64,000 nt of DNA from an uncultured Bacteroidota bacterium (GTDB lineage: Bacteria > Bacteroidota > Bacteroidia > Flavobacteriales > Flavobacteriaceae). The stretch is from assembly GCA_902515395.1 (NCBI GenBank), contig CABXUL010000003.1, forward strand, positions 1 to 64,000. Reading direction: 5' to 3'. Shown one piece after another: positions 1-64,000 of the stretch. The notes beneath the pieces are model-generated. The model saw only the letters and a program-made list of their open reading frames with translations, searched no databases and was not told the origin of the DNA. The position numbers and the translations under genes are program-made. The first letter of the stretch is position 1, and each line of letters opens with the position of its first letter.

Positions 1-2
1 CA

Positions 3-527
3 GAATTATCCCAGGCGATTAGCTACGATGAAAATGGAAAAATTAAACCTTGTTGTGGAGGAACTACACAGGGAGTTCAGGATATTGACATATATCTTTC
101 AGAAAAAAAATGGGATATTATTCATTTTAATTTTGGATTGCATGATATTAAACATATTGATCCCATTACAGGAAAAAACAGTAAAAATTTAAGTCATCCT
201 CATCAAGCTTCACCTGAACAGTATGAGAAAAATCTCATTGAAATAGTTGAAAAATTAAAACGCACTGGTGCTAAACTTATTTTCGCTACCACCACTCCTT
301 ACCCTGATAAATTAGGAAAACAGATGCGATCGCCTGGAATGCCAAAGGTATATAATGAAGTCGCACTTAGAGTAATGAATAATAATGGTATAGAAATAAA
401 TGATTTATATGGATTGGTTTTACCAAGGATGGAAGAGTTACAAAGGCCAAATAATGTGCATTTTTTAGAAAAAGGCAGTGAAGTTTTAGCGGAGCATATC
501 ACAAAACTTTTAATACAAAAATTTTAA
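3..527 (+). CDS. SGNH/GDSL-type hydrolase, C-terminal part (5' truncated by window edge)
   Basis: The frame is open from base 3 (ELSQAISYDENGKIKPCCGGTTQGVQDIDIYLSEKKWDIIHFNFGLHDIKHI...), upstream of the listed ATG at 138. HFNFGLHD and the C-terminal NNVHFLEKGSEVLAEHI resemble SGNH hydrolase blocks (GxxD; DxxH-like). Confidence 0.7.
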   Translation, partial: ELSQAISYDENGKIKPCCGGTTQGVQDIDIYLSEKKWDIIHFNFGLHDIKHIDPITGKNSKNLSHPHQASPEQYEKNLIEIVEKLKRTGAKLIFATTTPYPDKLGKQMRSPGMPKVYNEVALRVMNNNGIEINDLYGLVLPRMEELQRPNNVHFLEKGSEVLAEHITKLLIQKF

Positions 528-568
528 TTTTACTCGATAAAGATGGTCATCTTTGCCAAAACTTTATT

Positions 569-1414
569 TTGAAAAGCCAAAAGGCCGTATTTTATATGGT
601 GCTCAGCACCTTGTTTTTTGCTATAATGAGTACCATAGTCAAATACCTTTCCGACTTTGGATCTTTTCAACTGGTATTTTTTCGGTCCTTAGGTACCCTT
701 ATTTTCAGTACAAGTTTTCTTATTTACAGTAAAATCCCATTTTGGGGAAATCAAAAAAAACTATTAATTTTTAGGGGTTTAACCGGGGCTAGTTCCATGA
801 TATTATTCTTTATGGCGCTCCATTTTATGACATTAGGCTCTGCAGTTACATTACGTTATACTGCTCCCATTTTTGTTGCCCTCTTGTCGGTATTATTTTT
901 GAGCGAAAAAATAAAATTCATTCAGTGGGTTTGTTTTGGTATCTCATTTTTTGGAGTAATTATGGTAAAAGGATTTGATGCCACAGTTGATTTTTTTGGA
1001 TTGGGAATTATTCTGTTTTCATCACTTACCTCGGCTATTACCTATATACTTATCTCTAAAATAGGCACCAAAGATCACTATATGGTCATTATCAATTACT
1101 TTATGTTGTCTGCCACTTTAATTGGTGCATTAGGGAGTTTGTTTGAGTGGAAAAATCCTGAGGGCGAAGAATGGTTTTATTTTCTATTATTGGGGATAAC
1201 AGGTTTAATCGCTCAAATTTTAATGACTAAGGCTTTTCAGATTGGTCCAGCATATAATATTGCCCCCTACAAGTTTGTTGAAGTAATATTCTCACTATCA
1301 TTTGGAGTTTTAATCTTTATGGATATTTATACTTTCTATAGCCTATTAGGTATGGGAATGATCATCTTAGGATTGTTACTCAATGGAGTTTTTAAAAAAA
1401 AGAACACCGTTTAA
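569..1414 (+). CDS. DMT superfamily (EamA-like) transporter
   Basis: 281 aa, about 10 hydrophobic segments, EamA-like repeats (LRYTAPIFVALLSVLFLSEKI). Confidence 0.85.
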   Translation: MKSQKAVFYMVLSTLFFAIMSTIVKYLSDFGSFQLVFFRSLGTLIFSTSFLIYSKIPFWGNQKKLLIFRGLTGASSMILFFMALHFMTLGSAVTLRYTAPIFVALLSVLFLSEKIKFIQWVCFGISFFGVIMVKGFDATVDFFGLGIILFSSLTSAITYILISKIGTKDHYMVIINYFMLSATLIGALGSLFEWKNPEGEEWFYFLLLGITGLIAQILMTKAFQIGPAYNIAPYKFVEVIFSLSFGVLIFMDIYTFYSLLGMGMIILGLLLNGVFKKKNTV

Positions 1415-1518
1415 CAAGCAGATAAATAAGACTAAGGAGTTTTATCTAGCCTTTAACCTAAAAGTCTATAGTATTACGCTCAATATTTTTTTTTAAATTC
1501 ACTTAAAAATTATTTATT

Positions 1519-2028
1519 ATGAAAAGATTAAAAATATTATCATTAGCTCTAGTAGTAGGGTTGCTTTTTTCATGTCAGCCTGCAGTTCAATCTGAACCAG
1601 AAGTTGATTTAACTACTTACAATCTGAATCTTGCTACTGCTCAGAAATTCTTCGCCACATTCTCTTCTGAAGATCTTGAGGTTCAAAAACCACTGTTGTG
1701 TCCTGGAGTTACTCACTATGCGCCATTTTTAGGCAGTGAACCTGCCAAAATGGATGCCATGCTTGCAAATAGCAAAGGATGGATGGATAATTTCGACGAT
1801 ATTTATTATGGAGATTCAAAGTGGTTTCCTGGAACTGACGAATCAGGAAAACCAAATGGATCTGTAATGACATCTGGAAGTTGGACTGCTACAAGTGTTG
1901 CAACAGGAAATGTTGTTACAGTAAGTGCATTTCATACATTTGTTTTCAATGCTAAAAATCAAATCCACGAGGTAAGAGATTATTTCGATGCAACAGGAGT
2001 TATGGCTGCTGCAATGAAAGTTGATTAA
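1519..2028 (+). CDS. Small lipoprotein, NTF2/SnoaL-like fold likely
   Basis: Lipobox LLFSC near the N-terminus. C-terminal HTFVFNAKNQIHEVRDYFDATG is typical of SnoaL-like proteins. Confidence 0.6.
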   Translation: MKRLKILSLALVVGLLFSCQPAVQSEPEVDLTTYNLNLATAQKFFATFSSEDLEVQKPLLCPGVTHYAPFLGSEPAKMDAMLANSKGWMDNFDDIYYGDSKWFPGTDESGKPNGSVMTSGSWTATSVATGNVVTVSAFHTFVFNAKNQIHEVRDYFDATGVMAAAMKVD

Positions 2029-2060
2029 TTAAATAATTATCTTTTAAATTCTAATACAAA

Positions 2061-2089
2061 AGCTCTCCCAAAAAGGAGGGCTTTTTTTA
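2061..2089 (+). terminator. Rho-independent terminator after the NTF2-like lipoprotein gene
   Basis: agctctcc-caaaaa-ggagggct followed by ttttttt. Confidence 0.8.
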
Positions 2090-2100
2090 TTGGACTAGTA

Positions 2101-5100
2101 CTAATAGTTTATATATAGCCAGCCCCTCTCAATGAAGTTAATTTGAGCTATCTCAACTACATAATAATACGATCCTGCAGGTAAGTAATCAGATGTCCCC
2201 ATGAAAGTTCCTGCCCAATCATTTTGATAACCAGTTTTCTCGAAAACAATTTGTCCATTTCGATTATACACATATACTCGGGAGTTTGGATATTTTTCGA
2301 TATTAATTATTTCCCATTTAGACTCAGGACCATAAACCGATGGAGTTATTAAAGAGGAAACTTTAACCTGATCCTCTGGAAGTGGACACCCAATACACAT
2401 TGGGAAGTCAGGATCGCAATAATTCCCCACCCCATCGTAATCATCATCAGCTTGGTCAGGATTTGCAACATTTGGACAGTTATCATCAATATCAGGAATG
2501 CCGTCATTATCCGTATCTCGGGCTTTTACAATAAATGGAGAAGATATTGATGCTGACTCATAAAAAGTTGTGCCTTCAATCATTGCAGTTATATTACATG
2601 AACCAACTCCAACTATGATAATTGTTGTGCCAGATACAATAGCCACTTTAGGGTTATCACTAATATAAGTTATGTTTCCAGGTCTTGATGTTGTGGGGGG
2701 AGTAATTTCAAAGTCGTTGTCATATTCAAATTTTTCAGGTACATTGAAATTAGAGAGCTCAGTAGTTCCCTGAATCACATTAATTATCCTATTTGCAGAG
2801 GTAGGATTATAAAATTCATTTCCACTTTGAGAGGCACTTATTATCACTTCACCTAAATCAGTTAGAGAAAGCTTATTATCAGTTAAATTACTCGAACCAC
2901 TATCACTTTTAGAAATATTTACAGTAAGATTTGAATCTGAGGAGGCGTTGATTGTTAATTCTAAATTATCACTATACCGAACCTCTAATGGAGGCTCAGG
3001 ACTAAAACTTATATTTTGGTTTAATTTAACTATATCAAGATAGGCATTGTGAGTTGCAACTTCATAATTAGGATGATCATTTGCAACTGTAAAATAAGTG
3101 ATTGATACAATCCCTGTTTGACTATTTGTAACTAAGCTGTAATTTCCTAGACTTCCTGAAATTGTTGCAGCTGAGCCTTCAGCTACCTCAATGTATACAG
3201 GAGCACCTGATGTCGAGGTTGCAGATATTGGAATTGAGGTAAAATCCTTTAAGGGCTTTTCAATCGGTAAATCAGATGGTATTATTACCTGACTAGATTT
3301 GCGAACAGTCAAATAAACTGAAACTCTCTTAAACTCATATTTATCTGATTCTTCAAAATCAGCATAAAGGGCAATCCTTCCATGGTGATTTAAATCAACT
3401 ATTCTTCCGTCAACACTTGCAACACTTCTATTTGATGATCTATATTTGATTACTCCATCAAAGTCAGCATTATATGTAGGCACTATTAATTCAAACTGCC
3501 CGATGGTAATTACCTTGGTGAGAATAGAATTATACCAAGAAACATCAAGTGATCCTTTGTTGATGGTTAGTGTAGCAGATGCAGATCCTGCAAGGTATAG
3601 GTTTGTCTCTGGAAGACTAGCTGTTATAATTGTACTACCTCCTTTAATTATTGAAACATTATCGCTGCTAATATTTACTAGGGAGCCGTCTACTACAGAA
3701 TAGGAAAATACAGCTCCATCATAAGATTGAGCATCAAGAGAAAAATCTTGGTCACCAAAACTTCTGGTTACATTCTCAAATACAATTTGAGGAGTCCCCT
3801 TATTAATCTTTAATGTAGTCTGAGCGGTAATTCCGTTATAATTTTCCGAGGGTGCTATACTCACTGAGACTGTAGTTTCGCCAACACCCTCTATTTTTAA
3901 ATTTGTACCATCTGAGGTAGAGGCAATATTTGTGTCAGAGATAGTGAATGTTTTCGTCCCATCACTGTTGGAGTTAACAATTGGAGTAAATTCCTCATCT
4001 CCATAATTTTTTGTTATTTCTGTAAAATCTATTGTCGGGGTTCCTTTATTAATGGTCAGATTTATAACCTTTGAAATAGGATTATAATAGTCATCAGGAA
4101 TATGAGAAACGGTAATACTTGTGCTACCTGCTTTTAGTACATTTAAAATATTACCAGTTATACTGGCTTTGGTTCCATCTGCAATTGTGTAAGTAAAATT
4201 GGAAGTAGTATTGCTATATGATGCGCTAAGGGTGTGTTCAAGGTCATCTTCAAAAGTTAATTCAATATGATCTGCATCAATATTAATGTCTTTTTTATTG
4301 ATTGTTAATGTCATATTTCCACTACCAAAAATACACTCACCGTCGTTTTGACTTGCGGTTACTGTAGTAATTCCAGGTTTTACGATTGAAATCTCACCAG
4401 TTGATGGGTTTATTGTAGCAATTGAATTATCAGCAATTGAGTAGGTTATTGGAATTGCCTGATTAGATGTAGCTGTTACCGGAGAAATTGGATCTTCAAA
4501 AGTTCTAGTTTCATTGTCAAAAGAAATTACTACAGAACCATCTACACATGCTTGACCCCACAATGGCACGAATGCTGGATTAGCATTTAATTCAGGGCTA
4601 TTAAAAACAGTATTGTTTGTAAAATTCTCAACACACCAATTAGAAATATCATGATTAAAATCAGACATGTGAAACATATAATAAAAATTAGTTACGTTGG
4701 ACACGTCCCAACATTTTAAAGATACTCCTCCATTATTAAAAACGTCGGCCCTATCAAACATAAGGGCCATATCAGTTACTTTTGAAACATCCCAGTCGGA
4801 TAGATCTTGATTAAATTTTTCTGCAGCTTTAAACATCCCTTCCATGTTTATGACATTACTAACATCCCAATCCCCTATATCTTGATTGAAATCACGTCTA
4901 CTATTTCTACCATCTCCACTATATGTACCAAACATGCCTCTCATGTTTCTAACTTTAGACACATCCCAATTATTCAATGGCTGATTAAAATTACTATAGT
5001 AATTATTTCTTGCATGAAACATTAATTCCATGTCTGTAACATTAGATACATCCCAATCATTTAATGGTTGGTTAAAATCTCTTGCATTACTAAACATCCT

Positions 5101-5424
5101 TGCCATATTAGTAACATTTGATGTATCCCAATGAGATATATCTGAGTTGAAAAAAATATTAAATTCAAATAGAGCAGTCATGTTGGTTACCCGGGTAGTT
5201 ACAATATTATAATTATTAGTAGGATTATCAACTTGAGCTTCAATCGTGGCATTATCAACAACCATATAATTCGTTCCATCCAATTCATAACTTTGCCCGG
5301 TGACAGCTGTTGGTGCGGCAATTATTGTGACACCGTTTCCAGCTCTGTATATCTGTTGTGCATAGCCAAGTGTGCTAATTAAAAACAACAAACCGATATA
5401 AAATATATTTCTAATTTTCATCAT
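2101..5424 (-). CDS. Large secreted surface protein: signal peptide, BspA/DUF285-like repeats, bacterial Ig-like repeats, TSP3 repeat, gliding-motility (type B) T9SS C-terminal domain
   Basis: Repeated FNQPLNNWDVSNVTNMxxMF units; repeated 'LTINKGTPxIxF' Ig-like units; DTDNDGIPDIDDNCPNVANPDQADDDYDGVG; C-terminus VYVYNRNGQIVFEKTGYQNDWAGTFMG...LPAGSYYYVVEI. Confidence 0.9.
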   Translation of the reverse strand: MMKIRNIFYIGLLFLISTLGYAQQIYRAGNGVTIIAAPTAVTGQSYELDGTNYMVVDNATIEAQVDNPTNNYNIVTTRVTNMTALFEFNIFFNSDISHWDTSNVTNMARMFSNARDFNQPLNDWDVSNVTDMELMFHARNNYYSNFNQPLNNWDVSKVRNMRGMFGTYSGDGRNSRRDFNQDIGDWDVSNVINMEGMFKAAEKFNQDLSDWDVSKVTDMALMFDRADVFNNGGVSLKCWDVSNVTNFYYMFHMSDFNHDISNWCVENFTNNTVFNSPELNANPAFVPLWGQACVDGSVVISFDNETRTFEDPISPVTATSNQAIPITYSIADNSIATINPSTGEISIVKPGITTVTASQNDGECIFGSGNMTLTINKKDINIDADHIELTFEDDLEHTLSASYSNTTSNFTYTIADGTKASITGNILNVLKAGSTSITVSHIPDDYYNPISKVINLTINKGTPTIDFTEITKNYGDEEFTPIVNSNSDGTKTFTISDTNIASTSDGTNLKIEGVGETTVSVSIAPSENYNGITAQTTLKINKGTPQIVFENVTRSFGDQDFSLDAQSYDGAVFSYSVVDGSLVNISSDNVSIIKGGSTIITASLPETNLYLAGSASATLTINKGSLDVSWYNSILTKVITIGQFELIVPTYNADFDGVIKYRSSNRSVASVDGRIVDLNHHGRIALYADFEESDKYEFKRVSVYLTVRKSSQVIIPSDLPIEKPLKDFTSIPISATSTSGAPVYIEVAEGSAATISGSLGNYSLVTNSQTGIVSITYFTVANDHPNYEVATHNAYLDIVKLNQNISFSPEPPLEVRYSDNLELTINASSDSNLTVNISKSDSGSSNLTDNKLSLTDLGEVIISASQSGNEFYNPTSANRIINVIQGTTELSNFNVPEKFEYDNDFEITPPTTSRPGNITYISDNPKVAIVSGTTIIIVGVGSCNITAMIEGTTFYESASISSPFIVKARDTDNDGIPDIDDNCPNVANPDQADDDYDGVGNYCDPDFPMCIGCPLPEDQVKVSSLITPSVYGPESKWEIINIEKYPNSRVYVYNRNGQIVFEKTGYQNDWAGTFMGTSDYLPAGSYYYVVEIAQINFIERGWLYINY
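4615..5145 (-). repeat. BspA/DUF285-like tandem repeats inside the surface protein gene
   Basis: Six W-D-(V/T)-S-(N/K)-V units plus one degenerate unit (NWCVENFTNN). Boundaries are approximate. Confidence 0.85.
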
Positions 5425-6337
5425 TTATTGTTTTTTGGTTTTTGCTACCGGAATTTGAAATAATCTTTTCTTTCAAATCAATCCTTATCATAAACTCATG
5501 GGTAGAGCTGTCAATTGAAATGTCATCACTTCCAGATGGAAATTCATATCCATAGCCAAGATGAAGACCCTTGTTTGTCTTAATCTTAAAAAATCCACCA
5601 AGTGTATTATTATTGGTGAAAATTCCACCAAGGCTTAGTCTTTTATTATAATCTACCTCAACGATACCATTTAATAAGTCAGGTCCCACTCTAAAAGACC
5701 TGTATGAGATAGTTGGTTTTATATCAATTTTGTCAGATAGGTTTAAGTTATATCCTCCACTTAAATGAAGTTGAGTGAAGTCTCTATTTGTCATTGCCCA
5801 CTCTTCATTATATCCTAATTTATTTATTAGCCCTGGGATTGCTCCACCAACAAAAAATTTATCTGAAACGTATGTAAATCCTATCCCTAAAATGGGAGAG
5901 AAATAATTTTCAAGCGTGGCTAAAGATGTATTGGCATAGGTGTATGATCTAGATATTTTATTTGCATTTATATTATTTAAAAGTGCACCTGCTTTAAGAC
6001 CTAGGTAAACACTGCTATTATCTGTTACTTGAAGCTTATAACTATAATCAATGGTTGCAAATGTTTTGTTCTCTACATATACCCTATCATTTTGCACAGT
6101 GAAACCCAAGGTTGCATTTTTTTTCTGTGGAAGATGTAATATCAAAAAATTTGTAATTGGTGCATCTTCAACTCCAACCCATTGCATCCTGGAATTAAGA
6201 TTAACTGCTGGTCCTTCTATGCCAGTGTAAGCAGGATTAAATACACTGAAATTATACCTATTGAATATTACACTTGACTCTTGTGAGAGCAAGGGAAAGG
6301 TCCAGATTATAAATATTATAAAAAATATTTTTCGCAA
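5411..6337 (-). CDS. PorP/SprF family type IX secretion-associated outer membrane protein
   Basis: Signal peptide followed by FNRYNFSVFNPAYTGIEGPAVNLNSRMQWVGVEDAP, the hallmark PorP/SprF N-terminus. Confidence 0.92.
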   Translation of the reverse strand: MRKIFFIIFIIWTFPLLSQESSVIFNRYNFSVFNPAYTGIEGPAVNLNSRMQWVGVEDAPITNFLILHLPQKKNATLGFTVQNDRVYVENKTFATIDYSYKLQVTDNSSVYLGLKAGALLNNINANKISRSYTYANTSLATLENYFSPILGIGFTYVSDKFFVGGAIPGLINKLGYNEEWAMTNRDFTQLHLSGGYNLNLSDKIDIKPTISYRSFRVGPDLLNGIVEVDYNKRLSLGGIFTNNNTLGGFFKIKTNKGLHLGYGYEFPSGSDDISIDSSTHEFMIRIDLKEKIISNSGSKNQKTINDEN

Positions 6338-6351
6338 AGTCTGTGATTTAG

Positions 6352-8133
6352 TTATCTGATGAATAGGCCATAAACCTCACCGATATTATGATGATCAAGC
6401 ACGTGAGGCGTACCGTCTATCCATATACATGGATATCCTGTATCATGATTTTTGTCTGGTTGTCCATCATAATCCCAGTCATCAGGGGTTCCGTCATTAT
6501 TTCTATCCATGGTAAACCCGTTTAAATAACCAATAATTACAATTTTTCCATCAACAATTTGAATATCCTTTGCTGTTCCCTCATCAAGCATGACTCCGTT
6601 CACAACTGCGCCAGGGAGGATGTTTATGCTTCTATTTTTCCAATATACAGGCTTTTGAATAAACTCTATATCAACATCATTTCCAACCCATTCACCATAA
6701 ATCATTTTTTCTGCCTGACCTGCACTGTAAACATTTCCATTTTGATCGACTGTGGCACCCCAAGCAAATGTATTCTCCCATCCTCCAGTCCTTTGATTTA
6801 TCGTCAAACCAGGTTTAAAATGAACAGCACTGGTATAATTTGCTTCGGCATATGAATAATCCCCGCAAAACCTTAATTGGTTAGTTCCAGAATGAATCTC
6901 AACATCCTCAATTGTGGCCTCTGGTTCATTTATATTTCTCCCAGATGGAAGATTTAGAGTACTTCTTTGAGTATTTATCCAATACGTAGGAATGTTTCCG
7001 TGGGAACCTGCAGGTTGTGACCATCCTGCAGTCACAACATCTCCATTGGGTTTGACCAACAAACCGTTAGTAGCACTGTCTCCTGGAGCAGAATTGTCAT
7101 ATTTTACTCCATTTTCCCAGTGGCAAGAATACGGCTTGTTTTGATTACCGGTCCAATGTCCACCAACGTAAACCTTATTATCATGTACAACTATATCATT
7201 AGTCTCAGGCTCATTACCGGGAAGATTAAATTGTTGTACATTTTGACCATCGATTACCCAATAACTGGCAGAAGATCCATAAACAAAACCACTAGCATAA
7301 ATTTTACCACCACTAACAGTTATACCAGTTAGCTCACCATTGGGATTTAAAATATTTTTTTGGCCATTAACCCAATATGTTCCACCTTCAGTCTCAGACA
7401 TTCCAACAACATAAATATCTCTTCCAGGAATTTTCTGAGGACAATCATTACATATTGTTGGATCAGGGTCAGGATCAACGTTATCGTCGACAGTATCTAT
7501 TGTATCAGGAATATCATCATTATCGTCATCTGTATCTTGGTTATCTCCTGTTCCATCACCATCACTGTCTTGAGTCTCTCCTGGATCTTCTGGGAAAGCA
7601 TCTTGAGTATCAGGAGTTCCATCATTATCATCATCATTATCTAAATTATTGTTAACTCCGTCATTGTCTGTGTCCTCGTGTCCATGAAGATTTCCTTGAA
7701 TATTAGTTATAGAACTGTTTACCTGATCAATAACAGCATTTAGATCACTTACTTGGGTTAATAAATTATTTAACTCTCCTGTAAGGTCCCCTGTGGTTGT
7801 TATCATCTCACCAACATAATTATTTAATGTCCCTAAGTCTTGTTCAACATTATCAACTTCGCTAATTAAGTTAGAAAGTGACTCACCAGTTTGAGCGATC
7901 ACATCTTTATTTTCAGATACTTGTTCGGTCAAGTCATCCGTCAAGGTTTTAGTCAAGTTCTTTTGTTCGACAATCTCCTCTGTTAAGGAAGTAACTCTGG
8001 TCATTAAACTATCAATTTGGCCTCTTAGGCCTAAATTATCAAATTGTAAATCATCAATTGTCTCACAGCTATTTGAAAAATAAACAGAAACAATTAAAAA
8101 ACAATAAATAAATGAGTGAATAAATTTTTTCAT
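6352..8133 (-). CDS. Putative surface lipoprotein: coiled-coil stalk, TSP3-like Asp-rich linker, C-terminal propeller-like repeats
   Basis: The listed ORF begins at 8193, but MKKFIHSFIYCFLIVSVYFSNSC (start 8133) is a better signal sequence. A heptad-rich region is followed by DTDNDGVNNNLDNDDDNDGTPD, then repeats of the type YVVG...YWVNGQ...L. Confidence 0.75.
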   Translation of the reverse strand: MKKFIHSFIYCFLIVSVYFSNSCETIDDLQFDNLGLRGQIDSLMTRVTSLTEEIVEQKNLTKTLTDDLTEQVSENKDVIAQTGESLSNLISEVDNVEQDLGTLNNYVGEMITTTGDLTGELNNLLTQVSDLNAVIDQVNSSITNIQGNLHGHEDTDNDGVNNNLDNDDDNDGTPDTQDAFPEDPGETQDSDGDGTGDNQDTDDDNDDIPDTIDTVDDNVDPDPDPTICNDCPQKIPGRDIYVVGMSETEGGTYWVNGQKNILNPNGELTGITVSGGKIYASGFVYGSSASYWVIDGQNVQQFNLPGNEPETNDIVVHDNKVYVGGHWTGNQNKPYSCHWENGVKYDNSAPGDSATNGLLVKPNGDVVTAGWSQPAGSHGNIPTYWINTQRSTLNLPSGRNINEPEATIEDVEIHSGTNQLRFCGDYSYAEANYTSAVHFKPGLTINQRTGGWENTFAWGATVDQNGNVYSAGQAEKMIYGEWVGNDVDIEFIQKPVYWKNRSINILPGAVVNGVMLDEGTAKDIQIVDGKIVIIGYLNGFTMDRNNDGTPDDWDYDGQPDKNHDTGYPCIWIDGTPHVLDHHNIGEVYGLFIR

Positions 8134-8146
8134 ATTTTTAGGCAAT

Positions 8147-9406
8147 ATGTTTACAATTAGGTATTTGGCGGCTAATTTATTGATTTTTTTCATATATCAA
8201 AGCGCCTTGTCCCAAAACCTGAATTCTCAGTGGAATATATTTATTGGTGGTAATTCTGTAGACTTATTCCCAGCTGGTGCAGGTAAAGACGCACCCTATT
8301 ACCCACAAGGAGAAGTTTTTGAAGATTTTTTAAATGTTGGAGATCACTGGAATTCAAGTGGTAGGTCAGTTTCTATATCTAAATCATTTTTTAGAACATT
8401 CGCCCTTGGTATTAATGTATCAGTTAATAATATTACTAAAATTGAGGGTTACAACAACATTGACTACCCTTACTATGCTGGGGAGGTATTTGCCAAAAAA
8501 ACCTTTAGAACAAAGAAAAAGTTACAGCCATATCTGAAGGTTGGTTATGGCATTTCAGGAATAGATAGAGGTATTTTTGGTGATACAATAAGTTTTAGTC
8601 AGTATTTTTCAAGGACAATTTCTCCTGGAATAGGAATTCAAATTAAACTCACAAAAAATATAGGTATTGAATTACAGTCCTCATTCCAAAATGCAGTTGA
8701 TTTTAAGGGAATCAAACATTTTAGGCATCAAGCTGGAATATATTTAGCTGCTGGAAATAGAGACAAAGATGATGATGGAGTTTTCAACAGAAAAGATAAA
8801 TGTCCAAAAATACCAGGTTCAGCTGAACTATTTGGATGTCCTGACTCGGATGATGATGGGGTAGCTGATCCGGACGACAATTGTCCGAATGAAATTGGGA
8901 CCATTGAAAACAATGGGTGTCCAGAAAAAATAGAAGAATTAGAGCAAACCCAAATTTTAACCGATCAATCCAGTAGCTCAATCTCAGACAAAATCTCGAC
9001 TACTTTGGAGGGTTCAATTGAAAGCTTAGTTGAAACAGAAAAAGATCTTGGGAATGATCAAGCTAGTGAAAGTGAACAAATTCTATCGATTTATTTCCCC
9101 GCAGACAGTTACAGAATTTTAGGAAGAAAAACTTATGATATTCTTGCAGATGTTAGAGATTATCTTACTTCTAAAATGGATAAGTACATAATACTTCAAG
9201 GTTATGCCTCAGGAGAGGGAGATGAAGAATATAACTTAGAATTGTCAAAATCTAGGGCCAATGCGGTAAAAGATTATTTAATATTCCTAGGTATTGAACC
9301 CGTTAGAATTGAGGTAAAAGCATTTGGGGCTAGTAGCTTTGTTAATGAACAAAGTTCAGAGAAAGAAAGATTATTTAATAGACGGGTTGAAATAATTTTT
9401 AGATAA
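8147..9406 (+). CDS. OmpA family outer membrane protein with TSP3 repeats
   Basis: N-terminal beta-barrel, DKDDDGVFNRKDKCPKIPGSAELFGCPDSDDDGVADPDDNCP, and C-terminal OmpA domain (LQGYASGEGDEEYNLELSKSRANAVKDYLIFLGI...NRRVEIIF). Confidence 0.92.
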   Translation: MFTIRYLAANLLIFFIYQSALSQNLNSQWNIFIGGNSVDLFPAGAGKDAPYYPQGEVFEDFLNVGDHWNSSGRSVSISKSFFRTFALGINVSVNNITKIEGYNNIDYPYYAGEVFAKKTFRTKKKLQPYLKVGYGISGIDRGIFGDTISFSQYFSRTISPGIGIQIKLTKNIGIELQSSFQNAVDFKGIKHFRHQAGIYLAAGNRDKDDDGVFNRKDKCPKIPGSAELFGCPDSDDDGVADPDDNCPNEIGTIENNGCPEKIEELEQTQILTDQSSSSISDKISTTLEGSIESLVETEKDLGNDQASESEQILSIYFPADSYRILGRKTYDILADVRDYLTSKMDKYIILQGYASGEGDEEYNLELSKSRANAVKDYLIFLGIEPVRIEVKAFGASSFVNEQSSEKERLFNRRVEIIFR

Positions 9407-9436
9407 CTTCTAAAATGCTAAATAACTTTGGCGTTG

Positions 9437-9475
9437 AAAACCCTTAAAAATCTTTAAGAGGTTTTGTTCTTTTTT
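9437..9475 (+). terminator. Terminator after the OmpA gene (possibly bidirectional)
   Basis: aaaacccttaaa-aatc-tttaagaggtttt hairpin, with gttcttttttaaaa downstream. Confidence 0.65.
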
Positions 9476-9497
9476 AAAACTAACTATTAAAGTAACT

Positions 9498-10439
9498 CTA
9501 GTTTAAATTCTCAGTAATAAAATCTACCACACCCTGGCCAGACTTGTCAATAATTCCAATTCTTGGAGCATATACAACATTTTTTATTTTCAAAGAATCT
9601 GCTCTTTCCTTAAGAACTTTTGCATGTAATGGATTGTGATGAAAATCTGCAATATTTTTTGGTTTTCTATTTTTTCCTGGATTGAAAATAAAAATTGGTG
9701 GATCGTTGGCATCCATTTTTTCAAAAAAATCAACCTCTGAAATATAGTTTTCATCAAATGATCTTTTCATCCATTTTTCAGTATCCATTTTCCCAAGATA
9801 CTTTTCAAAAATAGATTTTAAGTATGCCAGGTCAACATTTGCCATGTTTTTCCATCTATTTAGATTCAATGAATGGGCAGCTGCCATTCCAATAATACAA
9901 GAAACTTTTGTAGACTCTCTTAGAATTGGATCAGAACTATTTTGATCTGACATGTCATCTTGAAGGCCAATCCATAAAGATGAAGTTGCACCGGCAGATG
10001 CCCCCATCAGTGCTACTTTATCTTTTAATAAATTATATTTTTCGCTATTAAACCTTAGAAATTGTAGTGCTCTTTTTGCATCATTAAATGATGAAAATAA
10101 AAAATCATCATTATTCTTAAAGGTGTAATTGATTGTGGCAAAAGATATATTGTTCTTAAGTAATCTTTTAAGTCTTTTAAAATTATTTTTAGTGTATGCA
10201 GCATTTTTACTACCTGATCCAAATCCTCCACCATGAATATAAATAACAAACGGAGATTTTGATTTGCTATCAGCAATCCATAAATCTAGAGTGTTTTTCT
10301 TATCTGGACCATAACTAATGTTTTTATAAACTTTATAGTTATCAGCTTTAATTACTGAATCTATGTTAACTCTTTTTATTTGTGAAAAAAGAATTAAAGA
10401 ATTAAATATTAAAACACATAGAACAAAGTTTTTAATCAT
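9498..10439 (-). CDS. Secreted alpha/beta hydrolase (BD-FAE/carboxylesterase-like)
   Basis: YIHGGGFGSGSK oxyanion motif and ALMGASAGATSSLW nucleophile elbow (GASAG). Confidence 0.88.
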   Translation of the reverse strand: MIKNFVLCVLIFNSLILFSQIKRVNIDSVIKADNYKVYKNISYGPDKKNTLDLWIADSKSKSPFVIYIHGGGFGSGSKNAAYTKNNFKRLKRLLKNNISFATINYTFKNNDDFLFSSFNDAKRALQFLRFNSEKYNLLKDKVALMGASAGATSSLWIGLQDDMSDQNSSDPILRESTKVSCIIGMAAAHSLNLNRWKNMANVDLAYLKSIFEKYLGKMDTEKWMKRSFDENYISEVDFFEKMDANDPPIFIFNPGKNRKPKNIADFHHNPLHAKVLKERADSLKIKNVVYAPRIGIIDKSGQGVVDFITENLN

Positions 10440-10479
10440 TCTATCACCTGTTAGTTATTTAAATTGAAAAAAAATAAAT

Positions 10480-10608
10480 TTAATTTCCCCTTCCTGTTTT
10501 GCGGACTGATGTGGTGGCCTTCTTCATTGAACCAGGCTTAATTTTCTTATTGTTTTTATCATTTGAAGGACCTTTCACTTTGCTGTTACCAAAATATTTA
10601 CTGCTCAT
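10480..10608 (-). CDS. 42-aa highly basic small protein, not in the supplied ORF track
   Basis: Minus-strand translation from ATG at 10608: MSSKYFGNSKVKGPSNDKNNKKIKPGSMKKATTSVRKTGRGN*. Confidence 0.6.
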   Translation of the reverse strand: MSSKYFGNSKVKGPSNDKNNKKIKPGSMKKATTSVRKTGRGN

Positions 10609-10670
10609 GATTTTTGTTTAGTTAATAAGTAAATGTAACACTTAATAATATTAATTCAATATTTATATAT

Positions 10671-11357
10671 CTATAGCATTGACTCAAGCCTCTCCTCCAT
10701 TTCATCCTCTAATTGATGATAAAAATCAATTCCGGTTAACTTTTCAATCAAATCAACAGTCACTTTGTAGTTTTTGAAAGATTCAAGTTTTTTATTTGGC
10801 ATCAAGTAAGCTGTCATTTTTTCCATCTTTGCATTATAGATAATTTTATAAAAAAGATTTGGGACTGAAACTTTATTTTTCGTTCCAATCGAATCTAAAC
10901 CGTATCTCAATACCCCTCCTGTAGTGACATATATTTCATTTTTTTTTGCCAAAAACCTGACGTGCTCCTCAAGTTTTCTCCACTCCTGCCCATTAAAATT
11001 TCTATTTTGAGGAGATATATTAGACATGTATGAAGCCTCTATTACTGATATTGAATCCATTTTCATATCGGCAGCAGGGACAAGATGACCTCTGTCATAT
11101 CCAGAGTTTGTGTAATCAGAATGATTTGCAGATCCCGTTGAAACCTTTTTATCAACTATATAATATTTTTTTCTCACTTTATTTCCATTTAACATCTCTG
11201 AATTCAGCTTATAGTGAACCCATTCTGCTTGCTCGTGATCTTCTAAATAGGACAGAGAGTAATAAGTATGTTCAACATACTCCCCTTTGGATTTTGGCAA
11301 AAATTTTAACTGGCCTATGCAGATAAATGGAATAAAAAAAAGAATCAGCTTTTTCAT
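10671..11357 (-). CDS. Secreted DNA/RNA non-specific endonuclease (NUC1 family)
   Basis: YDRGHLVPAADM catalytic motif and NISPQNRNFNGQEWRKLEEHVR. Confidence 0.92.
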   Translation of the reverse strand: MKKLILFFIPFICIGQLKFLPKSKGEYVEHTYYSLSYLEDHEQAEWVHYKLNSEMLNGNKVRKKYYIVDKKVSTGSANHSDYTNSGYDRGHLVPAADMKMDSISVIEASYMSNISPQNRNFNGQEWRKLEEHVRFLAKKNEIYVTTGGVLRYGLDSIGTKNKVSVPNLFYKIIYNAKMEKMTAYLMPNKKLESFKNYKVTVDLIEKLTGIDFYHQLEDEMEERLESML

Positions 11358-11511
11358 TTCTAGACAATTTAAAAAAAATGAACCAAATTTAAACTTTCGT
11401 TAAATGACATGAGTAATGGCTTTTATAGTCTTGGCAATTACTGGAGACAAAATGATTTTTGATATATACACTTATTAATTTTAAATTAGGATAATAATTG
11501 GTTAAACTCTG

Positions 11512-11874
11512 ATGGAAAGAAATGTTTTTGGTGAGCCACTTGAGATTTGTTGTACGAGTCCTATGACAGGATATTATAGAGATGGCTCATGTAAAACTGA
11601 TATTGAAGATACAGGTACTCACACAGTTTGTGCTATTATGACTGATGATTTTTTAAGATTTTCTGCTTCGATGGGTAATGATCTAATTACCCCAATACCA
11701 TATTATCAATTTCCTGGATTAAAAGAGGGGGATAAATGGTGCTTATGTGTAAATAGATGGATAGAGGCTGAAAAAGCAGGAAAAGCTCCGAAATTAATTT
11801 TAGAAGCGACTCACGAAAAAACTTTAGAGTATACTAATTTAGATTTGTTAGTGAAATACGCTTTTTTAAAATAA
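11512..11874 (+). CDS. DUF2237 family protein
   Basis: NVFGEPLEICCTSPMTGYYRDGSCKTDIEDTGTHTVCAIMTDDFLRFSASMGNDL is the characteristic DUF2237 sequence. Confidence 0.88.
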   Translation: MERNVFGEPLEICCTSPMTGYYRDGSCKTDIEDTGTHTVCAIMTDDFLRFSASMGNDLITPIPYYQFPGLKEGDKWCLCVNRWIEAEKAGKAPKLILEATHEKTLEYTNLDLLVKYAFLK

Positions 11875-11889
11875 TATTTAAATCGAATT

Positions 11890-13440
11890 ATGTTTAGACA
11901 TCCAGGTATTATGAAGAAAAAATTTAATTTTCAAATTAATTTGGTTATTATAATTTTCTTATCCTTTGTTTTATCATGTGAATTTAACATGCATGAAAAG
12001 GTCTCAGATTTAAAAAAACCAAATAGACCCAACATACTTCTTTTAATGTCTGATAATCAATATGCTGATCATTTAGGATGCTATGGAGATAGATCTATCA
12101 AAACAACTCATATTGACAAGCTAGCCAAAGAAGGAGTCATTTTTAAAAATGCATACTGTTCGGCACCTTCATGTTCCCCAGCCAGAGCCTCCATGCTTAC
12201 TGGTAAGGATATTTGGAACTTGGGAGAAGCAGCTAACCTTTGGAGTAGTTTCCCAAAAGTTGAAGTTTATACAAAACTAATGGAGGAGTCTGGCTATCAT
12301 GTTGGAATTGAGGGAAAAGGATGGGGTCCTGGGGATGAGAGCGTAACTGGTTGGAAGCAAAATCCTGGTGGAGTTCGATACGATTCTTTTGAAGATTTTT
12401 TTAATGAGGTAGAAAAAGGTCAACCTTGGATGTATTGGTATAGTAGCAGAGACCCTCATCGACCCTATAGAAAGGAGGGATGGAAAAAATCGGGTATTAA
12501 TCTCGATTCAATAAATGTTCCACCCTACCTCCCTGATAATTATGAGGTCAGGAAAGATATAGCTGATTATTACAATGAGATTCAAAGATTTGACGAAGAG
12601 GTAGGCTCATACATTTCCTTACTCAAAGAAATGGGGCAAGTTGAAAATACAATTATTATTGTTTGTAGTGACAATGGTTGGCAAATGCCCAGAGGTTTGG
12701 CCAATTTATATGATTTTGGAACTAAAATTCCATTAATCATATCCTGGCCAGAGTTTTTTCCACCTGGACGGGAGGTGGATGACTTTGTCAACATAAAAGA
12801 CTTTGCCCCAACCTTTCTAGAGGTCTCAAATATTCCAGTCCCTCAAGATATGAACGCAAAAAGTTTTTTAAATATACTTACCTCAAAAAAACAAGGCAGA
12901 ATCGATCCAAAAAGAGATCATGTAATTATGGCAAGAGAGCGACATGCATTTGTCAGAAAAGGAGGGTTAGGTTACCCTGGTAGGGCAATCAGGACTGCCA
13001 ATTATTTATATATAAAAAATTACGAGCCGGATAGGTGGCCTGCTGGTGACCCCCCTTTGTATGGAGATGTTGATGCTCATATGTTACACTACGAATCACC
13101 AACAAAATTATACATGTTGAAAAACAAAAAATTTAAAAAGGTTAAGCCACTATTCGATCTAGCTTTTTCTAAAAGACCTAAGGAAGAGCTTTATGATTTA
13201 TTGAAGGACCCTTTCCAGATGAATAACCTCGCTAATGTCGACAAATACAAACCAAACCTAGAAACCTTGTCAAATCGACTCAAATCATACTTGGTAAAAA
13301 CAAAAGATCCTAGGGAATTGGGTCAAAAATTAAATTGGGACAACGCACCATATTATAAAGACAGGGACAAAAAACCAAGACCTTCAAAAAAGGCCAGAGA
13401 AATGCTTGGACTTAAAGAAGAATATAGCTATTTAAACTAA
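11890..13440 (+). CDS. Sulfatase (Cys-type, heparan-sulfatase-like), probable lipoprotein
   Basis: RPNILLLMSDNQYADHLGCYGD and CSPARASMLTGK (C-x-P-x-R). Likely start at 11911 (MKKKFNFQ..., lipobox LSC). Confidence 0.9.
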   Translation: MFRHPGIMKKKFNFQINLVIIIFLSFVLSCEFNMHEKVSDLKKPNRPNILLLMSDNQYADHLGCYGDRSIKTTHIDKLAKEGVIFKNAYCSAPSCSPARASMLTGKDIWNLGEAANLWSSFPKVEVYTKLMEESGYHVGIEGKGWGPGDESVTGWKQNPGGVRYDSFEDFFNEVEKGQPWMYWYSSRDPHRPYRKEGWKKSGINLDSINVPPYLPDNYEVRKDIADYYNEIQRFDEEVGSYISLLKEMGQVENTIIIVCSDNGWQMPRGLANLYDFGTKIPLIISWPEFFPPGREVDDFVNIKDFAPTFLEVSNIPVPQDMNAKSFLNILTSKKQGRIDPKRDHVIMARERHAFVRKGGLGYPGRAIRTANYLYIKNYEPDRWPAGDPPLYGDVDAHMLHYESPTKLYMLKNKKFKKVKPLFDLAFSKRPKEELYDLLKDPFQMNNLANVDKYKPNLETLSNRLKSYLVKTKDPRELGQKLNWDNAPYYKDRDKKPRPSKKAREMLGLKEEYSYLN

Positions 13441-13591
13441 TAGTGCATTGATTTTAAAAAACAAATGATATTGGATCTAGAGGATAGTGAAAGCATTAAA
13501 GCATCTAATTATGAGGAGTTTTATGATCCATAGAAAAATAATATTCAAACACAGTAAATGGGAAATAAAAAAGTGAATAGGTTTTTATTTT

Positions 13592-15319
13592 TCATTTTAT
13601 TAAAAAAGTAGGATCATTTTTTTCAATTTTCAAATCCTTAAACATGAAAGTATTTTTACTTAGTTCAAGTTTTTTCTTGCTTTCAATATTTACTCCATTT
13701 ATTTTTATAATCTTAGTTTTTATGTAAGGATAAACTTCCTCAAAGTTCTCATTTTTCATGTTCGAGTTAAAATCTGAAAAAAGAAAAAGTGAGTTATAAT
13801 CTTTAAGATGGGAATCTTTAATTAATAGTTGATCTATTTCTATTTTATTTGGCATGTAGCATGTATATCCAAAATCATGTAGTCCTGAATTTTTTCCAGA
13901 GAATAGACTAAGAGTTGAGGATTTTGTTTTTGACGGAATAAAGACACAATTTTTAATTTTAAAATCACCATTCCAAGTACTTCCATAATCTTGACGAAGA
14001 CTAACTAAATTTTCACCTCCTATTGTTGAGTCTTCAACAAGAAATTCACCAAAACCAATTAATTTTATCCCCATATATCCCAGAGTGGAATTGCGAATAG
14101 TTGCATTATAAACTCCCATATGTGCGTCAAATCTAGATAAAGTACAGTTTTCAAAAATCAAATTCTTGCAATAGTTAGATCCAAAAATTCCCCAATAAGT
14201 TTCATCATTAATATCATTTGTTTGTCGACAATTTTTAAATAGTACATTATTAGAACTGATTACAGATAAATCATATGACCCTCTGGAAACAAGTTTTCCT
14301 GCATTTCCAATTTTTTGATAAGTTTTGTGTCCTGTTAATAAACAATTTTTAATCTTAACATTTGAGGCATTTTTTATACTAATAAAACCTCGATAAGGAG
14401 TGCCATGATTTCCCTCCCCTTTTATAAAATGTTTTAAATTATTTATTTCAATATTAGATCGATTAACTAAAATATTTCTGGAATAGTAGGGATGATTTTC
14501 TTCCTCTACCTGATTTGCTATAGTTATAAATTTACCTCCTTTAATTATTAATTTTTCCTGGTCAATTAAAAAAAAATTCATTTCAGAAATATTCTTGAAA
14601 TCCCAAATTATTGGAGTGTTTTCATTTACATTACCATTTTTATCTATTAAAAATATATCAGTTTGTTCCCTACCATTATTTTGATTTAACCCATATCTTA
14701 TATACATTCTAACATTGTTGTCAGTTACTTTAACTAAGGCTGCTTCATTAATTTTGATGTTTATCTTTTTTTGTCCTTTTTTAATTGATTTAATGTGATT
14801 TATTTTAAAAGAAGGCTTTTTAGATCTTATCTCAAAAATGGAAGATGTATAATCATCAACATTCGTGTCATCAATTATAAACGTTGCATTACCAAAATCA
14901 GTATTAGTACTAATTATTGCTGAAACTTTCTTTCCAGTAATGTTGTATAATGCATCATCATCAGCTTTTACATCAAATCCATAATGGTTAGCAACTTCAT
15001 GGGTAGCTTTAATAAAAATAGCATCATCTGAAACACCATCCCCAATAGCCCCAAGATCACTGTAGTTTATAACTCCTTTTTTTTTAATAAGGTTTAAATC
15101 TTGACGATTTAAGTTTATTATCAATTCATTGTGGACATCGGAATTGACTTGGGTTGAATTTTCATTTACATAGAAGTAGGATTCATCAGTTTGTATTTTT
15201 TCATTTTTGTTATGATCACGAGAGCTACATCCACAAAACCACAAAAGGATTAATATCGGGAAGGAAAATTTGAACTTTTTTAAAGATGTTTTTTTAAAAC
15301 TTTGGATTATAATAAACAT
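13592..15319 (-). CDS. Right-handed beta-helix / pectate-lyase-3-like lipoprotein
   Basis: Lipobox WFCGC; INYSDLGAIGDGVSDDAI motif; repeated short N/I-rich beta-helix coils (NVKIKNCLLTGHK, NVLFKNCRQT, NLIFENCTLS). Confidence 0.78.
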   Translation of the reverse strand: MFIIIQSFKKTSLKKFKFSFPILILLWFCGCSSRDHNKNEKIQTDESYFYVNENSTQVNSDVHNELIINLNRQDLNLIKKKGVINYSDLGAIGDGVSDDAIFIKATHEVANHYGFDVKADDDALYNITGKKVSAIISTNTDFGNATFIIDDTNVDDYTSSIFEIRSKKPSFKINHIKSIKKGQKKINIKINEAALVKVTDNNVRMYIRYGLNQNNGREQTDIFLIDKNGNVNENTPIIWDFKNISEMNFFLIDQEKLIIKGGKFITIANQVEEENHPYYSRNILVNRSNIEINNLKHFIKGEGNHGTPYRGFISIKNASNVKIKNCLLTGHKTYQKIGNAGKLVSRGSYDLSVISSNNVLFKNCRQTNDINDETYWGIFGSNYCKNLIFENCTLSRFDAHMGVYNATIRNSTLGYMGIKLIGFGEFLVEDSTIGGENLVSLRQDYGSTWNGDFKIKNCVFIPSKTKSSTLSLFSGKNSGLHDFGYTCYMPNKIEIDQLLIKDSHLKDYNSLFLFSDFNSNMKNENFEEVYPYIKTKIIKINGVNIESKKKLELSKNTFMFKDLKIEKNDPTFLIK

Positions 15320-15428
15320 ACCAAAATATATAACAAAAAACTTTCTAAAAAAAGTAGTAATTAATATTCCAAGAATTATTAGATAGGATTTAATAAAGGT
15401 ATTTTTTTCTAACTCCTTGATGTTAGTG

Positions 15429-15500
15429 AGCCAATGTCGGGATTTGAACCCGAGACCTCTTCCTTACCAAGGAAACGCTCTACCCCTGAGCTACATCGGC
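15429..15500 (-). tRNA. tRNA-Thr (anticodon GGT)
   Basis: Reverse complement GCCGATGTAGCTCAGGGGTAGAGCGTTTCCTTGGTAAGGAAGAGGTCTCGGGTTCAAATCCCGACATTGGCT folds as a cloverleaf with loop TTGGTAA. Confidence 0.93.
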
Positions 15501-15508
15501 AAAAAAAG

Positions 15509-15581
15509 AGCGGGAGACCGGGTTCGAACCGGCGACATTCAGCTTGGAAGGCTGACGCTCTACCAACTGAGCTACTCCCGC
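15509..15581 (-). tRNA. tRNA-Gly (anticodon TCC)
   Basis: Reverse complement GCGGGAGTAGCTCAGTTGGTAGAGCGTCAGCCTTCCAAGCTGAATGTCGCCGGTTCGAACCCGGTCTCCCGCT, loop CTTCCAA. Confidence 0.95.
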
Positions 15582-15635
15582 ATTTTATAGATACTAAGAT
15601 CTACAAATAAATTTAATATTTCAAATTTTGTCTTG

Positions 15636-15717
15636 TGGGGAGAGCAGGATTCGAACCTGCGAAGGTAAAACCAACAGATTTACAGTCTGTCCTCGTTGGC
15701 CGCTTGAGTATCTCCCC
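15636..15717 (-). tRNA. tRNA-Tyr (anticodon GTA), long variable arm
   Basis: GGGGAGATACTCAAGCGGCCAACGAGGACAGACTGTAAATCTGTTGGTTTTACCTTCGCAGGTTCGAATCCTGCTCTCCCCA, loop CTGTAAA. Confidence 0.95.
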
Positions 15718-15737
15718 CAAACTCAGAAATTTACAAG

Positions 15738-15811
15738 AGCCGATGGAGGGACTCGAACCCACGACCTGCTGATTACAAATCAGCTGCTCTAGCCAGCTGA
15801 GCTACATCGGC
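15738..15811 (-). tRNA. tRNA-Thr (anticodon TGT)
   Basis: GCCGATGTAGCTCAGCTGGCTAGAGCAGCTGATTTGTAATCAGCAGGTCGTGGGTTCGAGTCCCTCCATCGGCT, loop TTTGTAA. Confidence 0.95.
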
Positions 15812-16136
15812 ATCTTTAATAGTATGAGTCAATAGCGTTTTCTAATAAATTTATGAATATCAAAATATACCCATTAACATATTCACATAACACAATACTA
15901 ACTTAATAATTCAAAGACCTTTTATTCGGTGGCAAATATAACATCATTTGATATTAATACGAAAATAAACTAAGTGTAAAGTTTAAAGGCTTTAATGTTT
16001 ATTTTAAAGAACACTAAATCTGTATAATTTTTACCAGAGTTATGGGATAAGAAATATATAATGAAGTAAAATTCAATGAAGTCTTAAAAACTTAAGATGA
16101 AAGATGTAGAAACTAAATTTTAAATTAACTAATTGA

Positions 16137-16439
16137 TTAGCCTGATAGTCTTTGCTTTTCTTTGTATTTTTTTAGGATTCTTTCAGCTGAGTCTGCAGCT
16201 AAATTAATAGCTTCTTCAAAACTCTTAGCCATCTTCTTCACAACCACATCATCTCCTGGAATTCCAATTTTTAATTCAGCAAGCTTATTGATCCTGTCAT
16301 TCGTATTTTCAACCTTGGTGTAAACAAATACATCAATAATATTTAAATAAAATTGACTGATTTTTTTAATTCTTTTTTCCGCAAATTCTATCAATTTGCT
16401 ATCAGCATTGTAATTAACAGATTGAAAATTAATATTCAT
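16137..16439 (-). CDS. hpf: Ribosome hibernation-promoting factor (HPF/RaiA family)
   Basis: MNINFQSVNYNADSKLIEFAEKRIKKISQF...FEEAINLAADSAERILKKYKEKQR; context rpsU-xerC-hpf-tRNAs. Confidence 0.9.
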   Translation of the reverse strand: MNINFQSVNYNADSKLIEFAEKRIKKISQFYLNIIDVFVYTKVENTNDRINKLAELKIGIPGDDVVVKKMAKSFEEAINLAADSAERILKKYKEKQRLSG

Positions 16440-16449
16440 AATAATTGTT

Positions 16450-17379
16450 TTACTTTTTTAAATTTTTTCCTCTCGGGTGGGCTTTGTTGTATATCTCTTG
16501 TATCCTTTTCAGGCTCCCATGAGTATATACCTGGGTTGCTGCTACACTCTCGTGACCTAACAACTCTTTAACAGCGTTTAAATCTGCACCGTTATTCAAT
16601 AAATGAGTTGCAAAACTATGACGCAAAATATGGGGACTTTTCTTAACCTTAGTTGACACCTTACTAAAATAATAATTTACAGTTTGGTAAACAAATCCCT
16701 CATTGAGTTTTGTGCCAGAAGGCAAACAAAAAAAATAAATTTGATCAATTTGATTAAAAATTTTATTCTTTTCTTTTAAATAAATTCTTAATGAAGAAAT
16801 TATCTCGGGTAATAATGGAATGAGTCGTTCCTTATTTCTTTTACCTTTTACTTTAATTAACTTTGAATCTAAATCTACAGCAACTGTTTTGAGATCAATT
16901 AATTCTTGCCTCCTAATCCCAGTATAGTACAAAACCGTAATAATTGTTTTTTCAAGAATTCCTCGATAATCTTGGGAAAACAAATCACCATTCAACAGTT
17001 GAGAAACCTCATCAATTGAAAAAGGTACATTAACCTTTTTCGAAGCTTTCATTGGTTTGTGTAGTTTTAGGGGTGAAACTTTAATTGTTTCAGTCTTGAG
17101 TAAAAAATTATAATAAGATCTCAAAACAGAAATTTTTCTATTTATTGTTCTGTTACTATTTTCGATCTCTACTAAAGAAATTATCCATGATCTAATGTGA
17201 AAATATTCTACTAAATCTATATCTTCTAAGTTGAAATTTTTAGAGCAATAATTTTGAAAATTAGATAAATTTTGTTTGTATGCTACACAGGTATGAGAAG
17301 AATATTTTTTTTCGTGTTTAATAAAATCCAAGAAGTGATTTATAGACATAAAAAAACGTTGTAAATCAAAGTTAGGCAA
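16450..17379 (-). CDS. xerC: Tyrosine recombinase XerC-type
   Basis: Catalytic blocks TGIRRQELIDL, HILRHSFATHLLNNGADLNAVKELLGHES, TQVYTH. Confidence 0.92.
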   Translation of the reverse strand: MPNFDLQRFFMSINHFLDFIKHEKKYSSHTCVAYKQNLSNFQNYCSKNFNLEDIDLVEYFHIRSWIISLVEIENSNRTINRKISVLRSYYNFLLKTETIKVSPLKLHKPMKASKKVNVPFSIDEVSQLLNGDLFSQDYRGILEKTIITVLYYTGIRRQELIDLKTVAVDLDSKLIKVKGKRNKERLIPLLPEIISSLRIYLKEKNKIFNQIDQIYFFCLPSGTKLNEGFVYQTVNYYFSKVSTKVKKSPHILRHSFATHLLNNGADLNAVKELLGHESVAATQVYTHGSLKRIQEIYNKAHPRGKNLKK

Positions 17380-17417
17380 CTTATTAATTACAACGAGTGA
17401 TACTATTAAATAAAAAC

Positions 17418-17612
17418 TTATTGATTCTCTAAGTCCCTCAATCGCTGAATATATACAGCTTTTTTAATCTTATCACGGTTTCTTACCGAGGGCTTAATAA
17501 ATTCTTTTCGAGTTCTTAACTGACGCATTCCTCCTGTTCTATCAAATTTTCGTTTAAAACGTTTTAATGCTCGATCAATGTTTTCTCCGTCTTTTACAGG
17601 TATAATTAACAT
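17418..17612 (-). CDS. rpsU: 30S ribosomal protein bS21
   Basis: MLIIPVKDGENIDRALKRFKRKFDRTGGMRQLRTRKEFIKPS. Confidence 0.96.
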   Translation of the reverse strand: MLIIPVKDGENIDRALKRFKRKFDRTGGMRQLRTRKEFIKPSVRNRDKIKKAVYIQRLRDLENQ

Positions 17613-17642
17613 AATTTGTTTTTATACTTTAATAATGGTCTG

Positions 17643-17650
17643 CAAATATA
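17643..17650 (-). promoter_or_regulatory. Bacteroidota -7 element (TATATTTG) upstream of rpsU
   Basis: Plus strand caaatata is TATATTTG on the minus strand. A TTG lies about 20 nt upstream (17671-17673). Confidence 0.55.
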
Positions 17651-17685
17651 ATGATAGAATAATATCAAATCAAAATTCAAACTTA

Positions 17686-18846
17686 TTATTTAAGTAAATT
17701 TCTTGAAATTACTAACTTTTGGATTTCGCTAGTCCCCTCTCCAATTGTACATAATTTCGAGTCTCTAAGGAATTTTTCAACTGGATAATCCTTAGTAAAC
17801 CCGTAACCACCATGAATTTGAACTGCATCGTTAGCAATTTTTACACAGGCTTCAGAGGCAAATAACTTAGCCATTGCCCCGATTTGAGTTACATTTTTAC
17901 CTTGATTTTTATCATTTCCAGCCTGAAAAGTAAGAAGCCTGGCAGCCTCAATCTCTGTAGCCATCTCAGCTAGTTTAAAACCAATACCTTGAAAGTGCCC
18001 AATAGGCTTACCGAACTGTTCACGTTCTTTGGAGTATTTAACCGAGGCTTCGAATGCTCCTATAGCAACACCAAGTGACAAAGCAGCAATTGAAATTCTT
18101 CCACCATCAAGAATCTTCATGGATTGAATAAAACCATCTCCAATAGGACCCAGACGATTACTATCTGGTATAATACAATTATCAAAGACTAATTCTGCAG
18201 TCTCAGATGCACGCATCCCTAATTTATTCTCAACTTTTCCGGAACTAAAGCCAATCGTTCCCTTTGGGATAACGAAGCTAGTCATGCCATGACTATCTCC
18301 CTTTTCTCCATCTCGAAAAATTACAACAGATAGGTCACAAGATTTGCCATGTGTAATAAAATTTTTAGTTCCATTCAGTACCCAATGATCTCCTTCTTTT
18401 TTTGCTGTTGCATTCATTCCTTTAGCGTCAGATCCAGTACCTGGCTCGGTCAAACCCCAAGCTCCAAGCCATTCGCCAGTCGCTAATTTTGGAAGCCACT
18501 TCAACTTTTGCTCTTCATTTCCAAAAAGATGGATGTGTTCAGTAGCCAAGGAATTGTGTGCCGCTATAGAAAGGCCAATTGAGGGGTCAACCTTTGATAT
18601 TTCAGTAATAATCGATATATATTCTTGATAACCCATTCCAGCTCCACCATATATTTCTGGAATAAGTACACCCATAAATCCAAGTGAACCAGCTTTTCTA
18701 AGGACCTCTAGTGGGAAATATTGGGCTTCATCCCATTCCATGTAATAAGGGCGAATATATTGCTCAGAGAATTCTTGAGCAGAATCTGTCACCATTTTCT
18801 GGGTCTCATTTTGATCGACCTTTAAGATATTGTCAAGTTGAATCAT
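17686..18846 (-). CDS. Acyl-CoA dehydrogenase
   Basis: [55 protein letters not shown]. Confidence 0.95.
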
Positions 18847-18863
18847 ATAATAATTAAAGTCTA

Positions 18864-18893
18864 CAAATATAAGCTTATTATGTTTATTTTCAA
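18864..18893 (-). promoter_or_regulatory. Bacteroidota promoter TTG-N19-TATATTTG upstream of the acyl-CoA dehydrogenase gene
   Basis: Minus-strand TTG (18893-18891), 19-nt spacer, TATATTTG (18871-18864). Confidence 0.6.
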
Positions 18894-19013
18894 TAAATCA
18901 AAATCTGCTATTTTATTAAACTTTTTATTGATACCCTTCAGGTTTACTTAAAGAAATAAGTTTAAAAAAATTTTAAGTTTTATTAGGTAAAGTTACCTAT
19001 TTAGGAAGTCTGA

Positions 19014-20624
19014 TCATGAACTATCGCTTATCCTATTGGTAACAGAAATATAGCGATTTAACTCCTCTTTAACACTTGGATAAAGAATCATCAAACCAAT
19101 CATATTAGGAAAAACTAGAGCAAGTATCATTGCATCTGAAAAAGTCCAAACAGCGGACATATCACCTGCGGCACCAATCACAATAAAAATCAAAAATAAA
19201 ATCTTGTATGAGAGATCTGCAAACTTACTTTTTCCAAACAAAAACATCCATGATTGTAGTCCATAATATGACCAAGAAATCATTGTAGAAACAGCAAATA
19301 ACACAACAGCTAACGTTAAAAATGGACCAGCAAAATAAATGTATTTTGAAAAAGCTGCAGTTGTTATACCCGCACCTTCAACAACTGCTCCATCAATTAT
19401 TACTTTTCCCCCAATTCCACCATATTCAAATATGGTGCTATCTCCATTAAATATAATAATAACTAGTGCAGTCATAGTACAAATCACAACTGTATCAATG
19501 AATGGTTCTAATAATGCAACTAAACCCTCTGAAGCTGCATAATTTGTCTTAACGGCTGAGTGAGCAATAGATGCTGATCCCGCTCCGGCTTCATTGGAAA
19601 ATGCGGCTCGCCTAAAGCCTGTAATTAAAACCCCTAAAAATCCTCCAAGACCAGCTTGTGGATTAAAAGCTTGTTTAAAAATCATTCCAAAAGCGTCATC
19701 AACGTAGTTAAAATTTGAAATAATGATGTATAGACAAGCCAATAAATAAGTTAAAGCCATAAAAGGGACTATTTTTTCTGTGACTGAGGCAATTCTCTTA
19801 ATACCTCCAATGATTATAATTCCAACAAAAATCATCATAATTATTCCTATGATAGTTCTTGCGCTTCCACCGGTAAACCCAAAAGAATTGACTAACTGCA
19901 TTGCAGCTTGGTTAGACTGAGCAGCATTTCCACCTCCAAAAGAAGCACCAATACAGAGTACAGCAAAAATTATTGCAAGAATTTTTCCAATTTTAGCAAA
20001 ACCGCGTTCTTCAAGCCCTTTAGACAGGTAATACATTGGCCCCCCATAAACAGTACCTGCCTTATCAATATCTCTATATTTGACTCCTAAAGTACATTCT
20101 ACAAACTTTGTTGACATTCCCAGTAAACCGCATAAAATCATCCAAAAAGTAGCTCCTGGCCCTCCAACAGCAATAGCCAATGCAACGCCAGCAATATTTC
20201 CATTGCCAACTGTTCCCGAAACAGCAGTTGCCAATGCCTGAAAATGACTAACTTCTCCCTGTTCTACTTTATTTTGAATGGTTTTTTTTCTGTTTGGGTC
20301 ATTTCCAAAGTCCCTAGTATTTACTTGATCTAAAGCATCATATCTTCCACTTACCGTCCGAATAGCTAAGGGGATTCTTCGAATATTTACAAAGTTAAAG
20401 TAGAGTGTAAAAAATAGTGCCCCACCTACCAACAAGAAAATAATTGTAGGAATTGAAGTCCCAGGAAAACTATGTAAAACAACTCCTCCCCACCAATTTG
20501 CTATAGGAGTAAAAGCTTCATTTATTTTATCATCCAAGCCCATCTGTTGAGCAAAGCTGACTTTGGGGAGATTAAAAAAAATAAAAAAACAAATTAATTT
20601 AAATAAATTATCTTTTCTATTCAT
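19014..20624 (-). CDS. Alanine/glycine:cation (AGCS family) sodium symporter
   Basis: HFQALATAVSGTVGNGNIAGVALAIAVGGPGATFWM, GFRRAAFSNEAGAGSASIAHSAVKT. Confidence 0.93.
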   Translation of the reverse strand: MNRKDNLFKLICFFIFFNLPKVSFAQQMGLDDKINEAFTPIANWWGGVVLHSFPGTSIPTIIFLLVGGALFFTLYFNFVNIRRIPLAIRTVSGRYDALDQVNTRDFGNDPNRKKTIQNKVEQGEVSHFQALATAVSGTVGNGNIAGVALAIAVGGPGATFWMILCGLLGMSTKFVECTLGVKYRDIDKAGTVYGGPMYYLSKGLEERGFAKIGKILAIIFAVLCIGASFGGGNAAQSNQAAMQLVNSFGFTGGSARTIIGIIMMIFVGIIIIGGIKRIASVTEKIVPFMALTYLLACLYIIISNFNYVDDAFGMIFKQAFNPQAGLGGFLGVLITGFRRAAFSNEAGAGSASIAHSAVKTNYAASEGLVALLEPFIDTVVICTMTALVIIIFNGDSTIFEYGGIGGKVIIDGAVVEGAGITTAAFSKYIYFAGPFLTLAVVLFAVSTMISWSYYGLQSWMFLFGKSKFADLSYKILFLIFIVIGAAGDMSAVWTFSDAMILALVFPNMIGLMILYPSVKEELNRYISVTNRISDSS

Positions 20625-20781
20625 TGAATAAAGGATTGTTTACTTTATGTTAAAAGCAAAGTAAAGTAAAACTAATTCAAATCAAAAATGGAATTTATTT
20701 TTTAAAGACCTTTTTTTGAAATTAATTATAAAACTAAGGAGCCTTATAAAAAAATCATGAACAACTTATTATTAAAATGGT

Positions 20782-21009
20782 TTATAAGTCGAATACAGAA
20801 GTTCTTTTTGTGTAAATCATATCTTTTAATTTAAGCCAGAATGCTAATGTTAGATATATTATAAAACCGCCAACTACGGTAGTAAAGGATGCATATATAA
20901 AAAAAAGACGAACACTTTTAACCTTCATTCCTAATGAATCGGCTAGCCTTGTACAAACAGTAAATCCATATTTCTCAAAAAAATGCCGCAATGAAATAAA
21001 CCGATTCAA
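20782..21009 (-). CDS. PspC-domain small membrane protein
   Basis: GFTVCTRLADSLGMKVKSVRLFFIYASFTTVVGGFIIYLTLAFWLKLKD resembles flavobacterial PspC family members. Confidence 0.75.
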   Translation of the reverse strand: MNRFISLRHFFEKYGFTVCTRLADSLGMKVKSVRLFFIYASFTTVVGGFIIYLTLAFWLKLKDMIYTKRTSVFDL

Positions 21010-21037
21010 GTATTCGTTAAGTTATTGTATTAAAAAA

Positions 21038-21343
21038 TTATACATATTCTCCCTCCCAATCCAAAAAACCACCTAAAAGATTTTTTACAACTCCAAAACC
21101 ATAATGATTCATTATTTGACAGGCCTTAGAGCTTCTAGCTCCAGAGCGACAATAAACGTAGAAATTTTTTGAATTATCTAATGCTAATATTTTTTCTACA
21201 AAATCTTCAGGATTATTAATGTCTATTAAAGTTGCATTGGGTATGTGTCCGGCATTATACTCCTCCAGAGTGCGTACATCTAATAAAAAACTATTATTAT
21301 CAGATTCTAGCTCAGATCTCCATTCATTTTGTGATAAGTCCAT
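21038..21343 (-). CDS. Rhodanese-like domain protein
   Basis: FLLDVRTLEEYNAGHIPNATLI and YCRSGARSSKAC active-site loop. Confidence 0.9.
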   Translation of the reverse strand: MDLSQNEWRSELESDNNSFLLDVRTLEEYNAGHIPNATLIDINNPEDFVEKILALDNSKNFYVYCRSGARSSKACQIMNHYGFGVVKNLLGGFLDWEGEYV

Positions 21344-21418
21344 TTTTTTTTAAAATAAGTTTAAAATAACCTAAAAAAAATTTATAATATATTTTTTAAT
21401 TTTTTTTATATATTTGTT

Positions 21419-21435
21419 TATACAATATTTGTATA
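21419..21435. promoter_or_regulatory. Perfect inverted repeat TATACAA-TAT-TTGTATA, candidate MarR operator
   Basis: 17-bp palindrome between a TATATTTG -7 element (21409-21416) and the marR ATG (21440). Confidence 0.65.
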
Positions 21436-21439
21436 CACA

Positions 21440-21874
21440 ATGGATGGTTATTTAGAAATTGCAAAAAACACAGTTGTTGGAATGCTTAAAGCAGGCAACA
21501 AAGCTGAACAATATTTAAGTGGAACTTTAAAACCTTTTGATATATCACTTCAGCAATTCAATGTACTAAGAATTCTTCGAGGACGCAAAGGAAAAGCGGC
21601 AAATTTAAATACTGTTCAACAAAGAATGATTCATAAAATGAGTAATACAAGTCGATTAATTGATAAATTAATAGAAAAAAAATTAGTCGAGAGGGATATT
21701 TGTGCTGATAATAGAAGAAAAATTGAACTATTTATTACCAAAAAGGGTTTAAATTTATTGAATGATCTGGATAATAAAATTCAAATGACAGAAGCAGAAA
21801 TTTTAAAACCACTCTCTATTGATGATCAGAAAATTTTAAGGAATTTAATCAATAAAATAACACTTAACAATTAA
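21440..21874 (+). CDS. MarR family transcriptional regulator
   Basis: Winged-helix: LNTVQQRMIHKMSNTSRLIDKLIEKKLVERDICADNRRKIELFITKKGLNLL. Confidence 0.92.
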   Translation: MDGYLEIAKNTVVGMLKAGNKAEQYLSGTLKPFDISLQQFNVLRILRGRKGKAANLNTVQQRMIHKMSNTSRLIDKLIEKKLVERDICADNRRKIELFITKKGLNLLNDLDNKIQMTEAEILKPLSIDDQKILRNLINKITLNN

Positions 21875-21893
21875 ATATAAAACTTCACCTAAC

Positions 21894-22472
21894 ATGAAAA
21901 ATTATTCTATAGTTTCAATAATCACCACAATATTAATTTGTACAACCCTTTCAATAAACGCTCAAGAAAAATCACTAAATATAGAAAGTAGTAGTATAAG
22001 ATGGTATGGAGAAGAAATTACAGGGAAACAGCATTATGGAGATCTTAAGTTTTCTAGTGGTAATATTGAAATTAACAATAAAGTTGTTTCCACCGGTAAT
22101 TTTGTAGTAAACATGAATTCACTAACGGTAGAGGATTTGTCAGGTGGTGGTAAAAAACGACTTGAAGGTCATTTAAGATCATCTGCCTTCTTCGGTGTTT
22201 CAGATCATCCACAGGCATCATTAAATATAACTTCAATGGTTGATATTGATGGTAATTCTCAAATATTAGATGGAGAATTAACAATAAAAGGTATTACACA
22301 TCCAATTAATTTTTCAATTACATTAAATTCTGAAAATAATGCAACAGCTAAGCTTGTTTTTGATAGATCAAAATACGATGTTCGATTTCGATCTGGATCC
22401 TTTTTTGATCAGTTAGGAGATAAATTAATCCTGGATGACATTAAACTCGAGGTGGTGCTTGAATTTAATTAG
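21894..22472 (+). CDS. YceI family periplasmic protein
   Basis: Signal peptide; SSSIRWYGEEITGKQHYGDLKFSSG...HLRSSAFFGVSDHPQASLNITS...LTIKGITHPINF. Confidence 0.92.
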   Translation: MKNYSIVSIITTILICTTLSINAQEKSLNIESSSIRWYGEEITGKQHYGDLKFSSGNIEINNKVVSTGNFVVNMNSLTVEDLSGGGKKRLEGHLRSSAFFGVSDHPQASLNITSMVDIDGNSQILDGELTIKGITHPINFSITLNSENNATAKLVFDRSKYDVRFRSGSFFDQLGDKLILDDIKLEVVLEFN

Positions 22473-22493
22473 TTTTAAAAAACAATTTCAAAG

Positions 22494-22523
22494 TTGTCAA
22501 ATAGTAATTTTGAATTATATTTG
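22494..22523 (+). promoter_or_regulatory. trp operon promoter, TTG-N19-TATATTTG
   Basis: TTG 22494-22496, 19-nt spacer, TATATTTG 22516-22523; matches the Bacteroidota -33/-7 consensus (TTTG / TAnnTTTG). Confidence 0.7.
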
Positions 22524-22527
22524 CAAA

Positions 22528-22575
22528 ATGAAACATAAGATTGAAGATATTAGCTGGTGGAATGACTTGATTTAG
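22528..22575 (+). CDS. trpL: trp leader peptide MKHKIEDISWWNDLI (tandem Trp codons)
   Basis: ATG AAA CAT AAG ATT GAA GAT ATT AGC TGG TGG AAT GAC TTG ATT TAG, directly upstream of a terminator and trpE. Confidence 0.85.
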   Translation: MKHKIEDISWWNDLI

Positions 22576-22607
22576 TTCAGATCGTGATACTGCTGTTTCA
22601 TATTTAG

Positions 22608-22638
22608 AAGGCTTGTCATTACGACAGGCCTTTTTTAA
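22608..22638 (+). terminator. trp attenuator terminator hairpin
   Basis: AAGGCTTGTC-attac-GACAGGCCTT followed by a T run; ends about 10 nt before the trpE ATG. Confidence 0.85.
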
Positions 22639-22647
22639 TTTAGGACA

Positions 22648-24057
22648 ATGGAAAATAAAAAGAAATACAATCTTAAATCCATACATAAAAAAATACTTGC
22701 GGATACATATACGCCAGTGAGTGTATATCTTAAAATAAGGGATCAATTTCCTCACAGCTTACTTTTGGAAAGTAGTGACTATGATGCAAGAGCTAATAAT
22801 TTTTCATATGTATGTTGCAATCCAATCGCATCTATTAGTATATCAAATGGCAATATTGATTACAAATATCCTGATGATTTAAAATACAGCAGAGGGATAG
22901 ATTTAAAAGATAATATTCCTAATCTTATACAATCTTTTTCAAACCAATTTAAATCTGAAAAACACCAATTTAAATTTATTACCAATGGATTATTTGGATA
23001 TCTCTCTCACGAGGCCGTTGGTCATTTTGAATCGATATCTTTGAACAAAAATAAAAGTCATTTTAACACCCCAGAAATTTACTATGCGGTTTATCAAAAT
23101 ATTATTGCGATTAGTCTTTTTAATCATGAGGCATACATATTTTCAAATAGTTTAATAGGAGAGGACAACCTGGATGAGATTGAACAGATTATCAAAAAAG
23201 ATAATATTGCGACTTACCAATTTGAGAAAAATGGTGAAAAGTCATCGAATCTTACAGACGAAGAATTTCTAGCGCTTGTTCAAAAAGGAAAAGAACACTG
23301 CTTTAGAGGAGATGTTTTTCAATTGGTGCTTTCCAGGAGATTCTCTCAAGGCTTCACAGGAGATGAATTCAATGTTTATCGTGCCTTAAGATCTATCAAT
23401 CCATCTCCTTACCTTTTTTTCTTTGACTATGGGGATTTTAAAATTTTCGGGAGTTCACCTGAAGCCCAGCTTATTGTAAAGGACGGAAAAGCTGAAATTC
23501 ATCCCATTGCAGGAACTTTTAAACGAACAGGAAATGATATTGAGGACCAGTTATCAGCAGAACGATTGGCTGCTGACCCAAAAGAGAACAGTGAACACGT
23601 TATGCTTGTAGATTTAGCTAGGAATGATCTTAGTAGAAATGGTAGTGACGTGGTAGTTGAGAAAAATAGAGAAATTCAGTTTTTCTCCCATGTGATTCAT
23701 TTGGTTTCAAAGGTAACTGGATTCTTGAAGTCTAAAACAGCATCATATCAGATGGTCGCAGACACCTTTCCAGCAGGAACATTAAGCGGAGCCCCGAAGC
23801 ACAAAGCACTTCAATTGATTGACAAATATGAAAATGTAGCCCGTAATTTTTATGGAGGAGCATTGGGGTATATGGATTTTGATGGGAATTTTAACCACTG
23901 CATTATCATCCGGTCTTTTATGAGTAGAAATCAAATGCTTCATTATCAAGCTGGTGCAGGAATTGTCTCGAAATCCGTACCGGAAAATGAATTACAAGAA
24001 ATATATAATAAATTGGGTGCTTTAGATAAAGCACTAAACATTGCAGAAAAACTTTAG
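22648..24057 (+). CDS. trpE: Anthranilate synthase component I
   Basis: GDVFQLVLSRRFSQGF, FGSSPEAQLIVKDGKAEIHPIAGTFKR, DLARNDLSRNGSDV, FPAGTLSGAPKHKALQLIDKYE. Confidence 0.97.
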   Translation: MENKKKYNLKSIHKKILADTYTPVSVYLKIRDQFPHSLLLESSDYDARANNFSYVCCNPIASISISNGNIDYKYPDDLKYSRGIDLKDNIPNLIQSFSNQFKSEKHQFKFITNGLFGYLSHEAVGHFESISLNKNKSHFNTPEIYYAVYQNIIAISLFNHEAYIFSNSLIGEDNLDEIEQIIKKDNIATYQFEKNGEKSSNLTDEEFLALVQKGKEHCFRGDVFQLVLSRRFSQGFTGDEFNVYRALRSINPSPYLFFFDYGDFKIFGSSPEAQLIVKDGKAEIHPIAGTFKRTGNDIEDQLSAERLAADPKENSEHVMLVDLARNDLSRNGSDVVVEKNREIQFFSHVIHLVSKVTGFLKSKTASYQMVADTFPAGTLSGAPKHKALQLIDKYENVARNFYGGALGYMDFDGNFNHCIIIRSFMSRNQMLHYQAGAGIVSKSVPENELQEIYNKLGALDKALNIAEKL

Positions 24058-24058
24058 A

Positions 24059-24622
24059 ATGAAAAAAATATTTGTCATAGATAATTACGATTCGTTTACC
24101 TATAATTTAGTGCATTACCTAGAAGAACTTGGCGCCAGAGTTACTGTGAAGCGAAATGATCAATTTCAACTTTCAGAAATAGAAGACTATGAATATTTAT
24201 TACTTTCTCCGGGACCAGGAATTCCCGATGAAGCAGGGTTGTTAAAAGCGGCAATTGAAAGATATGCTGCCTCTAAAAAAATATTAGGTGTTTGCTTGGG
24301 TCAACAAGCTATCGGTGAAGTTTTTGGAGCAAAGCTAAATAATCTAAATACTGTTTTCCATGGGGTAGCCACGCCAATAAATATTACAGAAAAGGATCTT
24401 TTATTTTATGATTTACCAGATAGTTTCGAAGTAGGACGGTATCATTCTTGGGTTGTTAAAACCCCCTTACCGGAAGATTTAGTAGCAACTTCTTTTGACA
24501 ATAATAAACAATTAATGTCATTAAGGCATAGGAATTACTCTGTAAGAGCCGTTCAATTTCACCCAGAGTCAATTTTGACCATGTATGGTAAAAAAATATT
24601 AGAAAACTGGATCAATAGTTAA
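24059..24622 (+). CDS. trpG: Anthranilate synthase component II (glutamine amidotransferase)
   Basis: DNYDSFTYNLVHYLEELGA, LSPGPGIPDEAG, GVCLGQQAIGEVFGA, VQFHPESILT. The ORF track start 24041 is probably too far upstream. Confidence 0.96.
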   Translation: MKKIFVIDNYDSFTYNLVHYLEELGARVTVKRNDQFQLSEIEDYEYLLLSPGPGIPDEAGLLKAAIERYAASKKILGVCLGQQAIGEVFGAKLNNLNTVFHGVATPINITEKDLLFYDLPDSFEVGRYHSWVVKTPLPEDLVATSFDNNKQLMSLRHRNYSVRAVQFHPESILTMYGKKILENWINS

Positions 24623-24625
24623 ATA

Positions 24626-25621
24626 ATGAGAGCAATTCTAAACAGACTTGCACAGCACGAAACTCTTGAGGTTTCAGAGGCTGAAAAAATACTAACCGGA
24701 ATCGCTGAAGGGCAATACAACCCCAGTCAAATTGCAGCTTTCTTAACTGTTTTTATGATGCGTAGCATAACTCTAAAAGAGTTAGAAGGGTTTCGAAAAG
24801 CATTGCAAAAGCTATGTTTATCTATAGATTTGAGCGACTTTTCCCCGATTGATTTATGTGGAACAGGAGGAGATGGTAAAGATACTTTCAACATTTCAAC
24901 CCTTGCGTCCTTTATTACCGCTGGGGCCGGAATAAAAGTTGCCAAACACGGAAATTATGGGGTCTCCTCAGGTTGTGGGTCAAGCAATGTTTTGGAGTAT
25001 TTGGGAATAAAATTTTCAAATGACGGTGATTTTTTAAAGCGCTGTATAGACGAAGCAGGAATCTGTAACCTTCATGCACCACTTTTTCACCCAGCAATGA
25101 AAAATATTGCGCCAATTAGAAGAGAACTCGGGGTAAAAACATTTTTTAATATGTTAGGGCCATTGGTCAATCCAGCCTACCCAAAATATCAACTAACTGG
25201 AGTTTTTAATCTTGAGCTGGCAAGGATTTACGGTTATCTTTTTCAGAATTCAAAACAGAATTTCACAATTCTGTTCTCCCTGGACGGATACGATGAAATT
25301 TCCCTAACTGGACCTACAAAAGCAATTAGAAATAAAGGAGAGTTTATTATCGATGCATCGGATTTCGGAATTCATTCTTTAAAAGCAGAAGCAATTAGTG
25401 GTGGGTCAAATATCCCATCATCGGCAGCAATATTTACAAAGGTTTTAGAGGGAAAAGGAAGTAAAGCTCAAAATAATGTTGTCTGCGCTAATGCTGCAAT
25501 GGCAATTGCTACTGTTACTGATTGTAATCCAAAAGAGGGATTTGAAAAAGCAAAGGAGTCATTATTGTCAGGTAAAGCAAATAAAGCTTTCAAAAAACTA
25601 CAAAAGTTAAGCGCCACATGA
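24626..25621 (+). CDS. trpD: Anthranilate phosphoribosyltransferase
   Basis: DLCGTGGDGKDTFNIST, VAKHGNYGVSSGCGSSNVLEYLG, FFNMLGPLVNPA. Confidence 0.97.
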   Translation: MRAILNRLAQHETLEVSEAEKILTGIAEGQYNPSQIAAFLTVFMMRSITLKELEGFRKALQKLCLSIDLSDFSPIDLCGTGGDGKDTFNISTLASFITAGAGIKVAKHGNYGVSSGCGSSNVLEYLGIKFSNDGDFLKRCIDEAGICNLHAPLFHPAMKNIAPIRRELGVKTFFNMLGPLVNPAYPKYQLTGVFNLELARIYGYLFQNSKQNFTILFSLDGYDEISLTGPTKAIRNKGEFIIDASDFGIHSLKAEAISGGSNIPSSAAIFTKVLEGKGSKAQNNVVCANAAMAIATVTDCNPKEGFEKAKESLLSGKANKAFKKLQKLSAT

Positions 25622-26403
25622 GTATTTTAAATGAAATAATTTCAGATAAAAAAAAAGAAGTCGAGCTAAGAAAGAAACTTTTCCCATCAACCTATTGGGA
25701 AAAATCTCCTTTATTTGGTCGAAAAACCTATTCATTAGCAAATAAGCTTAAAAATAGCCATTCGGGGATTATCGCTGAACACAAACGACGATCTCCTTCT
25801 AGATCTAATATCAACAATGGCTTATCGGTATCCGAAGTAGCAATTGGCTATGAGGCAGCAGGGGTATGCGGTATGTCTATACTCACTGATTTGAAATATT
25901 TCGGTGGAAGTCTTGAAGATCTTAATGCCGCAAGGGCCGTTTGTAAATTCCCATTATTAAGAAAAGAATTTATAATTGATCCTTATCAAGTGATTGAGGC
26001 CAAGGCAAATGGAGCTGACGTAGTCCTATTAATTGCAGCCATATTAAGTCGAGATAAAATCAAATTACTTTCCGAAAAAGCTAAAAGCCTTAACTTGGAA
26101 GTACTTCTTGAAGTTCATAATGAAAAGGAGCTGGAAAAATCAATTATGCCAAGTTTGGATATGTTGGGTGTTAATAATCGTAATTTAAAAACATTCGAAG
26201 TAAATCTAGAAAAGAGCAGGGAGTTAGCCCCTAAAATCCCGGATGATTTTGTAAAGGTATCCGAGAGCGGAATAAGTAAAATTGAGTCAATTCAGGATTT
26301 AAAAACTTTTGGTTTTCAAGGGTTTTTAATTGGCGAGAGCTTCATGAAGTCAGCTGATCCTGGAGATTCGGCTTTAAATTTCATTAAAAAACTAGAATCA
26401 TGA
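25618..26403 (+). CDS. trpC: Indole-3-glycerol phosphate synthase
   Basis: IIAEHKRRSPSRSNIN, CGMSILTDLKYFGGSLEDL, LLRKEFIIDPYQVIEAKANGADVVLLI, VSESGISKIESI. Confidence 0.97.
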   Translation: MSILNEIISDKKKEVELRKKLFPSTYWEKSPLFGRKTYSLANKLKNSHSGIIAEHKRRSPSRSNINNGLSVSEVAIGYEAAGVCGMSILTDLKYFGGSLEDLNAARAVCKFPLLRKEFIIDPYQVIEAKANGADVVLLIAAILSRDKIKLLSEKAKSLNLEVLLEVHNEKELEKSIMPSLDMLGVNNRNLKTFEVNLEKSRELAPKIPDDFVKVSESGISKIESIQDLKTFGFQGFLIGESFMKSADPGDSALNFIKKLES

Positions 26404-27026
26404 AACTGAAAGTTTGTGGAATGCGATCCTCAAAAAACATAATTAATCTTGCGAGGATTATGCCAGATTATATGGGCTTTATTTTTTGGGAAAATTCAAA
26501 ACGTTTTGTGAGTAACTTGACACCAGATTTAGGGGAACCAGTAAAAAAAGTCGGGGTATTTGTGAATGCAAGCTTGGAATACATCAAAGAGTGTATTGAA
26601 GCTCATAAACTAAAAGCTGTTCAACTTCACGGAAATGAAAGTCCTGAACAGTGTGGTGAGTTAGGAGAAGTTGATGTTGAGGTTATCAAAACTTTTGCTG
26701 TCCATAGAGAGTTTGACTTCAGTGAGATAGCGGTTTATGAATCAGTTTGCGATTATTTCCTTTTTGATACTAAAGGAGAACTACGAGGTGGAAATGGACT
26801 GCATTTTGACTGGACTATATTAAAGGATTATCCCTCAAAAAAACCATTTTTCTTAAGTGGGGGAATTGGACCGAATGACTGTGTTGCAATTGCATCAATA
26901 ATTAAATTAAATTTGCCACTTTATGCTATTGATGTAAACAGTAAATTTGAAATTGAACCCGGTTTTAAAAATATTCAAAGCATAAAAGAATTTAGATCAA
27001 AATTAAACAATGAGATATCAGGTTGA
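26400..27026 (+). CDS. trpF: Phosphoribosylanthranilate isomerase
   Basis: KVCGMRSSKNI, GFIFWENSKRFVS, AVQLHGNESPEQC, LSGGIGPND, AIDVNSKFEIEPGFKN. Confidence 0.96.
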   Translation: MKLKVCGMRSSKNIINLARIMPDYMGFIFWENSKRFVSNLTPDLGEPVKKVGVFVNASLEYIKECIEAHKLKAVQLHGNESPEQCGELGEVDVEVIKTFAVHREFDFSEIAVYESVCDYFLFDTKGELRGGNGLHFDWTILKDYPSKKPFFLSGGIGPNDCVAIASIIKLNLPLYAIDVNSKFEIEPGFKNIQSIKEFRSKLNNEISG

Positions 27027-28191
27027 CGAAAAAGGTTTTTACGGTGATTTCGGTGGAGCATATATTCCAGAAATGCTTTATCCAAATATCGAAGAATTAA
27101 GAAAAAGTTATATAGAAATTAGTGAGGATGGAGAGTTCCAAAAAGAGTTTAAATTTTTACTAAAGGAATATGTTGGGAGACCAACACCGTTATATTTTGC
27201 TGAGCGTCTATCAGATAAATACAATACAAAAATTTATCTTAAAAGAGAGGATCTATGTCATACAGGTGCACATAAGGTTAACAATACTATTGGACAAATT
27301 CTTTTGGCCAAACGCCTGGGTAAAAACCGAATTATAGCCGAAACAGGAGCCGGACAGCACGGAGTAGCAACAGCTACTGTTTGTGCTTTAATGGGGATTC
27401 AATGCATTGTTTATATGGGTGAATTGGACATAAGAAGACAGGCACCCAATGTTGCGCGGATGAAAATGCTTGGAGCTGAGGTTCGACCAGCGCAATCAGG
27501 GAGCAAAACATTGAAGGATGCCACCAACGAAGCTATTAGGGATTGGATAAATAATCCTGTGGATACTCATTATATAATTGGTTCTGTGGTGGGCCCACAC
27601 CCCTATCCGGATATGGTTGCACGCTTTCAATCTGTTATTAGCTCGGAAACAAAACTACAATTGATGGAAAAAGAAGGTCGCGATTACCCTGACCATGTAA
27701 TTGCCTGTGTAGGTGGGGGAAGCAATGCAGCTGGATTATATTTTCATTACTTAAATGATTTAAGGGTAAATATTATTGCAGTAGAAGCTGCTGGAAAAGG
27801 AATTGATTCTGGCAAAAGTGCTGCCACATCAGCTTTAGGAAAAGAGGGAATAATTCACGGGAGTAAAACCTTGTTGATGCAAACACCTGACGGTCAAATC
27901 ACCGAACCTTATTCTATCTCAGCAGGATTAGATTATCCAGGGGTAGGACCAATGCACGCTCATTTGTACAGAAGTCAACGTGCCGAGTTTATTTCCATTC
28001 CAGATCAAGAAGCGATGGATTGGGGATTAACACTTTCACAGATGGAAGGAATTATCCCTGCAATTGAAACTGCACATGCATTTGCAGTGCTGGATATAAA
28101 ACAATTCAGTCCCAATGAAATCATTGTATTCAACTGTTCAGGTAGAGGAGATAAAGACTTAGATACCTATATTGACTATTTCAAACTCTAA
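27010..28191 (+). CDS. trpB: Tryptophan synthase beta chain
   Basis: GRPTPLYFAERLSDKY, KREDLCHTGAHKVNNTIGQ, AETGAGQHGVATATV, CVGGGSNAAG. Confidence 0.98.
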   Translation: MRYQVDEKGFYGDFGGAYIPEMLYPNIEELRKSYIEISEDGEFQKEFKFLLKEYVGRPTPLYFAERLSDKYNTKIYLKREDLCHTGAHKVNNTIGQILLAKRLGKNRIIAETGAGQHGVATATVCALMGIQCIVYMGELDIRRQAPNVARMKMLGAEVRPAQSGSKTLKDATNEAIRDWINNPVDTHYIIGSVVGPHPYPDMVARFQSVISSETKLQLMEKEGRDYPDHVIACVGGGSNAAGLYFHYLNDLRVNIIAVEAAGKGIDSGKSAATSALGKEGIIHGSKTLLMQTPDGQITEPYSISAGLDYPGVGPMHAHLYRSQRAEFISIPDQEAMDWGLTLSQMEGIIPAIETAHAFAVLDIKQFSPNEIIVFNCSGRGDKDLDTYIDYFKL

Positions 28192-28952
28192 TGAATAGAA
28201 TCGATCTAGCATTTCAAGGAGACCAAAAATTATTGTCTATTTATTTTTCTGCTGGTCATCCTAATCTTGACGATACAATCCCTATAATTAAGGCGTTACA
28301 ATCCAGTGGGGTGGATATGATCGAGATAGGTTTGCCTTTTAGTGACCCTTTGGCGGATGGCCCAACTATTCAGAAAAGTTCTACCAAAGCTCTTAGAAAT
28401 GGCATGAGAACTGAAAAGCTTTTCCAACAATTGGAAAATATTAGAAATGAAATTAATATCCCGTTGGTGTTAATGGGATATTTTAATCCCATGATGCAAT
28501 TTGGTATTGAAAGTTTTTGCCAAAAATGTAAATCCATTGGAATAGACGGATTGATTATACCCGATCTTCCAGTTGAAATCTATCATGAAAATTATAAAAG
28601 TTTATTCGATAAATACGGTTTATATAACATGTTTTTAATTACACCTCAAACACCTGAAGACAGGATTCGTTATATTGATGAGGTATCGAATGGATTTATC
28701 TACTTGGTAAGTAGTGCAAGCGTAACAGGTGCAAAAAGCACATTTGGTGAAGCCCAAGCCAAATACTTCAATCGAATAGGAAACATGAAACTAAAAACAC
28801 CTCAATTGGTTGGGTTTGGCATTAGTAATTCAGCAACCTATAAAGCTGCATCAAAATACAGTCGAGGAGCAATTATTGGCTCAGCATTCATTAATTTTTT
28901 AGAAAAAGAAGGTGTACATAAAATTGCTAACTTTATAAGCAGTATTCGTTAA
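28191..28952 (+). CDS. trpA: Tryptophan synthase alpha chain
   Basis: VDMIEIGLPFSDPLADGPTIQ, MGYFNPMMQFG, GLIIPDLPVE, YLVSSASVTGAK. Confidence 0.97.
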   Translation: MNRIDLAFQGDQKLLSIYFSAGHPNLDDTIPIIKALQSSGVDMIEIGLPFSDPLADGPTIQKSSTKALRNGMRTEKLFQQLENIRNEINIPLVLMGYFNPMMQFGIESFCQKCKSIGIDGLIIPDLPVEIYHENYKSLFDKYGLYNMFLITPQTPEDRIRYIDEVSNGFIYLVSSASVTGAKSTFGEAQAKYFNRIGNMKLKTPQLVGFGISNSATYKAASKYSRGAIIGSAFINFLEKEGVHKIANFISSIR

Positions 28953-29027
28953 TCTAAATTCATTTATTTCTATAACCATTTATAATTATCATAAATAGGT
29001 TTTTAAAGACAAATCTATGGGGAAAGA

Positions 29028-29795
29028 TTAGTGGGCAATCAGGTGTAATAACTGAATTTCTCTTTCACTAAGGTTTCGCCAACGCCCTCTTGGGAGGTCT
29101 TTCTTGGTTAAACTAGCATACATGACACGATCCATAAAAAATACTTTATGATTTATTTTTTCAAACATTTTGACTAAGACAGCAGGGGTAAGATTGTCCA
29201 CTTCGACCCCAATTTCTTTTTTCGTACCACCAATCACGTAATCAATTTTTTTAATACTATAAGCTTTTTTTTGTAATAAAACTCCTTTTCTTAACTTTTC
29301 AAAATCGGTAACGTAAATCTTTTTTTCAAGTGTTACTTTATAAATCATTTTTACTTTGCTTTGGAACTGAGTGAGTCTTTTTCTTAATATATCATCATTA
29401 GTTAAAAACAATAAACCAGTAATAGTTCGTCCCATATCTCCAATTGGAGGAACTTTTTCAGGATGAGCCGTGCGAATTAAATCCTGAACAGATTTCTTTA
29501 TATTTCCACCTTGCTTTGTAGCTACAAAACCTTTAGGTTTATTCAATAAAATGTATACGGGCGGGCTATTCTTAACAATTTGTCCATCATAACGCACCTC
29601 ATCGCTTCTTTGGACCTGAAAACCCATCTCTGTCACTAACTTTCCATTTACAGTTACCAGTCCCATAACAATAAATTGGTCTGCTTCCCTTCTTGAACAA
29701 ATTCCTGCATTAGAGAGAAACTTATTTAATCGGATACCTTTTTTGTCTGATATATTAGTACTTCTATAGCTGTATTTCTTTCGATTTTGTCCCAC
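29028..29795 (-). CDS. RsuA/RluB-family pseudouridine synthase homolog, active site apparently degenerate
   Basis: S4 domain IRLNKFLSNAGICSRREADQFI; fold motifs VYILLNKPKG and TKKDLPRGRWRNLSEREI retained. The GRLD(R)xTSGLLL motif reads GDMGRTITGLLFL. Confidence 0.85.
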   Translation of the reverse strand: MGQNRKKYSYRSTNISDKKGIRLNKFLSNAGICSRREADQFIVMGLVTVNGKLVTEMGFQVQRSDEVRYDGQIVKNSPPVYILLNKPKGFVATKQGGNIKKSVQDLIRTAHPEKVPPIGDMGRTITGLLFLTNDDILRKRLTQFQSKVKMIYKVTLEKKIYVTDFEKLRKGVLLQKKAYSIKKIDYVIGGTKKEIGVEVDNLTPAVLVKMFEKINHKVFFMDRVMYASLTKKDLPRGRWRNLSEREIQLLHLIAH

Positions 29796-29804
29796 TTTAG
29801 GGTA

Positions 29805-30683
29805 TTATTTGTAAATGAAATAAATCCCTAAAACTCCAAAAAGAATATGGACTTTTAAAAGATTGTGTAACCAAAGGTACCGCTTTTGAGTTGAACCTTG
29901 CCACAACATTATCAATAGGATTATTAAAAGTGGAATAGTAAAATAAAAATAATAAGTCATTAACCCTATAGAGCTCTTTATTAGCCAATAAATTGGTAAA
30001 AAGGTAAACATAACTGAGAGGGTAATTAATAGCTTACTCAATTTGTAACCAAATACGACAGGAAATGTTTGATATTGCTTTACCCAATCACCTTTAAAAT
30101 TTTCTAAATCTTTAATCAAATCTCGGGTGAGAATAACCAAGAAGAGGAAAGTGGCATGATAAACTACTATTGTCTCAAAATTTTTAAAATAGAGCGTTAT
30201 TGCAAAAAAAGGAACAATAGCCAGCAATGTTGCGAAAAGGTTACTAATCCAAAACAGTCTTTTAAGGCTACTACTATATATCCAAATACTAAATATGTAA
30301 ATAGTGAAAAATAATATCGAATTAAAAGAGACAAATCCGGCAGAAATTAAAGTGGCTCCATTAAGTAAAAAATAGAATACCAACTGACTTTGTTGTGAAA
30401 TCAAATTTTCTAATAAATATTTTTTTGGTCTATTAATTTTGTCTTTTTCAGCATCGTAAAAGTTATTTATGATATAGCCTGCAGCAGTAGAAAAAGCAGT
30501 TGCCAAAACCAATGCAAAAAGTTTAGAGTCAAAAATTACATTCAAAAGACCTGTATTTGGTGCAAGGATATAACTTGAGGTAAGGTATTGGGCAATTATT
30601 AAAACTGTAATATTATAGCCTCGGATTACCGTAAAAAGACTAAAAACTTTTATCCAAAAACGACTTGGCGGGAAAGTTTTCAT
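29805..30683 (-). CDS. UbiA family prenyltransferase (geranylgeranylglycerol-phosphate geranylgeranyltransferase-like)
   Basis: AAGYIINNFYDAEKDKINRPKKYLLENLIS (NDxxDxxxD-like motif), multiple TM segments, next to mevalonate genes. Confidence 0.85.
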   Translation of the reverse strand: MKTFPPSRFWIKVFSLFTVIRGYNITVLIIAQYLTSSYILAPNTGLLNVIFDSKLFALVLATAFSTAAGYIINNFYDAEKDKINRPKKYLLENLISQQSQLVFYFLLNGATLISAGFVSFNSILFFTIYIFSIWIYSSSLKRLFWISNLFATLLAIVPFFAITLYFKNFETIVVYHATFLFLVILTRDLIKDLENFKGDWVKQYQTFPVVFGYKLSKLLITLSVMFTFLPIYWLIKSSIGLMTYYFYFTIPLLIILLIMLWQGSTQKRYLWLHNLLKVHILFGVLGIYFIYK

Positions 30684-30691
30684 AACATAAA

Positions 30692-31621
30692 CTAAAAGTG
30701 ATAAACCACTTCCAGACGATACCCCTTAAGTGCTTTTTCAGTTGCCTCGTAGTCTTTCGTGAAACCCAACATAAATCCTCCCCCACCAGAACCGCACAGT
30801 TTAAGATAATAAGTGTTTGTTTCGATCCCCTTTCTCCACAAATCGTGAAATTCTGAGGGAATCATAGGTCTAAAGTATTTCAAAACTATCGAGGATAAAG
30901 ACTTAATGTTTTTAAATAAGGACTTTATATTCCCTTTAAGAAAGTCTTCGACGCAGAAATCAGTAACGGTTGTAAATTCATCCCGCATCATGTTGCTAAA
31001 AGACTCCTTTTTCATGTTTTCCAAAAACAGGGAAATCATAGGGGCTGTTTCACCAGATATTCCACTATCCAAGAGGAAGACTGCTCCCTTGCCCAGCGGA
31101 TTTTGAGCTGGTAAGCCAGTAGGTTCTATTTGGTCTTTTGAATGAATTAATATTGGTAAGCTCAAATAACTGTTAAGCGGATCAAGACCAGAAGACTTAC
31201 CATGAAAAAAAGATTCCATCTTAGCAAAAGTTCTTTTAAGAAAAGAGAGCTTGTCAGGAGTCAAATTTTCCAATATAGTAATTTTATCAAGTGCATAGCG
31301 ATCATAAAATGCTGCTACAAGTGCACCGCTACTTCCAACACCATATCCTTGGGGTATACTACTATCGAAGTAAAGGTTTTGGTCAAAATCCTTTTTAATT
31401 TGATTCCAATCAAAAACAACAGGTATTTTTGGAGTGTTTTTTAGGTATTGAGCAAATTCAAGAAGTTTTTTGTGGGAAGCACGGGTAGTATCATTATGTA
31501 CTTTTATTAGTTTTAATGCTCCTCTAAAAAAATTATATGGAATAGATAAACCTTTTGAATCCTTTATTATGCCATATTCTCCAAAGAGCAAAATCTTAGC
31601 AAAAAAAAGTGGGCTTTTCAT
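30692..31621 (-). CDS. Mevalonate kinase (GHMP kinase)
   Basis: AKILLFGEYGIIKDSKGLSIPY, SSIPQGYGVGSSGALVAA, LCGSGGGGFMLGF. Confidence 0.85.
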   Translation of the reverse strand: MKSPLFFAKILLFGEYGIIKDSKGLSIPYNFFRGALKLIKVHNDTTRASHKKLLEFAQYLKNTPKIPVVFDWNQIKKDFDQNLYFDSSIPQGYGVGSSGALVAAFYDRYALDKITILENLTPDKLSFLKRTFAKMESFFHGKSSGLDPLNSYLSLPILIHSKDQIEPTGLPAQNPLGKGAVFLLDSGISGETAPMISLFLENMKKESFSNMMRDEFTTVTDFCVEDFLKGNIKSLFKNIKSLSSIVLKYFRPMIPSEFHDLWRKGIETNTYYLKLCGSGGGGFMLGFTKDYEATEKALKGYRLEVVYHF

Positions 31622-31681
31622 TTTTAGGCAAAATATATTGAGTTAAACACAAATATTTTTATCATTTGATGACTTTCAAAA

Positions 31682-32764
31682 TTACATTTTTTTTGCCCCT
31701 TGCCCAACACGATCCTGGATAAATTGACCCGACTGACAATAGTCTAATAACTCAGATTTAATAAATGTAATTACCTTCTCACTTTCGATAGCTGGATAGA
31801 GTAAATGAACATTTGCTCCTGCATCTAGGGTAAAGCCTATTGGTGTGTTTGTTTCGAATCTATATTCCCAAACTCTATTAATGATATTTAAAGTGTTGGG
31901 CTTCATAAGTAAATATCTCGGACTTGAAGTCATCATCATTGAATGTAAGGTCAACGCTTCGGATTCAGTTATTTCAATAAACCGTTCTATGTCCCCTGTT
32001 TTGAGGACTGATTTTAAAAATTCACAATTTCGATTTGCTTGATCAAATCTATTCTCTGCAAAAGGGTGTTCCTGCATCAGTTTGTGACCAACGGAGCTAC
32101 TAACCTGTTTTTTTTCCTTATCAACAATCAAAATAGTATCACAATAAGTTTTAAAAATTTTGTGAATACCCGAATCGAAAGGGATAGCATAAAGGTCTGA
32201 GCTATCTCGAAAAGCAGGGCTTTTTCCCCATAATGTCAATGGGCCTTTTATGCTCCTTGAAGCACTTCCAGAGCCAAGTCTGGCAAGAAAAGAGGCTTTC
32301 TTAAAAAAGTCTTGCTCCCCTAGTTCAGGGTGAAATTGCTTTTCGAAATCTACAACACAAAGTGCAAGAGCTGCCATTGCAGATGCAGATGAAGCAATAC
32401 CACTACTATGAGGAAAAGAATTAATACTTGAAATTACCATGTGGTGATCTTCTAGGATAGGAAAATAGGGTAATATATACTCAAAAAACTGATTGATTTT
32501 GGGGTGAAAATCCTTGCGTTCATTTTTATTAAAGTAGAATTCAAAAGTCGGATATTTTTTTTTATCATTTGGAGAAAAACTTACTTCAGTAGTTGTTACA
32601 CAATTCGACAAGGTAAAACTGATAGAAGGATTTTTTGGTAGTTGAACTCCATATTTACCCCAGTATTTGACTAAGGCAATATTACTCGGAGCCTTCCAAA
32701 CCGTATGAAAGCTTTTGCTTGATTTTTTTGAGAAAACAAATGAGTCTTTATTCATTCTAAGCAA
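31682..32764 (-). CDS. mvaD: Diphosphomevalonate decarboxylase
   Basis: WKAPSNIALVKYWGKYGVQLPKNPSISFTLS, SFPHSSGIASSASAMAAL, LARLGSGSASRSIKGPLTLWG. Confidence 0.95.
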   Translation of the reverse strand: MLRMNKDSFVFSKKSSKSFHTVWKAPSNIALVKYWGKYGVQLPKNPSISFTLSNCVTTTEVSFSPNDKKKYPTFEFYFNKNERKDFHPKINQFFEYILPYFPILEDHHMVISSINSFPHSSGIASSASAMAALALCVVDFEKQFHPELGEQDFFKKASFLARLGSGSASRSIKGPLTLWGKSPAFRDSSDLYAIPFDSGIHKIFKTYCDTILIVDKEKKQVSSSVGHKLMQEHPFAENRFDQANRNCEFLKSVLKTGDIERFIEITESEALTLHSMMMTSSPRYLLMKPNTLNIINRVWEYRFETNTPIGFTLDAGANVHLLYPAIESEKVITFIKSELLDYCQSGQFIQDRVGQGAKKM

Positions 32765-32800
32765 AGATACACTTTATGGACTTGGCTATAAAAACTCGGA

Positions 32801-33304
32801 ATGATTAAAAATATCTTAGATTTGAAAATGAAGCTAAAGTTTTGGATTTACATTACTTTTGGAATCACACTTTGTTTAGGTGTTGGTTTGATGGCCAGTT
32901 TAGCTACCCAAACGTCCGTTAACACTTGGTACCAAACACTAGAAAAACCTTTTTTCACCCCGCCAAGCTGGATATTTGCTCCCGTTTGGAGTTTTCTCTA
33001 TATATTAATGGGAATTGCCCTGGGTAGAGTCATTTTCTTTATGAACCATAATAAATTAGATAGAATTAGTCTTTATTATTTTGGAGGTCAATTACTTTTC
33101 AATGGACTTTGGTCTTTTATTTTTTTTGGGTTGAGAAATCCTATTTTAGGGCTATTAGTAATTATTTTTCTCCTCTTTTTAATCCAACAAACCATAAAAT
33201 GGTTTAGAATCATTGACGTATTATCAGCACAAATTTTGTATGCCTATTTCATTTGGGTGATTTTTGCTTCACTATTAAACGCAGGAATCGTATTGCTAAA
33301 TTAG
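32801..33304 (+). CDS. TspO/MBR family protein
   Basis: WYQTLEKPFFTPPSWIFAPVWSFLYILMGIALG and QLLFNGLWSFIFFGLRNP. Confidence 0.95.
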   Translation: MIKNILDLKMKLKFWIYITFGITLCLGVGLMASLATQTSVNTWYQTLEKPFFTPPSWIFAPVWSFLYILMGIALGRVIFFMNHNKLDRISLYYFGGQLLFNGLWSFIFFGLRNPILGLLVIIFLLFLIQQTIKWFRIIDVLSAQILYAYFIWVIFASLLNAGIVLLN

Positions 33305-33347
33305 ATTTGACTAAAAAAAGAAAAGTGAGGCTTTACATAGTTTTAAA

Positions 33348-33668
33348 TTAGTCGGGTGCCAATTCGATTCTTAACCCCTCTAGTTTTTTTTCAATTTTTA
33401 TTTGACAGCTTAACCTGCTATTGGATTTTACATATAAAGCCTCGGATAGCATTGCCTCTTCATCTGGAGTTTTATTTGGTAATTCATGATTACTTAAAAT
33501 ATAGCACTGACATGATGCGCACATAGCCATGCCACCGCATATTCCTTCCACGGCAAGATCATATACTTTACAAACCTCCATAATGTTCATAGACATATCT
33601 GTCGGGGCAGATATTTCGTGGTCTTTTCCCTGTCTATCTGTGATAATTATGTTTACATCTTTCTCCAT
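33348..33668 (-). CDS. 2Fe-2S ferredoxin
   Basis: GICGGMAMCASCQCYIL with a distal SNSRLSCQI cysteine. Confidence 0.92.
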   Translation of the reverse strand: MEKDVNIIITDRQGKDHEISAPTDMSMNIMEVCKVYDLAVEGICGGMAMCASCQCYILSNHELPNKTPDEEAMLSEALYVKSNSRLSCQIKIEKKLEGLRIELAPD

Positions 33669-34721
33669 TTATTCAATGGCCCTAATAGTTGATTTTTGAG
33701 CTTCTTTTCGAGTTCCGTCAAATCCAGTGATTCCACTAACAGTAGTATATTTTAAGATATTTTTCTTTTTAGGATGAATTCTACTGTAAGCACTCTGACA
33801 CATTAATGTTGCCTCATGAAAACCACAAAGTATTAATTTAAGTTTTCCAGGATAGGTATTGACATCACCAATGGCATATATCCCAGGAATATTTGTTTGG
33901 TAATCAATGCTATTATTAACCTTAATAGCATTTTTTTCAATTTCTAAACCCCAATCTGCTATAGGTCCCAATTTTGGAGTCAAGCCAAAAAGGGGAATAA
34001 AGTAGTCTATTTCAATTTTTTTTTCTTGTTCTCTATGCTTTATATAAATAATCTCAAGAGAATTTTTTCCTTCTAGTTTAAAAACCTCTGCAGGAGTGAA
34101 TAATTTTATTTTATTATTATTCTTTAAAAATTGAATTTTTTCAACTGAATCAATGGCACCCCTGAATTCGCTCCTTCGGTGAATTAGTGTAATCTCAGCA
34201 GCAATATTAGATAGAAAAATTGTCCAATCAAGTGCAGAGTCCCCTCCACCGGCAATTAATACTTTTTTATCTCGGTACTTTTCAGGATCACGAATGATAT
34301 AGTCAACACCATTATCTTCATATTCCTTCAATCTATCTAACTGGGGTTTTCTGGGTGTAAAAGTTCCTAAACCTCCAGCTATAGCAACAATAGGAGCTTG
34401 ATGTTGAGTACCCTTATCGGTAGTTATTATAAACTCTCCATTGGAATTTTTATCTATAGATTGAGCCATTTCACCAAGGGTAAATCCTGGACTAAATGGC
34501 TTTATTTGCTCCATTAATTTTGAAACTAAATCTCCTGCTAAAATTTCAGGCTGAGATGGAATATCATAAATTGGCTTTTTAGGATAAATTTCTGCACACT
34601 GACCACCAGGCATTGGAAGTGAATCTATTATATGACACTTGAGCTTTAAAAGACCTGCTTCAAAAACAGCAAATAAACCTGCGGGTCCTGCACCAATGAT
34701 TATGATATCTGATTTTATCAT
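33669..34721 (-). CDS. NAD(P)/FAD-dependent oxidoreductase (type 2 ferredoxin-NADP reductase-like)
   Basis: DIIIIGAGPAGLFAVFEAGLL, KVLIAGGGDSALDW, PGIYAIGDVNTYPGKLKLI. Confidence 0.92.
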   Translation of the reverse strand: MIKSDIIIIGAGPAGLFAVFEAGLLKLKCHIIDSLPMPGGQCAEIYPKKPIYDIPSQPEILAGDLVSKLMEQIKPFSPGFTLGEMAQSIDKNSNGEFIITTDKGTQHQAPIVAIAGGLGTFTPRKPQLDRLKEYEDNGVDYIIRDPEKYRDKKVLIAGGGDSALDWTIFLSNIAAEITLIHRRSEFRGAIDSVEKIQFLKNNNKIKLFTPAEVFKLEGKNSLEIIYIKHREQEKKIEIDYFIPLFGLTPKLGPIADWGLEIEKNAIKVNNSIDYQTNIPGIYAIGDVNTYPGKLKLILCGFHEATLMCQSAYSRIHPKKKNILKYTTVSGITGFDGTRKEAQKSTIRAIE

Positions 34722-34727
34722 AAGGTA

Positions 34728-34970
34728 TTAAGACTCAACACTGATAACTTTTTCAATTTCAGGTGCATGTTTTTTAATAGTCATTTCAACTCCAGTTTTC
34801 AAAGTCATTTGATTGACAGTACAAGATACACATGCACCGTGAAGTTGGACTTTTACAAGACTATCCTTCTCGATACTTACCAATGAAATATCTCCTCCAT
34901 CTGATGCAAGAAAGGGTCTTATCTCATCAAGAGCAATCAATACTTTTTCTTCAATTTCTTTTGTTTCCAT
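34728..34970 (-). CDS. NifU C-terminal domain-like Fe-S scaffold
   Basis: ALDEIRPFLASDGGDISLVSIE...VQLHGACVSCTVNQMTLKTGVE. Confidence 0.92.
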   Translation of the reverse strand: METKEIEEKVLIALDEIRPFLASDGGDISLVSIEKDSLVKVQLHGACVSCTVNQMTLKTGVEMTIKKHAPEIEKVISVES

Positions 34971-34975
34971 ATTCG

Positions 34976-36109
34976 TTATTTAATTGCTGAACAACCAACT
35001 AAATTAGTAATTTCAACTGCCTTTGTTGGAGGTAAGTTAATATTTCTTTTAAGAAGTTGATTTACCATATTTCGGGTAACATCAACCAATGATTTTTGTA
35101 TTGGTGTTCCATCTTGAAGTGCAGCAGGTCGACCAACATCTGAGGACTCTCGAATACTTTGAACCAATGGGATGGCACCCAAAAAGGGCACTTTTTTATC
35201 AATGGCAAGATTCTCAGCTCCATTTTGACCAAAAATATAATATTTTTTATCTGGTAATTCCGAGGGAGTAAAGTACGCCATGTTCTCAATTATTCCTAAT
35301 ACAGGTACCTGAATATTTTCCTGATTAAACATGGCAATACCCTTTCTAGCATCAGCCAAAGCAATTTTTTGAGGCGTACTGACAACCACTGATCCATTCA
35401 ATGGTAAAGATTGAACAATACTTAGATGAATATCCCCTGTACCAGGAGGAAGATCGATCAAAAGAAAGTCTAAGTCTCCCCAATCAGCATCAAAAATTAA
35501 TTGGTTAAGTGCTTTAGCAGCCATTGGGCCTCGCCAAATTACCGCCTGATCGGGTTGAGTAAAAAAACCTATAGACAAGACTTTCACCCCATGGTTTACA
35601 ATCGGTGCCATTTTCGACTTGCCATCTTTCTTTGTTGACAAAGGTCTCGCTCCTTCCATTTCAAACATTGTGGGTATTGAGGGCCCATATATATCTGCAT
35701 CTAAGACACCTACTTTACAACCCATCTGTGCTAAAGTCACAGCAATATTTGCTGTAACAGTAGATTTTCCAACTCCTCCTTTTCCTGAGGAGATTGCAAT
35801 TATAGAATCAATTCCTGGTAGAGGCTTTCCTTTTGAAATGGTTGCTGCCTTTTTAGGAGCTTCTACTTTGGTATTAATTTTAATTTTAGCCTTAGCATAT
35901 ACCTTTTTGTGGATTACTTGCATAATTGCAACTTCGAGTTTTTTTCGAGCTTGTAAAGTTGGATTTTGCAGTCGAATATCCAGGTCAATCTCATCTCCAA
36001 AAATCATTAAATTGGAAATTGCTCCACTGTCAAATAGATTTTCCCCTGCTCCGGGTGCAGTAATGGTTTTTAATGCCTGCTCAACTTCTTTTTTTGTAAA
36101 TTTCATCAA
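34976..36109 (-). CDS. Mrp/NBP35-type P-loop ATPase (Fe-S carrier)
   Basis: IAISSGKGGVGKSTVTANIAVTLAQMGCKVGVLDADIYGPSIPTMF; DUF59-like N-terminus. Confidence 0.95.
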   Translation of the reverse strand: MMKFTKKEVEQALKTITAPGAGENLFDSGAISNLMIFGDEIDLDIRLQNPTLQARKKLEVAIMQVIHKKVYAKAKIKINTKVEAPKKAATISKGKPLPGIDSIIAISSGKGGVGKSTVTANIAVTLAQMGCKVGVLDADIYGPSIPTMFEMEGARPLSTKKDGKSKMAPIVNHGVKVLSIGFFTQPDQAVIWRGPMAAKALNQLIFDADWGDLDFLLIDLPPGTGDIHLSIVQSLPLNGSVVVSTPQKIALADARKGIAMFNQENIQVPVLGIIENMAYFTPSELPDKKYYIFGQNGAENLAIDKKVPFLGAIPLVQSIRESSDVGRPAALQDGTPIQKSLVDVTRNMVNQLLKRNINLPPTKAVEITNLVGCSAIK

Positions 36110-36133
36110 TTACCTCCTTGCATATATCACTTG

Positions 36134-36162
36134 CAAATATACTTTAATCTGTTCGGAAACAA
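36134..36162 (-). promoter_or_regulatory. Bacteroidota promoter TTG-N18-TATATTTG upstream of the mrp-like gene
   Basis: Minus-strand TTG (36162-36160), 18-nt spacer, TATATTTG (36141-36134). Confidence 0.5.
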
Positions 36163-36166
36163 AAGT

Positions 36167-36508
36167 TTACAAATCGATTTCAAATGGAGGAAGTTCCTTT
36201 ACTGGATCCCAGAAATGATCTTGAAAGTGGACGATTTGATCATTATTTATTGTTATGCCCTCGTTTTCCAGTAGTTGCTGCATTAAACTTATGCCAGGAA
36301 AATGATGTTTTCCAGTAAGCAGACCTACACGATTAACCACTCGATGTGCAGGTATGTCAGTATTATTGTGAGCGGCATTCATAGCCCATCCGACCATTCG
36401 TGAACTTTGAGGGCTCGCCAAGTAACAAGCTATCGCTCCGTAAGAGGTAACCTTACCTTCAGGTATTTTTTTGACCACTTTATAAACATTCGAAAAGAAC
36501 TCGGACAT
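36167..36508 (-). CDS. MGMT-family alkyltransferase-like (ATL) protein
   Basis: VTSYGAIACYLASPQSSRMVGWAMNAAHNNTDIPAHRVVNRVG; the alkyl-acceptor Cys of PCHR is Ala here. Confidence 0.9.
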   Translation of the reverse strand: MSEFFSNVYKVVKKIPEGKVTSYGAIACYLASPQSSRMVGWAMNAAHNNTDIPAHRVVNRVGLLTGKHHFPGISLMQQLLENEGITINNDQIVHFQDHFWDPVKELPPFEIDL

Positions 36509-37185
36509 TAGGTAAATTTAAATTTAATATAACTGATAGGTTTTTTTTGATCCAAATACATTTTTTCATAAAAAGTTTGGACTGAAATTGCTTGATCTGG
36601 TGCGTGTAAATTATTGTATATGTCATGATGAGCATAGCAAACCTCATATTTATCATCATTCAAAATTCCTAATGTATAACCATGAAGAAATTCACTATCT
36701 GTTTTAAGGTGTATAAATCCCTCTTTAAATAGTATCTTTCGATAGCATTTTAAAAAAGACGGATTCGTCAAACGGTGTTTTGTTCTTTTGAATTTTATTT
36801 GAGGGTCAGGAAAGGTTATCCAAATCTCGTTTACCTCTTGAGGAGCAAAGAGTCTGTCAATAAGTTCTATTTGGGCTCTTACAAAAGCAACATTATTCAT
36901 TTTATACTCTAAAGCAGACTTGGCTCCACGCCAGAACCTTGCTCCTTTAATATCTATACCAATAAAATTTTTTTGGGGGTTAAGACCAGCCAAGTGAATC
37001 GTATATTCTCCTTTTCCACATCCAAGCTCCAAAACTATAGGTTTGGCATTTTTAAAATAGGATTTATTCCAACTCCCCTTCAAGAAAAATGAATCTTTTT
37101 CAAGCTCAGCTCTCGAGGGTTGAATTACATTTTTAAAGGTTTCATTTTCCTCAAAACGTTTTAATTTATTTTTACTCCCCACCAA
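36508..37185 (-). CDS. trmB: tRNA (guanine-N7-)-methyltransferase
   Basis: PIVLELGCGKGEYTIHLAGLNPQKNFIGIDIKGARFWRGAKSA, WITFPDPQIKFKRTKHRLTNPSFLK. Confidence 0.95.
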   Translation of the reverse strand: MVGSKNKLKRFEENETFKNVIQPSRAELEKDSFFLKGSWNKSYFKNAKPIVLELGCGKGEYTIHLAGLNPQKNFIGIDIKGARFWRGAKSALEYKMNNVAFVRAQIELIDRLFAPQEVNEIWITFPDPQIKFKRTKHRLTNPSFLKCYRKILFKEGFIHLKTDSEFLHGYTLGILNDDKYEVCYAHHDIYNNLHAPDQAISVQTFYEKMYLDQKKPISYIKFKFT

Positions 37186-37221
37186 AATGATTTAAATAAG
37201 TGAATTTAGGAATTGAAAAAA

Positions 37222-38292
37222 TTAATGATCAATTTTGTTATTATTCATTGTTATACGCTGTAAAGTAAATGAAAACTCTGAACCCACTCCAAGGGTGCTC
37301 TCAACAGAAAGTTTTTCTTGATGAGCCTCTATAATATGCTTAACAATAGCAAGTCCTAATCCAGATCCTCCTTGTTTTCTATTTCCAGTTTTATCTACCC
37401 TGTAAAAACGCTCAAATAGTCTCGGAATATGCTCATCGGCGATACCTTCTCCATTATCATCAATACGAATGACAATTTTTTCAGAATTTACCTCTTGAAC
37501 TGCAACTTCAGTCTTTCCATTCTCGACTCCATATTTTAAAGAATTAATAATTAAATTAGTAAGAACCTGTTGAATTCTCTCTTCATCTGCATAGACCATA
37601 ACAGGATTAAGATATTCCTTGTCAAAAGCAAGGGATATTTTGTTTTTAGTAGCTTGCATTTCAAGAAGATCAAAAACGTTTTCAATAAGTTTAATAACGT
37701 CAAATGAGGTTCTATCAATTGATTTTATACCTGATTCAAATTGAGTAATTAAATCTAAATCTTTAACAACATAAATCAATCTTTCAACTCCTTTTGCTGT
37801 TCGCTTTAAATATTTATCTCTTACTTCCTTATCTTTTATAGCTCCCTGAAGTAAAGTCAAAACATAACCTTGAATTGTAAATAAGGGTGTTTTTAATTCG
37901 TGAGATATATTTCCAATAAATTCTTTACGGTAATTTTCTTTATCTTTTAATAATTCAATCTCTAGTTTTTTATCGTCAGCAAATTTTCGCAGACCTTTTT
38001 TTAAAACTTCTATATCTGATTGGATATTCATTTTATTTTGAGATACTCCAGAGGGTAATAAATCGCTGTAAATTCCTTTAACCTTATTTAAGATGAATCT
38101 TTCAATTCTAAAATGGACCAACAAAACCGAACAAAGAAAAAATATTAAAATGAAAATAATTATAAAGGGGAATCCTTTGTGAAGGATATTAATTTCCAAA
38201 AAATAAAATAACAAGGAAATCAAAAACAACATTAAAATTGTCAGCATGGCTGATAATGTGATGGCTGTTTTGTAGTTCTTTAGTCTTGACAC
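37222..38292 (-). CDS. Sensor histidine kinase (PhoR-like)
   Basis: EFIGNISHELKTPLFTIQGY H-box, NLIINSLKYG N-box, IDDNGEGI, GGSGLGLAIVKHIIEAH. Confidence 0.95.
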   Translation of the reverse strand: MSRLKNYKTAITLSAMLTILMLFLISLLFYFLEINILHKGFPFIIIFILIFFLCSVLLVHFRIERFILNKVKGIYSDLLPSGVSQNKMNIQSDIEVLKKGLRKFADDKKLEIELLKDKENYRKEFIGNISHELKTPLFTIQGYVLTLLQGAIKDKEVRDKYLKRTAKGVERLIYVVKDLDLITQFESGIKSIDRTSFDVIKLIENVFDLLEMQATKNKISLAFDKEYLNPVMVYADEERIQQVLTNLIINSLKYGVENGKTEVAVQEVNSEKIVIRIDDNGEGIADEHIPRLFERFYRVDKTGNRKQGGSGLGLAIVKHIIEAHQEKLSVESTLGVGSEFSFTLQRITMNNNKIDH

Positions 38293-38988
38293 TTATTTTG
38301 AAGAATTGATAAATTTGTAGCCTACACCCTTAACCGTTTTAAAATATTTATCGCCAACTTTTTCACGGAGCTTTCTGATATGAACATCAATTGTTCGATC
38401 ACCTACGACCACTTCACTTCCCCATACAATTTCCATAATTTTCTCTCTTTTAATTACCTTATCTGGCTTCGAAGCGAGTAAATAAAGTAATTCAAATTCC
38501 TTTCTAGGCATTGAAAATGATTTTCCCATATGAGTGACTTCATACTTATCCCTGTCAATGATTAGCTTACCTATTTGAATTTTTTCTTGACTTGGTTCTT
38601 CATTTTTTAAACGTCTTAATAATGCTTTTACTTTAGAAACAATTATCTTAGGTTTAATAGGTTTAGTTACATAATCATCTGCTCCTGCCTCAAGTGCAGC
38701 AACTTGAGAATAATCCTCTCCCCTAGCTGTTAAGAACATAATAATTGTTTCATTAAAAGAGACGTCATTTCTCAACTGCTCACAAGCTTCAATTCCATCA
38801 ATATTCGGCATCATCACGTCCATAATAATTAAATGAGGTATCTTTTTTTTGGCTTTTTTCAAAGCCTCTTTACCATCACTGGCAGTATAAATCTTATACC
38901 CCTCTTGATCCAAATTGTATCTTATAATTTCAATTACATCTGGCTCATCATCTACCAACAGAATTTTGATGTCTTTTTTTTTCATCAC
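38293..38988 (-). CDS. OmpR/PhoB-family response regulator
   Basis: KILLVDDEPDVIEIIRYNL, IIMDVMMPNIDG, C-terminal wHTH DRTIDVHIRKLREKVGDKYFKTVKGVGYKF. Confidence 0.95.
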   Translation of the reverse strand: MMKKKDIKILLVDDEPDVIEIIRYNLDQEGYKIYTASDGKEALKKAKKKIPHLIIMDVMMPNIDGIEACEQLRNDVSFNETIIMFLTARGEDYSQVAALEAGADDYVTKPIKPKIIVSKVKALLRRLKNEEPSQEKIQIGKLIIDRDKYEVTHMGKSFSMPRKEFELLYLLASKPDKVIKREKIMEIVWGSEVVVGDRTIDVHIRKLREKVGDKYFKTVKGVGYKFINSSK

Positions 38989-39112
38989 TTATATATTTCA
39001 CTAATATAAAATTAATCCCCTTGACTGTGTTAACAAACTCTTATATAATAATCTTAAAATTTAACACTAAGCTTAATTTTGTTAACTTTGATTTAAAGGC
39101 AATATTTTAATT

Positions 39113-39472
39113 ATGTCCCAGAATGTTTTTATTTTTTTAATGGCAACTACATGTACAATTGCTTTTACACAATATAATGAAAATCAATCTATTAACATCA
39201 AAAGATCTGAACTTTCAATTGCAGCAGAAGATCTGTTTCAAAAACTTGATTATAAATTATACCCCAACCCTCTGGTTGGAAATTCATTAAATTTTATTTC
39301 TCCAAGATCTGAAATAAAAGAAATCGCTATTTTGAATATTCTAGGGAAAGAGGTTTTTAAGACCATTACTTTAAATAATCAAATCCTCCTCCCGAATCTT
39401 GTTGGTGGCATTTATATAGTTAAACTAAAGCAAGGGAATTACCTGGGTTTAAGCCGATTAGTTGTTCCTTAA
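39113..39472 (+). CDS. Short secreted protein consisting mainly of a T9SS type A sorting domain
   Basis: Signal peptide then YKLYPNPLVGNSLNFIS...KEIAILNILGKEVFKTITLNNQILLPNLVGGIYIVKLKQGN. Confidence 0.8.
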   Translation: MSQNVFIFLMATTCTIAFTQYNENQSINIKRSELSIAAEDLFQKLDYKLYPNPLVGNSLNFISPRSEIKEIAILNILGKEVFKTITLNNQILLPNLVGGIYIVKLKQGNYLGLSRLVVP

Positions 39473-39477
39473 AGTAA

Positions 39478-40470
39478 ATGATCACTAGTCCTCCTTCTAT
39501 TGAAAATTTTTGGGAAGTTAATTCAAGTTCGTCATTCGAAAAGTTAGCATTAGATACCTTTTATCTACAATATAAAAAAAACACTGTTTATCGCTCTTTT
39601 TGTAGTTTAATCAACAGAAGTCCTTGTGACATAAAAAAAGTTGAAGATATTCCACATTTACCAATATCTTTTTTTAAGTCTAAGAAAGTTGTTTCTTACA
39701 ATAAGGAACCAATAGGCTTCTTTAGTTCAAGTAAAACATCTGGTCTCGTTTCATCAAAACACTTCTATCGAAATTTGAATGATTATATTAAAAGTTTCAC
39801 TAAGGGCTTTGAAAATTTTTACGGTAAATTTTCAAATTATGTTTTTTTAGGACTCCTTCCATCCTATATAGAGCAAAAAAATTCTTCGTTGATTTTCATG
39901 TTTAATGAATTAATTCAAAAAAGCAGCCACATTGAAAGTGGTTTTTACCTTGACAACTTTAAAGATTTGGTTCAAAAAATTAATTTTTTAGAGTCTCGCG
40001 GTCAAAAGACTATATTAATGGGTGTTTCCTTTGCACTTTTAGATTTATTAGAATATCACCAGTTTCATCTCAAAAACACCTTAATAATGGAGACGGGAGG
40101 AATGAAAGGAAAACGAAAAGAAATTACTCGAATGGAACTTCATAAGATTTTAAGTGAAGGGTTTGGTTGTAAAAAAATTCATTCTGAGTATGGGATGACA
40201 GAGCTTCTTTCTCAGGCTTATTCCAATGGCGATGGTATATTCGAATGCCAACCCTGGATGCGGGTTTCAATTCGTGAAAACCAAGATCCATTTGAGTTAA
40301 TTCAGAATGGTCAAACAGGTGGAATTAATATTATTGATCTAGCTAACAGGGACTCGTGTGCCTTTATAGCTAGTGATGATATTGGAAAAGTACATTCTAA
40401 CAAAAAGTTTGAAGTCTTGGGGCGCTTTGACCACTCAGAGGCAAGAGGTTGTAATTTGATGTTATTTTAA
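39478..40470 (+). CDS. LuxE-like acyl transferase / acyl-protein synthetase family
   Basis: [71 protein letters not shown]. Confidence 0.85.
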
Positions 40471-41765
40471 ACCACTAATTTGATAATAAAGTAATTTTTT
40501 TTACCTCTTTGAAGCAATATATATTGGTTGTCTATCAAGTCATCTTCACCAATCTTATATTTTTCCATTACTTTAATCTTGTTTACAGATATAGACTTCT
40601 CACTTAATGCTCTTCTTGCCTCGCCATTTGATTTGAGAAAATTCGTTTTATTAACTAAAAGATTAATCATATCAATTCCATTATTGAAATCAGCTCGAGA
40701 AATTTCTGATTGAGGTACTCCTTCAAATACCTCCAAGAATGTTTGTTGGTCAAGTTTTTTTAAATCCTCAGCTGTAGATTTTCCAAAAAGGATTTGGCTG
40801 GCTTTTTTTGCTTTTTCAAGGTCTTTATCAGAATGTACCATCCTAGTAACCTCTTCTGCAATTGTTTTTTGTAACAGTCTTGCGTGTGGCATAGACCTAT
40901 GTTCTAAAATCAAACTTGAGATCTTTTCTTGATCCAAAAGGGTGAAAACCTTTATGTAGCTCTCTGCATCCTCGTCCGATGAGTTGAACCAATATTGATA
41001 GAATTTGTAAGGTGATGTCTTTGATTTATCTAACCAAACATTCCCACTTTCAGTCTTACCGAATTTGGTCCCATCTGCCCTAGTAATTAAGGGGCAAGTA
41101 ATTGCATAAGCTTTTCCCCCAACTTTTCTTCGAATCAACTCTGTACCTGTAGTAATATTACCCCATTGATCGCTACCTCCCATCTGAATTTTACAATCCA
41201 TATTTTTATAAAGATGAAGAAAGTCATATCCCTGGAGCAATTGATAAGTGAATTCTGTGAAAGACATTCCAACTTTTGCCTCTATCCCTAAACGTTTTTT
41301 AACAGAATCTTTAGCCATCATGTAATTTACCGTGAGATGTTTTCCAACCTCTCTAGAAAAGTCAATGAGCGTATAATCTTTCATCCAGTCATAATTATTT
41401 ACCAATATTGCTCCTTTTTTTCCATCGGAATCAAAATCAAGAAACTTATTTAATTGACTTCTAATTCCATCAATATTTTTTTTTAGACTATCGGGATCAA
41501 GTAAATTTCTTTCATGGGATTTACCTGAAGGGTCACCAATCATTCCTGTTGCTCCTCCAACTAGTATAATTGGTTGGTGGCCTGCATTTTGAAAATGAAT
41601 CAATATCATAATCTGCACTAAACTTCCAATGTGAAGTGAATCTGAAGTAGGATCAAAGCCAATATATCCCGCAGAAGGAGTTTTAAGTAAATAATCTTCG
41701 GTTTCCGGCATGATGTCATGTAACATTCCACGCCATCGTAGCTCTTCTACAAAATTTTTTTGCAT
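40467..41765 (-). CDS. tyrS: Tyrosyl-tRNA synthetase
   Basis: [55 protein letters not shown]. Confidence 0.97.
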
Positions 41766-41782
41766 TGTTAACGTTTGCTCTG

Positions 41783-41790
41783 CAAAGATA
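41783..41790 (-). promoter_or_regulatory. Bacteroidota -7 element (TATCTTTG) upstream of tyrS
   Basis: Plus strand caaagata is TATCTTTG on the minus strand, 18 nt from the tyrS ATG. Confidence 0.5.
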
Positions 41791-41843
41791 GATTTATGGA
41801 GTAAAACAAAAAATTATTATTTAAAAAGCATTATTTTTAATTT

Positions 41844-42836
41844 ATGATTCTGGTTACAGGAGCTACGGGATTTATTGGCTCTAATTTATTATATAAATTA
41901 GCCAAATATAATGTATGTAACATTGTAGCAACTTACAGATACAAAGCCAATAAAGATAAAATTGCTGCTTTATTTAGATCCAAATTCCCTGATGGAAATT
42001 TAAAGTTTGAAAGAATTATTTGGAGAAAAGCAGAATTAAGAGATTTACCTAGCTTAACAGAAGCTTTTGAAGGTGTAAAGAAAGTATATCATTGTGCAGC
42101 CTTTATTTCGTTTGCTTTCAGCGATCGTCAAAAACTTTACGAGATAAATCAAAAAGGAACATCATATATGGTTGATCTGTGTTTAAAAAATAAGATCGAA
42201 AAACTTGTTTATGTAAGCTCCATAGCTAGTCTGGGTTCCGAAGAAAACGAGACCACAGTTGATGAAAATAGTACCTGGGACAATAATATTGACAAAACTC
42301 CATATGGCTATTCAAAATATGGCGCTGAAATGGAGGTGTGGAGGGGCAGTCAAGAGGGTCTTGATATAGCAATAGTTAATCCAGGTATTGTATTAGGTCC
42401 AGGTAGTCCAATGGAAAAAAAAATTAAGTCCATGAAAAATTGGTTCAGGTTTTACACCCCTGGAATAAGTGGCTATGTATGGGTAGAGGACGTGACAACT
42501 ATAATGATTAAATTAATGGATTCAGGAATTAAGTCTGAAAGGTTTGCTTTAGTTGCTGAAAACTGGTCTGGAAAATCAATGATTCTAGCGTTGTTAAAAG
42601 CGCAGAAAAAAAACTATACAGTTATTAAAATGTCTAAAGTATTTTTTTACACTTTTTGGTTTGTAGAGTATTTACTTGAAATAATTGGTCTACGAAAAAG
42701 GTTCTTTACCAAAGCATTAATAAAAATAATTTTTAATGATACTAAAATAAGTGGTGAGAAAATTAAATCCTACATTGATTTTAAATATACACCAATTGGT
42801 CTTTCACTAAAAAAATTGAATTTGGATAAAATATAG
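41844..42836 (+). CDS. NAD-dependent epimerase/dehydratase (extended SDR)
   Basis: MILVTGATGFIGSNLLYKLAK, YVSSIASLGS, TPYGYSKYGAEMEVWRG. Confidence 0.92.
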   Translation: MILVTGATGFIGSNLLYKLAKYNVCNIVATYRYKANKDKIAALFRSKFPDGNLKFERIIWRKAELRDLPSLTEAFEGVKKVYHCAAFISFAFSDRQKLYEINQKGTSYMVDLCLKNKIEKLVYVSSIASLGSEENETTVDENSTWDNNIDKTPYGYSKYGAEMEVWRGSQEGLDIAIVNPGIVLGPGSPMEKKIKSMKNWFRFYTPGISGYVWVEDVTTIMIKLMDSGIKSERFALVAENWSGKSMILALLKAQKKNYTVIKMSKVFFYTFWFVEYLLEIIGLRKRFFTKALIKIIFNDTKISGEKIKSYIDFKYTPIGLSLKKLNLDKI

Positions 42837-42852
42837 CTTACTAATCAGGTAT

Positions 42853-43200
42853 CTATTCAATCTCAATTTTTTGGAGACTATCCCTTAACTCATTTAATTT
42901 AAATTGAACCTTTTCAAATATGTAAGTATATTCTTTAGGGTTTTTTGAGTAAAAATCCTGACTTTGATAAAATTGCAGGCTATCTACCCCATATTTCTGG
43001 AGAATATATTGATCAACCAAAATATTTCTTTTTTCCCTGATTGCATATCCATTCCGGTTGATATTCTTCATTAACATAACATCTAACATTATTTTACTCA
43101 TTAATTCTTGTTCAATTAAATTGTCAGGAGGATTTGTTTCTCTAGGCTGTAAACAGGAAAAAAGAAACAAAAACAAAATAATTATAATAAATCTTTTCAT
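42853..43200 (-). CDS. DUF4296-type lipoprotein
   Basis: Lipobox FLFSC; PPDNLIEQELMSKIMLDVMLMKNINRN, adjacent to dihydroorotase as in Flavobacteriia. Confidence 0.75.
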   Translation of the reverse strand: MKRFIIIILFLFLFSCLQPRETNPPDNLIEQELMSKIMLDVMLMKNINRNGYAIREKRNILVDQYILQKYGVDSLQFYQSQDFYSKNPKEYTYIFEKVQFKLNELRDSLQKIEIE

Positions 43201-44547
43201 TTAAAGCTTTTTTCTGTCAAAGGTTAATTTTCTTCCTAAGGAGGACTCAATTATTTCGCCTTGATCATAGACCAAGTTACCATTTACAAAAGTTTTTTCA
43301 ATATAAGCATCAAAGGTTGTTCCCTCAAATGGAGACCAACCACATTTGTATAGTATATTTTCCTTTGTAACAATTGTTTTTTTGTTCAAATCCACCAATA
43401 CCAAATCGGCAAAATAACCCTCTCTCAAATATCCTCGATTTTGAATCCTGAAAAGAATAGCCGGATTGTGACAAGCTTTTTCAACAAGTTTTTCAAGGGT
43501 GATTTTACCTTTTTTAGCCTGAGTTAATAAAGCAATTAAAGCATGCTGAACCAAAGGCCCTCCGGAAGGGGCTGAAGTATATAAATTTTGTTTTTCCTCA
43601 AGTGTATGCGGAGCATGATCAGTAGCAAGGATATCGATTCTGTTGTCATTAAGTGCTTTCCAGAGCTCATCGCGATCAGATTCTTTTTTAACTGCAGGGT
43701 TCCATTTTATTAGATTACCCTTTTCTTTGTAATCATCTTCTGAAAAATATAAATGGTGAACACAAACCTCTGCCGTAATTTGTTTGGAAACTAATGGTTT
43801 ATTATTGGAAAATAAATGGGTTTCCTTTGCTGTAGATAAATGAAAAACATGTAACCTAGCTCCTGTTTTTTTTGCCATTGCAATAGCTTTGGAGGAGGAA
43901 AGGTAGCAAGCGTCTTCACTTCTGATTTTAGAATGTTTTTCAATCGGAATATTATCCCCATATTTCTTTCTGTATTTCGATAAATTATTCTTAATAGTAG
44001 ACTCATCCTCGCAATGAACAGCTATAGGAAGAGTTGTTTTTGAAAAGATTTCTTCAAGAACTTTTTCATCATCTACAAGCATTTTTCCAGTTGAAGACCC
44101 CAGAAATAATTTTATACCAGCAACTTTTGTGTCATCTATTTTAATAATATCTTTTAGGTTTTCATTTGTACCGCCAAAGAGAAATCCAAAATTTGCTATG
44201 GAGCTTTTTTCAGCAATTGCATGCTTATCCAGCAGTGCATTAGAGTCAGTAGTTTGAGGTATGGTATTTGGCATTTCTAAAAAAGATGTTATTCCACCAG
44301 CTACAGCTGCTCTTGATTCACTTGCGATAGTAGCTTTGTGAGTCAAACCTGGCTCACGGAAATGGACCTGATCATCAATCCAACCAGGTAATAAATGTAA
44401 TCCCTTTGCGTCAATTACTTCCATAGAGCTTGAAGGGGAGATAGAATCGCAGATTGATGCAATTGTTTCACCTTTTATTAATAAGTCTTTTTGAATGATC
44501 TTTCCCTCGTTGACTAGGGTAGCGTCCTTTATTAAAATTTCCCTCAT
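43201..44547 (-). CDS. pyrC: Dihydroorotase
   Basis: LLPGWIDDQVHFREPGLTHKATI, AVHCEDE, LHVFHLSTAKE, ILATDHAPHTLEEK. Confidence 0.94.
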   Translation of the reverse strand: MREILIKDATLVNEGKIIQKDLLIKGETIASICDSISPSSSMEVIDAKGLHLLPGWIDDQVHFREPGLTHKATIASESRAAVAGGITSFLEMPNTIPQTTDSNALLDKHAIAEKSSIANFGFLFGGTNENLKDIIKIDDTKVAGIKLFLGSSTGKMLVDDEKVLEEIFSKTTLPIAVHCEDESTIKNNLSKYRKKYGDNIPIEKHSKIRSEDACYLSSSKAIAMAKKTGARLHVFHLSTAKETHLFSNNKPLVSKQITAEVCVHHLYFSEDDYKEKGNLIKWNPAVKKESDRDELWKALNDNRIDILATDHAPHTLEEKQNLYTSAPSGGPLVQHALIALLTQAKKGKITLEKLVEKACHNPAILFRIQNRGYLREGYFADLVLVDLNKKTIVTKENILYKCGWSPFEGTTFDAYIEKTFVNGNLVYDQGEIIESSLGRKLTFDRKKL

Positions 44548-45266
44548 TTATTTAAGCCAAAAATATCATTAATTCTCAAAATTAAAACGCCTAATAAGCC
44601 TTCCCAAATAATTCTTCCGTCCATTTTTGACAACCCTAGGGTTCTGTTAGTAAAGATTATTGGATGTTCAATATAACTGAATTTTTTTCGCCATGTTTTA
44701 TATTTCATTTCAACCTGAAAAGCATACCCGATAAATTTAACTTTATCGAGAACTATTTCTTCCAATACTTCTCTTTTGTATCCAACAAAACCCGCTGTAG
44801 GATCTTTTATTGGCATTGAAGTTATTAATCTAACATAAACAGATGCCAAATAGGATAATATAATACGACCTAGAGGCCAATTGACAACATTTATTCCTTT
44901 AATATATCTAGAACCGATAACCATATCTTTACCTTCTTTTAAGTAATCAAGCATTGTACCAAGTTCACTTGGATTATGAGAAAAATCTGCATCCATTTCG
45001 AAAATATAATCATACATTTTATCCACAGCCCATTTGAATCCATGAATATATGCTCTACCCAGTCCATCTTTATTTTTTTTAACCTCCAAAAAAATCTTCT
45101 TGGGATATGATTTAATAATTTCTTTTACAATAGTTGCTGTTCCATCAGGAGAGGAGTCGTCAACTACTAAAACATCAAATTTCTTTTCTCTAATTGTGGC
45201 TTCAATTACTTTTTTTATGTTTTCAGCCTCATTATAAGTTGGAATAATAACCAGTGCTTTTTCCAT
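44544..45266 (-). CDS. Polyprenol monophosphomannose synthase-like GT2 glycosyltransferase
   Basis: VIIPTYNEAENIKKVIEA, VLVVDDSSPDGTA, YIFEMDADFSHNP. Confidence 0.92.
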   Translation of the reverse strand: MEKALVIIPTYNEAENIKKVIEATIREKKFDVLVVDDSSPDGTATIVKEIIKSYPKKIFLEVKKNKDGLGRAYIHGFKWAVDKMYDYIFEMDADFSHNPSELGTMLDYLKEGKDMVIGSRYIKGINVVNWPLGRIILSYLASVYVRLITSMPIKDPTAGFVGYKREVLEEIVLDKVKFIGYAFQVEMKYKTWRKKFSYIEHPIIFTNRTLGLSKMDGRIIWEGLLGVLILRINDIFGLNK

Positions 45267-45292
45267 AGGTAGATTGTAAATTTACTAAATCA

Positions 45293-45994
45293 ATGGAAAT
45301 AAAACTTTGTGTGAGAATACTTCCTTATTTTTATTTCATGTTTGAATTGATAAATAAATTAAGGCAAAATGAAGATTGGGTAACATTACTAATACTATTA
45401 GTTTTTTTTCTAATAGTTTCTTTATACAGAAGAAACCCCAATCAAACAACTATTCTTTTGAAATTTTGGAAAATTAATAGCTTTTCAATTATTAATCAAA
45501 AAGAACAGTTCTTCAATCCCTTAAGTTTATTCAATTTTATTTTATTAGCTGTGATTTTTATTAGCTATTCTCTACTAGGTTATTTTTTTTATGAAAGAAT
45601 CCTTTCCAGTTCACTCGGAAAAATTCCATTTCTATATTTTATTATTTCTGTAACCTTAATTGTTAGTTTCAGATACTTTTTTTTGAAAATGGCTATTTGG
45701 TACTCAGGTTTAACTGAAATATTAACGAGAGCAATTTATAATAGCTTAAGGTTCCACGGATCGATTAGTATTTTTGTTTTATTCAATTTTGTAATATTCT
45801 ACTATGGTTCTAATCAAATCCAAGATTTAATTTTATTAACATCGATAGCGACCTCAATATTAATAATTATTTCACACACCATATTATATTTTAAAATTGC
45901 ATTACGAGAACCACAATACTCTTTTTATATATTTTTATATATTTGTGGTTTTAAGTTAGCGCCCTGGCTTTGGCTCTACAAAATATTTTATTAG
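45293..45994 (+). CDS. DUF4271-like integral membrane protein
   Basis: Polytopic; position directly upstream of a uroporphyrinogen-III synthase-like gene, as in other Flavobacteriia. ATG at 45335 is an alternative start. Confidence 0.65.
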   Translation: MEIKLCVRILPYFYFMFELINKLRQNEDWVTLLILLVFFLIVSLYRRNPNQTTILLKFWKINSFSIINQKEQFFNPLSLFNFILLAVIFISYSLLGYFFYERILSSSLGKIPFLYFIISVTLIVSFRYFFLKMAIWYSGLTEILTRAIYNSLRFHGSISIFVLFNFVIFYYGSNQIQDLILLTSIATSILIIISHTILYFKIALREPQYSFYIFLYICGFKLAPWLWLYKIFY

Positions 45995-46018
45995 GATTTT
46001 ATAAATAATAGATAAAGT

Positions 46019-46762
46019 ATGAAAGTGAAGACTATTTTAGTGTCACAACCTGAGCCTGCAAGTGATAAATCTCCATATTCTAGGTTGAAGGAGAAGCACA
46101 AATTAAAAATCGATTTTCGTCCTTTTATTCATGTTGAGGGATTGACCGCCAAAGAGGTGCGGTTACAAAAAATTAACTTCTCAGATTATAACAATATAAT
46201 ACTAAATAGCAGAAACGCTGTTGATCACTTCTTCAGAATTACTGAAGAAATGCGTTACAAGGTTCCTGATGCAACAAAATACTTTTGTCAATCTGAGGCA
46301 GTTGCTAACTACCTTCAAAAATATGTTGTTTATCGAAAAAGAAAAATATACGTAGGGGATAGAAGTATAAATGATTTGGAAGCCATTTTCAAGAAATTTC
46401 AAAAAGAACGTTTCTTACTTCCAACATCTGATGTTCTTAAGCCAAGTATACCAAGTTGTTTAGACGAGATGGGGGTTAATTGGGATAGAGCACAATTATA
46501 CAGAACAGTTGTGAGTGATCTTTCAGATTTGAGAGATGTATACTATGACGTTTTGGTTTTTTTTAGCCCCTCTGGTATTGAATCACTTTTAAAAAACTTT
46601 CCTGATTTCCAGCAAAAAAACACCCGAATAGCAGCCTTTGGAAATGCCACTGAAAAAGCAGCCGACAAAGCTAAGCTCAGGATCGATATTAAAGCTCCTA
46701 CACCTGAAGCCCCTTCAATGAGTATGGCGATTGAAAAATATATCCGCACTCTAGGAAATTAG
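46019..46762 (+). CDS. Uroporphyrinogen-III synthase-like protein
   Basis: KTILVSQPEPASDKSPYSRLKEKHKLKIDFRPFIHVEGL, NIILNSRNAVDHFF, VLVFFSPSGIESLLKNFP, RIAAFGNATEKAA. Confidence 0.85.
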   Translation: MKVKTILVSQPEPASDKSPYSRLKEKHKLKIDFRPFIHVEGLTAKEVRLQKINFSDYNNIILNSRNAVDHFFRITEEMRYKVPDATKYFCQSEAVANYLQKYVVYRKRKIYVGDRSINDLEAIFKKFQKERFLLPTSDVLKPSIPSCLDEMGVNWDRAQLYRTVVSDLSDLRDVYYDVLVFFSPSGIESLLKNFPDFQQKNTRIAAFGNATEKAADKAKLRIDIKAPTPEAPSMSMAIEKYIRTLGN

Positions 46763-46769
46763 ATTTTAT

Positions 46770-47147
46770 CTATAATGATTTAATTTTAAGAATTCTAATA
46801 ATCAAAATTATCCAAGCTGAAATTAATAAAGTTCCACCTAATGGAGTGACGGGACCTAAAAATGACAGATCTGTTGAAAAAAATTTTTGAAGGCATAGTA
46901 AAAAAATACTAAAACTGAAAAGTAAAGTTCCCCAAAAAAATAGACGAAAAATCAAAATATTTTTTGGAATTTCAAATCCGCCTATAATAAGCATGCTAAG
47001 TCCATGATACATCATATACCTTATTCCTGTTTCAAAAGCATCAAACTTCTGTATATCTAAATAGGATTTCAAAAAGTGACTTGCAAAGGCACCTAGAACA
47101 ACAGATAAGAGCGCAAAACATGCCCCTGCCAATTTAAATTTTCTCAT
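46770..47147 (-). CDS. DUF423 family membrane protein
   Basis: AGACFALLSVVLGAFASHFLKSYLD...FETGIRYMMYHGLSML...PVTPLGGTLLISAWIIL. Confidence 0.92.
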   Translation of the reverse strand: MRKFKLAGACFALLSVVLGAFASHFLKSYLDIQKFDAFETGIRYMMYHGLSMLIIGGFEIPKNILIFRLFFWGTLLFSFSIFLLCLQKFFSTDLSFLGPVTPLGGTLLISAWIILIIRILKIKSL

Positions 47148-47242
47148 AATTATAATTTAAAATAAAAATAACTTTTAAATGTTAATTAATTTAAACTATT
47201 AACTAAATTCATAGTCTAGATTAAATTTTTTAACTCAAATAA

Positions 47243-47713
47243 TTGAAAAAGGAAAATAATAAAGTACTTATAGATGGATTGGATAAAGTAATCCTTAAGG
47301 CACTGATGACAAATGCGAGAAAGTCTATTAATGAAATAGCGAAAACTGCAGGAATATCTGGTGCTGCTGTCCATCAACGGCTGAAAAAGCTTGAAAAAAC
47401 TAATCTTATATCGGGATCACAGCTAATCATTAACCCTAAAGTATTGGGATATAAAACTATGGCTTTCATCGGAATATACCTAGACAAAGCAATTAGAAAT
47501 CCTGAGGCCGTTAAACAACTTGAAAAAATCCCAGAAGTAATAGAATGTCACTATACTACTGGAAATTGGAGTATACTTATCAAAATTCTTTGTGAGGATA
47601 ACCAGCATCTAATGAATGTATTAAATCACAAAATACAAACCATTGAAGGAGTATCTAGAACAGAGACCTTTATTTCTCTTAACCAACAAATCAAAAGACA
47701 GATTCAGCTTTAG
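47243..47713 (+). CDS. Lrp/AsnC family transcriptional regulator (TTG start)
   Basis: LDKVILKALMTNARKSINEIAKTAGISGAAVHQRLKKLEKTNLISG and a C-terminal RAM domain. Confidence 0.93.
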   Translation: MKKENNKVLIDGLDKVILKALMTNARKSINEIAKTAGISGAAVHQRLKKLEKTNLISGSQLIINPKVLGYKTMAFIGIYLDKAIRNPEAVKQLEKIPEVIECHYTTGNWSILIKILCEDNQHLMNVLNHKIQTIEGVSRTETFISLNQQIKRQIQL

Positions 47714-47728
47714 AGTTTTTATAAACTA

Positions 47729-47995
47729 TTAATTCTTTCTATTAATCAATGCAAAAACAATTATGAACAATTGTAGGAGGCCTGAAATTATATTAGCGAT
47801 AATTACAGCCAAACTTTTAATCAAAAAACCGTAGTAGAGCCATATGCAGATCCCTATCAGCATAATTACATACATTGAAACTGAAACCCCTTTAGCATTT
47901 TTATTTTTCCAAATTTTAAAGACCTGAGGTACAAATGCAAAAGTGGTAAAACTAGCAGCGATAAGTCCTATTATCTCAATTTGGATAGAATTCAT
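47729..47995 (-). CDS. SemiSWEET-family transporter
   Basis: 88 aa, three TMs; GLIAASFTTFAFVPQVFKIWKNKNAKGVSVSMYVIMLIGICIWLYYG. Confidence 0.92.
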   Translation of the reverse strand: MNSIQIEIIGLIAASFTTFAFVPQVFKIWKNKNAKGVSVSMYVIMLIGICIWLYYGFLIKSLAVIIANIISGLLQLFIIVFALINRKN

Positions 47996-50808
47996 TAAGT
48001 TACAATATTGATTATTTTACCTGGAACAACGATGATTTTTTTAGGTAAGCTGCCACTTAGTTGAGATAGTGTTTTTTCTTCATTCATTACCTCCTCTTTA
48101 ATTTGTTCAATCGTTAATTCTAAAGAAAGTTTTATTGTAAAGCGCATCCTTCCATTAAAGGAAACAGGATACTCCTTTACTTTTTCTTCTAATTTACTAG
48201 GATCGAATTTTGGGAAAGGCTCAAACGCAATGCTATTACTGTTACCTATTCTCATCCATAATTCTTCAGCAAAATGGGGAGCAAATGGAGAAAGCAAAAC
48301 CAAAAGTGGTTCCAAAACCTCTCGATTAGAACACTTCAATGCCGTCAGTTCATTGATACATATCATAAAACTACTGACACATGTATTAAAAGAAAGACGC
48401 TCAATATCTTCAGTAACTTTCTTGATGGTTTGATGAACAACTTTTAGGCTTTCCGCGCTTGCTACTTGATCATTAACCAAGAAATGGTCTTCTTGATAAA
48501 ACAACTTCCAAAACTTCTTGAGAAAGTTATGGACTCCGGAAATACCTGCAGTATTCCAAGGTTTATCCTGCTCAATAGGACCTAAAAACATTTCATACAT
48601 TCTAAGGGTATCTCCTCCATATGTATCACAAATCTCATCTGGATTTACAACATTGTGTTTTGACTTTGACATTTTTTCTACCTCCCTACCAACAATGTAT
48701 TTTCCGTCCTCTAGAATGAATTTAGCATTTTTGAAGTCTTTTTGCCAACTCCTAACTTTATTTATATCCAACTGATTACTGGAATTGACTAAAGAGACGT
48801 CAACATGGATGGGCTCTACCTCATAATCTTTTATAAGACCTTTGGATAAAAATTTTTGTGTTCCCTTTTTTCGATAAACAAATGCAGAATTCCCAAGTAT
48901 CATACCTTGATTTACTAATTTCTTTGCATACTCATCCACTTTCAAGTATCCCAAATCAAACAGTACCTTTTGCCAAAAACGCGAATACAAAAGGTGACCA
49001 GTTGCATGCTCATTACCACCCATATAGAAATCAACTTCTTTCCAGTAATTAATTGCCTCGTCTCCTACAAATTGCTTATGATTTGATGTGTCCATATAGC
49101 GATTAAAATACCATGAACTTCCAGCCCATCCAGGCATGGTATTTAATTCAATAGGGAAAATAGTTTTGTGATTAATTTGATTATTAGGTACGACTTTTTC
49201 GTTTACTTCATCCCAAGCCCAGTTTTTAGCATTACCTAATGGAGGTTTTCCATCAGGTGTTGGGAGATATTTTTCTACATCTGGTAATTCTAATGGAAGA
49301 TTTTTCTCCGATATGGGATATGGAACTTCTGACTTAAAATATATTGGTATTGGCTCTCCCCAATATCGCTGACGACTAAATATAGCATCTCTTAGTTTGA
49401 AATGAACTGCTCCCTTTCCATAATTATTCTCCTCTAATTCTAAGATAATTTTTTGAATTGCCTCCTTATAATTCATACCATTTAAAAAACTTGAATGGAT
49501 GAGTTTTATATTTCCTTTTTCTACATAGGCTTTTTTACTAACATCAATACCATCAAAAATATTAATGATTTGAAGTTTAAAGTGTCGTGCAAAATCAAAA
49601 TCTCTTTGATCCCCGCTAGGGACAGCCATTACTGCTCCCGTTCCATAACTGGCTAAAACATAATCCCCAATCCAAATAGGAATTTTAACTTTAGTGAACG
49701 GGTGAATCGCATATCCTCCAGTAAAAACACCACTAATATTTTTCACTTCAGCCTGCCTTTCCCTTTCCGATTTAGTTGAAACCTTTGCGATATAATCTTC
49801 GACCTCTTTTTCTTTCTCAGGCGTAGTTATTGATTTGACCAATCCATGCTCTGGAGCAAGTATCAAATAGGTTACTCCGAAAATAGTATCAGGTCGGGTT
49901 GTAAAAATCTCTATTTTGTTTTTGTTATCCTTAATTTGAAAAAAAATACTGGCGCCAATAGATTTCCCAATCCAGTTTCTTTGCATTTCTTTTAGTGAGT
50001 CTGGCCAGTTGACTTGGTCTAAACCTTCTAATAATCGATTAGCAAAAGCACTAATTCGCATACTCCACTGTGTCATTTTCTTCCTGATAACAGGATGCCC
50101 CCCGCGTTCTGAAACACCATTAACGATCTCATCATTAGCCAAAACAGTTCCTAAAGCAGGGCACCAATTAACTTGCGTTTTAGATAAATAGGTCAAACGG
50201 TATTTTAGTAAAATCTTTTCTTTTTCTACTTCAGAAAAGGCATTCCATTCATTTGCTTCAAATAACTGAGTATCTTTTTCACAATGGGCAAATACTTTAT
50301 GATTCCCCTCTCTTTCAAAATCTGAAATCAATTCTGTAATTGGAAAGGCCTTATCTTTAGAAGTATTATAATAAGAATTAAATAATTTAAGGAAAATCCA
50401 TTGCGTCCAACGATAATATTTCGGATCTGAGGTCTGAACCTCCCTAGTCCAATCGAATGAAAAACCCATTCGGTCTAGTTGCTTACGATATCTTTTTATA
50501 TTGGCCTGAGTTGTCTTGGCAGGGTGCTGGCCAGATTGAATTGCATATTGTTCTGCAGGTAATCCAAATGAATCATAACCTTGAGGATGTAAAACATTAA
50601 ATCCTTGATGTCTCTTGTAACGCGCAATAATATCACTTGCTATATAACCTAAAGGATGCCCAACGTGGAGCCCTGCTCCAGAGGGATAAGGAAACATATC
50701 TAAAATATAAAACTTTGGTTTTTCGCTTTTATTATGGGCTTTAAAAGTTTGATTACTCGCCCAAAACGTTTGCCATTTTTTTTCAATTTGCTGAAAATCA
50801 TATTTCAT
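47995..50808 (-). CDS. leuS: Leucyl-tRNA synthetase
   Basis: ILDMFPYPSGAGLHVGHPLGYIASDI, MSKSKHNVVNPDEI. Confidence 0.98.
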   Translation of the reverse strand: MKYDFQQIEKKWQTFWASNQTFKAHNKSEKPKFYILDMFPYPSGAGLHVGHPLGYIASDIIARYKRHQGFNVLHPQGYDSFGLPAEQYAIQSGQHPAKTTQANIKRYRKQLDRMGFSFDWTREVQTSDPKYYRWTQWIFLKLFNSYYNTSKDKAFPITELISDFEREGNHKVFAHCEKDTQLFEANEWNAFSEVEKEKILLKYRLTYLSKTQVNWCPALGTVLANDEIVNGVSERGGHPVIRKKMTQWSMRISAFANRLLEGLDQVNWPDSLKEMQRNWIGKSIGASIFFQIKDNKNKIEIFTTRPDTIFGVTYLILAPEHGLVKSITTPEKEKEVEDYIAKVSTKSERERQAEVKNISGVFTGGYAIHPFTKVKIPIWIGDYVLASYGTGAVMAVPSGDQRDFDFARHFKLQIINIFDGIDVSKKAYVEKGNIKLIHSSFLNGMNYKEAIQKIILELEENNYGKGAVHFKLRDAIFSRQRYWGEPIPIYFKSEVPYPISEKNLPLELPDVEKYLPTPDGKPPLGNAKNWAWDEVNEKVVPNNQINHKTIFPIELNTMPGWAGSSWYFNRYMDTSNHKQFVGDEAINYWKEVDFYMGGNEHATGHLLYSRFWQKVLFDLGYLKVDEYAKKLVNQGMILGNSAFVYRKKGTQKFLSKGLIKDYEVEPIHVDVSLVNSSNQLDINKVRSWQKDFKNAKFILEDGKYIVGREVEKMSKSKHNVVNPDEICDTYGGDTLRMYEMFLGPIEQDKPWNTAGISGVHNFLKKFWKLFYQEDHFLVNDQVASAESLKVVHQTIKKVTEDIERLSFNTCVSSFMICINELTALKCSNREVLEPLLVLLSPFAPHFAEELWMRIGNSNSIAFEPFPKFDPSKLEEKVKEYPVSFNGRMRFTIKLSLELTIEQIKEEVMNEEKTLSQLSGSLPKKIIVVPGKIINIVT

Positions 50809-50889
50809 TTAAGGACTTCTTTGAAAGTATAAAAATAAGCTTATTGACCGAAAGGAAAAAGTTTACCAATCTCAGGGTGTTTTTTATTG

Positions 50890-51804
50890 ATGGTTTTTTA
50901 TTTTTACGTAAAAAATTTAACTTCATTGAAGCAGTTACCTGAAGAAAAATTCAATAAACGAAGGTTGATTTCAACCTATTTATCTGTAGTAGTGAGCATC
51001 TCTTTAGTTCTTTTGCTGACAGGAATCCTGGGAATACTATTATTAAATTCAAAAAAAGTTGCTGACCATTTTAAAGAGCAGATTGTTATGACGGTCTATA
51101 TTAAAGATTCCGCAAAAGAAATTGAATTAAAGCAAATACAAAAAACCTTGAGTCTAAATTCGGCTACCAAAAAAGTGAATTTTGTCTCAAAAAAAGAAGC
51201 TTCTTTGCGTCACGAAAATGAAATTGGTGAAGATTTTATCGAATTTTTAGGCTATAATCCTTTGATGAATTCCATTGATGTTTATTTTAAAGCATCTTTT
51301 TTGAATCCTGCAATGGTTTCTAAACTTAGTAAGGACCTAGAACGCTATGGCTATGTGAGTGAAGTGGTTTATGATCAGCCACTGTTAGAACTATTGGACG
51401 ATAACATAAAAAAAATCACCTTTGGGATGATTCTTGCTGGTGGTCTTTTTATTTTGGTGGCAGTTTTATTGATCAATAGCTCGATTCGACTTTCTATTTA
51501 CAATAAAAGACTAATAATAAAAACTATGCAATTGGTTGGCGCGACGAAAAGCTTTATTAGAAGGCCTTTCATCAAAACCCACTTATTTATGGGTTTTATC
51601 GGAGCAATTATTGCTATAGTAGGTTTGGGAATTTTAATCTATGAGATGGATAATTACTTTCCTGAATTAAAAATCTTAGAGAACCCCATTGAACCTGCAT
51701 TAATTTTTACTGCAATTCTTGCTCTTGGCTTGGGGATCACTCTAATTAGTACTTTCTTTGCTACACAACGTTATTTAAATCTTAAATCAGATGCTATTTA
51801 CTAA
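50890..51804 (+). CDS. ftsX: Cell division protein FtsX-like permease
   Basis: STYLSVVVSISLVLLLTGILGILLL, VYIKDSAKEIELKQIQKTL, C-terminal FtsX TM domain. The listed start at 50887 is a TTG; ATG follows at 50890. Confidence 0.92.
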   Translation: MVFYFYVKNLTSLKQLPEEKFNKRRLISTYLSVVVSISLVLLLTGILGILLLNSKKVADHFKEQIVMTVYIKDSAKEIELKQIQKTLSLNSATKKVNFVSKKEASLRHENEIGEDFIEFLGYNPLMNSIDVYFKASFLNPAMVSKLSKDLERYGYVSEVVYDQPLLELLDDNIKKITFGMILAGGLFILVAVLLINSSIRLSIYNKRLIIKTMQLVGATKSFIRRPFIKTHLFMGFIGAIIAIVGLGILIYEMDNYFPELKILENPIEPALIFTAILALGLGITLISTFFATQRYLNLKSDAIY

Positions 51805-51813
51805 TTTATTGCT

Positions 51814-52059
51814 ATGAGTAAAGAAAAAGAAATCAAAAAAGAATTTTTATTTGGTAAAAGAAACTTTCGATTACTTTTAATTGCTTTATCATTTATATCA
51901 CTTGGATTTATTTTAATGGTAGGAGGTGGAAGTAAAGATCCCAATGTTTTTAATCCAGAAATTTTTAGCTTTCAAAGAATTCGTCTTGCTCCAACATTTG
52001 TATTGTTGGGGTTTGCAATAGCAATTTTTGCCATTTTAACTCCGTCTAAAAAAAGTTAA
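51814..52059 (+). CDS. DUF3098 family membrane protein
   Basis: FLFGKRNFRLLLIALSFISLGFILMVGGGSKDPNVFNPEIFSFQRIRLAPTFVLLGFAIAIFAI. Confidence 0.9.
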   Translation: MSKEKEIKKEFLFGKRNFRLLLIALSFISLGFILMVGGGSKDPNVFNPEIFSFQRIRLAPTFVLLGFAIAIFAILTPSKKS

Positions 52060-52847
52060 TGAGCGTACTAGAATCGCTTATTTTAGGAATTATTCAGGGG
52101 CTTACAGAGTTTTTACCCGTTTCTTCAAGTGGACACTTAGAACTTGTAAAAGCCATTTTTGGAAATGATTACGGGCAAAACCAAAGTTTACTAATTACAC
52201 TTAACCTTCATGCAGCAACTGCTTTGAGCACTATTTTTGTTTTTAGAAAAGACATCTGGTTAATTTTTTCTGATGTATTTCGTTTTAGAAAAGGTGAAAG
52301 TTTAGATTTTTCTTTGAAAATATTAATTTCAATGATGCCAGCAGTTTTAATTGGACTATTTTTTGAGAACTTCATTTCATCCTTATTTGATGGGAAAGTT
52401 TTATTGGTAGGAGTAATGCTGACCATAACAGCTATATTACTTTACCTGGCCGATCAAATAAATGAAAATAATAGTTCGATAGGTTTTAAAAATGCATTTT
52501 TAATTGGTTTAATTCAAGCGGTGGCGATTATTCCAGGTGTTTCTAGAAGTGGTGCAACCATTGCCCTTGCAGTAATTCTCAAAATTAACAGAGACAAAGC
52601 CACCCGTTTTTCATTCATAATGGTCATTCCTTTAATTTTTGGCAGCATGGCAAAAAGTCTTCTTGAAGGAAATTTATTAGCTGAGTCTCCAAATATTATC
52701 ACTTTAATAATAGGCTTTTTAAGTGCTTTTATTACAGGAATATTTGCGTGTAAGTGGATGATTAGTTTGGTAAAAAAAAGTCAATTAAAGTATTTTAGCT
52801 TTTATTGTATGATTGTTGGTCTAATATCTATTGTATATTCCCTTTGA
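52059..52847 (+). CDS. uppP: Undecaprenyl-diphosphatase
   Basis: GIIQGLTEFLPVSSSGHLELV and AIIPGVSRSGATIA. Confidence 0.97.
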   Translation: MSVLESLILGIIQGLTEFLPVSSSGHLELVKAIFGNDYGQNQSLLITLNLHAATALSTIFVFRKDIWLIFSDVFRFRKGESLDFSLKILISMMPAVLIGLFFENFISSLFDGKVLLVGVMLTITAILLYLADQINENNSSIGFKNAFLIGLIQAVAIIPGVSRSGATIALAVILKINRDKATRFSFIMVIPLIFGSMAKSLLEGNLLAESPNIITLIIGFLSAFITGIFACKWMISLVKKSQLKYFSFYCMIVGLISIVYSL

Positions 52848-52848
52848 A

Positions 52849-53544
52849 ATGGAATTTACCCTACAATCAATATCTAATGGAAAATTGCTGTTAATTGATA
52901 AACCTCTCGAATGGACATCTTTTCAGGCGGTAAATAAAATTAGATGGGGCTTAAGAAGTAAATTCAATCATAAGAAGCTAAAGGTTGGCCATGCTGGAAC
53001 GCTCGACCCACTTGCCACTGGATTATTACTAATTTGCACTGGAAAAATGACCAGAAAAATAGGTGAGTTTCAAGCTCTAGAGAAAACTTATACGGGTACA
53101 ATTACACTTGGTGCGACAACTCCATCCTTTGATTCAGAAACACCCATAGATAAAAAATTCAAGATTACCCATTTGAATGATGAAGCCCTGATAGCTGCTA
53201 AAGAAAAGTTTAAGGGTGAAATTGATCAATTCCCACCACTTTTTTCAGCCATAAAAAAAGAAGGGAAACGACTTTATGAATACGCTCGCGCTGGTGAAAA
53301 AATAGAAATAAAATCTAGAAAAATTAAAATCCATCGTTTTGATTTCAAGAAGATAGAGCTCCCTGATATAGATTTCGAAGTAAAATGTTCAAAAGGAACC
53401 TACATACGTTCTTTGGCAAACGATTTTGGAAAGTCTGTCGACTCAGGTGGCTATTTGAGTTCATTAAGGAGAATCAAAATAGGATCCTTTAAAGTTGTAA
53501 ATGCACTTACGCCACAGGAATTCATTGAAAAACTGGAATTATAA
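52849..53544 (+). CDS. truB: tRNA pseudouridine(55) synthase
   Basis: LLIDKPLEWTSFQAVNKI, KVGHAGTLDPLATGLLLICTGK, KCSKGTYIRSLANDFG. The listed ORF begins at 52831 (TTG); ATG is at 52849. Confidence 0.96.
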   Translation: MEFTLQSISNGKLLLIDKPLEWTSFQAVNKIRWGLRSKFNHKKLKVGHAGTLDPLATGLLLICTGKMTRKIGEFQALEKTYTGTITLGATTPSFDSETPIDKKFKITHLNDEALIAAKEKFKGEIDQFPPLFSAIKKEGKRLYEYARAGEKIEIKSRKIKIHRFDFKKIELPDIDFEVKCSKGTYIRSLANDFGKSVDSGGYLSSLRRIKIGSFKVVNALTPQEFIEKLEL

Positions 53545-53549
53545 AATTG

Positions 53550-53578
53550 CTCTGATGGTTTCAGAGTCCTTGTTTTTT
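53550..53578 (+). terminator. Terminator after truB
   Basis: ctctga-tggtt-tcagag followed by tccttgtttttt. Confidence 0.65.
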
Positions 53579-53605
53579 AATAATTTTGCTTAAAGTTACA
53601 GGACA

Positions 53606-54601
53606 ATGCATTTAACACAGGATCAAGTAAATGAAAGATTGAAAAGTAAGGGTTTTCTTGCGCTAGATGTACCTAAAGATTTGGATCTGGCCACTGAAAT
53701 CAAACTTTTAAAAAAGAAAAAAAATGCTGTATTATTAGCGCATTATTACCAAGAAGCTGTTATCCAAGAATTAGCAGATTATTTAGGCGACAGTTTATAC
53801 CTAGCTCAAGCAGCACAGAAAGTATCGGCTGAAATAATAGTTTTTTCCGGTGTTCACTTTATGGCTGAGACTGCTAAAATCATAAACCCTAATAAAAAGG
53901 TTATATTACCAGATCTAAAAGCTGGATGTTCATTAGCTGACTCTTGCCCTCCTTCTGATTTTAAAAAATTTATTGATCAATATCCTGGGGCTCACGTGGT
54001 CACCTACATCAATTGTTCTGCTGAAATAAAAGGATTAAGCACCATTGTATGTACTTCAAGTAATGCCAAACGGGTGATCGAATCAATTCCAGAGGGTGAA
54101 ACAATAATTTTTGCCCCAGATAAAAATCTAGGGCACTATCTAATCAAGGAGACAGGGAGGAATATGATTTTGTGGGAGGGATCATGTATTGTTCACGAGG
54201 CCTTTTCTTTCGAGCGTATTGTCAATCTATCCAAAACATATCCAAAGGCTAAATTCATAGCCCATCCTGAAAGTGAGTCTCAGATCTTAGAAATCGCTGA
54301 TTATATTGGCAGCACTTCAGGTTTATTGAAGTTTGTACAAGAAAATTCTGCTACTGAGTTCATCGTAGCCACTGAAGCGGGAATTCTTTATGAAATGGAA
54401 AAACGCTGCCCTAATAAAACATTCATTCCTGCTCCAGTAGAGGACGAAACTTGTGCCTGTAGTGAATGTGCTTATATGAAGCTAAATACTTTGGAAAAAT
54501 TATATTTATGTTTAAAATATGAAACCCCGGAAATTAAGCTTTCTGATTCACTAATTGAAAAAGCAAAGCTCCCCATTGTTAAGATGCTAGATCTAGGATA
54601 G
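53606..54601 (+). CDS. nadA: Quinolinate synthase
   Basis: AVLLAHYYQEAVIQELADYLGDSLYLAQ, AGCSLADSCP, AHPESESQILEIADYIGSTSG, CPNKTFIPAPVEDETCACSECAYMKLN. Confidence 0.96.
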   Translation: MHLTQDQVNERLKSKGFLALDVPKDLDLATEIKLLKKKKNAVLLAHYYQEAVIQELADYLGDSLYLAQAAQKVSAEIIVFSGVHFMAETAKIINPNKKVILPDLKAGCSLADSCPPSDFKKFIDQYPGAHVVTYINCSAEIKGLSTIVCTSSNAKRVIESIPEGETIIFAPDKNLGHYLIKETGRNMILWEGSCIVHEAFSFERIVNLSKTYPKAKFIAHPESESQILEIADYIGSTSGLLKFVQENSATEFIVATEAGILYEMEKRCPNKTFIPAPVEDETCACSECAYMKLNTLEKLYLCLKYETPEIKLSDSLIEKAKLPIVKMLDLG

Positions 54602-54603
54602 TT

Positions 54604-56160
54604 ATGATTACTGATATTCTTGTTATTGGAAGTGGTATTTCAGGCCTAACCTACGCCATCAAGATTGGAGAGCAAAACCCTGAATTACAACTTACCATTA
54701 TTTCTAAAAATAATCTTTTAGAGACTAATACCCGCTATGCTCAAGGGGGAATAGCTGTAGTTTCCAATTTCCAAAAAGATTCCTATGACAAACACATCGA
54801 AGATACTCTAATTGCGGGTGCAGGAAAATGCGATAAAGAAGTAGTAAAGTTTGTTGTTGAAGAGGGCCACGAGCGATTACAGGAATTAATGGATTGGGGA
54901 ACACAATTCGATAAAAAAGAAAAAGGGTTGCATCTAACTAAAGAAGGTGGACACTCTGAAAATAGAATTGTTCATCACAAGGACAGCACAGGACTTGAAA
55001 TTCAAGAATCTCTAATTCGCAAAATCAAAACATTTCCAAATATTTCACTTTTAGAAAACCATACATTGGTAGATTTAATTACTGATCACCACACGGGAAG
55101 TCTAAATAAACGTTGCTACGGTGCATATGTCATCCAAAACTTAGAACAAGAGATTATTAGGATTTCATCAAAAATAACTGTTTTGAGTACTGGTGGAGCT
55201 GGACAGCTTTTTTCTCACACCACCAATCCACTTAATGCAACTGGCGATGGGCTTGGTGCTGCTTACCGAGCTAAGGTACTTATGAAAGCATTGCCTTTCG
55301 TTCAATTCCATCCCACTGCCTTATACCCAAAAATTGAAGGCAATACTTTTCTAATATCCGAGGCAGTTCGGGGTGAAGGGGGTATTCTTATAAATTCTAA
55401 AGGAGAACGTTTTATGCTAAAATATGATCCTAATGCTGAGTTAGCACCACGAGATATTGTAGCTCGCTCTATTGCGAATGAAATACTAAAATCCGATCAA
55501 GAATATGTTTATTTGGACTGTAGAAATATTAATAAACAGGACTTCATTAATCAATTCCCTACTATTTTAAAAAATTGTAAAAAAATAGATTTAAATCCGC
55601 TGATTGATCTAATTCCTGTCATTCCAGCTGCTCACTATTTTTGTGGTGGTATACAAGTTAATCCTTTTGGAGAAACAATTTTAAAAGGCCTTTATGCTAT
55701 TGGAGAATGTAGTTATACAGGATTGCATGGAGCTAATCGATTAGCGTCAAACTCTTTACTTGAATCTTTAGTTTTTTCTCATCGAGCTGCCTTGAATTCT
55801 TTAAAAGAAATTAATGGAAACTTACCTTCAAAAGAATTTTATGAAAATGTTCCTGAATGGAATGGAGCCCAATACATTTATGATGAAAAAATTTCTGCAA
55901 CAGAAAAGTTAAAAAAAAATCTTCAGAAAATAATGGCTTCTAAGGTAGGAATCTTTAAAACATCTGAAGGGCTGATAAAAGCAGAAAGTGAACTTAAAGA
56001 GATATTTCTTAAAACAAAAGATATATACAATGAAAACAAACTTACATTAGAGGTTTGTGAATTGAGAAATATGGTTAGCGTCGCCTACTTGATGATTAAA
56101 CAATCACAGGAGCTAAAAGAAAATATTGGGGTATTTTATAACCATGATAATGTCGCATAG
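54604..56160 (+). CDS. nadB: L-aspartate oxidase
   Basis: ILVIGSGISGLTYAIKIGE, ETNTRYAQGGIAVV, FVQFHPTALYP, GLHGANRLASNSLLESLVFSHRAA. Confidence 0.96.
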   Translation: MITDILVIGSGISGLTYAIKIGEQNPELQLTIISKNNLLETNTRYAQGGIAVVSNFQKDSYDKHIEDTLIAGAGKCDKEVVKFVVEEGHERLQELMDWGTQFDKKEKGLHLTKEGGHSENRIVHHKDSTGLEIQESLIRKIKTFPNISLLENHTLVDLITDHHTGSLNKRCYGAYVIQNLEQEIIRISSKITVLSTGGAGQLFSHTTNPLNATGDGLGAAYRAKVLMKALPFVQFHPTALYPKIEGNTFLISEAVRGEGGILINSKGERFMLKYDPNAELAPRDIVARSIANEILKSDQEYVYLDCRNINKQDFINQFPTILKNCKKIDLNPLIDLIPVIPAAHYFCGGIQVNPFGETILKGLYAIGECSYTGLHGANRLASNSLLESLVFSHRAALNSLKEINGNLPSKEFYENVPEWNGAQYIYDEKISATEKLKKNLQKIMASKVGIFKTSEGLIKAESELKEIFLKTKDIYNENKLTLEVCELRNMVSVAYLMIKQSQELKENIGVFYNHDNVA

Positions 56161-57013
56161 TTTTTACAAAAAATACCATTTAGCAATCAATCGATTTATC
56201 GATAATGCTTTAACTGAAGATATCGAAATGGGAGATCATAGCGGTCAAGCTTGTTTTGATAATCAACTAGAAAAATCGACCATTTTAAAAGTGAAAGAGG
56301 ACTGTATCATTGCTGGAATTGATTTAGCCGAAAAAATTTTCAAGCGGTTTGATCACCTCATAAAATTAACTCGCAATTTTGAGGATGGCGAATCTCTCAC
56401 AAAGGGAACAGTCGCTTATACTGTAGAAGGACCTGCTAAGTCGTTACTATCATCTGAAAGGTTAGTTCTAAATTGTATGCAAAGAATGAGTGGAATTGCA
56501 TCTTTCACCCACCAATTAAATCAAAAAATAAAACATACAAATTGTAAAATTCTCGATACACGAAAAACAACTCCTGGCTTCCGCTATCCTGAAAAATGGG
56601 CCGTTTCAATTGGAGGAGGTTACAATCATAGAATGGGACTATTTGACGCCATAATGATTAAAGATAACCATGTAGATTTTTGTGGAGGTATGCAAAATAC
56701 ATTACTAAAAATTAAAGATTATTTGGAAAGAAGTCAATTAAAAATTGATGTGGTTGTAGAGGTTAGAAACCAAATTGAAATTGAGGCTGTAATGGAATTT
56801 CCATGGGTTAAACGAATACTTCTTGACAATATGGAGCCTGGTCAAATTCAGGAAAAAGTGTCTTGGATAAATAATAGTTTTGAAACAGAAGCATCGGGAA
56901 ATATTAATGAGAACAACTTAATTCAATATGCAGAGACAGGAGTAGACTTTTTATCTATTGGTGCACTAACACACTCTGCAAAGAATATAGACTTGAGTTT
57001 AAAAGCCCTGTAA
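56144..57013 (+). CDS. nadC: Nicotinate-nucleotide pyrophosphorylase (carboxylating)
   Basis: [74 protein letters not shown]. Start is 56144 or 56150; overlaps the nadB 3' end. Confidence 0.95.
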
Positions 57014-57022
57014 GGTTCCCTC

Positions 57023-57039
57023 TATATTTGCTATATTTG
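57023..57039 (+). promoter_or_regulatory. Tandem -7-like elements TATATTTG-C-TATATTTG upstream of pyrH
   Basis: Two exact TATATTTG copies (57023-57030, 57032-57039) in the nadC-pyrH gap. Confidence 0.4.
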
Positions 57040-57054
57040 ATAGATTTTTTAAGT

Positions 57055-57762
57055 ATGAAATACAAAAGAATATTATTAAAACTTAGTGGTGAAGCTCTTA
57101 TGGGTGAACATAATCACGGAATTGATCCAATAAGATTAAATGACTACGCCATTGAGATTAAAGAAATTCATGAAAAAGGAACAGAGATAGCAATTGTTAT
57201 TGGAGGGGGAAATATTTTTCGGGGTGTTTCAGGTGCTAGTAAAGGTATGGATCGTGTTCAAGCTGACTATATGGGGATGCTTGCTACTGTAATTAATGGA
57301 CTGGCTTTACAAAGTGCTCTTGAAAATATTGATATTCCAACTAGGTTGCAATCTGCTATAAATATGGAAGCCATAGCCGAACCTTTCATAAAGAGGAGAG
57401 CCACACGCCATTTAGAAAAAGGACGTGTGGTAATTTTTGGATCTGGGACTGGTAATCCTTTTTTCACCACCGATTCAGCAGCTGTCCTCAGAGCAATTGA
57501 AATCAATGCAGACGTCATCCTAAAAGGAACTAGAGTAGATGGAATTTACAATAAAGACCCCGAAAAAAATAAAGAGGCAACCAAGTTTGACTCACTTTCT
57601 TTTGAAGAGGTATTAAAAAAGGGTCTTAAAGTAATGGACACTACTGCTTTTACCTTAAGTCAAGAAAACAATTTACCAATTATTGTTTTTGATATGAACA
57701 TCAAAGGAAATCTAAGTAAAATTATCAATGGAGATAAAATTGGGACTCGTGTTGATTTATAA
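57055..57762 (+). CDS. pyrH: UMP kinase
   Basis: [63 protein letters not shown] at 57055 preferred over the listed 57028. Confidence 0.97.
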
Positions 57763-57774
57763 ACCAATTACAAA

Positions 57775-58329
57775 ATGAATGAAGAAATAGGCTCTATAAT
57801 TGAAGCTGCCAATGAAAGTATGCGGTTTTCAATTGAACATTTAGAGAAAGAGTTGGTCAATATTCGTGCTGGGAAAGCTAATCCAGTTATGCTGAAAGGT
57901 GTAATGATAGAATACTATGGTGTACCTACCCCCCTAAGTCAAGTCTCAAATATTAATACACCAGATGGCAGAACCATTACTGTACAACCCTGGGAAAAAC
58001 CTTTACTTGCTGAAATTGAGAAAGGAATTTTAAATGCTAACTTAGGTTTTAACCCTATGAATAACGGTGAATCTGTTATAATAAATGTTCCTCCGTTGAC
58101 TGAAGAAAGAAGAATGGAACTTGTAAAATTAGCAAAGGCCGAAACTGAAAATACCAAAGTAAGTATTAGAAATACCAGGAAAGATGCCAATAACGAAATA
58201 AAAAAATCTGACATTTCTAAAGACATACAAAAAAATGCTGAGATTGATATTCAAGAATTAACAGATAACTACATTAAAAAAGTTGATGATATTTTTCTGT
58301 CTAAAGAAAAAGATATTTTAACCTTATAG
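57775..58329 (+). CDS. frr: Ribosome recycling factor
   Basis: EHLEKELVNIRAGKANPVMLKGVMIEYYGVPTPLSQVSNI...RNTRKDANNEIKK. Confidence 0.97.
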   Translation: MNEEIGSIIEAANESMRFSIEHLEKELVNIRAGKANPVMLKGVMIEYYGVPTPLSQVSNINTPDGRTITVQPWEKPLLAEIEKGILNANLGFNPMNNGESVIINVPPLTEERRMELVKLAKAETENTKVSIRNTRKDANNEIKKSDISKDIQKNAEIDIQELTDNYIKKVDDIFLSKEKDILTL

Positions 58330-58354
58330 CATTTGAATAATTGGTGACTAAATT

Positions 58355-60745
58355 ATGATTAAGAGTGCAAAAAGTAATTTTTGGGGTACTGTTGCTAATT
58401 TAATTTTAAGAAATCGCCTTCTAATTTTAATCACCATAAGCGTGATGACACTTCTTCTTGCTTCCCAATGGCAAAATATGCGCTTTACGTTTACTGAGGC
58501 AAATCTTCTTCCCGATACACATCCAGAAAACATTCAATACGAAGATTTTATAAAGACTTTTGGAGAAGAGGGAAATCTAATTGTTATTGCATTAAAAGAT
58601 GATAATTTCTTCACTGAAAAAATCTTCAATGAGTGGGTTGAATTAAATAATCAAATAAATAAATTCTCAGAAATAGACTTTACCATTTCAATTAATAATG
58701 TTAAAGAACTCATAAAAGACGAAAATCAAAAAAAAATCGTTCTAAGAAACCTTCTCCCCAATAAAAAAATCGATGCTGTTGCATTAGAAAAGTTTAAACA
58801 AAATTTACTAATAGAATTACCTTTCTATAAAAATATCCTTTACAGTAACGATGGAAAATCTATCCGATCTGCTATCTACATGAAAAAAGATATTGTCAAT
58901 ACCTCAAGAAGAAAAGATTTTATTTTTCAAAATTTTATACCCTTAATTAATTCATTTGAGGAACGTACCAGACTTGATGTAAGGATATCTGGAATGCCCT
59001 ACATACGTACACTAAATGCACAAAATATAGTAGATGAAATTGGGGTTTTTGTTATTTCAGCAATGCTAGTCACTACCATTATTTTTTTCCTATTTTTCCG
59101 ATCTTTTCGTGCAACATTTATTTCAATGTTTGTTGTTGTAATTGGCGTCATGTGGGCCTTTGGGATTTTGGGCTGGATGGGATATGAAATCACTATACTT
59201 ACTGCATTAATTCCCCCTCTTATTATTGTCATTGGAATTCCTAACTGTATTTTTCTGATTAATAAATATCAACAAGAGGTCGCAAAACACGGAAACAAAG
59301 CAAAGTCACTACGACGCGTAATCATGAAAATTGGGAATGCAACATTGATGACAAACTTAACTACCGCGTCTGGATTTGCAACTTTTATTCTAACTGATAG
59401 TAAAGTACTAAAAGAATTTGGAACGGTTGCTTCAATCAATATTCTAGCGATATTTCTTCTTTCATTATTGATCATACCCATCATTTATAGTTTCATGAAT
59501 CTTCCGAATAAAAAGCACCTGAAACATCTCAATAACAGCTTTATAAATAGGTTTGTAAAATGGATGGAAGATAAGGTAAGATATAAACGAATTAATGTTT
59601 TCATTATCTCTATTCTCAGTTTAATTTTTGGAATAATTGGGATTTATCAAATTAATGTATCAGGAAGCATTATTGAAGACATGCCAAAAAAATCAGACTT
59701 TTTTAAAGATATTTTATTCTTTGATGAAGAGTTTAATGGTATAGTACCCATTGAAGTAATTATTGACACAAAGCGAGAGGGGGGCGCTAATCGATTATCA
59801 ACCTTAAAAAGAATAGATAAGCTAGAAAAATATATAATAGACACCCCTGAACTTTCACCTGCTTTATCAATGGTAGGTGGAATGAAGTTTATCAAACAAG
59901 CCTATTATAATGGTAATCCCAATTATTTCAAATTACCTAGTTCCCAAGAAAATAGATTTATAGCGAGATATTTAAAAAATTTAAATGACTCAGGTAATCT
60001 GTTGCAAAATTATCAAGATAGCACTGCCCAATATAGTCGAGTCACAACTTTTATGAAAGACATTAAAACGGAAAGAATTGAGGAAATCGAAATTGACCTT
60101 CTCAAAGAGATAGACAAGATTTTCCCTAATGAAAGATATAATGTGAAGTTAACGGGTAAACCTCTCCTATATCTTAAAGGAACTCATTATTTAATCCGAA
60201 ACTTAATCATCTCATTGTCACTTGCCATACTTCTGATAGCAATCTTTATGGCTTATATGTTTCGATCTTTTAAGATGATTTTGATCTCACTAATCCCTAA
60301 CCTACTACCGCTTATCATAACAGCCGGAGTAATGGGTTTTACAGGTATACCACTTAAGCCCTCGACCATCTTGGTTTTCAGTATAGCATTTGGAATTTCT
60401 GTTGATGATACGATTCACTTTTTAGCAAAATATCGGCAAGAATTAATAGAAAATAACTGGAAGATAAAATCTGCTGTCTACAGCTCCTTAAGAGAAACTG
60501 CAATTAGTATGTTTTACACGTCAGTTGTACTATTTTTTGGTTTTGCAGTATTTATGTCTTCCAATTTTGGAGGTACTGTTGCCTTGGGTGGCTTAGTATC
60601 GGTTACACTATTATTTGCAATGCTCGCTAACCTTATCCTACTTCCTTCGATACTTATTTCTCTTGAAGATACAGTAAGTAACGAGAAGGTGTTTAAAGAA
60701 CCTAAAATCAAAATTATTTCTTCTGAGGATAATAAAAAAGCTTAA
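58355..60745 (+). CDS. MMPL/RND-type exporter
   Basis: 796 aa; two TM bundles; LIPNLLPLIITAGVMGFTGIPLKPSTILVFSIAFGISVDDTIHFLAKYR. Confidence 0.92.
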   Translation: MIKSAKSNFWGTVANLILRNRLLILITISVMTLLLASQWQNMRFTFTEANLLPDTHPENIQYEDFIKTFGEEGNLIVIALKDDNFFTEKIFNEWVELNNQINKFSEIDFTISINNVKELIKDENQKKIVLRNLLPNKKIDAVALEKFKQNLLIELPFYKNILYSNDGKSIRSAIYMKKDIVNTSRRKDFIFQNFIPLINSFEERTRLDVRISGMPYIRTLNAQNIVDEIGVFVISAMLVTTIIFFLFFRSFRATFISMFVVVIGVMWAFGILGWMGYEITILTALIPPLIIVIGIPNCIFLINKYQQEVAKHGNKAKSLRRVIMKIGNATLMTNLTTASGFATFILTDSKVLKEFGTVASINILAIFLLSLLIIPIIYSFMNLPNKKHLKHLNNSFINRFVKWMEDKVRYKRINVFIISILSLIFGIIGIYQINVSGSIIEDMPKKSDFFKDILFFDEEFNGIVPIEVIIDTKREGGANRLSTLKRIDKLEKYIIDTPELSPALSMVGGMKFIKQAYYNGNPNYFKLPSSQENRFIARYLKNLNDSGNLLQNYQDSTAQYSRVTTFMKDIKTERIEEIEIDLLKEIDKIFPNERYNVKLTGKPLLYLKGTHYLIRNLIISLSLAILLIAIFMAYMFRSFKMILISLIPNLLPLIITAGVMGFTGIPLKPSTILVFSIAFGISVDDTIHFLAKYRQELIENNWKIKSAVYSSLRETAISMFYTSVVLFFGFAVFMSSNFGGTVALGGLVSVTLLFAMLANLILLPSILISLEDTVSNEKVFKEPKIKIISSEDNKKA

Positions 60746-60791
60746 ACAAATTTTGTAAATAAGCCTATCTTTACAGAGAAAAAGCAACAAA

Positions 60792-62225
60792 ATGATAAGC
60801 TATCGAATAGTTGACCTTCTTAGTAAACCCAATCATTATAAAACAGTAATTGTCAAGGGCTGGGTGAAAACCTTTAGAGCCAACAGATTTATCGCCTTAA
60901 ATGACGGCTCTACAATTGAAAACCTTCAGTGTGTGGTTGATTATAAGCAAGCAGATGAATCTCTTCTCAAGAAAATAAACACTGGAGCAGCATTAGAAAT
61001 TGAAGGAGAGCTAATTAAGAGTATGGGAAAAGGTCAATCAGTAGAAGTATTGGTAAAGTCCATACTCGTTCATGGTGAAGCAGATCCTGATACCTATCCA
61101 ATACAAGCAAAAAAACACAGCTTCGAATTTTTAAGAGAAAAAGCCCACTTAAGAATTAGAACCAACACATTCAGCTCAGTGATGAGAATTCGATCTATCC
61201 TATCGTTTGCCATTCATCAATTTTTTAATCAAAAAGGGTTTTATTATATCCATACTCCAATAATAACTGGTAGTGATGCTGAGGGAGCAGGTGAAATGTT
61301 TCGTGTAACTGTTTTAGATCCAAAAAATCCTAAATTAAATGACCAAGGAAATGTAGATTTTAAAAATGACTTTTTTGGGAAGGAAACTAATCTGACAGTA
61401 TCAGGGCAGCTTGAAGCTGAAACTTATTCTCAAGGTCTAGGAAATGTATATACCTTTGGTCCTACTTTTCGTGCAGAAAAGTCGAATACTGCTAGACATC
61501 TAGCTGAATTTTGGATGATTGAACCAGAGATGGCTTTTTTTGATTTAAATCAAAACATGGATCTCGCAGAGGAGTTTATAAAATACACCCTAAATCATAT
61601 TTTAGAAAAGTGTAAAAAAGATTTAACTTTTTTGGATCAGAGACTCATTAATGAGGAAAAGTCAAAACCACAAAATGAGAGAAGCCCCATGGGTTTAATC
61701 GAAAAAATAAATTTTGTTGTTAACAATGATTTCATTAGAATTTCCTACACTGATGCAATCGATATCTTAAAAAAATCTAAACCTAATAAAAAGAAAAAAT
61801 TTGAATATATTATTGAAAATTGGGGAACAGATCTTCAAAGTGAACATGAAAGGTTTCTAGTTGAAAAGCATTTCAATGCGCCGGTTATATTGTACGATTA
61901 CCCAGCTAGGATAAAAGCTTTTTATATGAGAATGAATGATGATAAAAAGACAGTAAGAGCAATGGATATTCTTTTTCCAGGTATTGGAGAAATTGTGGGA
62001 GGCTCTCAGAGGGAAGAGAGACTGGAAGTATTAGAGAGTAGAATAGAAAAAATGGGAATTGATAAAAAGGAACTGTGGTGGTATATCGAGTTGAGAAAAT
62101 TCGGAAGTACCCCTCATAGTGGTTTCGGACTTGGTTTTGAGCGCCTTGTTCAGTTCGCTACTGGCATGAATAATATTAGAGATGTAATCCCATTTCCACG
62201 GACCCCTCTAAACGCGTCATTCTAA
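60792..62225 (+). CDS. asnS: Asparaginyl-tRNA synthetase
   Basis: VKGWVKTFRANRFIALNDGSTIENLQCVVD, GPTFRAEKSNTARHLAEFWMIEPEMAF, GFGLGFERLVQFATGMNNIRDVIPFPRTP. Confidence 0.97.
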   Translation: MISYRIVDLLSKPNHYKTVIVKGWVKTFRANRFIALNDGSTIENLQCVVDYKQADESLLKKINTGAALEIEGELIKSMGKGQSVEVLVKSILVHGEADPDTYPIQAKKHSFEFLREKAHLRIRTNTFSSVMRIRSILSFAIHQFFNQKGFYYIHTPIITGSDAEGAGEMFRVTVLDPKNPKLNDQGNVDFKNDFFGKETNLTVSGQLEAETYSQGLGNVYTFGPTFRAEKSNTARHLAEFWMIEPEMAFFDLNQNMDLAEEFIKYTLNHILEKCKKDLTFLDQRLINEEKSKPQNERSPMGLIEKINFVVNNDFIRISYTDAIDILKKSKPNKKKKFEYIIENWGTDLQSEHERFLVEKHFNAPVILYDYPARIKAFYMRMNDDKKTVRAMDILFPGIGEIVGGSQREERLEVLESRIEKMGIDKKELWWYIELRKFGSTPHSGFGLGFERLVQFATGMNNIRDVIPFPRTPLNASF

Positions 62226-62276
62226 CCAAATTTGCTGAATTAACTTTTTCATATCTTTATACAAGTATATTTTTTT

Positions 62277-63728
62277 ATGTTAAAACAACAGCTCCAATTA
62301 AAACTTTCTCAGAAACTCTCTCCACAGCAGATTCAATTGATGAAGCTTATTCAGTTATCTACCTTAGACCTTGAACAGCGGATTCAGTCTGAAATTGGAG
62401 AAAACCCAGCATTAGAAAAAGGAAAGGAAATTGAAGTTGATAGTGTCCCATCGGATGAATATGGTGACAGTCAACAAGATCAAAATATAAATACTGAAGA
62501 TATCAATATCGATTCTTACCTCAGTGATGACGAAATACCTAGTTACAGACTTTCATCTAATAATCAGTCCAATGATGAGGATGAAAAAATGATTCCTTTT
62601 TCTGGAAGAGTCAGCTTTCACGAATATTTAGGATCTCAGTTACAAAGTTTAATTTTAGATGATTTTGAGCGACCTATTGCTGAGTTTTTGATTGGTAGCA
62701 TTGACAATAGTGGTTATCTTAGAAGGACAGAAGAAGATCTGATAGATGATTTGGCCTTTACCCAAAATATAGTTGTTAATGAATCTCAATTAAAGTCTGT
62801 ATTGAGTAAAATTCAGTCCTTAGATCCTCCTGGTGTTGGAGCAAGATCACTTCAAGAGTGCCTTTCCATCCAGCTGTCAAGAAAAGAACGGGACAGACCT
62901 TTGATTAGTTTATCAAAGAATATAATCGATAATGCATTTAATGAGTTTTCAAGAAAACACTATAAAAAACTTCAAGATAGATTTAATATTAATGACGAAG
63001 AGCTTAGATCTGTATTTGATGAAATTGCTAAATTAAATCCAAAACCAGGGGGGGCTCTTTCAGAAGGTAGTCAAAATAACCATATTGTCCCAGACTTTTT
63101 ACTTAGCATTGATAATGGAAAGCTTAAGGTTACACTAAACAAAAGAAATATTCCTGATTTAAGAATTTCAAATAGTTACAGGGAAATGTTGTCTGGCTAT
63201 GCTGTCGCACCTGAAAAGAATAAGTCAATGCAAGAGGCAGTATTATTTATCAAACAAAAATTAGATGCTGCAAAATGGTTTATAGATGCTATTGAACAAC
63301 GTTATCAAACTTTATATTTAACCATTAGCGCAATCGTAGAGTATCAAAGTAACTATTTTCTCACGGGAGATGAGCAAAATTTAAAACCAATGATTTTAAA
63401 AGATATTGCAGACAAAATCGAAATGGATATTTCGACAGTTTCGCGGGTAGCAAATAGTAAATATATCGACACTCCATATGGAGTCAAGTTATTGAAAAGT
63501 TTTTTTTCAGAAGGAATGAAAAAGGATGACGGAGAAGATGTATCAACCATTGAAATTAAAAAAATTCTAAAGGATTTAGTTGCCCATGAAAATAAAAAAA
63601 AGCCAGTCACGGATCAAGTAATTTCAATCCTACTGAAAGAAAAAGGGTATAATGTTGCTCGAAGAACAGTAGCAAAGTACAGAGAACAAATGGATATTCC
63701 AGTAGCAAGACTTCGTAAATCCATCTAA
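62277..63728 (+). CDS. rpoN: RNA polymerase sigma-54 factor
   Basis: LKLSQKLSPQQIQLMKLIQLSTLDLEQRIQSEIGENPALE and C-terminal RpoN box ARRTVAKYREQMDIPVARLRK. Confidence 0.96.
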   Translation: MLKQQLQLKLSQKLSPQQIQLMKLIQLSTLDLEQRIQSEIGENPALEKGKEIEVDSVPSDEYGDSQQDQNINTEDINIDSYLSDDEIPSYRLSSNNQSNDEDEKMIPFSGRVSFHEYLGSQLQSLILDDFERPIAEFLIGSIDNSGYLRRTEEDLIDDLAFTQNIVVNESQLKSVLSKIQSLDPPGVGARSLQECLSIQLSRKERDRPLISLSKNIIDNAFNEFSRKHYKKLQDRFNINDEELRSVFDEIAKLNPKPGGALSEGSQNNHIVPDFLLSIDNGKLKVTLNKRNIPDLRISNSYREMLSGYAVAPEKNKSMQEAVLFIKQKLDAAKWFIDAIEQRYQTLYLTISAIVEYQSNYFLTGDEQNLKPMILKDIADKIEMDISTVSRVANSKYIDTPYGVKLLKSFFSEGMKKDDGEDVSTIEIKKILKDLVAHENKKKPVTDQVISILLKEKGYNVARRTVAKYREQMDIPVARLRKSI

Positions 63729-64000
63729 CTATAAAATATAAAAAATTAACCCAATTTTTATTGTACTAATATCTGGACTCAATCCGTCAATAAGAATAAT
63801 ATCTCTATTGTAGATACTATTTAAATCATATTCAAATAATAAATTCCAGGTGTTATAACCAAGTGAAATATAAATTGCTGTATTTTGTTTTCTAATGAAG
63901 TCTACCCTTGAGTTTCCACCTGCAAAATAATTGAATTGGGAATTTAAATTAATTTTATACTTAAATCCACCATATAATCTCCAAAACTCAGTTTTGTTTA
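63729..64000 (-). CDS. C-terminal part of a probable outer-membrane beta-barrel-like protein (truncated by window edge)
   Basis: Minus-strand open frame ...NKTEFWRLYGGFKYKINLNSQFNYFAGGNSRVDFIRKQNTAIYISLGYNTWNLLFEYDLNSIYNRDIILIDGLSPDISTIKIGLIFYIL*, stop at 63731-63729. Confidence 0.55.
   Translation of the reverse strand, partial: NKTEFWRLYGGFKYKINLNSQFNYFAGGNSRVDFIRKQNTAIYISLGYNTWNLLFEYDLNSIYNRDIILIDGLSPDISTIKIGLIFYIL

Follow-up and report, generated by a model that had tools for sequence, protein, structure and literature searches.

The trp leader and its promoter

The window analyzed here, 64,000 nucleotides of DNA from an uncultured member of the Flavobacteriaceae, contains a trpEGDCFBA operon that begins with trpE (22648-24057, + strand, as are all leader and promoter features below) and runs to 28952. 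The seven genes match the models for trpE, trpG, trpD, trpC, trpF, trpB and trpA, so the full operon claimed by the first-pass annotation is indeed there. That annotation had also described a 15-codon ORF with tandem TGG and a hairpin with a T-run shortly before trpE, and both are present. The leader peptide ORF, MKHKIEDISWWNDLI (22528-22575), extends from an ATG at 22528-22530 to a TAG at 22573-22575, and the tandem Trp codons TGG TGG, read directly from the sequence, lie at 22555-22560, where they would serve as the sensor. The intrinsic terminator (22608-22636) has a stem of 10-12 bp and six T; it consists of AAGGCTTGTC at 22608-22617, the loop ATTAC, GACAGGCCTT at 22623-22632, and the T-run at 22631-22636, 11 nt before the trpE ATG at 22648. 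It is the top terminator-like site in the 13 kb scanned, and its sequence is found only once in the genome. RNA folding, one of the checks proposed earlier, gives the leader -32.3 kcal/mol versus -19.5 ± 3.1 kcal/mol for shuffles (z -4.2), making it far more stable than they are.

Three further segments complete the leader. Region 1 (22552-22570), located by folds, covariation and a cross-species test, is the 5' side of a 1:2 helix and lies over and beyond the Trp codons. Region 2 (22582-22594) begins just 3' of the leader stop codon with UCGUGAU (22582-22588), followed by AC (22589-22590) and GCU (22592-22594); its partner is region 1 or, alternatively, region 3 together with the terminator 5' arm. 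Region 3, AUUACGA (22618-22624), is formed by the terminator loop and the start of the 3' arm, and would be region 2's partner in the antiterminator.

Where does the leader RNA begin? The trp promoter has a -33-like element, TTGTCA (22494-22499), at a position that fits Bacteroidota promoters, and a -7 box, TATATTTG (22516-22523; consensus TAnnTTTG), which we placed after PMC9723704; a 16-nt spacer separates TTGTCA from TATATT. In the part of the Flavobacterium psychrophilum study that bears on this point, the sigma-A box is at -12 to -5 (PMC9723704), and since the box in the window ends at 22523, the same spacing would place +1 on the A of the leader AUG, position 22528. The box-to-ATG spacing is 4-6 nt in 32 of 33 clade leaders (4 nt in 15, 5 nt in 15 and 6 nt in 2), and mostly 16-30 nt in Flavobacterium. 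The sequences thus predict that the leader peptide mRNA of the marine clade is leaderless or near-leaderless. Bacteroidota largely do without Shine-Dalgarno sites. The trpL ORF of Sinorhizobium meliloti (rnTrpL; PMC7298713) is likewise leaderless, its RNA beginning at the trpL ATG, but that is an unrelated alphaproteobacterial leader, and the start site is known there whereas it is only predicted for the window leader. We note also that AUGAAACA (22528-22535) can form a perfect pairing with UGUUUCAU (22594-22601), which would hide the leader AUG in free RNA; this pairing is not obviously conserved among relatives.

Alternative pairings in related leaders

The regions upstream of trpE were taken from marine Flavobacteriaceae and Flavobacterium, the close-relative set being the 34 with an intact upstream region (L003-L037 minus the truncated L031). 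The tandem Trp codons, whose conservation had been named as a refuting test, are kept in 32 of these 34, each with a terminator in the corresponding position; the exceptions, L009 and L013, have only one Trp codon. For the alignment, 32 leaders were selected by their tandem Trp codons, so the Trp columns prove nothing; the terminators were located by a finder that uses no fixed sequence. The terminator is paired in 99.7% of cells and seven of its ten pairs are invariant, a tighter constraint than termination by itself should call for.

The first-pass annotation called for covariance analysis in relatives, and this gave different answers for the two upstream helices. The 1:2 helix, with the consensus AGC-GGU-AACGAAU opposite AUUCGU-ACC-GCU, covaries (score 0.202 versus 0.163 shuffled, 1/500). 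The 2:3 helix, UCGUGAU with AUYACGA plus AC:GU and GCU:GGC, is paired in 87% of cells across the 32 relatives versus 21-62% in slid versions, and is so nearly invariant within the genus that there is too little variation to covary. In the window alone, 2:3 does not stand out significantly from linker shuffles (p 0.21), and its support is comparative. The comparison identifies UCGUGAU (22582-22588) with AUUACGA (22618-22624) as the predicted antiterminator, where inspection by eye had earlier found no strong one. The candidate put forward at that time, AATGAC with GTCATT (a 1:3 pairing), fared less well: both segments are where they were said to be, but the pairing is found in 48% of cells, inside the 17-67% range of slid controls, and was rejected. 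By comparison and folding, the 1:2, 2:3 and terminator pairings are mutually exclusive.

Does a leader's region 2 fit its own terminator better than the terminators of other leaders? The trpE upstream regions of many families yielded 178 distinct leader-terminator pairs, thinned to 54 dissimilar Bacteroidia leaders. Each linker was compared with its own terminator core and with those of the other leaders by the score of the best helix that the two can form, after subtraction of row and column means. A first swap test on full duplex energies was open to base-composition bias, and these double-centred helix scores, with controls, were used instead. Own region 2 fits own terminator far better than swapped ones, with z 9.7 for the whole linker and z 11.8 at nt +12 to +30 past the Trp codons, where the signal is strongest; leaders within a family are related by descent, and the best helices are selected, but the permutations treat every pairing alike. 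Control values are z 1.4 for region 1 against the terminator, -1.0 for the later linker, -1.0 for the ORF start, 0.2 upstream, -1.3 downstream and -0.1 for the reversed terminator, while 1:2 scores z 6-7. The fit to the own terminator holds for leaders outside the Flavobacteriaceae alone (z 10.0) and for 13 leaders from other classes of the phylum (z 2.7). In 48 of the 54 leaders, as against 49% of swaps, the best helix begins 11-24 nt past the last Trp codon, a point just beyond the footprint expected for a stalled ribosome. The same role is filled by differing sequences, such as GUGAGA:UCUCAC (L107), GAGAAGC:GCUUCUC (L261), AACGUGA:UCACGUU (L225), UUGAAUCGG:CCGAUUCAA (L228) and, in another class, CUCAGUGAUAAC:GUUAUCACUGAG (L276).

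Ribosome position and termination

An ORF with adjacent Trp codons stands before the trp operon, an intrinsic terminator intervenes, and the tandem codons, 1:2, 2:3 and the terminator are conserved in relatives. These features support the classical Trp attenuation proposed in the first-pass annotation, and make it very likely that the leader attenuates transcription through the ribosome, by the same logic as the trp leader of E. coli, and is a homologue of Bacteroid-trp.

How might the position of the ribosome decide the outcome? For window RNA ending at 22624, the computed probability of 2:3 is 0.92 with a ribosome on the Trp codons (masked to 22571), 0.006 for free RNA and 0.001 with the ribosome at the stop codon. 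From about 22630 onward, equilibrium folding favors the terminator over 2:3 in every state. Equilibrium folding of the finished leader was therefore set aside as an account of induction, and since the complete terminator beats 2:3 at equilibrium, antitermination would have to be kinetic, by delay. Of 15 other leaders, every one favors pairing between region 3 and RNA upstream of it once the Trp codons are masked (0.67-0.83), and in 13 this pairing is suppressed when the ribosome sits at the stop (0.00-0.23). The two without suppression, L017 (0.47) and L024 (0.68), have ORFs that end very early, so that region 2 should stay accessible while the ribosome is at the stop; basal termination in these two is, as modeled, beyond the simple scheme. 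In L017, L024 and their Arcticimaribacter-like relatives the leader ORF ends two codons beyond the Trp pair. In L003, L045, L103, L108 and L228, much of the free RNA likewise has region 3 paired with upstream sequence. Free RNA gives intermediate values in several leaders, so the 1:2 protector helix does not work equally well in all.

We propose that RNA polymerase would begin transcription with the A of the leader AUG or a nucleotide adjacent to it, and that a ribosome would load on the near-leaderless RNA. When charged tRNA-Trp is low, the ribosome would stall at UGG UGG and mask region 1 to about 22571, freeing region 2 to pair with the emerging region 3 (UCGUGAU:AUUACGA, lengthened by short pairings with the 5' arm of the terminator); terminator formation would be delayed and trpEGDCFBA transcribed. 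When Trp is sufficient, the ribosome would mask region 2 from the stop codon, or depart and let 1:2 form. The terminator would then fold and transcription end around position 22636, with a product of about 110 nt. Stalling, footprints, kinetics, start site and the response to Trp are all inferred here.

Several other explanations share part of this evidence. A hairpin near the trpE start might block ribosome loading and leave RNA polymerase running, and the mere 11 nt between T-run and trpE AUG in the window genome would suit such translational attenuation. We regard it as quite improbable, since the six-T run directly after the stem is kept in 32 of 32 clade leaders, and the hairpin is separated from the downstream trpE by roughly 50-100 nt in many Flavobacterium. 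Slimmer still is the chance that a stalled ribosome acts without a 2:3 antiterminator, for instance through Rho-dependent termination or 1:3 pairing: although AATGAC:GTCATT can form in the window, and can almost form in L003 and L004, 1:3 is not conserved (z 1.4) and 2:3 is, and the leader has an intrinsic terminator.

Could Trp instead be sensed by a protein or by tRNA directly, the ORF being incidental? The trp genes of other phyla are controlled in this manner by TrpR, TRAP or a T-box (PMC3766115). Hardly any weight falls on this explanation for the present leader, as TrpR (PF01371) was found in 0 of 23 relatives, no T-box appears in the window at gathering score, and the tandem Trp codons are conserved. 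Short ORFs are of course common, and two close relatives have but a single Trp codon; yet a short Trp-rich ORF precedes trpE in 81 of 95 other Bacteroidia genomes, representing 29 of 37 families, versus 1.4% of shuffled upstream regions, and both 1:2 and 2:3 are conserved. The likelihood of a chance ORF before an ordinary constitutive terminator is practically negligible.

Known families and spread across the phylum

The only Rfam matches in the window at gathering score are four tRNAs, with no T-box or other leader family; the four tRNA genes are clustered at 15429-15811 on the - strand. With a relaxed threshold, the best match to the leader is RF01692, Bacteroid-trp (30.5 bits, E 0.093), below that family's gathering cutoff of 49 bits, and RF00513, Trp_leader, matches nothing in the leader region at E values as high as 10. 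Bacteroid-trp was described by Weinberg et al. in 2010 (PMC2864571). The window leader shares its position before Bacteroidetes trp genes, its order of AUG, tandem UGG and terminal AAGGCUUGUC, and its hairpin over the Trp codons. Scores of relatives are graded (76.9, 73.3, 64.5, 54.4, 46.3 and 36.0 bits), with Flavobacterium relatives at 73-77 bits, and because of this series the window leader is likely a diverged relative of RF01692 despite the missed cutoff.

The attenuator type is thus already known through RF01692; what the analysis adds is the predicted 2:3 antiterminator. The RF01692 model ends at AAGGCUUGUC, which is the terminator 5' arm, and contains neither region 3 nor the 2:3 pairing, so that an antiterminator is now supplied for a motif whose model had none, and exact compensatory mutations can be defined. 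The available parts of two papers on F. psychrophilum give clues to leader-peptide attenuation before amino-acid operons and place Bacteroid-trp before the trp operon (PMC9723704, PMC6414381); these attenuators belong to the same family as the window leader, and no antiterminator pairing is given in those parts. In the main text of open-licence papers we found no description of a Bacteroid-trp antiterminator. The E. coli trp leader (RF00513) has the same four-region logic, with Trp codons in region 1, region 2 pairing with 1 or 3, and region 3 part of the terminator. The window leader differs from it in being, by prediction, near-leaderless, in having a region 3 made of the terminator loop and the start of the 3' arm, and in having an antiterminator weaker than the terminator.

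How widespread are such leaders? A phylum-wide pattern, TGGTGG..GGCTTGTC, gave mostly chance matches beyond the Flavobacteriaceae, and trpE upstream regions were used instead. Under strict filters RF01692 is found in 17 of 198 Bacteroidota genomes, all Flavobacteriaceae; it is also matched in one of 14 control genomes, that of Bacteroides ihuae. Its cutoff was reached by 0 of 20 tested leaders from outside the Flavobacteriaceae, and most Trp-rich trpE leaders are invisible to Rfam. In other classes of Bacteroidota, a Trp-rich leader ORF precedes trpE in 13 of 20 genomes (L274-L293), a few of these 13 resting on WPW or a non-ATG start. Similar DNA was sought in phages, and none was found.

On balance we favor the view that Trp leader-peptide attenuation is old and phylum-wide in Bacteroidota, well beyond RF01692, with a region 2 just past the stalled ribosome that captures the terminator loop, and with leaderless RNA in the marine clade. 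A survey published in 2013 proposed a possible gammaproteobacterial origin of amino-acid attenuators, with few transfers (PMC3766115); for trp, the spread across Bacteroidota argues against this origin. If the leaderless form is real, the leading ribosome would have to be closely coupled to RNA polymerase for it to work, and such coupling in Bacteroidota becomes directly testable.

Some minor observations may be added. A search of the genome for a his leader, by runs of His codons, was discarded, as the match in the window lies antisense to the gene for an Asp-rich repeat protein; this 613-aa protein, with DxDxDG-type repeats, is encoded at 6352-8193 on the - strand. The leader ORFs of L276 and L278, outside class Bacteroidia, contain WWWW. 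In L105 and L260, two complete Trp leaders stand in tandem before one trpE, each comprising a separate Trp-rich ORF and a separate terminator.
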